Shown one piece after another: positions 1 through 23,030 of a stretch of 23,030 nt of DNA (position 1 is the first letter of the stretch; the number at the start of each line of letters is the position of its first letter). The notes under the pieces were generated by a model. The model saw only the letters and a list, made by a program, of their open reading frames with translations, ran no database searches and was not told the DNA's origin. Where the stretch lies: positions 1 to 23,030 of the IMG/VR virus record IMGVR_UViG_3300031964_000093; one strand, 5' to 3'. A program made the position numbers and the translations under genes. The stretch comes from a virus.

Positions 1-201
1 CGGACGCGCTCGATAGCCAATGAATCCATCTGCAAACTCACCCCCGCAAAGCATTTGCACGGAAGGCGCAAACACGATGCGGAAGAGAGGTTCGTCGTAG
101 GGATTGGAGCCTCCGACCCGTTTCATCGTTTCAGGGGTAGGGTATCCGAGCCAGTGTGTCGGCTCAGATACCACCCCATCGACTTGAATCAGGCTACTCA
201 A
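1..201 (-). CDS. Unknown phage protein, N-terminal 67 codons (partial, runs off left edge)
   Basis: The minus strand is open from a possible TTG start at 201 to the window edge. It lies just downstream of the major capsid stop (206-208). The translation begins LSSLIQVDGVVSEPTHW and continues protein-like, ending here at GYRARP. No ATG is available at the 5' end; the first in-frame ATG is about 26 codons in, so the start is uncertain. Its place after the capsid gene suggests a head completion or other virion protein, but I recognise no family. The rest lies outside the window. Confidence 0.5.
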   Translation of the reverse strand, partial: MSSLIQVDGVVSEPTHWLGYPTPETMKRVGGSNPYDEPLFRIVFAPSVQMLCGGEFADGFIGYRARP

Positions 202-205
202 AGGC

Positions 206-1480
206 TTAACTCTGCCCCAGAATTCCGCTCGGAATTGCAATTCCAGAAGCGAAGGCGTTCTCACGAGTCTGCACCATTCCGAGCTGCATTTCCGTGACCA
301 TATAGAAAACGACTGCCGATGCCTGACCGCCGCTTGCGCCAATCACGCCGAACAGAGTCTGACCTGCGACATCGTAGAAATCGTCAGCTTTGGTCTGAAT
401 CTGGAAAGCGTTCTTGAGCGCGAGGAAGTCAATGTATCCGGGCAGCGCACGAGGGTTGGGAAGGAATTCCCGACCGCCGATTGTGGAAGGTGTCTTCCGC
501 TTGAGCATGTCCACCGACTCGTCGCCCTTGAGCTGCGCCATGTCGATGTGCTGCACGAGAAGCGCATTCTGTTCCCATGCGGCAAGCTCAGACGGGGTAG
601 CGTGAGCCACCAAGTCTTCCTCAGCGGTTTCCATGCCCTTCGAGAACTCCATCTGCGTCTGCAATGCGCGGACAATCTGAGGGGTCAGAGCGCCGTTCAC
701 TGCCACAGAGGGAGTGTTGTACTTTCCGGGCCACGCGGAACGCTGTACGCCCATCCAGTTGCCTGTGTTCGTGCCAACCTGATAGTAGCGAAGGCCGAAC
801 ATGCCGGAGTTGGCTTGTCCAGACGAGCCGGAGACGAGCAGCTTCATACCAGCGGTGATAACGCCAGTCGTAACGCCGTTCGCAAGCCAGATGGTATTGG
901 AGAGGATGTCCGAGTCCTGCACGGTGATGGTGGCAACGAACGTGCCGCCAACCGCCGTCCAAACGTCGATATCTTGGTCATCGAGGAAGAAGTTGGCGTT
1001 GTTGACGACGATGCCAACCGTGTTGCCACCCTCTGCGACGAGCGAAACGACGGTGTCGAGCGTGTTGGAGCCGTCGCCCTGAAGGGTGATGTCGAGGAAG
1101 TCGGCAAACAGCTTTGGAGCAATCGAGCGGGTGAGCGTGGCGAAGTTCTCAATCGCCTTCTCGTCCGAATCGGTTGCGTATTCAGCCTGACGGGTGTAGC
1201 TGAAAGCGTGGATAAAGCAGGTCGTGGTTAGCTGACCGGGAACCTGAGTCGGGCCAGAACCGATGCCCATGTCCTGGCCGTTCATGTTACCTACACGCGG
1301 CTTACCACCACGGGAAGGCATCGTCGGGATACGGCACGGACGGTCAGAGACAGGCTTGACGGATGTGTTTTTCTGGATGCGCTTGCGGAGAACGGATGCG
1401 GAAAGCGAAAGGTCTTCGAGTTCCGGGCGGACGTACTCTTGCTCGGAAGCGAGAGCTTGCATGGAGTTAGCGATGCCCAT
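206..1480 (-). CDS. Major capsid protein (probable)
   Basis: This 424-aa protein is the likely main building block of the phage head. The call rests mostly on position: it is the first large gene after portal and scaffold in a leftward packaging/head module, the standard head-gene order. Its size fits an HK97-fold capsid subunit. The N-terminal ~70 residues are charged (several Arg/Lys/Glu), as in capsid N-arms. The middle is rich in beta-prone Thr/Val/Gly/Asn segments, and the C-terminus is a hydrophobic Gly/Ala/Val-rich stretch. A TGAGG sequence lies 7-8 bases before the ATG at 1480. I could not match it to a specific capsid subfamily by eye. Another abundant virion protein is the alternative. 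Confidence 0.75.
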   Translation of the reverse strand: MGIANSMQALASEQEYVRPELEDLSLSASVLRKRIQKNTSVKPVSDRPCRIPTMPSRGGKPRVGNMNGQDMGIGSGPTQVPGQLTTTCFIHAFSYTRQAEYATDSDEKAIENFATLTRSIAPKLFADFLDITLQGDGSNTLDTVVSLVAEGGNTVGIVVNNANFFLDDQDIDVWTAVGGTFVATITVQDSDILSNTIWLANGVTTGVITAGMKLLVSGSSGQANSGMFGLRYYQVGTNTGNWMGVQRSAWPGKYNTPSVAVNGALTPQIVRALQTQMEFSKGMETAEEDLVAHATPSELAAWEQNALLVQHIDMAQLKGDESVDMLKRKTPSTIGGREFLPNPRALPGYIDFLALKNAFQIQTKADDFYDVAGQTLFGVIGASGGQASAVVFYMVTEMQLGMVQTRENAFASGIAIPSGILGQS

Positions 1481-1638
1481 AAGGAAACCTCAAATTCAAG
1501 ATTCATCCTCATGGCGTACCCTTCTGGGGTTTAGTCATGCAAGAAGCACTGCGGCGAATTGTGGCTTACTCCGTCAATCTTTAGGAACTGACTTCAGCCG
1601 TTCGCTTTGCAACTGTTACCGAATACATTACCACACTG
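1481..1638. other. Intergenic gap between scaffold and major capsid genes
   Basis: This 158-base gap is the largest inside the leftward head module. On the minus strand it holds only a 9-codon ORF (MTKPQKGTP) and the capsid ribosome binding site. I see no convincing sigma-70 promoter or strong hairpin. Its position directly before the gene needed in greatest amount makes it a candidate for a capsid-specific promoter or RNA processing site, which is inference only. Confidence 0.3.
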
Positions 1639-2901
1639 CTACTTTTGACCCCACTGGACGGGGTTCTTGCGCCCGACAATGTATGCCTGGCGCTTCACAA
1701 GCATATGCTGTGGAGTCCGCGCAAGATCAACTTTCAGTCCCTGTGTCTGCGGTGCGCCAGCGATGCGCTCGTACTTGATTGCGCCCTCTACGGCTGGCCT
1801 GGCGGTCACAGCGGGTTTTTCCGCGACTGCCGCTGGCCTGCCCTTCCGCGCCGCCAGAACATCGCCCACAATCCGCTTGGCCGCGCCCTGAATAATCTTC
1901 TTATGTTCGGAATTGACGCGCATAACCCAAGATTTCTGGTTATTCGACTTGAGGTAAGCCTTGAGGTCGCGCTGGTAGGCGGAATTGATACTTACTCGCG
2001 CATTGATTTCTTCGCGCATGGCCGTCTCAATTCTTTTGTCTTCACCGGGCAGCAATTTTCCATTGCCGATAACTTTTTGCGTTTCGGAAATCATCAGATT
2101 TCGGGAAGTTGGAGCAATTGCATCGTTCCACTGCCTATCCCGCAGTTCCATCGCAGCATCTTCCTGATTTGGCTGGGTCTGGGTGGCCTCTGGCTTCTTT
2201 GCCTCTGGCGAAACAATGGGCTTCCGCGCCATTGCAAAAATCTCCCCAAAAGCTCCTTTGATAGCCTTATAGCCTTCGATAAGTTGCTGCACGGAAGGGT
2301 CATCGCTCTGTTGCGGGATGATGCGGTCAAGCAACTTGAATTGCAGCGGCAAATCTCGTTCTGCAAAGTAGCCTTCCACAGCCTTTGCAACGAGGGTGGA
2401 ATAGCCATCTGGGTTCACTTCCCAAAATTTATTAAATGCAGCCTGAACAAGTGCCGGAAATGCTGCGGGGAAGGTTTCAGCGATATGGCTGACAACATCG
2501 GGGTCGCCAGCCTCAATCTTATGGTCGAAATCACGATAAAACTGACGTTCACTGAGTGTATCTTCGATGACCTGCTCAATCGGCACGGCATCGGGCGTCT
2601 CGGAGTCGGCAGAGAGCCGCTTTACTGACTCCAAAACAGCGTCAATGCCCTTCAGCCCTTCAGGATGGCGCTTGCTCACCTCCGTGGAGTCATAGATGGC
2701 TTTACGAACTTGCGCTACGGTCTTAGGGTCTTTGCCCTGAAAGCTGTCTTTGATGGATTTCCATAAGGGGGCGCCAGAAAGAGCCTCGCCGCCGGCAGTT
2801 TCAGTTCCTTCGATGGGTTCAGCGCCCTCAACAGGCTCAGCGCCTTCTACTGGCTCAATTGCTTCTTCAATGGGGGCGTCTACGATTGCTTCTTCTGGCA
2901 T
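1639..2901 (-). CDS. Capsid scaffolding protein (probable)
   Basis: This 420-aa, highly charged protein is predicted to be mostly helical. It lies between portal and major capsid genes, where phage scaffolding proteins are normally encoded. Scaffolds direct assembly of the empty procapsid and leave before or during packaging. The first ~35 residues are very acidic and contain degenerate repeats of EPVEGAEP type; the centre is amphipathic helix, and residues ~350-380 are Lys/Arg/Ala/Pro-rich. An acidic N-terminus and basic C-terminal region fit known scaffolds, whose basic C-terminus binds coat protein. The gene has a good ribosome binding site (AGTGAGGA) and starts 22 bases before the stop of the preceding 46-aa gene, so translational coupling is likely. 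No protease motif was seen. Confidence 0.65.
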   Translation of the reverse strand: MPEEAIVDAPIEEAIEPVEGAEPVEGAEPIEGTETAGGEALSGAPLWKSIKDSFQGKDPKTVAQVRKAIYDSTEVSKRHPEGLKGIDAVLESVKRLSADSETPDAVPIEQVIEDTLSERQFYRDFDHKIEAGDPDVVSHIAETFPAAFPALVQAAFNKFWEVNPDGYSTLVAKAVEGYFAERDLPLQFKLLDRIIPQQSDDPSVQQLIEGYKAIKGAFGEIFAMARKPIVSPEAKKPEATQTQPNQEDAAMELRDRQWNDAIAPTSRNLMISETQKVIGNGKLLPGEDKRIETAMREEINARVSINSAYQRDLKAYLKSNNQKSWVMRVNSEHKKIIQGAAKRIVGDVLAARKGRPAAVAEKPAVTARPAVEGAIKYERIAGAPQTQGLKVDLARTPQHMLVKRQAYIVGRKNPVQWGQK

Positions 2902-3020
2902 TGTTTTTCCTCACTCTTTAGGAGTTCGAGATAGTCGGTCATCATGTAAACGATTACGGGCCGGTCAAAGGCTATGTGACCGTTCGGTAGAGTAACCAAT
3001 TTTGCATTTTCATATTTCAT
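2880..3020 (-). CDS. 46-aa protein between portal and scaffold
   Basis: A short gene encoding MKYENAKLVTLPNGHIAFDR and on to a C-terminus of KKQS. Its ATG (3020-3018) overlaps the portal stop TGA (3019-3017) in an ATGA junction, and its own end overlaps the scaffold start by 22 bases, so it is threaded tightly between two head genes. This arrangement strongly suggests it is translated, at least as a coupling ORF. No domain is recognised; a hydrophobic stretch (VIVYMMTDYLELL) is followed by a charged tail. It could be a small head protein or act only to couple scaffold translation to portal. Confidence 0.65.
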   Translation of the reverse strand: MKYENAKLVTLPNGHIAFDRPVIVYMMTDYLELLKSEEKQCQKKQS

Positions 3021-5398
3021 ACTGTTCCCGTTCCCGGCGTACCGGGTGCTGCTGCGTTCTTTGCTACTCCGGGCTGCGCTTCTGGCGCGGCTTCGATAAT
3101 TCCAGCTTGCTTGTTCATTTGCTGTCTAGCGGCTGGGTCTTCATCCTTGAAGTTAATGCTCTCACTCGGCGGCTTCATCTGCTGCATCGCCGCTGCTTTG
3201 GCTGCTGCCTGCTGTGCAAGGAATTGGTCATGCACGCCTTTGTGGAGTCTAACATTCTGCACGCCCAATTTAGCTTGCTCGATTTCCGCAACCTCACCAA
3301 TGTTCTGCCGAATCCAGCAATCCTCACTCGACAAATACTCCTGGCACTTCGCTGATTCCCATTGGTGATAGTCGTCCGCTTCCGGCATGAGCGAAGGTAG
3401 CGAGGGTGGCGGTGGTTGATATGGAGGGTCAGGCAGTCCTTGAGCGCGTGACAATAACGCCTGCGCCTGATGTTGTTGGTTGTACTGATCGAAGGCGGGA
3501 TTTGGAGTGGGCGGCTCACGCAATAGAATCTCCAACTCTCGCGTTTGCTTTTTATATGCAATTGCAGGAGTCAGCACCAAATCCGGGTTGCCGTTCAACT
3601 GCAAGAACTCCTGCCAATTATCGGGCGACTCGAACAGTGTTTGACCTAGTGGAGACTTCGACGCCATTCCGATAATGGTTTGCAGATTTGCACGCTTCGA
3701 TGCCGTTGTCTCTGGGAAACTAGATTCCGAAATATGCGCGTGGAACTTACCCTTTTTCAAACGCTCTAGCTTCAGCGTGACATTCTTGCCGTCGCCCGAA
3801 GTAACGACGATTTCTTGTCCGTGGTCGGGATTCTCAGACGCAAGCAATGCCGCCTTTGTGTAGATTCCGCCAAACATCCGCTGAAGCGATGCCCATGCCG
3901 GGCCCAGCATCCCCATTGCCTGACTTCTATCCATTGCCTGACCGCTTGCCGTCTGGTCGGGCTTAGATTGCCCTTCGAGAGCAGGGAGAGCGCCTACAAG
4001 CTCCTGCGAAAGCATCCGAAGTTCGGTAATAGCTTCATCAAATCCTGCGGGAGATTCCGTCTGCGGTTCGCGGTAGAAACTTTCCTCAATTGGATGGCCA
4101 GGGTCTGCCGACTTCAACAGAACGCAATTACCGGGCTTACTCCGCTGGTCAACAATCGCGTCGTAATCCTCAGCATCGCCACGGAAGTAAGTAAAACTCC
4201 AGCCCTTCTCGTAATTCTCGCGCTTGGCGTTCATGTAATCGTTGAACGCATCCTGCACAACCTTGTCCGGCTCCATCAGAGCGCCGCCGCTCATCCCATC
4301 GCGCTCAACCGGAAACCCAACGTCCAGCGCATCATCAGGGCACTCGTTCCAAGCCTCTGAGTACGTCTTGCCGATGTATTTGACATGCGCCCCATCAGGG
4401 AACAGCATCTCCATCATTTCCTGAATGGTTTTCGTGCCGTCCGACATCTCGCCATTCGGAAGTTCTCCGGTGTATGGCTCATCCATCGACTTGTCGGTAA
4501 ACCCATCAGGTCGGAGAAAGCAGTTCATCTCCGTTGTGAGGTACGACAGCGCCATTCCTGTTAGGTAATACGATTTCTTCGCTTGCCTTGCACCGATGCG
4601 GGCGTAGCGTTCCCAATCGGACTCGCCTAAACCAGCCTCACCCGGAGCGATCTTATCCTCAATCCAATCGTTCTGCGCCTTCGCCGTGAGAGCGTCTAAA
4701 TCGTCATACAGAAAGCAGTACAGCGCATCGCAAAACTCATCGCAGACAATCGGAACCTTTGACTCTAGCGTTCCGTAGATGCGCGTTGTTTCCATTGAGC
4801 GCGGCGAACCATCAGCGTTACTACCAAACTTAGCTCTCGACTTTAGGGTTGATGTCCAAGCCACGCATCTTCCAGAAAGCTCGAACATCCTAGCGATGTC
4901 CTGCTGGATTTTCTTGATATCGTTGTTCTGGTCGAAGAGATGCCGGAAACCCTCCGCAGTCTCGGCCGCTTCGATATCCTCACTCTGTCCCGGTCGGTCA
5001 GGCGTGAAGTCCACTGCAGGCTCATTCTGAGTAAGCACCGCGTCAAGCGATCTGCGGCGGATGCGGAAGATGTTGTACGCACCCATAAACTCAGGACATT
5101 CAATCGATTGACCGTTGCCGATGTTGACATACCCACCTGCCGTTCCAACCTGATACACGCCCGTTCCCCAATTTGGGTAAACGTGCTGCACCCCATCATC
5201 GTAGAAGCGCAGGATTCTATCCATCAGAACTTCGATACGACGGTCGTACACATCCCGCGCTTGATACTTCTTCACGAGGCGGTCAAACGCATCTTTCAGA
5301 ATTTCAGGAAGGTCGCGGTTATTCTGCCCGTAGGTTGGCGGGTCATCGCTTTGCGGCACGGAAACGGGAGCGGCTTCGTCGGCAAGCTGCTCCTCCAT
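3017..5398 (-). CDS. Portal protein (P22-like size class)
   Basis: The portal is a dodecameric ring at one head vertex through which DNA is packaged and ejected. This 793-aa protein is close in size to P22-type portals (~725 aa). The N-terminal half has the expected mixed alpha/beta character, and the region near residues 110-150 (RRRSLDAVLTQNEPAVDF, then GQSEDIEAAETAE) resembles the stem-proximal part of P22-like portals. The C-terminal ~200 residues are rich in Gln, Ala and Pro with likely long helices, resembling a barrel-type C-terminus. It is preceded by a 100-aa gene and followed, via an ATGA overlap, by a 46-aa gene and scaffold. No strong ribosome binding site precedes the ATG. A head-tail connector is less likely given length and context. 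Confidence 0.8.
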   Translation of the reverse strand: MEEQLADEAAPVSVPQSDDPPTYGQNNRDLPEILKDAFDRLVKKYQARDVYDRRIEVLMDRILRFYDDGVQHVYPNWGTGVYQVGTAGGYVNIGNGQSIECPEFMGAYNIFRIRRRSLDAVLTQNEPAVDFTPDRPGQSEDIEAAETAEGFRHLFDQNNDIKKIQQDIARMFELSGRCVAWTSTLKSRAKFGSNADGSPRSMETTRIYGTLESKVPIVCDEFCDALYCFLYDDLDALTAKAQNDWIEDKIAPGEAGLGESDWERYARIGARQAKKSYYLTGMALSYLTTEMNCFLRPDGFTDKSMDEPYTGELPNGEMSDGTKTIQEMMEMLFPDGAHVKYIGKTYSEAWNECPDDALDVGFPVERDGMSGGALMEPDKVVQDAFNDYMNAKRENYEKGWSFTYFRGDAEDYDAIVDQRSKPGNCVLLKSADPGHPIEESFYREPQTESPAGFDEAITELRMLSQELVGALPALEGQSKPDQTASGQAMDRSQAMGMLGPAWASLQRMFGGIYTKAALLASENPDHGQEIVVTSGDGKNVTLKLERLKKGKFHAHISESSFPETTASKRANLQTIIGMASKSPLGQTLFESPDNWQEFLQLNGNPDLVLTPAIAYKKQTRELEILLREPPTPNPAFDQYNQQHQAQALLSRAQGLPDPPYQPPPPSLPSLMPEADDYHQWESAKCQEYLSSEDCWIRQNIGEVAEIEQAKLGVQNVRLHKGVHDQFLAQQAAAKAAAMQQMKPPSESINFKDEDPAARQQMNKQAGIIEAAPEAQPGVAKNAAAPGTPGTGTV

Positions 5399-5420
5399 TT
5401 TTGATTCATCGACAATGGCG

Positions 5421-5723
5421 CTAGTGTCTGTAACGCGAACCTCCGCTCAGTTCGTGAATCCGTTTAGCTTTGTCGAGTCTATCAACAACTTCCTGCGCCT
5501 CAAGAATGGCTGCAACCGCTCTTTCCAGCGTTCCACAACACACCTTCGCGCCCACCGGGACAACCGATAGGCAATAGGGACAACTTAGCTCTTTCTCCAT
5601 GTTGTCGGCCCACATCGAGGCCATCTGCTCGCGAACAAACGCGATTTTCTCCACCCCCGCCTGATACTCAGGGTCGGCGGCGTTGGCATCATTCACTACT
5701 TGATTGAGAGCGTCGTCGTTCAT
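5421..5723 (-). CDS. Small Cys-containing protein, 100 aa, upstream of portal
   Basis: The protein has an N-terminal acidic helical segment and then CPYC (about residue 48), V-P-V-G-A-K-V and CCGTLE, a pattern compatible with a zinc knuckle (CPYC...CC). A helical, charged tail follows. The start overlaps the previous stop in an ATGA junction, so it is part of the packaging/head operon, and the portal gene begins 22 bases after its stop. The function is unknown. Zinc binding is inferred from cysteine spacing only. Confidence 0.6.
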   Translation of the reverse strand: MNDDALNQVVNDANAADPEYQAGVEKIAFVREQMASMWADNMEKELSCPYCLSVVPVGAKVCCGTLERAVAAILEAQEVVDRLDKAKRIHELSGGSRYRH

Positions 5724-5935
5724 TTACGCATTCCGGCATAGCCCTTCGCCGCACGAGCATCGCGCCTAGTCTGCGGGTCTTTTGAATCCAGCGCAGAGTT
5801 TATACGCTTGGCTCCCAATTTCTCGCCCTGCGGAACGCCTAACTCAGCGTGAAGACGCCCCGGATGCGAAGTCCATGAACCCTTCGCTCCGAGGTCTACC
5901 GTCTTCGTTTTCTTCTTGTCGTAGAGGCCAGCCAT
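5720..5935 (-). CDS. Basic 71-aa protein of unknown function
   Basis: A short, very Lys/Arg-rich protein beginning MAGLYDKKKTKTVDLGAKG and ending RRDARAAKGYAGMRK. A strong ribosome binding site (GGAGG) lies just before the ATG at 5935, and the stop overlaps the next start (ATGA). It has no predicted membrane segment. The basic character would allow binding to DNA or to acidic virion proteins, but no family is recognised. Confidence 0.6.
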   Translation of the reverse strand: MAGLYDKKKTKTVDLGAKGSWTSHPGRLHAELGVPQGEKLGAKRINSALDSKDPQTRRDARAAKGYAGMRK

Positions 5936-5947
5936 ACCGCCTCCGCC

Positions 5948-6523
5948 CTAGTACAGAACGTGCGTGGTCGAAGCGTAGGCAGACCCCGGCGTGGCATTGT
6001 TGTACGACAGCGCACCCGGAATCCCAAGCCAGTTCAAAATGGTCACGTTGGCTGAGAGGCTGTTGTAGCCCGTAACAAATGTGGTGAAATTGGCGTTGGT
6101 CGCAATGCCCGCTGCTTGGCAGAACTTCGCATCACAAACAACAAGACCGCCGCCGTAGGCAGTTGCCGCTGTTGCTGCTTCCTGCAAGCCAAAGTCGCCA
6201 GAGCGAACTAGGTCGCCCTGACCGTGACCGAAGCCGAAGGCCGCAGTGATAATACAGGTTCCATAAATCGTCGGCGTGGGATTCGATACGCTGGTAGGCG
6301 TCACCGTCTCAATCGACGTTCCGCTGCCAATCGTAATCGGGATGCCAGCAACAGGCGACACAGCGCGACCATCAGGCGTGTACACCACACCCAGCGCCAG
6401 CGTGATCGCATAGGTTCCCGATGTCGGGTTTCCAGCAATAACCTGAAACGCAGGGGTTTCCGGGTTTACGCCGTAGGCATAGTTGTATGCGTTGAATTCA
6501 GCGGAATACTTCGTGAGTGCCAT
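5948..6523 (-). CDS. Probable virion protein, 191 aa, beta-rich
   Basis: The protein is rich in Thr, Ser, Gly, Ala, Asn and Tyr with few charged residues, typical of beta-sheet phage structural proteins such as decoration or tail-associated proteins. The N-terminus MALTKYSAEFNAYNYAYGVN is followed by short beta-like segments (TYAITLALGVVYTPDG, PITIGSGTSIETVTPTSV) and a hydrophobic central region. It has a good ribosome binding site (GGAGAAAAC before the ATG). Two cysteines (VVCDAKFC) sit close together. I recognise no named family; structural is inferred from composition and position. Confidence 0.55.
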   Translation of the reverse strand: MALTKYSAEFNAYNYAYGVNPETPAFQVIAGNPTSGTYAITLALGVVYTPDGRAVSPVAGIPITIGSGTSIETVTPTSVSNPTPTIYGTCIITAAFGFGHGQGDLVRSGDFGLQEAATAATAYGGGLVVCDAKFCQAAGIATNANFTTFVTGYNSLSANVTILNWLGIPGALSYNNATPGSAYASTTHVLY

Positions 6524-6535
6524 GTTTTCTCCTAT

Positions 6536-6985
6536 TTACTGCATTCCGCCCATAGGCGTTGACTCTTCTGCGTGCTGCGGTTTGTCTTCCGAACCCTCTT
6601 CGCCGCCCATAAACGCTTTCAGCCCGTCGCCCATCTCTTCAGGTGAGTCGTGCTCCTGCGTCTCTTCGTGCGTGCCGTCTTCATGGATGCCGTGCGTGTG
6701 GCCGGTAAAGCCATCGTGCTTAGCATGGTGATGCTTCGATTCCGGCTCGTGCTCGTGTGCGATGTGGGTGGTCATGTGGAGTAGGTCGGGATGCTGCTCT
6801 TCCTGGCCGTCCTTCATGGTGTGGTAAGTGCCGTCGCCATGGTCGTGAATCTCCATCGGAGAACCGGCCTCTTCATGTTCGCCCTCAGGCTTGGCTTCAG
6901 CGGGTTGGCGCATCTTCGACATCCCATCCTGCATCGACTTCATGCCGCCGCCCGGATTCATCAGCTTGTTCAGTCCCATAGCCAT
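6536..6985 (-). CDS. Histidine-rich protein, 149 aa
   Basis: I count 19 histidines in 149 residues, most between residues 37 and 118, in clusters such as HDHGDGTYH, HIAHEHEPESKHHHAKHD and HTHGIHEDGTH. The N-terminus is Met/Gly/Lys-rich and the C-terminus is acidic with a Met-Gly-Gly end. Such clusters bind divalent metals (Zn, Ni, Cu), so a metal-binding or pH-responsive virion role is plausible. Its start shares one base with the stop of the 157-aa gene (TAATG), placing it firmly in the packaging/head operon. The protein is otherwise disordered in appearance and no enzyme motif is visible. Confidence 0.6.
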   Translation of the reverse strand: MAMGLNKLMNPGGGMKSMQDGMSKMRQPAEAKPEGEHEEAGSPMEIHDHGDGTYHTMKDGQEEQHPDLLHMTTHIAHEHEPESKHHHAKHDGFTGHTHGIHEDGTHEETQEHDSPEEMGDGLKAFMGGEEGSEDKPQHAEESTPMGGMQ

Positions 6986-7458
6986 TAGTGGGCCTCCGCA
7001 ATCTTCAAAGCAGCATCCGCGTCCTCGCGGGTGCGGTAAGTGCCAAGTTCAATGTCGCCCTTACGCAACTCAAAGCCGTCAGCGACTTCCACAATCGCAT
7101 ACTCGGAAGTGATGGGCGCGGAATCAGGAACAGAAGCATCCTGCGGAGGTATGATGGCAGGAATCGGCAAGCCACCTGAAATTGGTGTGCCGTCGTGAGT
7201 TCCTATGCCCATCGCAAACTTAGCAGCATCGGGATTGGCCGACTGGCTCACATATTCCGCACCAATGCCGTAGGGGTCACCTTCACCAGCAAAGCCAGTG
7301 TCCCAAAATTCGTTGTAGGATGAGCCGCCGTCGCAATGCTGCGGAGCGCCGCGCAGATGGTCAGGCGTGGCTTCTGTGTCGGGCAATCCCAAACACTTGC
7401 GTTCCGCGTGCCCGTCAGTCTTCACAGACCCCGGATTCATCTCTTCAAAGGTTGCCAT
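6985..7458 (-). CDS. Unknown protein, 157 aa, head/packaging operon
   Basis: The start codon shares a base with the preceding stop (TGATG), and its stop overlaps the next start (TAATG). The N-terminal half is Gly/Asp-rich with two Cys (KCLGLPD, QHCDGG). The middle is Pro/Ile-rich (GGLPIPAIIPPQDAS). The C-terminal ~45 residues (YAIVEVADGFELRKGD, then LGTYRTREDADAALKIAE) look like a small beta-alpha domain, of the kind with a conserved Thr-Arg-x-x-A-x-x-A helix seen in short phage and bacterial proteins. No function is assigned. Confidence 0.55.
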   Translation of the reverse strand: MATFEEMNPGSVKTDGHAERKCLGLPDTEATPDHLRGAPQHCDGGSSYNEFWDTGFAGEGDPYGIGAEYVSQSANPDAAKFAMGIGTHDGTPISGGLPIPAIIPPQDASVPDSAPITSEYAIVEVADGFELRKGDIELGTYRTREDADAALKIAEAH

Positions 7459-7787
7459 CAGTTCTCCTGTTGCTTCTCGCGCTTCATCTGTTCCGCATTA
7501 ACCTGCTGCTCGAAGAGTCTCCGCACGTCGCCAGAGTTCTTTGCGTGAATAATACCATCATCCGGCTTTGCGGCTTGCAAACGGAGTTTTTCAACAAGAT
7601 TTTCGTAGCGGTTCTGCCATTTGTTGGAATCTTGGAGATAGCCCTGCGCTTGGATGTTCATCTCAGCTAGTTTTGTGGCCCTGTCAGCCAACTCAGCCTG
7701 AGCATCGCGTAGATTCAGAGCAATCACAACGCGGCTCCAGCCCAGAAGCCCAGCGAGTACCGCAAGAATTACTGCCGCCCAGACCAT
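7458..7787 (-). CDS. Membrane-anchored coiled-coil protein (spanin-like topology)
   Basis: Residues ~2-22 (VWAAVILAVLAGLLGWSRVVI) form one hydrophobic segment that would anchor the protein in the inner membrane. The rest is charged and heptad-like (LRDAQAELADRATKLAEMN, then NRYENLVEKLRLQ), ending in a Lys/Gln/Glu tail. That topology resembles the inner-membrane spanin (Rz-type) of phages of Gram-negative hosts. However, no embedded or overlapping lipoprotein partner gene was found and no other lysis gene is nearby, so this is suggestive only. The start overlaps the end of terL by 19 bases, consistent with translational coupling. Confidence 0.55.
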   Translation of the reverse strand: MVWAAVILAVLAGLLGWSRVVIALNLRDAQAELADRATKLAEMNIQAQGYLQDSNKWQNRYENLVEKLRLQAAKPDDGIIHAKNSGDVRRLFEQQVNAEQMKREKQQEN

Positions 7788-9418
7788 GCGCTTCCCCTCC
7801 GCCGCTTATTCTCTGCCTCGAACTTTAGCATCGCCATGCCCTTCGTATGCATCGGCTTGTCGCCAAGGCTATCATAGAACTCATGCGCCCTCACCGACAA
7901 AGGTGCTTGAAGGTTTGCCGTGTGCATCGAGTATGCCCAATAGCGCAGGAAATCACCTACGTCATCCGCCTTTGTGGGCTGCTTCCAAACATCCTCAGCG
8001 CGGCCCGGATGCTTCGTATCTCGAATAAGCATCGGAACTGCTTCAATCGTGTCCGTGCAGCGAGAAGAAATAAATATCAGCGGGGTCTTCAAAGAGTAAC
8101 CCCCTGCTTCCTTATCAAAGTCGTCGTCCAGCCGCGTCGGGGCCATCTTTCCCGCCAGCACATCAGCCGTTTTCTTCATCATCGCGTACAAAAAGCGCCA
8201 ACCGCCGATACGCCCGTTAGCCGCTTGTTCTGCCCACGGCAACCCCGCCAGCCGCAACTCTTGATTGATCGTATCCGCCGTACTGTGGCCTTTGGAGTCC
8301 TTTTCCCACGCGTCCACAGACAGAAAATAACGCTTCATCTGCTTGCGCTCGTTCTCGTCCATCATGCCGACCAACTGTCGGATTAACTCGCCTTGTTCTG
8401 TCTCCTGCACTACATGGTCGCGCGTGAGCACCCAAACTTCCACAGGCTCGTCAATCACAACCCCAAAAACTTCATGGAACAGCTTAGGCGCAACCTTCCC
8501 TCCAGTCCCCCAGCCGCACGCCGCATGATGAACGAAACCGTCGTCATGACCTGCCCATCTGGGCCACCACGGTTGCACAAGTTTGGCCTCTTGCTGCGCC
8601 GTAAGTATCAGCTTCGATTCGTCCCAAACCCCGGCGAAATACTGCCCAGCGAAGCTATCGAACGAGCCGAGAAGATGGCCGGCGCGGAGACTCTGTGGCA
8701 GCGCATTAAGTTTGCGGCCTTCAGCCGTCCTATCTACGAATAGCTCGAATCGTTCTTCGCTGCTCATCGCGTAGAACTGCTTTGCGGTCAATCCCAACCC
8801 ACTGAACCATACGAAATTGTCCCACCCAAACATGTGCACAAACTCATAGTCGGTTGGTCGTTCTCCGCCATGAAAGCGCCGCTGTGCGAATACCCTTCTC
8901 AGGAACTCAGTACCCACACCGCCAGGATTGAAGAATAGCGCCGTTTTGCACTCACCCAAAGCTGTATCCGGCCAGCGGTTGCAGGTGTGCATAATCTGCA
9001 ATTCGTACTCGCTGAACTGCTCGGCTTGGTCTACAAAAAGGTCGTAATACTGCACACCCCAGAACTTACGATCCACTTCCTGCTGATTCTCGGCATAGGC
9101 AAACACGATGCGAGAGCCGTTGGGCAATCTAAATTCATGGTCGCCAGCTCGCCAGTAGTCGCGCAACTCAGGCCACTCGCGCATGAATTCGTCCACATGG
9201 TTGCGCTTGACCTCATCCCACACACGCCGAACAATGCACCCATCCGTGCCGGGTCGGTTCTGGCGGCGGTCGAGCATGATGCGACGGATAGCAGCGCTCT
9301 TACCACCCGCACGACTTCCGCCTCCGCCAATCCACGTCGCAGCATCAGGCCCGGTGCGGTAAATGAGTTTTCCGAGTTCTAGTTGCTTCGGTTGGAGAGA
9401 GAGTGTGATTGGAGCCAT
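7769..9418 (-). CDS. terL: Terminase large subunit (ATPase-nuclease motor)
   Basis: TerL powers DNA packaging into the procapsid through the portal and cuts the concatemer. The 549-aa length is typical. Residues 32-41 read GGGSRAGGKS (Walker A, P-loop). A Walker B-like strand lies at ~124-133 (YYDLFVDQAE), with Asp130 and Glu133 as likely acidic residues; it reads DQ where many terminases have DE. A coupling-motif-like NPGG lies at ~164-167. In the C-terminal nuclease domain, HDDG at ~291-294 and SVDA at ~367-370 supply aspartates expected in a terminase RNase H-like nuclease. The gene follows TerS-side small genes and precedes portal, the usual packaging order. The preceding small ORF ends TAA immediately before this ATG. 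Confidence is high. Confidence 0.93.
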   Translation of the reverse strand: MAPITLSLQPKQLELGKLIYRTGPDAATWIGGGGSRAGGKSAAIRRIMLDRRQNRPGTDGCIVRRVWDEVKRNHVDEFMREWPELRDYWRAGDHEFRLPNGSRIVFAYAENQQEVDRKFWGVQYYDLFVDQAEQFSEYELQIMHTCNRWPDTALGECKTALFFNPGGVGTEFLRRVFAQRRFHGGERPTDYEFVHMFGWDNFVWFSGLGLTAKQFYAMSSEERFELFVDRTAEGRKLNALPQSLRAGHLLGSFDSFAGQYFAGVWDESKLILTAQQEAKLVQPWWPRWAGHDDGFVHHAACGWGTGGKVAPKLFHEVFGVVIDEPVEVWVLTRDHVVQETEQGELIRQLVGMMDENERKQMKRYFLSVDAWEKDSKGHSTADTINQELRLAGLPWAEQAANGRIGGWRFLYAMMKKTADVLAGKMAPTRLDDDFDKEAGGYSLKTPLIFISSRCTDTIEAVPMLIRDTKHPGRAEDVWKQPTKADDVGDFLRYWAYSMHTANLQAPLSVRAHEFYDSLGDKPMHTKGMAMLKFEAENKRRRGSAWSGRQ

Positions 9419-9556
9419 TTACCCGCCAACTGGACAGTCTTCGCCTAATCCGCATCCGCAATCATGGCTAGCTATTTCCGCGCGGTACATATCCAGCAGT
9501 GCGTCGAAGTCAGACGCAACACCCAGCCAGAACCATTGCCAGCCAACACCTCCCAT
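9419..9556 (-). CDS. Small ORF (45 aa) overlapping the 49-aa ORF, directly before terL
   Basis: This frame gives MGGVGWQWFWLGVASDFDAL and ends in a Cys-rich tail (HDCGCGLGEDCPVGG); its TAA abuts the terL ATG. The sequence looks protein-like, with a helical DFDALLDMYRAEIAS segment. It has no good ribosome binding site. It shares 85 bases with the 49-aa ORF in another frame, so the two may be one gene read with a -1 shift, or one of them may be a shadow. The tight stop-start join to terL favours translation of this frame. Confidence 0.4.
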   Translation of the reverse strand: MGGVGWQWFWLGVASDFDALLDMYRAEIASHDCGCGLGEDCPVGG

Positions 9557-9621
9557 TTCGAATGATTGTCTAGGAATTGTCGCTCTACCTTCTCAGGGTC
9601 GAACTCAAGGGGTGCGCTCAT
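9472..9621 (-). CDS. Small ORF (49 aa) coupled to the upstream 91-aa gene
   Basis: The ATG at 9621 overlaps the preceding stop in an ATGA junction and has a strong ribosome binding site (GGAGGCAAG). The translation starts MSAPLEFDPEKVERQFLDNH, a convincing charged helix, and ends WICTARK before TAG. The beginning is more convincing than the end, and the alternative frame takes over as the better-looking protein in the second half, so a frameshift (natural, or an assembly error) is possible. Confidence 0.5.
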   Translation of the reverse strand: MSAPLEFDPEKVERQFLDNHSKWEVLAGNGSGWVLRLTSTHCWICTARK

Positions 9622-9893
9622 CTTGCCTCCAAAGTCAGTTGCGTGTTGGTCATGTCGTAGATGCGGTATTCAGGGTCAAGCGGCCAACCTAAAACGCGAT
9701 AAACCCACTTGAAAATTACGCGGTCTCCATCCTGCCAGATGCGCCAGAAGAACCAATCAGGATGCGGATAACCTTTAGAGATTACGACCCAACCGCCAAG
9801 CGAAAACGGTGCAGTATTTGTGAGTGTAATCGTTGATGTGAATTTGTCAGCCAATCCAATCGTCATTTTGACGCCAACCCATGCCGTACTCAT
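9618..9893 (-). CDS. Unknown protein, 91 aa, beta-rich
   Basis: The first half (KFTSTITLTNTAPFSLGGWV) is Thr-rich and beta-prone. The second half carries a dense Trp/Tyr/Phe cluster (PDWFFWRIWQDGDRVIFKWV), followed by a polar tail that ends in LEAR. This composition suits a small beta-sandwich virion protein. No strong ribosome binding site is seen before the ATG at 9893, and an internal start at MTIGLADKF is possible. The stop overlaps the next start (ATGA). No named family is recognised. Confidence 0.5.
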   Translation of the reverse strand: MSTAWVGVKMTIGLADKFTSTITLTNTAPFSLGGWVVISKGYPHPDWFFWRIWQDGDRVIFKWVYRVLGWPLDPEYRIYDMTNTQLTLEAR

Positions 9894-9934
9894 TGGGTAC
9901 AGTATACCCGTTTTGGGTGGTCAAGTACACCCAA

Positions 9935-10291
9935 CTAGCTCACATGAGCAATGACTGAACCGGGCCCTGCGCCACTCGCAACCGCCCAGTAATAAGCATA
10001 GCCCAGCGTGTCCTGATAGCTTGTGCCAGCCGTAGGAGTGCCCACAGAAACACCATTTTGCGGCGCTCCACCTGAACCACCCGTAGGCGGCGTGTTGCTG
10101 CCGTAGATCGTTGCCCCAATGCCCACACACTGAAACGTGATGCTCCGCCGCGCAACCGCACCCGAATCCAGCGGCGCAATTACGCGCGAAATCGACCCCA
10201 TAGCAATTGTGTCCGTCGCTGAAAACAAAGGCGTTGTCGTGCCTGAAGAGACTTGAATCGTGAGCGGCCCGTAAGGGTTGAAGAGTGGCAT
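9935..10291 (-). CDS. Unknown beta-rich protein, 118 aa, after terS
   Basis: The start directly follows the terS stop (TAG-ATG), with GGAGG as ribosome binding site within the terS end. The sequence is rich in Thr, Ser, Gly and Ala with hydrophobic beta-like strands (PLTIQVSSGTTTPLFSATD, SITFQCVGIGATIYGS), a Gly/Pro loop (PPTGGSGGAPQNGV) and a final SVIAHVS. This is typical of a small virion or decoration-type protein. No family is recognised. A 41-base gap separates it from the 91-aa gene. Confidence 0.55.
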   Translation of the reverse strand: MPLFNPYGPLTIQVSSGTTTPLFSATDTIAMGSISRVIAPLDSGAVARRSITFQCVGIGATIYGSNTPPTGGSGGAPQNGVSVGTPTAGTSYQDTLGYAYYWAVASGAGPGSVIAHVS

Positions 10292-10765
10292 CTATTCCTC
10301 CAGAATCGACTTCGTAACGAATTGTATAGGAGCGCCGTCCTTGCCGGTGTGCTCATTCAAAACCTTGTCCCCGTACTTGCGTGGGTTTAGTTGCCCGATA
10401 TGCCTGGAGATGGTCTGCACAATCAGCGTAGATCGCGCCACATTATCCCCTGTACGCGTCTCGCGACCATTCTTATCGCTTTCGGTTACAACTTCACCAA
10501 GTAATGGGGTTAGCGCATATTCGGTGCGCTCATCCGCAAGCATATCGGCTCGCATCTCACGCGCACGCGCGGACTGTGCCATAAACTCTGGATTCTCTTC
10601 CATCCACTTGTAAATGGTTCCAGTGCAAGGGATTGTCTTGTTTGGGAATTCGTTTGCTAAGTCCTTGAGAATAGATCTCATACCTTTAACTTCAGAAGAC
10701 CAACGGAAGCAAAGTTCATCCGCTATCTCTTGGTCGAAAGGAGTTTGAGGTCTACCGCCAGCCAT
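10292..10765 (-). CDS. terS: Terminase small subunit (DNA recognition)
   Basis: TerS recognises the packaging site and hands DNA to TerL. I chose the start MAGGRPQTPFD at 10765 because the frame extends further upstream into the promoter region but this start matches the usual TerS opening; the product is 157 aa, a normal TerS length. Residues ~20-55 form a helix-turn-helix-like segment (MRSILKDLANEF, then CTGTIYKWMEENPEF), followed by the SARAREMRADMLADE helix characteristic of small terminases. The C-terminal half is charged and ends in EE. It is the first gene of the leftward head module. No strong ribosome binding site lies before the chosen ATG. Confidence 0.85.
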   Translation of the reverse strand: MAGGRPQTPFDQEIADELCFRWSSEVKGMRSILKDLANEFPNKTIPCTGTIYKWMEENPEFMAQSARAREMRADMLADERTEYALTPLLGEVVTESDKNGRETRTGDNVARSTLIVQTISRHIGQLNPRKYGDKVLNEHTGKDGAPIQFVTKSILEE

Positions 10766-10815
10766 AGGGGCTAAGGATATCAGACAGCCACGAGAAAATA
10801 AATGCCATTTATCCC

Positions 10816-10845
10816 TTGACTCGCAGATAATTGATGGCTTATATT
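10816..10845 (+). promoter_or_regulatory. Rightward sigma-70 promoter
   Basis: TTGACT (10816-10821), an 18-base spacer and TATATT (10840-10845) make a near-consensus promoter. The predicted start is near 10852, giving a leader of about 15 bases that contains GGAGG (10854-10858) before the ATG at 10867. It should drive the small plus-strand genes from 10867. No equally good leftward promoter for terS was found in this intergenic region. Confidence 0.75.
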
Positions 10846-10866
10846 CACCACATGGAGGAAACAAAC

Positions 10867-11118
10867 ATGACACTCGATGAGCAGATTATAAAGGCAGGAA
10901 AGGCCACCGCACAGGCATTACGCGCTGTTCGTGATGCACGCAACGCTTCCCAACTTCAACATGGTGGGGCTAACTTCAGCAAGACTACAGACGCGCTCAA
11001 TACGGTTGCTGACCAAATGGCAGAGCTTTATGAGAGGTTGGAACTTGAGATTGCAGCTTCCAATCGTAGCGAGGTTCAGGCGCACTCGAACAAGATGGAA
11101 TCTCTCACATGCGCATAA
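10867..11118 (+). CDS. Helical 83-aa protein, first gene of the rightward block
   Basis: The frame is open further upstream, but the start MTLDEQIIKAGKATAQALR at 10867 is chosen because GGAGG sits 8 bases before it and it lies downstream of the predicted transcription start. The protein is almost entirely alpha-helical and polar (KTTDALNTVADQMAELYERL). No Cys cluster or DNA-binding motif is visible. The function is unknown. Its end overlaps the next start by 10 bases. Confidence 0.7.
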   Translation: MTLDEQIIKAGKATAQALRAVRDARNASQLQHGGANFSKTTDALNTVADQMAELYERLELEIAASNRSEVQAHSNKMESLTCA

Positions 11119-11312
11119 CTCACTATCTTGCTAAGTTCGCGGTGGTGCTTCGGCTGCTAGATCGCCACCGCGATTGCAAAACATGTGGTGGTTGTATCTG
11201 GTCTGGGATGCAGGCCACCTTGTTACTCAGTAATGGCAAAGAACTTGGAATTTTCTGCTGTCGAGAATGCTTGGATGAGTATTATGTCGGTGCCCCTGTG
11301 GAGGCCAAATGA
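11109..11312 (+). CDS. Cys-rich 67-aa protein (probable zinc knuckle)
   Basis: After a basic N-terminal helix (MRITHYLAKFAVVLRLLDRHR), the protein has CKTCGGC at residues ~23-29 and CCREC near 50, spaced as in small zinc ribbons. It is coupled at both ends: 10-base overlap with the preceding gene and ATGA with the next. Zinc binding is inferred from spacing. Phage early regions often encode such micro-proteins that modulate host enzymes, but the target is unknown. Confidence 0.6.
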   Translation: MRITHYLAKFAVVLRLLDRHRDCKTCGGCIWSGMQATLLLSNGKELGIFCCRECLDEYYVGAPVEAK

Positions 11313-11419
11313 AACCATCACCCAAGCCCGTAGGCCGTCCCCCAAAACTATACCAGTGCCTCACTTGCGAGAAAATCATGGGCGCGGCAGCAGTGCGTAT
11401 CCATAAGTGTGAGTCATAG
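11309..11419 (+). CDS. 36-aa zinc-finger-like micro-protein
   Basis: MKPSPKPVGRPPKLYQCLTC is followed by an 18-residue segment ending H-K-C-E-S, giving a C-x2-C-x12-H-x-C pattern (a C2HC-like finger). The GRPPK segment resembles an AT-hook. The ATG overlaps the previous stop as ATGA. The length is below usual gene-calling limits, but the coupling and the finger pattern make it credible. A nucleic-acid-binding role is inference. Confidence 0.55.
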   Translation: MKPSPKPVGRPPKLYQCLTCEKIMGAAAVRIHKCES

Positions 11420-11507
11420 GGGTAAGTAAGCAAAAGGGTTAGCGCGAGGTTCTGGCGAGTTCTTCGCGACCCTGACTGCATCAAACGTCTTAGAAATGTG
11501 AGGTCAC

Positions 11508-11666
11508 ATGATTATCATCATCCTGCTCGTGCTCGTGATTATGAACGGCGTAGGCTTTGGCAATGCGGCTCCCGGTGGCTGGCGCTATGGGTACGGCGGT
11601 TTGGGCCTCATCCTCTTCGTCCTGCTCATCCTAGGCGTGCTGGGCATCATTCCTGGAGTCAAGTAG
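11508..11666 (+). CDS. DUF3309-like membrane peptide, 52 aa
   Basis: Two hydrophobic stretches (MIIIILLVLVI and GLILFVLLILGVLGII) flank a Gly/Trp/Tyr loop (PGGWRYGYGGLG). This is the recognisable layout of the DUF3309 family, small bacterial membrane proteins of unknown function with a GWGYGPSGGLG-like loop. The ribosome binding site is TGAGG a few bases before the ATG at 11508. An ~88-base gap precedes it, and it is the last plus-strand gene before a convergent minus-strand block. A phage copy could modify the host envelope. Confidence 0.65.
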   Translation: MIIIILLVLVIMNGVGFGNAAPGGWRYGYGGLGLILFVLLILGVLGIIPGVK

Positions 11667-11687
11667 GCTGAAGGCCATCCTCGCTAG

Positions 11688-11930
11688 TCAAAATACAGGG
11701 AAGACTCGCACGCCATTAGCTACCGCAACCAAGTCCAGATTCAACTCTTCGCAGCGCTTCTCTAACTCCGCAATCCTATCCAGCAGCTTGATTACGGCTT
11801 CTGGGGATGCCGCTGCTCGGAAGTCACTGAATGCTGCAAACTGCGGGTCAGGGTGGGGCACGAGATTGACGCGAATAGGACTATCAATTTCTGCCTGTGC
11901 CAGCGCTCTCAGTTCATCATTGGGGGTCAT
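11688..11930 (-). CDS. Ead/Ea22-like small protein, 80 aa
   Basis: The start MTPNDELRALAQAEIDSP at 11930 has GGAGA 4 bases upstream and is preferred to the longer frame from 11954. The C-terminal half, SPEAVIKLLDRIAELEKRCE, matches the well-known 'NP-x-x-V-x-x-LLD-x-IAELE' segment of Ead/Ea22-type phage proteins, which are encoded in early regions of lambdoid phages with unclear function. A coiled coil is likely there. Its start overlaps the 3' end of the zinc-knuckle gene at 11917-12066, so the two are co-transcribed leftward. Confidence 0.7.
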   Translation of the reverse strand: MTPNDELRALAQAEIDSPIRVNLVPHPDPQFAAFSDFRAAASPEAVIKLLDRIAELEKRCEELNLDLVAVANGVRVFPVF

Positions 11931-12066
11931 AAATTCTCCGTTTCTTAGGAGCATAAGGGCATCCCTGCGCGTGGTCGTATTCGTTGGGGAGCTTCTTCAC
12001 ACCTTTGGGCTTCATTGGTTGCGCGCAATGGCGGCATAACTTGTAAACCGGAGCATCATTGGTCAT
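11917..12066 (-). CDS. 49-aa zinc-knuckle protein
   Basis: MTNDAPVYKLCRHCAQPMKP is followed by a basic segment and HAQGCPYAPKKRR. The CxxC...H-x3-C pattern suggests a single zinc site. A strong ribosome binding site (GAGAGGAAA) lies before the ATG at 12066, and the start overlaps the TGA of an upstream broken reading frame (ATGA). The 3' end overlaps the Ead-like gene. The small size is typical of early phage micro-proteins. Confidence 0.6.
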   Translation of the reverse strand: MTNDAPVYKLCRHCAQPMKPKGVKKLPNEYDHAQGCPYAPKKRRIYDPQ

Positions 12067-12136
12067 TGGGTTTCCTCTCGGCTGCTACAAGTTGGTCAAT
12101 GCGCTGGAGAAAGTTAAGGTAATTATATACTTGACA
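12056..12136 (-). pseudogene. C-terminal remnant of a disrupted minus-strand gene
   Basis: Reading leftward, the frame gives VYNYLNFLQRIDQLVAAERK then PNDQ and TGA, a typical C-terminus of a small phage protein. It is joined to the next gene by an ATGA overlap, showing it was translated. Upstream the frame continues only into the antisense of the transposase remnant and has no proper start. The best explanation is a gene cut by insertion of the plus-strand material that begins near 12137. The exact junction is unknown. Confidence 0.45.
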
Positions 12137-12576
12137 CACAGGGAGGTTCGGAGTAGCGTAGGTACATGGACGCTCCGAACACACTCCAGCAAGCAATAGT
12201 CTACTTCTCTGACCCCGACCGGGCCTTCCAATACGCGCTGAATCTGCGCTGGCCGGATGGTCTGGTAACTTGCCCGCGCTGCGGCTCCGATAAGCACTCA
12301 TTCGTGAAGACCCGCCGACTCTGGCACTGCAAGGGCTGTAAAAAGCAGTTCACCCTCAAAGTCGGCACAGTGTTCGAGGATAGCCCGCTGGGACTCGACA
12401 AATGGATGTGTGCGTTTTGGATGCTCTGTAATTGCAGGAATGGAGTCAGTTCGTGTGAGGTCGCCCGCGCTCTGGATATCACGCAAAAATCGGCTTGGTT
12501 CTTGCTTCATAGAATCCGCGAGGCCATGACCGATAAGACTGGAACGAAGCTCGGCAATGTTGGCCCTGTCGAAGTA
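12130..12576 (+). mobile_element. IS1595-family insertion sequence remnant (approximate limits)
   Basis: The element is defined by its transposase. Recognisable homology runs from the ATG at 12166 to about 12576, where the family's DDE catalytic domain should begin. No convincing terminal inverted repeats or 8-base target duplication were found, so the limits are guesses. A TTGACA (12131-12136) with a weak -10 (TAGCGT) could be the transposase promoter. The right half of the element appears to be missing. Confidence 0.5.
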
Positions 12577-12603
12577 TTCGTGTTTCATAATGGCCTCACC
12601 TAA
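12166..12603 (+). pseudogene. Truncated IS1595-type transposase (zinc ribbon and HTH, no DDE domain)
   Basis: The 145-aa product opens MDAPNTLQQAIVYFSDPDRA, followed by the zinc ribbon CPRCGS...CKGCKKQFTLKVGT (Pfam 'Zn_Tnp_IS1595' type), then the conserved FEDSPLGLDKW and the helix-turn-helix ITQKSAWFLLHRIREAM. Full-length relatives have about 300 residues and continue GPVEVDE..GG into the DDE catalytic core. Here the match stops at GPVEV (about codon 137) and eight unrelated residues lead to TAA. It therefore cannot transpose. It could still bind DNA. It sits in plus orientation inside an otherwise minus-strand block. Confidence 0.8.
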
Positions 12604-12614
12604 GAGGATAGACC

Positions 12615-13781
12615 ATGCCGTTAGAAGGCGACGATCATAAAGATAATGCCAGCGATACTGCCCACCAGATAGCCTCCAACCAAGGCGGCGAATCCGGCTC
12701 CGGCTTGCCGCCCGCTGCTGGCCCTGCGAATCCGCCACCACCCCCACCCAGCGAGAATCATGCCGCCAACGGCTCCAATCAGTGGCGCGAGAATACCAAA
12801 CTTGGCCTTGAGATAGGCGGCTTGTTTATCTTGCTTATTTACACTGTGTTCTCCGCGCTCCAATGGGCGCAGATTCGCTGGACCAATCGCCTGACTAGAG
12901 AAGCTCTGGACGGGAACAACTCGGCTCTCCAGCAGACTCTTGGAAGAATGGATTGGCAGGCGCAGGAAACTCACGAAATAGCTAAACAAACTCTCACGCA
13001 ACAACTCCAGACCACCAAAATTGCGAATGAGACGCATGACCTCGCCATTGCCACCAGAAGCGAGGCCGGAGCCGCTGAGAGCGCGGCTGGTACTGCTGCT
13101 GCCGAACTCACTATGTCGAATCGTCCGTGGGTATCCGTTGAGGTAGAAATTGTCGGGCCGCTCACTCATGTGATGTGGCCGGGAACGGGCGGAGAGTTCC
13201 TTCAATTGCCTTTGAAGTTTCACTACAAAAACACGGGAAGAACGCCGGCCTTGGCTGTAACTTCCGATGCGCGGATTATCCAGACCAGATTCGGATATTC
13301 TCCAGGACTCAAGGACGATGCCACCCTGAGCGATTCCAGGAGTTTTGCTAGGGGTGGAAAGTCTATCCCGGGAACAAATTCCGGTGCCGAACTGCGAGAT
13401 GTTTGCAAATCGGGGATTAGTCCCACCAAAGTACGTCAGATGGATGGGCTCAACTGGGGAAGATTGTTGGCTGGCGACGGAGGCTCCTACGATGACTTCA
13501 TCAACATTCAAACCCCGCTGACCCAATTTGATCGCGCTGGTCTTACTCTGAAGGGACGCGTGTCCGATGTTCCCATGCCTCTTACCGTAGTGGTCTGCAC
13601 CTCCTACAGAGCTACCTTCAACGATGACACTCATCAAGTCGGAGGGGTCTACATATTGGGACGAAGGGATCCTGCAAGTCCGGGTGGGATGGATGGCATT
13701 AACCCCTTCGACAAGACTCCAATCCTTCCCAAGGATTTGGGTTGGATGCGGAGCGTAGCCAATGCGGGATTTTCTAACTAA
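12615..13781 (+). CDS. Membrane-anchored 388-aa protein of a widespread unknown family (accessory/cargo gene)
   Basis: Residues 1-55 are disordered, with a PPPPPPSE run near 40-47. Residues ~65-85 (GLEIGGLFILLIYTVFSALQW) are one transmembrane helix. Residues ~90-155 form a Thr/Gln/Ala-rich coiled coil, and a domain opening NRPWVSVEVEIVGPL follows, with LKFHYKNTGRTPAL and LTVVVCTSYRATFNDDTHQV. This TM, coil and 'RPWVSV...KNTG.TPA' plan is common among bacterial membrane proteins of unknown function and unlike the phage head genes. The ribosome binding site AAGAGGAT is well placed. It lies 39 bases after the transposase remnant and against the direction of its neighbours, so it was probably imported. 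Its codons from the fourth onward avoid TTA, CTA and TCA, leaving a long codon-aligned antisense ORF. Confidence 0.8.
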   Translation: MPLEGDDHKDNASDTAHQIASNQGGESGSGLPPAAGPANPPPPPPSENHAANGSNQWRENTKLGLEIGGLFILLIYTVFSALQWAQIRWTNRLTREALDGNNSALQQTLGRMDWQAQETHEIAKQTLTQQLQTTKIANETHDLAIATRSEAGAAESAAGTAAAELTMSNRPWVSVEVEIVGPLTHVMWPGTGGEFLQLPLKFHYKNTGRTPALAVTSDARIIQTRFGYSPGLKDDATLSDSRSFARGGKSIPGTNSGAELRDVCKSGISPTKVRQMDGLNWGRLLAGDGGSYDDFINIQTPLTQFDRAGLTLKGRVSDVPMPLTVVVCTSYRATFNDDTHQVGGVYILGRRDPASPGGMDGINPFDKTPILPKDLGWMRSVANAGFSN

Positions 13782-14126
13782 TCCTGCAAGCGCAACCCCA
13801 ATAAGCACACACAGCAAAAGCACTAGCCCTGTCACGGCAAACCCAGCATGACCTAAAGAGGCTTGTGCGTCAAGTATATGTTTACCAAAGTTAAGCCGCG
13901 CAGTCGGGCGTCCTTCAACTTTTCCGCCTAAACGAGCCACGGCCATATTCAGCACGCCATCACGCATCGCAAGCTCCGATTCAAGCGGCCCTAGAACCTT
14001 CTCGGATTGGGCAAGAATATGCTCGTAAATGCGGTTGTACTGATGAACCGTGAGATCGAGCGACAGATTTACTTCGTGCATGATGCTTTCAGTAAGTCTT
14101 CCTGCGGTCGTGTTTGGCGTTTCCAT
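12621..14126 (-). CDS. Membrane protein, N-terminal ~115 codons credible; remainder is antisense read-through
   Basis: The ATG at 14126 has a good ribosome binding site (GGAG, 6 bases before). The first ~115 residues are convincing: METPNTTAGRLTESIMHEVN, a long helix to about residue 90, then one transmembrane segment (VTGLVLLLCVLIGVALAG). From about 13781 leftward the frame lies exactly opposite the 388-aa plus-strand gene, codon on codon, and loses protein character. The last ~65 residues again look like two membrane helices (LIGAVGGMILAGWGWW, then GGYLVGSIAGIIFMIVAF). However, antisense of a polar D/N/H/Q/E-rich stretch naturally reads as hydrophobic. Most likely this is a real gene truncated by the plus-strand insertion, with stop-free read-through to 12621. 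Confidence 0.45.
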   Translation of the reverse strand: METPNTTAGRLTESIMHEVNLSLDLTVHQYNRIYEHILAQSEKVLGPLESELAMRDGVLNMAVARLGGKVEGRPTARLNFGKHILDAQASLGHAGFAVTGLVLLLCVLIGVALAGLVRKSRIGYAPHPTQILGKDWSLVEGVNAIHPTRTCRIPSSQYVDPSDLMSVIVEGSSVGGADHYGKRHGNIGHASLQSKTSAIKLGQRGLNVDEVIVGASVASQQSSPVEPIHLTYFGGTNPRFANISQFGTGICSRDRLSTPSKTPGIAQGGIVLESWRISESGLDNPRIGSYSQGRRSSRVFVVKLQRQLKELSARSRPHHMSERPDNFYLNGYPRTIRHSEFGSSSTSRALSGSGLASGGNGEVMRLIRNFGGLELLRESLFSYFVSFLRLPIHSSKSLLESRVVPVQSFSSQAIGPANLRPLERGEHSVNKQDKQAAYLKAKFGILAPLIGAVGGMILAGWGWWRIRRASSGRQAGAGFAALVGGYLVGSIAGIIFMIVAF

Positions 14127-14147
14127 TTTCTACTCCATTCTCCGCGT

Positions 14148-14336
14148 CTATCGTGGTTTGGTTTCCAGCTTTAGCAGGGCAACTCGCACTACACGCAGCT
14201 TGCGTCGAATCTTCACGCCGCGCAGAACTTCCTCTGCACGCTCGCGGTTCTTGAATATCGCAAACTGCCCATCAAAGGCTAGGTAATCGCCGTTCTTGTC
14301 TACGATGCCATGCGGCTCTATTTTCTCGCTGCTCAT
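14148..14336 (-). CDS. Small basic protein, 62 aa
   Basis: I chose the second in-frame ATG (14336, MSSEKIEPHGIVDKNGDYLA) because AAGGAG is 8 bases upstream, whereas the first ATG (14342) is only 2 bases from it. The product has a beta-like first half (YLAFDGQFAIFKNRERAEEV) and a strongly basic tail (KIRRKLRVVRVALLKLETK). It resembles short phage proteins carrying a display-then-modify beta-alpha unit, but no family is named. It lies between the deoxyribosyltransferase-like gene and the membrane protein in the leftward block. Confidence 0.6.
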   Translation of the reverse strand: MSSEKIEPHGIVDKNGDYLAFDGQFAIFKNRERAEEVLRGVKIRRKLRVVRVALLKLETKPR

Positions 14337-14353
14337 ACCCATTACTCCTTGCC

Positions 14354-14806
14354 TCAGCTACAGTCCACATTCAACCAAACCTCGATAGCGCTCCATCGCG
14401 TGGTTACGATATCTGCCATCTTCACCATGAGGTCAGGTTCTCGCGTTCCCGGAATGTATGCTGCGACGAGCCGGCCTGCACCTACCGCATACCCCATTTC
14501 CATGCTTGCACTTGGGCCGCACGGCATGACCATGATGCAGCAATCCGCACGCTTCAACGCATCCATATCTCGGTTGAACCCTTCGATGGCTAACGGATGC
14601 GAGAGTGCCGCGACATACTCTGCTGGCGTCCAGTTCTGCCAGTTGGGGTCGATGAACCTCCACCCAAAGCCACCCTCTCCCTCTGCCGCGCTCCAACCAT
14701 CCCCACCAGCCTTGAAGTCATAAACCTCATGTCCTAAACCACGAAGCTTTGCCACGACCTCTTGCTGGAATGTGTTGCGCCACGAACTAGCAACGTAAAT
14801 CTTCAT
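14354..14806 (-). CDS. Nucleoside 2-deoxyribosyltransferase-like protein
   Basis: The family cleaves or exchanges the glycosidic bond between a base and deoxyribose and shares its fold with some nucleotide-processing and phage-encoded enzymes. The 150-aa length is typical. It opens MKIYVASSWRN (the first strand and loop of the Rossmann-like fold). An acidic Asp-rich centre (NRDMDALKRADCCIMVMP) precedes GPSASMEMGYAVGAG (~residues 98-112), which matches the catalytic-Glu segment S-x-x-x-E-x-G-x-A. CAGGAG lies before the ATG. Next leftward is a 62-aa gene; to the right is the HTH regulator. Likely roles are nucleotide salvage, base modification or signal-nucleotide degradation, not distinguishable here. 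Confidence 0.75.
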   Translation of the reverse strand: MKIYVASSWRNTFQQEVVAKLRGLGHEVYDFKAGGDGWSAAEGEGGFGWRFIDPNWQNWTPAEYVAALSHPLAIEGFNRDMDALKRADCCIMVMPCGPSASMEMGYAVGAGRLVAAYIPGTREPDLMVKMADIVTTRWSAIEVWLNVDCS

Positions 14807-14837
14807 TCGTCTCCTGCTTTCTGGCTCTCGCCCTTGC

Positions 14838-14999
14838 TCACTTTACCTTTATGCCGAGTTTGTCTACCGTGCGCTTTGTTGCCCAGCCGCCCGCTAGGAG
14901 GTTGTAGAGCGTTTGTCGGGATACGCGCCGTTTCTTAGCAAGCGTCCGCAGACCACCTGCTTCCTTGATGAGTCGTTTTACCTGCGCTGATACTTCCAT
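14838..14999 (-). CDS. Small helix-turn-helix regulator, 53 aa (repressor candidate)
   Basis: The whole product is one DNA-binding unit: MEVSAQVKRLIKEAGGLRTL then AKKRRVSRQTLYNLLAGG, a clear helix-turn-helix with basic recognition helix, and a C-terminal TKRTVDKLGIKVK. I chose ATG 14999 rather than the longer frame. It is read leftward from the divergent switch region and its predicted transcript starts at about 15000, one base before the ATG, so no ribosome binding site is expected or seen. Position and size suggest it represses one or both promoters in 15007-15071. A recombination directionality or activator role is the alternative. Confidence 0.8.
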   Translation of the reverse strand: MEVSAQVKRLIKEAGGLRTLAKKRRVSRQTLYNLLAGGWATKRTVDKLGIKVK

Positions 15000-15006
15000 G
15001 AGCACA

Positions 15007-15035
15007 ACTGTAATTATTTTAGAGAAAGATGTCAA
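15007..15035 (-). promoter_or_regulatory. Leftward sigma-70 promoter of the HTH gene (leaderless)
   Basis: On the minus strand TTGACA (15035-15030), a 17-base spacer and TACAGT (15012-15007) form a good promoter. The predicted start is near 15000 and the ATG begins at 14999, so the mRNA would be leaderless or nearly so, as for the lambda cI transcript from PRM. The -35 box is one arm of the palindrome at 15029-15049. Confidence 0.65.
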
Positions 15036-15049
15036 GGGGGTATTGACAT
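15029..15049. promoter_or_regulatory. Palindrome joining two divergent -35 boxes (operator candidate)
   Basis: ATGTCAA (15029-15035), 7 bases, TTGACAT (15043-15049) is a perfect 7-base inverted repeat. The arms contain the leftward and rightward -35 boxes. A dimeric HTH protein bound here would cover both promoters. Alternatively the symmetry simply reflects two consensus -35 boxes set back to back. Confidence 0.55.
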
Positions 15050-15071
15050 GTCCAATCACATCGGCTAAATT
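15043..15071 (+). promoter_or_regulatory. Rightward sigma-70 promoter of the early operon
   Basis: Consensus TTGACA (15043-15048), a 17-base spacer and TAAATT (15066-15071). The predicted start is near 15078, giving a 34-base leader with AGGAG before the ATG at 15112. It should drive the plus-strand genes to the terminator at 22406-22433, since no intervening strong terminator was found. Confidence 0.8.
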
Positions 15072-15111
15072 GGGTACACGCTCAAGAACGACAGAGCACA
15101 GGAGATGACAC

Positions 15112-15357
15112 ATGGCACAAGAGTTGGATACTACCTATAAAGTCGTTAGGCGCGAGGGATGGTGGTCGGTATACCGTTTTCTTGGTGTCGAGCGTCAGAC
15201 GCAAATGTATTCAACCATGAACAAGATAAAGGCCGTTGCCGTCGCCGAATACCTGGCCGAGCGGGAATCTATCTGCTCATATTGCCACGGCAATGCTTAC
15301 TTGGAGCGCACTCCATGCCCTAAATGCGGAAGAAACAAACTGGTAGTTGCGGCCTAA
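15112..15357 (+). CDS. Zinc-ribbon protein, 81 aa, first gene of the early operon
   Basis: An N-terminal ~50-residue alpha/beta part (YKVVRREGWWSVYRFLGVER) leads to CSYCHGNAYLERTPCPKCGR, a four-cysteine zinc ribbon similar to DnaJ- and rubredoxin-type knuckles (CxxC...CxxC). It is the first gene after the rightward early promoter, with AGGAG before the ATG. An early gene of this type could be a regulator of host transcription or of the switch, which is inference. The family is not recognised by name. Confidence 0.7.
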   Translation: MAQELDTTYKVVRREGWWSVYRFLGVERQTQMYSTMNKIKAVAVAEYLAERESICSYCHGNAYLERTPCPKCGRNKLVVAA

Positions 15358-15417
15358 GCTGATTCACCCCCACCACTCAACCGTCTAGCGGAGTTGCTAG
15401 AAGAAAAAGGTCTTACG

Positions 15418-15561
15418 ATGAAGCACGGATATACATGCTCATGCGGATGGCAGTTGAAGCGGGTTGGCACGCGGCGCGGCTATGCTCAGGCTAAAGAACA
15501 GCACGCGAACTCCTGCGCCTTTCTGAAAAAGGAACTTGAGCGCTCAGGCAAGCGGGCATGA
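15418..15561 (+). CDS. 47-aa Cys/His micro-protein
   Basis: MKHGYTCSCGWQLKRVGTRR is followed by GYAQAKEQHANSCAF and a charged helix. The C-x-C...H-x3-C arrangement is a compact zinc-knuckle-like pattern. The next gene starts within its stop (ATGA at 15558-15561). The length escapes most gene callers, but the coupling supports translation. The function is unknown. Confidence 0.6.
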   Translation: MKHGYTCSCGWQLKRVGTRRGYAQAKEQHANSCAFLKKELERSGKRA

Positions 15562-15692
15562 CCTACGACGCTACCGCGCTCCTCGCCATCTACGTTTTCC
15601 TAGCCATACCTGCGTTCCTTGCGGCAATAGGTATTACTCACTGGCTGGTTGAGTTTGTAATGTTTGCAGCACACCTTTGGAGGACACGATAA
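15558..15692 (+). CDS. 44-aa single-pass membrane peptide
   Basis: The product MTYDATALLAIYVFLAIPAF continues LAAIGITHWLVEFVMFAAHL and ends WRTR. Almost all of it is hydrophobic, with one or two membrane helices and a basic end. It is coupled on both sides: ATGA with the 47-aa gene and one shared base (TAATG) with the 186-aa gene. Early phage membrane peptides can act on the host envelope or in superinfection exclusion; nothing more specific can be said. Confidence 0.6.
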   Translation: MTYDATALLAIYVFLAIPAFLAAIGITHWLVEFVMFAAHLWRTR

Positions 15693-16252
15693 TGCCAAGA
15701 GTTACTAATCACATCAGTCAGGGACGCGCCGCAGGGGTAGTAAAGTGCTGCCGTTGCGCTAATCCCATCGTCAAGGGTGAGCGGTACTACCAGTGGGCTA
15801 TCAAGGCCCAGCGCGGCGGTACGGTCTATCGCCAGCACGAAAGCCACGGTCGCCCAAAGCAGAGCCAGTTGACCCACTCGAAGATGTCAGGCGTATATGC
15901 AGCCATCGAAGGCGCGGAGGAAGCTATTCAAGCGGCGGGTTGCTGCGCGGATGTAGCGGAAGCTCTGCGGTCGGCGGCAAATGATATCGAGAGCGTCCGC
16001 GACGAGTATCAGGAATCGCTCGACAATATGCCCGAAGGCTTGCAGCAAGGCGATACGGGCCAGCAAATTGAAGAGCGCGTTTCCAACCTTGACGATTTTG
16101 TTAGCACCCTCAATGATGCTGCCGACGAGTGCGAAGGCATGGAAGAGGAACCAGAAGAGCCAGCGGAAGGCGAAGAGGCCGAAGAATCTGACGGCGGTCT
16201 GGAAGCTGCTCAGGAACGCGCAAACGAAGCTCTCGGCGAAATGAACGCCTAA
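15692..16252 (+). CDS. Acidic phage protein with N-terminal zinc knuckle, 186 aa
   Basis: The start MPRVTNHISQGRAAG at 15692 is preferred: TGGAGG lies 9 bases upstream and it overlaps the previous stop. Residues ~18-33 (KCCRCANPIVKGERYY) form a CxxC knuckle. Next come a basic segment and QLTHSKMSGVYAAIEGAEEA, and then a helical coiled-coil region. The last ~45 residues are a strongly acidic tail (EEEPEEPAEGEEAEES). This zinc knuckle, STSKMS-like segment and long acidic helix recur in many tailed-phage early regions. The function is not known to me. Confidence 0.65.
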   Translation: MPRVTNHISQGRAAGVVKCCRCANPIVKGERYYQWAIKAQRGGTVYRQHESHGRPKQSQLTHSKMSGVYAAIEGAEEAIQAAGCCADVAEALRSAANDIESVRDEYQESLDNMPEGLQQGDTGQQIEERVSNLDDFVSTLNDAADECEGMEEEPEEPAEGEEAEESDGGLEAAQERANEALGEMNA

Positions 16253-16281
16253 CCCTCCACCCTCTACCAAGGAGCAATACA

Positions 16282-16347
16282 GTGCCAGAAAACACGCAAA
16301 TTGAGCGCGCAGCAACCACGCCGATGGACAAGGAGAAATCAATATGA
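16282..16347 (+). CDS. 21-codon micro-ORF leading into the SSB-like gene
   Basis: A GTG start (16282) with AAGGAG upstream reads 21 codons (MPENTQIERAATTPMDKEKS then I) and stops at TGA overlapping the next ATG (ATGA). It could be a translated leader that couples or regulates the SSB-like gene. It may also be chance. Confidence 0.35.
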   Translation: MPENTQIERAATTPMDKEKSI

Positions 16348-17126
16348 GCCTCAGTAATCCGCATGAAAATGGTCAGCCCAACCCTGCTACTCGCTGGTTT
16401 GAATGGAACGGTGAGCATGGCGCAATCAGCTACTACGACAAGGACGCGAAGAAGAGCATTGAGGTTCCGATGCCGTTCACGTTCATCCTGCTTGACGAGC
16501 TTGGGAGTGTGCGCGGATGGCACGATGCAAGCTCATCCGGCATCTACTCCAACGAAGTCAAGGACACCCGCCAGGACACTTTGGTTGTCAAAGCCTTCAA
16601 GGGTGGAACTCTCGTGGAAGGTCTGTACCGGGATATCAAAGACCGCATCAACACGCTCGGCGGATCGTTTCACGCCAACTGCTACATCGCGTTCAAGAGC
16701 CAGGCCGGCGAACTTCTGATTGGTGCGATTCGCTTCAAGGGTGCGACCCTCGGCGCATGGATGGATTTCCGCAAAGACAACCGCAAAGACTTCTACAAAA
16801 AAGCTATCAAGATGGATGGCTTTGTCGAGGGAAAGAAGGGCCGGATCGTGTATCGTGTCCCGAAGTTCTCGATGCTTGATATTTCCCCAGAATCAATCGC
16901 TCTGGCCATCGAACTGGACAAGACCTTGCAGGAGTTTCTGAGCGGCTATCTTTCCCGAAACAAGCAAGACCAAGCAGAGCAGGTTGCCCCGAAGCATGAA
17001 GGCTCTCACGCTGATTCCGACCAGTCACCCGACGATGCCTACGAAGAAGAGCAATCACAAGAGCAGCCGCCCGTTGATTCTTACGACAACCAGACTCTCA
17101 TCACAGACGACGACATCCCCTTCTAA
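16344..17126 (+). CDS. SSB-like phage protein with canonical DDDIPF tail
   Basis: The 260-aa protein opens with MSLSNPHENGQPNPATRWFE and contains EWNGEHGAISYYDKDAKKS and LLIGAIRFKGATLGAWMDF, segments of a phage family usually placed next to recombination genes. Residues ~195-250 are a disordered, Gln/Asp/Glu-rich linker. The last residues are DDDIPF, identical to the C-terminal peptide of bacterial single-stranded DNA-binding protein, which docks host partners such as RecO, RecQ, exonuclease I and primase. It is coupled to the following nuclease (TAATG). The body is not an obvious OB fold, so single-strand binding is inferred. Confidence 0.75.
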   Translation: MSLSNPHENGQPNPATRWFEWNGEHGAISYYDKDAKKSIEVPMPFTFILLDELGSVRGWHDASSSGIYSNEVKDTRQDTLVVKAFKGGTLVEGLYRDIKDRINTLGGSFHANCYIAFKSQAGELLIGAIRFKGATLGAWMDFRKDNRKDFYKKAIKMDGFVEGKKGRIVYRVPKFSMLDISPESIALAIELDKTLQEFLSGYLSRNKQDQAEQVAPKHEGSHADSDQSPDDAYEEEQSQEQPPVDSYDNQTLITDDDIPF

Positions 17127-17827
17127 TGCTTATTCCTCACACATTCTCGCGCCAAGGACACGCTTACCGCGTCAAGGGTAATTATGTTCTGTCTACGTCG
17201 GACATCCTCTCACTCAACGCCTTGTGCTTGTTTGAGGGGGTTCCGGCAGAGATTCTGGAAGCCGCTGCAAAGCGTGGGCAGATGGTGCATGAAACTATCC
17301 AGTGCATTGAGGAAGGTGTTTCACTTCCCCCGCGCACAAAAGAAGCGCAGGAAAGGGTTGTCTCCTACCTGCGATGGAAAGAGAAGACTGGGTTTCAAGT
17401 ATGCGGGCCTATCGAACGAAGCGTAGTTTATGACCACCTTGGCAGTGGAACTTTGGTAGGTGGAACGCCCGACCTGATTGGCAGAATCGGTAACGATATC
17501 TGGGTTGTCGATCTAAAGACGTGTGCAAGGCAGTCAGGCAAAGCAAGGCAAATGAAGATGCTCGAATGGCGACTGCAAACACAGAGCTACTTTGAAGCAT
17601 TGCAGGAAGACGAACCGCTCTGGAAATCACTGGGCAAGGATGCGAAGCAGATGCGCCGCGCAATTTTGCACCTGCACCCTCAGTGTGGAATCGAGAAGCG
17701 CGGCGAAAAGAGATTGGGCTACGAGTGGAATCCTTTCGAGGTTGACGACTCACACAATTGGGATGCTGCGGTAAAGATGGCAGCTCTAAAACTTTCAAAC
17801 GGTCACAAGACACCTGATAGGAGATAA
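17126..17827 (+). CDS. PD-(D/E)XK nuclease of RecB/Cas4 type
   Basis: The 233-aa protein carries the full set of motifs: RGQMVHE (His55), GGTPD (Asp116), VVDLKTC (Asp129, Lys131) and QTQSYFEAL (Gln151 to Tyr155, the QxxxY motif). This is the RecB-family nuclease signature shared with Cas4 and phage exonucleases. It likely degrades one strand of a DNA end to load a recombinase or SSB. The start shares a base with the SSB-like gene stop. No helicase is fused. The four-cysteine iron-sulphur cluster of Cas4 is not evident (Cys34, 60, 93, 133 and 187 are scattered). A recombination nuclease is the best call. Confidence 0.85.
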   Translation: MLIPHTFSRQGHAYRVKGNYVLSTSDILSLNALCLFEGVPAEILEAAAKRGQMVHETIQCIEEGVSLPPRTKEAQERVVSYLRWKEKTGFQVCGPIERSVVYDHLGSGTLVGGTPDLIGRIGNDIWVVDLKTCARQSGKARQMKMLEWRLQTQSYFEALQEDEPLWKSLGKDAKQMRRAILHLHPQCGIEKRGEKRLGYEWNPFEVDDSHNWDAAVKMAALKLSNGHKTPDRR

Positions 17828-17895
17828 GTATGCCAGGGAAAAGTCGAGATAATTGACCGCATTTTTTGAAATTCAACCAAAGAGGAGATAAGACG

Positions 17896-18987
17896 ATGGA
17901 GCAGGAAACAGGACTAGCGATTATTCAGAGCATCACCGCAGTTGAGCTTTTCAAGCCCGGCGCCGCCGATGACATTTTGGCCCGCATTGAAGCTGAGGTT
18001 CGCGCTACCCCGAAAGACATCAGCACCGAAAAGGGCCGTGATGCTATCAAGAAGCTATGCACTAAAATCACAAGCTCTAAGGGGTTTGTGGAAGAACAGC
18101 GCGTCGGCCTTGTTTCGGAAGAGAAGAAGAAACTAGCTTTGGTTGACGCGGAAGGCAAGAAGTACCGCGACCGCTTCGATGCACTCAAGCAAGAAGCGCG
18201 TAAGCCTCTCACGGACTGGGAGAACGCCGAGAAAGACCGTGTGGCTAACCATGAAGCGAACATCACTGCGATGGAGACTGCCGGCACTCTGGACTTCGGT
18301 GCAACCATTGCCGAGATTCAGGAGCGTATCCGCATTGTCTCCCTTGTAGACCTAACCACTTTTCAGGAATTCACCGAGCGCGGTACGTCCACCAAAGCGA
18401 GCGTTCTATCTGCCCTCGAAACTAAGCTGAAGATTGCTGAGAAGCAAGAGGCTGACCGTATCGAGATGGAAGCGATGCGGGCTGAGAAGGAAGCGCGGGA
18501 AAAGAAAGACCGCGAGGAACAGATTGCACGAGAGGCGCGAGAGAAGGCCCAACGCGAGGCAGAAGTAGAGCGCCAGCGTGTAGAGCAGGAGAAGTTCCAG
18601 GCTGAAGCCCGCGTAAAGCAGGTAGAGGCAGAGAAGGCCGCTGCCATTGAAAAGGCCAAGAAGGATGCTGAGGAAGCCGAGAAGCGCCATGCTGAGGCTA
18701 CCAAGGCCGCTCAGGAGCGTGCAGAGCGTGAGGCCAAGGAAGCAGCCGAGCGTGCCGAGAAAGCCCGCTTACAGGCCATTGCGGACGAGCAGAAGCGCAT
18801 TGCTGACCAGAAAGCAAGGGAAGCGGCTGAAACGAAGGCGCGAGAGAAGGACAAAGAGCATAAAAAGACCATCAACAATGCTGCTGTGGCCGCTCTTGTT
18901 GAAGCCGGACTCACAGAAGCACAGGCCAAGGTTGCTATTTCTGCAATCGCAAAGGGAAACATTCCCGCTGTAAAAATCTCGTATTAG
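17896..18987 (+). CDS. Long coiled-coil phage protein (TolA-like composition), 363 aa
   Basis: I chose MEQETGLAIIQSITAVELFK at 17896: AGAGGAG lies 9 bases upstream. Residues 1-170 form a conserved region (ILARIEAEVRATPKDISTEK, RDAIKKLCTKITSSKGF, DALKQEARKPLTDWENAEKD) seen in many phage proteins next to recombination genes. Residues ~185-325 are an uninterrupted charged helix of E/A/K/R/Q heptads, as in TolA. A short C-terminal domain (AAVAALVEAGLTEAQAKVAI) follows. It follows the nuclease and SSB-like genes, so a structural or accessory role in DNA metabolism is plausible. Automated annotation as TolA is probably misleading. Confidence 0.7.
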   Translation: MEQETGLAIIQSITAVELFKPGAADDILARIEAEVRATPKDISTEKGRDAIKKLCTKITSSKGFVEEQRVGLVSEEKKKLALVDAEGKKYRDRFDALKQEARKPLTDWENAEKDRVANHEANITAMETAGTLDFGATIAEIQERIRIVSLVDLTTFQEFTERGTSTKASVLSALETKLKIAEKQEADRIEMEAMRAEKEAREKKDREEQIAREAREKAQREAEVERQRVEQEKFQAEARVKQVEAEKAAAIEKAKKDAEEAEKRHAEATKAAQERAEREAKEAAERAEKARLQAIADEQKRIADQKAREAAETKAREKDKEHKKTINNAAVAALVEAGLTEAQAKVAISAIAKGNIPAVKISY

Positions 18988-18995
18988 GAGCGATC

Positions 18996-19061
18996 ATGCT
19001 GGACTATCTTGATTGGTTGGAAGCAAGCGGATTTTATGAAGATGAGTGGAGCGAACCGTAA
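18996..19061 (+). CDS. 21-aa micro-ORF
   Basis: MLDYLDWLEASGFYEDEWSE is followed by P and TAA, with AGGAG upstream and an overlapping next start (TAATG). The acidic, aromatic helix could be a small protein. The length makes this provisional; coupling is the main support. Confidence 0.4.
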   Translation: MLDYLDWLEASGFYEDEWSEP

Positions 19062-19165
19062 TGGACATGCTGCTCAGTATCCCTTGGTGGGACATAGGAG
19101 TCTCGCTCATCATCATCGTGTGCGGTTGGTGGTATGACCGCGAACCTCGTAGAGACGAAGACTAA
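19061..19165 (+). CDS. 34-aa membrane micro-protein
   Basis: MDMLLSIPWWDIGVSLIIIV continues with CGWWYDREPRRDED. One membrane helix is flanked by tryptophans, with an acidic/basic cytoplasmic end. The start overlaps the previous stop (TAATG). It resembles small membrane peptides encoded in phage early operons. The function is unknown. Confidence 0.5.
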   Translation: MDMLLSIPWWDIGVSLIIIVCGWWYDREPRRDED

Positions 19166-19173
19166 GGAGATTT

Positions 19174-19305
19174 ATGTATCTCTTTCGCAAGGAAGTATGT
19201 ACTGAGCCGATGGTTGGAATTGTCCACCACTGCGCAATCATGGCCGCGCTCACGAATGGCTGGCCCTACACGTTTATCTCGGAGGCCAGCAATGAACCTT
19301 CCTGA
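19174..19305 (+). CDS. 43-aa micro-protein
   Basis: MYLFRKEVCTEPMVGIVHHC continues with AIMAALTNGWPYTFISE and a short polar end. AAGGAG sits 5 bases before the ATG, and the 3' end overlaps the next gene. It contains Cys9, His18, His19 and Cys20, possibly a metal site. No family is known. Confidence 0.5.
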   Translation: MYLFRKEVCTEPMVGIVHHCAIMAALTNGWPYTFISEASNEPS

Positions 19306-19411
19306 CAATCCCGCAAACGACCCAGAAGACCCAATGTACGACGATGCCGAGCGCGAGATTCAAGAGCGCGAAGACCAGGAACTCAACCGCAGCAATCCCG
19401 AATACGAATAG
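19292..19411 (+). CDS. 39-aa acidic micro-protein
   Basis: MNLPDNPANDPEDPMYDDAE is followed by a helix of R/E/Q/D. GGAGG lies 7 bases before the ATG at 19292, which is why I prefer this start to a longer frame. The product is strongly acidic and disordered, resembling DNA-mimic or host-inhibitor micro-proteins only in charge. Confidence 0.5.
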   Translation: MNLPDNPANDPEDPMYDDAEREIQEREDQELNRSNPEYE

Positions 19412-19419
19412 AGGACACC

Positions 19420-19797
19420 ATGCCAGCCAAGTCACAAGCGCCCCAGAATGAATCGGATAGCAGTTCCGACACCAGCAATACGAGTTTTCGCATGACTGGA
19501 ATGATGTTTTTCCTCGTCGCCTGGATCTCGACTCTTGTCTTGAGTGCCAATCGCTCCTATGTTTATCACTCGCCGTCCCGCAAGTTTTTCTATGAGAACA
19601 GTCTTGCTTATCACGAAACCATATTCCTCAAAGACGCTACTTGGCCCTGCGGGGACATAAGGAAGTGGAAGCCTTATCACTACGAGGTAAGCGATTACAC
19701 GGTAACTTTGGAGGATGGCATATCGGATAATGAAGCGCCGCATTTCCAGAGCCTATCCGCAGCAGAGCAGTTTCTCGCGCAACACGGATGCAAGTAA
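19420..19797 (+). CDS. Single-pass membrane protein, 125 aa
   Basis: A Ser/Asn-rich cytoplasmic tail (residues 1-24) leads to one transmembrane helix (MTGMMFFLVAWISTLVLSAN, ~25-44) and an ~80-residue outer domain with two Cys (~77 and ~124) that could form a disulfide. The Tyr/His-rich domain (WKPYHYEVSDYTVTLEDG) is beta-like. Its place among micro-genes suggests an accessory role at the host membrane, such as exclusion of other phages, but this is inference only. Confidence 0.6.
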   Translation: MPAKSQAPQNESDSSSDTSNTSFRMTGMMFFLVAWISTLVLSANRSYVYHSPSRKFFYENSLAYHETIFLKDATWPCGDIRKWKPYHYEVSDYTVTLEDGISDNEAPHFQSLSAAEQFLAQHGCK

Positions 19798-19825
19798 GGC
19801 TGTACCCCAAAAGGAGCAAAAGTAG

Positions 19826-20449
19826 ATGAGCAACCAAAATGTCAAGCTCATGAGGATTGACGGCCCCGGCCCATATTGCATGGACGGTGGGGTTTGTCAT
19901 CACAAGTTGGTATTAGACCACCTTTGCGGAGTTAGGCACTGCGCTCACGATACCCAATGGGACATCGTCGGGCCGGACGGTGCGGCGCTAGGACAAAGCT
20001 GGGGCGACCATGCCTTCGTATCCGACCTCTGCGACGAATTGAACGATGCCTACGCAAAGGGGCGTGCCTCTCTAGTAGGAGGCCCGCAGGATGAGTTGCC
20101 GCCTTTGGATGAAAATACGATGCGCGGCCCTGCATGGCAGGCGTTGTATGACCGCTTCAACGAGTTGCCCGTTCCGCAAGAGCGCGTGTGGGAAATTCAG
20201 GCAGATTTGACCAGCGCCCTATCCCAACTCCGTCAGCGAGCCGCCCACGAAGCGCTGTACATGGCACGGTGTAAGAAAGCTGAGTCAGCTCTAGCAGCCG
20301 CAAGGGATGAGATTGCCATTGTGCGCAAAACAAATATGAGTGTCCAGCGAGAATCCATTCGCAACTTTGAGCGAGCGGAAAGGGGCGATGCTGAGATTCA
20401 AGAACTGCGCACGGCCCTGCGGGTTCAGGAGAAGGATGGAAAACAGTGA
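19826..20449 (+). CDS. Unknown 207-aa protein with Cys/His N-terminus and coiled-coil C-terminus
   Basis: Residues 1-45 hold a Cys/His cluster (PYCMDGGVCHHK, HLCGVRHCAH) compatible with zinc binding. The middle (VGPDGAALGQSWGDHAFVSD, then LCDELNDAYAKGRA) resembles the short 'displayed argument and time stamp' unit found in small phage proteins. The C-terminal ~80 residues are helical coiled coil (AAHEALYMARCKKAESALAA). An AAAGGAGC site precedes the ATG. The end overlaps a GTG-start gene (GTGA). Confidence 0.6.
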   Translation: MSNQNVKLMRIDGPGPYCMDGGVCHHKLVLDHLCGVRHCAHDTQWDIVGPDGAALGQSWGDHAFVSDLCDELNDAYAKGRASLVGGPQDELPPLDENTMRGPAWQALYDRFNELPVPQERVWEIQADLTSALSQLRQRAAHEALYMARCKKAESALAAARDEIAIVRKTNMSVQRESIRNFERAERGDAEIQELRTALRVQEKDGKQ

Positions 20450-20628
20450 AGCGCAAAGTTCTTTCGATGAGGTTTTATCGGGTTAGGTGTAAGCCGGGTT
20501 ATGGGTCGGTGATGATGGAGTTGGAGTGCGGCCACACGCTCGGACGCAAGCAGAGCGAGGCTAAGAATGTCGTGCCTGGCGTTTCGATGGTCACTTGCAG
20601 GCAATGCGAACCACAGGAGAAGCGATGA
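20446..20628 (+). CDS. 60-aa zinc-knuckle protein
   Basis: The GTG start (20446) overlaps the previous stop. MRFYRVRCKPGYGSV at 20467 is an alternative start. The pattern ELECGHTLGRKQSEAKN followed by MVTCRQC gives C-x-H...CxxC, a typical 'H-x2-C-type' phage zinc knuckle. The next gene begins within its stop (ATGA). Confidence 0.6.
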   Translation: MKRKVLSMRFYRVRCKPGYGSVMMELECGHTLGRKQSEAKNVVPGVSMVTCRQCEPQEKR

Positions 20629-20987
20629 GCGAGCCTACACCTCAGCACTCAAAATGGGTACGCATGACCGAACCAGAATTACGCACACTCGTCGAGCAAT
20701 TGGAAGAACTCGTTGCCGCCGCTAACCTGCGAGCAGACCAAGCAGAAGAACATGCTGACAGGTTAGGCGCGCGCGTCGATCAACTGCAAGCGGAAGTCGA
20801 TACGCTCAACTTCAAAGCGAAGGCAGCTTCCCCAGCCCTATGCTTCCAAAGGGCGCTTGAGGCGGTGTGTGCGCTTGACCGTGAGGACAATCGCTTCAAG
20901 CAATCGCTCTATGCGGATTGCGAGCAAGCTATCCAGCGTTTGATTGACAGCACCAAGCCAGCAGATACTTTGCTCTGCTCGGATTGA
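20625..20987 (+). CDS. Coiled-coil protein, 120 aa
   Basis: The start MSEPTPQHSKWVRMTEPELR at 20625 has CAGGAG upstream and overlaps the prior stop (ATGA). Residues ~20-75 form a strong heptad coiled coil (LRTLVEQLEELVAAANLRAD), and a second helical part ends LDREDNRFKQSLYADCEQAI. Early operon phage proteins of this layout are common and unassigned. Confidence 0.6.
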   Translation: MSEPTPQHSKWVRMTEPELRTLVEQLEELVAAANLRADQAEEHADRLGARVDQLQAEVDTLNFKAKAASPALCFQRALEAVCALDREDNRFKQSLYADCEQAIQRLIDSTKPADTLLCSD

Positions 20988-20999
20988 TAGAGGAGCGAA

Positions 21000-21257
21000 A
21001 TGAGTAAGCTTTACAAATTAGCGCCGCACGTTACCGCTCAGTGGGACGTTCATTCTGGAGCGCCATGCATACAGGGAAGGCGTATATCTACGGCTCACAT
21101 CGCAGGACAGTTTGCATCGGGACGAGAGATACAAGAATTGGCAGATGACTTTCGCTCTCCCGTGGAGCATATCGAGGCCGCTATCCGTTATGAGTTCAAC
21201 CGCAGAGTGAAGCGTAAGCCAGAATTTCGCGCCAATAAGCCGGACGGTAGCAAGTGA
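21000..21257 (+). CDS. DUF433-family protein, 85 aa (antitoxin-like DNA-binding fold)
   Basis: DUF433 proteins carry a small helix-turn-helix and are often paired with PIN-type toxins. This product shows the family's hallmark segment: GAPCIQGRRISTAHIAGQFA, then GREIQELADDF and HIEAAIRYEF, aligned with the common 'GKPCIRGTRIPV..IL..L..G.S.EEI...YP.LT.EDI.AAL.Y'. AGAGGAG precedes the ATG at 21000. No toxin-like gene is adjacent, since the next gene is a Trp-rich 57-aa protein. It may be a regulator or a phage anti-toxin decoy; both are inference. Confidence 0.75.
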   Translation: MSKLYKLAPHVTAQWDVHSGAPCIQGRRISTAHIAGQFASGREIQELADDFRSPVEHIEAAIRYEFNRRVKRKPEFRANKPDGSK

Positions 21258-21279
21258 TGCTTACAGAGGAGCAAAGAAA

Positions 21280-21453
21280 ATGATTAACTGGATATACGTT
21301 CGCTATCGCACAGTCTGTTTCTTTTTCAGCATCGTGTTTCGCAGGTGGACTCCTGAAACTGCTCGTTTCATGCCGCGCGAGACATGGGATCTTGGCTGGG
21401 ATTTATGGAAGGACTGGGACAGCACTCGCTATCGCAGGACATGGAAACCATGA
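21280..21453 (+). CDS. 57-aa Trp/Arg-rich protein
   Basis: MINWIYVRYRTVCFFFSIVF includes a short hydrophobic stretch, followed by RRWTPETARFMPRETWDLGW and a Trp/Asp/Arg-rich tail ending WKP. GAGGAG lies before the ATG at 21280, and the end overlaps the next gene's ATG. It could be a peripheral membrane peptide. No family is known. Confidence 0.5.
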   Translation: MINWIYVRYRTVCFFFSIVFRRWTPETARFMPRETWDLGWDLWKDWDSTRYRRTWKP

Positions 21454-21671
21454 TGCTTCCCGAACTCAGCAAGCCGCTCTGGATTCCGCCCGCGCCCGGG
21501 AAGTCATCCAAGCACTGCAACAGCGTAGCGAACGCAGGCACAGGGAAGCGTCTTATTTACGCCTACTGCACCAAACCACGCGGGCATGAGGATGAGACTG
21601 AGCACTATGATGGCGTGCGTAATTTTAGATGGTCAGCACCGCTTTTGTTCTGGAGTGATTTTATGCCATGA
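21450..21671 (+). CDS. 73-aa phage protein with Cys/His
   Basis: I chose MMLPELSKPLWIPPAPGKSS at 21450 because of the ATGA overlap with the preceding stop; ATG 21441 and 21453 are alternatives. It holds Cys (HCNSVA, YCTKPRGHEDETEH) in a pattern similar to short phage zinc-binding proteins, and ends SAPLLFWSDFMP. A noncoding gap with a hairpin follows. Confidence 0.55.
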   Translation: MMLPELSKPLWIPPAPGKSSKHCNSVANAGTGKRLIYAYCTKPRGHEDETEHYDGVRNFRWSAPLLFWSDFMP

Positions 21672-21725
21672 TTTTGGACGCAAGAAAAGCCGCCAGTTTT
21701 GACGGCATGTTTCCTGCAAAGAAAT

Positions 21726-21749
21726 AGGTGAGGAAAGTTCCCCTCACCT
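21726..21749 (+). other. Perfect 8-bp hairpin in the 114-base gap before the DUF6948-like gene
   Basis: AGGTGAGG (21726-21733), an 8-base loop and CCTCACCT (21742-21749) make a perfect stem. The following sequence has no T-run, so it is not a typical intrinsic terminator. It may be an RNA stabiliser, processing site or attenuator. The first arm resembles a ribosome binding site and the second an anti-SD-like sequence. Confidence 0.6.
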
Positions 21750-21785
21750 GAAGTAGAAGTACAAATCTCACACTAAGGATAACTA

Positions 21786-22082
21786 ATGGCAACCAAGAAA
21801 AACAAATACGTGATCGTTCGCACTTACTCTGCGGGCGTATTCGCTGGCAATCTCGAATCCCGCGCAGGGCAAGAGGTTGTTCTGACCGATGCACGCCGTC
21901 TGTGGTATTGGACTGGCGCTGCATCTCTCTCGCAACTCGCTGTATCGGGAACTTCTTCCCCAAAAACCTGCAAGTTTCCTACTCCTGTTCCGCGCGTTGA
22001 ATTGCTCCAGGCAATTGAAATCCTCGACGTAACGCCGGACGCCGAGAAATCCATCAAGGAAGTGCCAGAGTGGAAGCAGTAG
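21786..22082 (+). CDS. DUF6948-like phage protein, 98 aa
   Basis: The product reads MATKKNKYVIVRTYSAGVFA, then LESRAGQEVVLTDARRLWYW, GAASLSQLAVSGTSS and ends near SIKEVPEWKQ. These segments (YVIVRTYSAGVFAG...RRLWYW.GAASLSQLA) are the recognisable core of DUF6948, a small domain common in tailed phages. AAGGA lies before the ATG. The following Gly-rich repeat gene overlaps its 3' end by 13 bases. The function is not known to me. Confidence 0.75.
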   Translation: MATKKNKYVIVRTYSAGVFAGNLESRAGQEVVLTDARRLWYWTGAASLSQLAVSGTSSPKTCKFPTPVPRVELLQAIEILDVTPDAEKSIKEVPEWKQ

Positions 22083-22399
22083 ACCAAAAAGTGGGCTCCG
22101 GCTCCGGCTCCGGCTCCGGCTACGGCGACGGCTACGGCGACGGCTACGGCGACGGCTACGGCTCCGGCTCCGGCTCCGGCGACGGCTACGGCTCCGGCTC
22201 CGGCGACGGCTACGGCTCCGGCTCCGGCTCCGGCTACGGCTCCGGCTACGGCTCCGGCTACGGCTACGGCTACGGCTACGGCGACGGCTCCGGCTACGGC
22301 TCCGGCTACGGCGACGGCGACGGCTCCGGCTACGGCTACGGCGACGGCTCCGGCTACGGCTCCGGCTACGGCGACGGCGACGGCTCCGGCAGGGGTTAA
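22070..22399 (+). CDS. Glycine dipeptide-repeat protein (GSG/GYG/GDG), 109 aa
   Basis: After V/MEAVDQKV the protein is ~49 dipeptides of Gly-Ser, Gly-Tyr or Gly-Asp and ends G-R-G-stop. Every codon pair is GGC plus TCC, TAC or GAC, so the DNA is a hexanucleotide repeat (22094-22387). The GTG start at 22070 has AAGGAAG upstream and overlaps the DUF6948-like gene. No signal peptide or Lys-rich segment is present. Such low-complexity Gly-Tyr-Ser-Asp sequences are disordered and can self-associate; elastin- or resilin-like behaviour, or phase separation, is a guess. A strong terminator starts 7 bases after the stop. Confidence 0.7.
   Translation: MEAVDQKVGSGSGSGSGYGDGYGDGYGDGYGSGSGSGDGYGSGSGDGYGSGSGSGYGSGYGSGYGYGYGYGDGSGYGSGYGDGDGSGYGYGDGSGYGSGYGDGDGSGRG
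22271..22390 (+). repeat. Exact 60-bp tandem duplication inside the Gly-rich gene
   Basis: The 60 bases at 22271-22330 are repeated identically at 22331-22390, encoding a 20-residue unit (YGYGDGSGYGSGYGDGDGSG) twice. The upstream part of the gene is the same hexamer alphabet in a different order. This suggests recent expansion by slippage or unequal recombination. Confidence 0.9.
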
Positions 22400-22405
22400 A
22401 CAACA

Positions 22406-22433
22406 GCCGCCCCAAAGTACGGGGCGGCGTTTT
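22406..22433 (+). terminator. Rho-independent terminator of the early operon
   Basis: GCCGCCCC (22406-22413), a 7-base loop (AAAGTAC) and GGGGCGGC (22421-22428) form a perfect 8-bp GC stem, followed by GTTTTA (22429-22434). It lies 7 bases after the Gly-rich gene stop, in a position to close the long rightward operon. The T-run is short (four), so efficiency is uncertain. Confidence 0.85.
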
Positions 22434-22881
22434 ACTTTGAATTGTGCGGGTCTGCCGGTTCAGCACGCCGGAAGATTGCTAAGGTCTATCGGGGAAGACA
22501 AACCCGCAGAATTATCTTGACAGAGTATCGGCTATATGTCAATCTGTCGTTGCTAAGGTGTATCGGAATCACAAAACAACGTGACGGTTTGGTTCGCAAG
22601 ACTCCTACCTCCGAAACATAAAAACAACGGCTTGCTTTTGCAGTAAGGTCTACTGGAAATAGGCACCAGATGTTCGTAACAAGCGCATAACCGTGGCTCC
22701 GGGCTGGTAGTGAATCCAGCGATACCCCTACGTCCACGTCCTATGGCACAGCCGCAAGGCTAATAAATGCGCCCCTGTTGCGAACAAGAGACTAGCCGAT
22801 GCACCGAGTAAGACTCACCCACAGCACACTACTAAGTGCCGAGGGATGGGGTTTGTCTAAATCTTGTTTTGGAGGAATGTA
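22434..22881. other. Noncoding region of ~450 bases with short repeats
   Basis: No convincing gene was found. It holds three similar copies of TTGC(ag)TAAGGTSTAYYGG at 22476-22492, 22550-22566 and 22638-22656; three copies of TATCGG at 22487-22492, 22526-22531 and 22561-22566; and TTGACA...TGTCAA (22517-22522 and 22537-22542), an inverted repeat with a 14-base gap. A small stem (GCTGG...CCAGC) lies near 22704-22721. These are compatible with a replication origin, a regulatory region or a small RNA. A GGAGGA site precedes the next gene. Confidence 0.45.
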
Positions 22882-23030
22882 ATGAGCATGAGCGATTACA
22901 GAAGGCCAGCCGATTACCAAATCACCAAGCATTACCGTTGCGGTGGGTGCGGCAGAGAAATCGAGGTCGAGTCTTGCTACTCGCCCGCACTGTGTTGCGG
23001 AATGGAACCGCAATCAACTGGTGAATCATA
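22882..23030 (+). CDS. Cys-rich protein, N-terminal part (runs off right edge)
   Basis: GGAGGAATGTA precedes the ATG at 22882. The translation MSMSDYRRPADYQITKHYRC continues GGCGREIEVESCYSPALCCG, a zinc-ribbon-like pattern (CxxC...CC), then MEPQSTGES at the edge. The reading frame is still open, though the final TA could be the first two bases of a stop. An alternative start is the second ATG two codons in. It is a phage micro-protein by size and composition. Confidence 0.55.
   Translation, partial: MSMSDYRRPADYQITKHYRCGGCGREIEVESCYSPALCCGMEPQSTGES

Follow-up and report, generated by a model that had tools for sequence, protein, structure and literature searches.

How did two plus-strand genes, the remnant of a transposase gene and a gene for a membrane protein, come to lie among the minus-strand genes of a phage? 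They are found in a 23-kb IMG/VR virus record (IMGVR_UViG_3300031964_000093) that carries terminase, head and exonuclease genes and whose hosts are probably soil acidobacteria; the whole stretch of 23,030 nucleotides that was analysed is called the window here. A sequence-only reading of this DNA had described a plus-strand block inside minus-strand phage genes, as the two open reading frames indeed form (Table 1), had placed its limits at 12130-13785 and had advised a search for terminal inverted repeats (TIRs) and an 8-bp target duplication. Both signals were recovered by a scripted search, and the block is real but extends further than first drawn, the insertion spanning 12118-13886 (1769 bp) and enclosing both plus-strand reading frames. 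The TIRs are 22 bp long, identical at 19 of 22 positions, and have the GG ends (GGTAA...) known from the IS1595 family, while the duplication AAAGTTAA has the 8-bp length of that family and is perfect (8/8) on both sides. The next-best TIR candidate within the 23-kb window reaches 14/22, which leaves the 12118/13886 pair far ahead. The search set as a whole contained 45 exact 8-bp duplications, with an A/T fraction of 0.69. The block is one insertion and not the outcome of separate gene gains.

The insertion interrupts a gene that belongs to the accessory set of a tailed phage. When the flanks are closed at a single target site, an uninterrupted 97-aa reading frame results (METPNTTAGR...TARLNF followed by LQRIDQLVAAERKPNDQ), and the earlier claim that the flanking minus-strand genes are cut is thereby upheld: the gene starting at 14126 enters the element, and a start is lacking from the fragment that ends at 12056. 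A twin contig, IMGVR_UViG_3300030687_000079, carries the same insertion with both junctions free of mismatches and 0 mismatches over 12.7 kb; because the insertion recurs in a second contig, it is not an artefact of a single assembly. The sole difference noted between the two contigs is a 14-nt indel at window 9786-9799, inside the reading frame at 9618-9893. Two sister phages, L089 and L090, whose terL genes are 98% identical to that of the window, show only 66 bp in place of window positions 12083-14802; the whole tract is absent from them, and the C-terminal AERKPNDQ of the interrupted gene is kept in both. The insertion therefore sits in a variable accessory tract. The comparison with a related phage lacking the block, which the sequence-only reading had proposed, showed both sister phages to be without the insertion but did not yield the uninterrupted gene: a search of the viral contigs for an exact empty site with the joined 97-aa protein returned the twin contig alone. 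Elsewhere in the window, near its right end (22070-22399), lies a highly repetitive Gly-Ser-Tyr-Asp reading frame (GSGSGYGDGYG...).

Table 1. Features of the inserted element, the phage gene that it interrupts and the related micro-ORFs (window positions unless a locus is named)
Feature	Position	Strand	Sequence or basis
Interrupted phage gene, 3' part	12056-12109	-	LQRIDQLVAAERKPNDQ + stop; in-frame join with 5' part
Target-site duplication, left copy, 8 bp	12110-12117		AAAGTTAA; duplication search
Left terminal inverted repeat	12118-12139		GGTAATTATATACTTGACACAC; 19/22 vs right TIR; shared by dozens of IS1595 elements
Promoter-like pair, embedded in TIR, into stub	12131-12159	+	TTGACA-N17-TAGCGT; shared pattern, 34 elements
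IS1595 transposase stub, 145 aa, zinc ribbon + N-terminal region	12166-12603	+	PF12760, NF033547 partial
Internal deletion junction, transposase (left) / passenger-side intergenic DNA (right)	12562-12576		alignment to L123
Micro-ORF remnant	12574-12588	-	MKHEY; MKHEYHEGPEA... in L123 + 37 further distinct relatives
Passenger, 388 aa, membrane-anchored	12615-13781	+	homologs in TIR-bounded bacterial elements; AF2 model
Distal motif, 47 bp past passenger stop	13828-13837		CCGTGACAGG on minus strand
Right terminal inverted repeat	13865-13886		GGTAAACATATACTTGACGCAC (minus-strand reading); pairs with left TIR
Target-site duplication, right copy	13887-13894		AAAGTTAA; duplication search
Interrupted phage gene, 5' part, right target copy included	13887-14126	-	METPNTTAGR...PTARLNF
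Micro-ORF examples	L123:5021-5158; L087:1112-1249; L083:2219-2359; L076:2208-2348

Elements of the parent kind occur in Terriglobia MAGs, where they measure 2-3.4 kb and combine 8-bp duplications with an intact IS1595 transposase, a micro-ORF and membrane passengers. The element L087 from a Terriglobus MAG, with the target duplication CTTTTTAC, encodes an intact 309-aa transposase and, on the same strand, a passenger homologous to that of the window (tblastn 4e-23). The transposase of L123/L105 is intact and shares 63% identity with the L076 reference, and the passenger frame of this element, 364 aa long, shares 32% with that of the window; the TIRs of L123/L105 are present, and its outer 8-mers differ. 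Both L123 and L087 share with the window element the same TIRs, the gene order and a homologous, co-oriented passenger, but they retain an intact DDE transposase and the micro-ORF, and their passengers are only 26-32% identical to the window's.

The transposase of the window element had been described as an IS1595-type enzyme broken before its DDE domain, and profile searches agree. The stub matches the PF12760 zinc ribbon, a hallmark of the IS1595 family, with E=8.3e-16 and the IS1595 model NF033547 partially (7.8e-12), and the catalytic domain DDE_Tnp_IS1595 (PF12762) is absent from it; the intact relatives L076, L083 and L087 contain both PF12760 and PF12762. Residues 1-139 of the stub are 72% identical to the intact transposase of L076. 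The points at which the transposase is truncated vary among stubs (residue 139 in the window, 153 and 232 in others), and this variation led to rejection of the notion that truncation at the start of the DDE domain is a selected design.

Alignment to L123, the closest parent, locates the deletion. Element positions 1-402 correspond to the transposase end of L123 (74% nucleotide identity), and element positions 445-494 to L123 element positions 1127-1176, just before the passenger (88% identity), with about 0.68 kb missing relative to this parent. Lost are the transposase codons from about 137 onward, the micro-ORF except for five codons (MKHEY) and most of the intergenic DNA. GGCCCT occurs at the window junction and again in the flank of L123 on the passenger side, which suggests that the deletion arose via this short repeat. 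That the loss of the transposase C-terminus is a secondary deletion follows from L087 and L123, which pair the same passenger family with an intact transposase. The sequence-only reading had envisaged one insertion with a passenger gene, followed by loss of the transposase C-terminus; the insertion and the loss are both borne out, the loss having come either before or after the insertion, but the deletion also removed most of the micro-ORF and of the intergenic DNA. Its statement that the passenger begins 39 bases later holds for the distance from the junction (~12576) to the passenger ATG, but not for the stub, whose stop codon lies 11 bp before that ATG.

The micro-ORF, of which the window keeps a remnant, encodes 46-60 aa and is convergent to the IS1595 transposase in Terriglobia (L123, L087, L083, L076 and relatives). 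Its consensus, MKxPEYxEGPEAxxxFExGMxxLFKVPK followed by a basic tail, contains ten invariant columns (n=10 aligned), and the 38 distinct proteins show purifying selection, with a median dN/dS of 0.39 and values below 1 in 98.7% of 153 pairs. No match was found in Pfam or NCBIfam. Across 298 genomes of the order to which the L087 genome belongs, the micro-ORF has 42 matches, 21 of which lie at most 2.5 kb from a TIR match, against an expectation of about 0.02. Neither the micro-ORF nor the membrane-passenger family was found described in the literature searched, in which subscription journals were covered to a limited extent.

The two ends of these elements are not equivalent. In 34 transposase-bearing elements, TTGACA is found mostly in the TIR at the transposase end, with TA...T exactly 17 bp further on; the TA..T score has a mean of 2.74 out of 3 at this spacer and of 0.3-1.6 at other spacers, and the distal-end TIRs mostly read TTGACG and have no -10. 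The window element retains this asymmetry, its -10 (TAGCGT) being a weak match. Only 11 bp separate the passenger from the stub, so its transcription probably starts at the promoter of the left TIR. The distal motif CCGTGACAGG is matched at 9 or more of 10 positions near the distal end of 10 of the 34 elements, never near the transposase end, and accompanies most members of the co-directional passenger family. L083, L087 and L105 could also encode a small membrane peptide in antisense at their distal end (MRLRDRA...); this candidate was set aside, its frame not being kept in the window.

The passenger protein consists of a disordered, Pro-rich N-terminus, a TM helix, a coiled coil and a beta domain with the motif 'RPW...NxGxxPA'. 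An AF2 model from 20 sequences predicts the disordered N-terminus, a helix at residues 57-100 that includes the hydrophobic stretch, a coiled-coil helix at 102-168 and the beta domain, at a mean pLDDT of 63 with the best blocks at 85-94. Ten bacterial elements (L083, L087, L123, L138, L140, L221, L226, L228, L236, L240) carry co-directional passengers of this family, a grouping that is built from pairwise matches of varying strength and in which some members, L221 and L228 for example, reach the window's protein through other members alone; further elements carry convergent proteins from other families, most of them with a predicted TM segment. Of the 298 genomes screened for the micro-ORF, 17 have passenger homologs, at 20 loci in all; five of these loci have IS1595 ends, a transposase or the micro-ORF, and the rest are without such ends.

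The top structure match in the viral library (Foldseek 3.7e-9) was gp054 (L7TMN9) of Rhizobium phage RHEph01, a transmembrane protein whose beta domain is homologous by sequence as well (BLASTP 1e-7; hhalign probability 97.6%). Like the passenger, gp054 combines the beta domain of the family with hydrophobic segments; unlike the passenger, it is a stand-alone gene located two genes after terL, and no transposase is annotated in RHEph01. Among viral contigs, the twin contig alone had a close relative of the passenger, and tblastn searches of phage records and plasmids recovered no close relatives. Comparison with Pfam, PHROGs, NCBIfam and PDB profiles gave nothing useful; the PADLOC defence families did not match the window's passenger and reached E about 0.02 with single other members of the family. 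A Kir-channel cytoplasmic-domain fold was dismissed, as the PDB fold search was too weak (E about 0.01, TM 0.16). The best guess, with a likelihood somewhat short of even, is that the passenger is a moron-like, envelope-acting gene that benefits the phage or the lysogen; that it is a superinfection exclusion protein specifically is distinctly unlikely.

The TIR pattern was found at 50 loci in viral contigs, 16 of them complete elements (7/8 or 8/8 flanking duplications, the window's element counted), and at 27 loci in bacterial contigs, with 9 complete elements, mostly in acidobacterial MAGs. By scans whose patterns differed in strictness, an intact transposase was present in 2/16 viral versus 8/9 bacterial elements (Fisher p=3e-4), and the median element length was 615 bp versus 2242 bp (p=0.007); when the viral set is restricted to elements in which one TIR or both fit the strict pattern in full, the proportion with an intact transposase is 0/8, versus the same 8/9 for the bacterial ones. 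Of ten flanking genes, taken one per viral contig, seven have matches to an Erf-like annealing protein or to PHROG families for tail, head, lysis or packaging. This excess of transposase-less elements in viral contigs provides a testable case for trans-mobilisation into phages.

Several individual loci in the viral contigs deserve a description of their own. At L048:5260-7779, TIRs enclose an IS1595 element whose transposase is intact and whose cargo is a restriction-modification system, composed of a DNA methylase and an MvaI/BcnI-type restriction endonuclease. The same TIRs are present at L059:4609-5372 and 6089-6363, L046:1404-1688 and L055:1702-1946, and these three contigs contain MITE-sized elements (245-285 bp) with exact 8-bp duplications; in L059, two elements, 511 bp and 245 bp long, adjoin, with the same 8-mer AAAGGCAG at the outer edges and between them. 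L024:6092-6796, on a second phage contig, which has terL, combines the micro-ORF with a gene for a small TM protein and a single TIR, with no transposase within the locus. L041:11757-13934, on a viral contig with a portal gene, holds a 163-aa transposase stub and a DUF3800 passenger inside TIRs flanked by the duplication CCTGCCTC, and a related convergent cargo protein is carried by L037.

The structural account that emerges from these data, namely insertion of an IS1595 passenger transposon, interruption of a phage gene, the architecture of the parent and the deletion junction, is one in which we have high confidence. The element came from a lineage of passenger-carrying IS1595 transposons ('transporter IS') in acidobacteria; ordinary DDE transposition brought it into an accessory gene of the tailed phage and duplicated 8 bp there. 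An internal deletion of ~0.68 kb, which preceded or followed this insertion, took away the DDE domain, most of the intergenic DNA and almost the entire micro-ORF. The outcome is a non-autonomous cassette with intact TIRs, a zinc-ribbon stub and an intact passenger 11 bp behind it. A pre-deleted donor copy was not found in 399 genomes of the class, nor was a second copy of the deleted form in these genomes or in the viral contigs, so that the mobility of this form stays putative.

Two rival readings can be set aside with near certainty. Phage accessory tracts are mosaic, and the sister phages differ in precisely this tract, so two unrelated plus-strand genes might have been acquired separately between the minus-strand genes; this is refuted by the enclosure of both genes within one TIR pair and one target duplication, and by the same gene pair inside the TIRs of bacterial elements. 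Equally improbable is a chimeric assembly of a bacterial element with a phage contig, an idea prompted by the metagenomic origin of the contigs: both junctions recur without mismatch in 3300030687_000079, and assembly errors do not produce target duplications around matched TIRs.

For the present state of the inserted element, two further readings compete, and both strike us as rather doubtful. The deleted form could be a working mobile insertion cassette (MIC) on which IS1595 transposases of the host act in trans, the zinc-ribbon stub regulating them or competing with them at the TIRs. Its TIRs match the consensus fully, its target duplication is perfect, and the stub has an open frame with 72% identity to an intact relative; moreover, relatives of 245-789 bp in other viral contigs have no intact transposase and yet are flanked by exact 8-bp duplications, which makes trans-mobilisation likely in this IS1595 group. 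Against this stands that the deleted form is known from one insertion only, and that stub ends at residues 139, 153 and 232 fit random deletion better than a selected domain. Conversely, the whole block may be dead DNA, an insertion in a dispensable phage gene whose passenger and stub are decaying. The loss of the transposase fits such decay, as does the position of the site in a tract absent from L089/L090 and its occurrence in one phage lineage only, but the 388-aa passenger frame is fully open and keeps RPW and NxGxxPA (a single sequence, from which no dN/dS can be obtained), and an unrelated phage has a homolog of the passenger.

The preferred account of an inserted and internally deleted IS1595 transposon offers a base-level case of a host transposon that brought a membrane-protein gene into a phage and ended up non-autonomous. 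It also exposes an under-described group of Terriglobia transposons with a micro-ORF and a recurrent family of membrane passengers that is found stand-alone in another phage as well. We suggest, tentatively and as a conjecture that we hold to be less probable than not, that acidobacterial IS1595 elements are distinct cargo transposons with a TIR promoter for the transposase, a convergent micro-protein and a membrane-anchored effector as the standard passenger, and that phages gain transposase-less derivatives because the passenger benefits the phage or the lysogen, so that envelope-acting genes would be shipped between bacteria and phages.

Members of the IS1595 family duplicate 8 bp and combine a zinc ribbon with a DDE domain, and the ends of relatives are GG (PMC8101967, PMC12561309). 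ISApl4 (PMC12561309) resembles the window element as a member of this family with GG ends and A/T-rich 8-bp target duplications, but it has 14-bp TIRs, belongs to the IS1016 subgroup and has no passenger within a single copy. The earlier remark that IS1595 elements are known to carry passengers agrees with the literature: insertion sequences with passengers are termed 'transporter IS' (tIS), a name for which PMC3129680 cites Siguier, Gagnevin and Chandler 2009; known examples include tISCpe8 and MTnSag1 (PMC5704250). Like a transporter IS, the window element has TIRs, an 8-bp duplication, a zinc-ribbon transposase and, inside the TIRs of a single element, a gene unrelated to transposition; unlike a transporter IS, it resides in a phage and, its DDE domain being deleted, has no functional transposase of its own. 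Its passenger is a membrane protein, whereas the known cargo of transporter ISs serves resistance or mobilisation, and its parents differ from known transporter ISs by the extra conserved, convergent micro-ORF. Transposase-less cassettes (MICs) such as IS231-MIC231 are an established idea (PMC3129680), and the window element shares with them a TIR-bounded passenger without a working transposase that is in principle movable in trans, but it differs in the retained transposase stub and in that its mobility in trans is only putative. The window element is hence a non-autonomous deletion derivative of an IS1595 'transporter IS' that stands close to a mobile insertion cassette.
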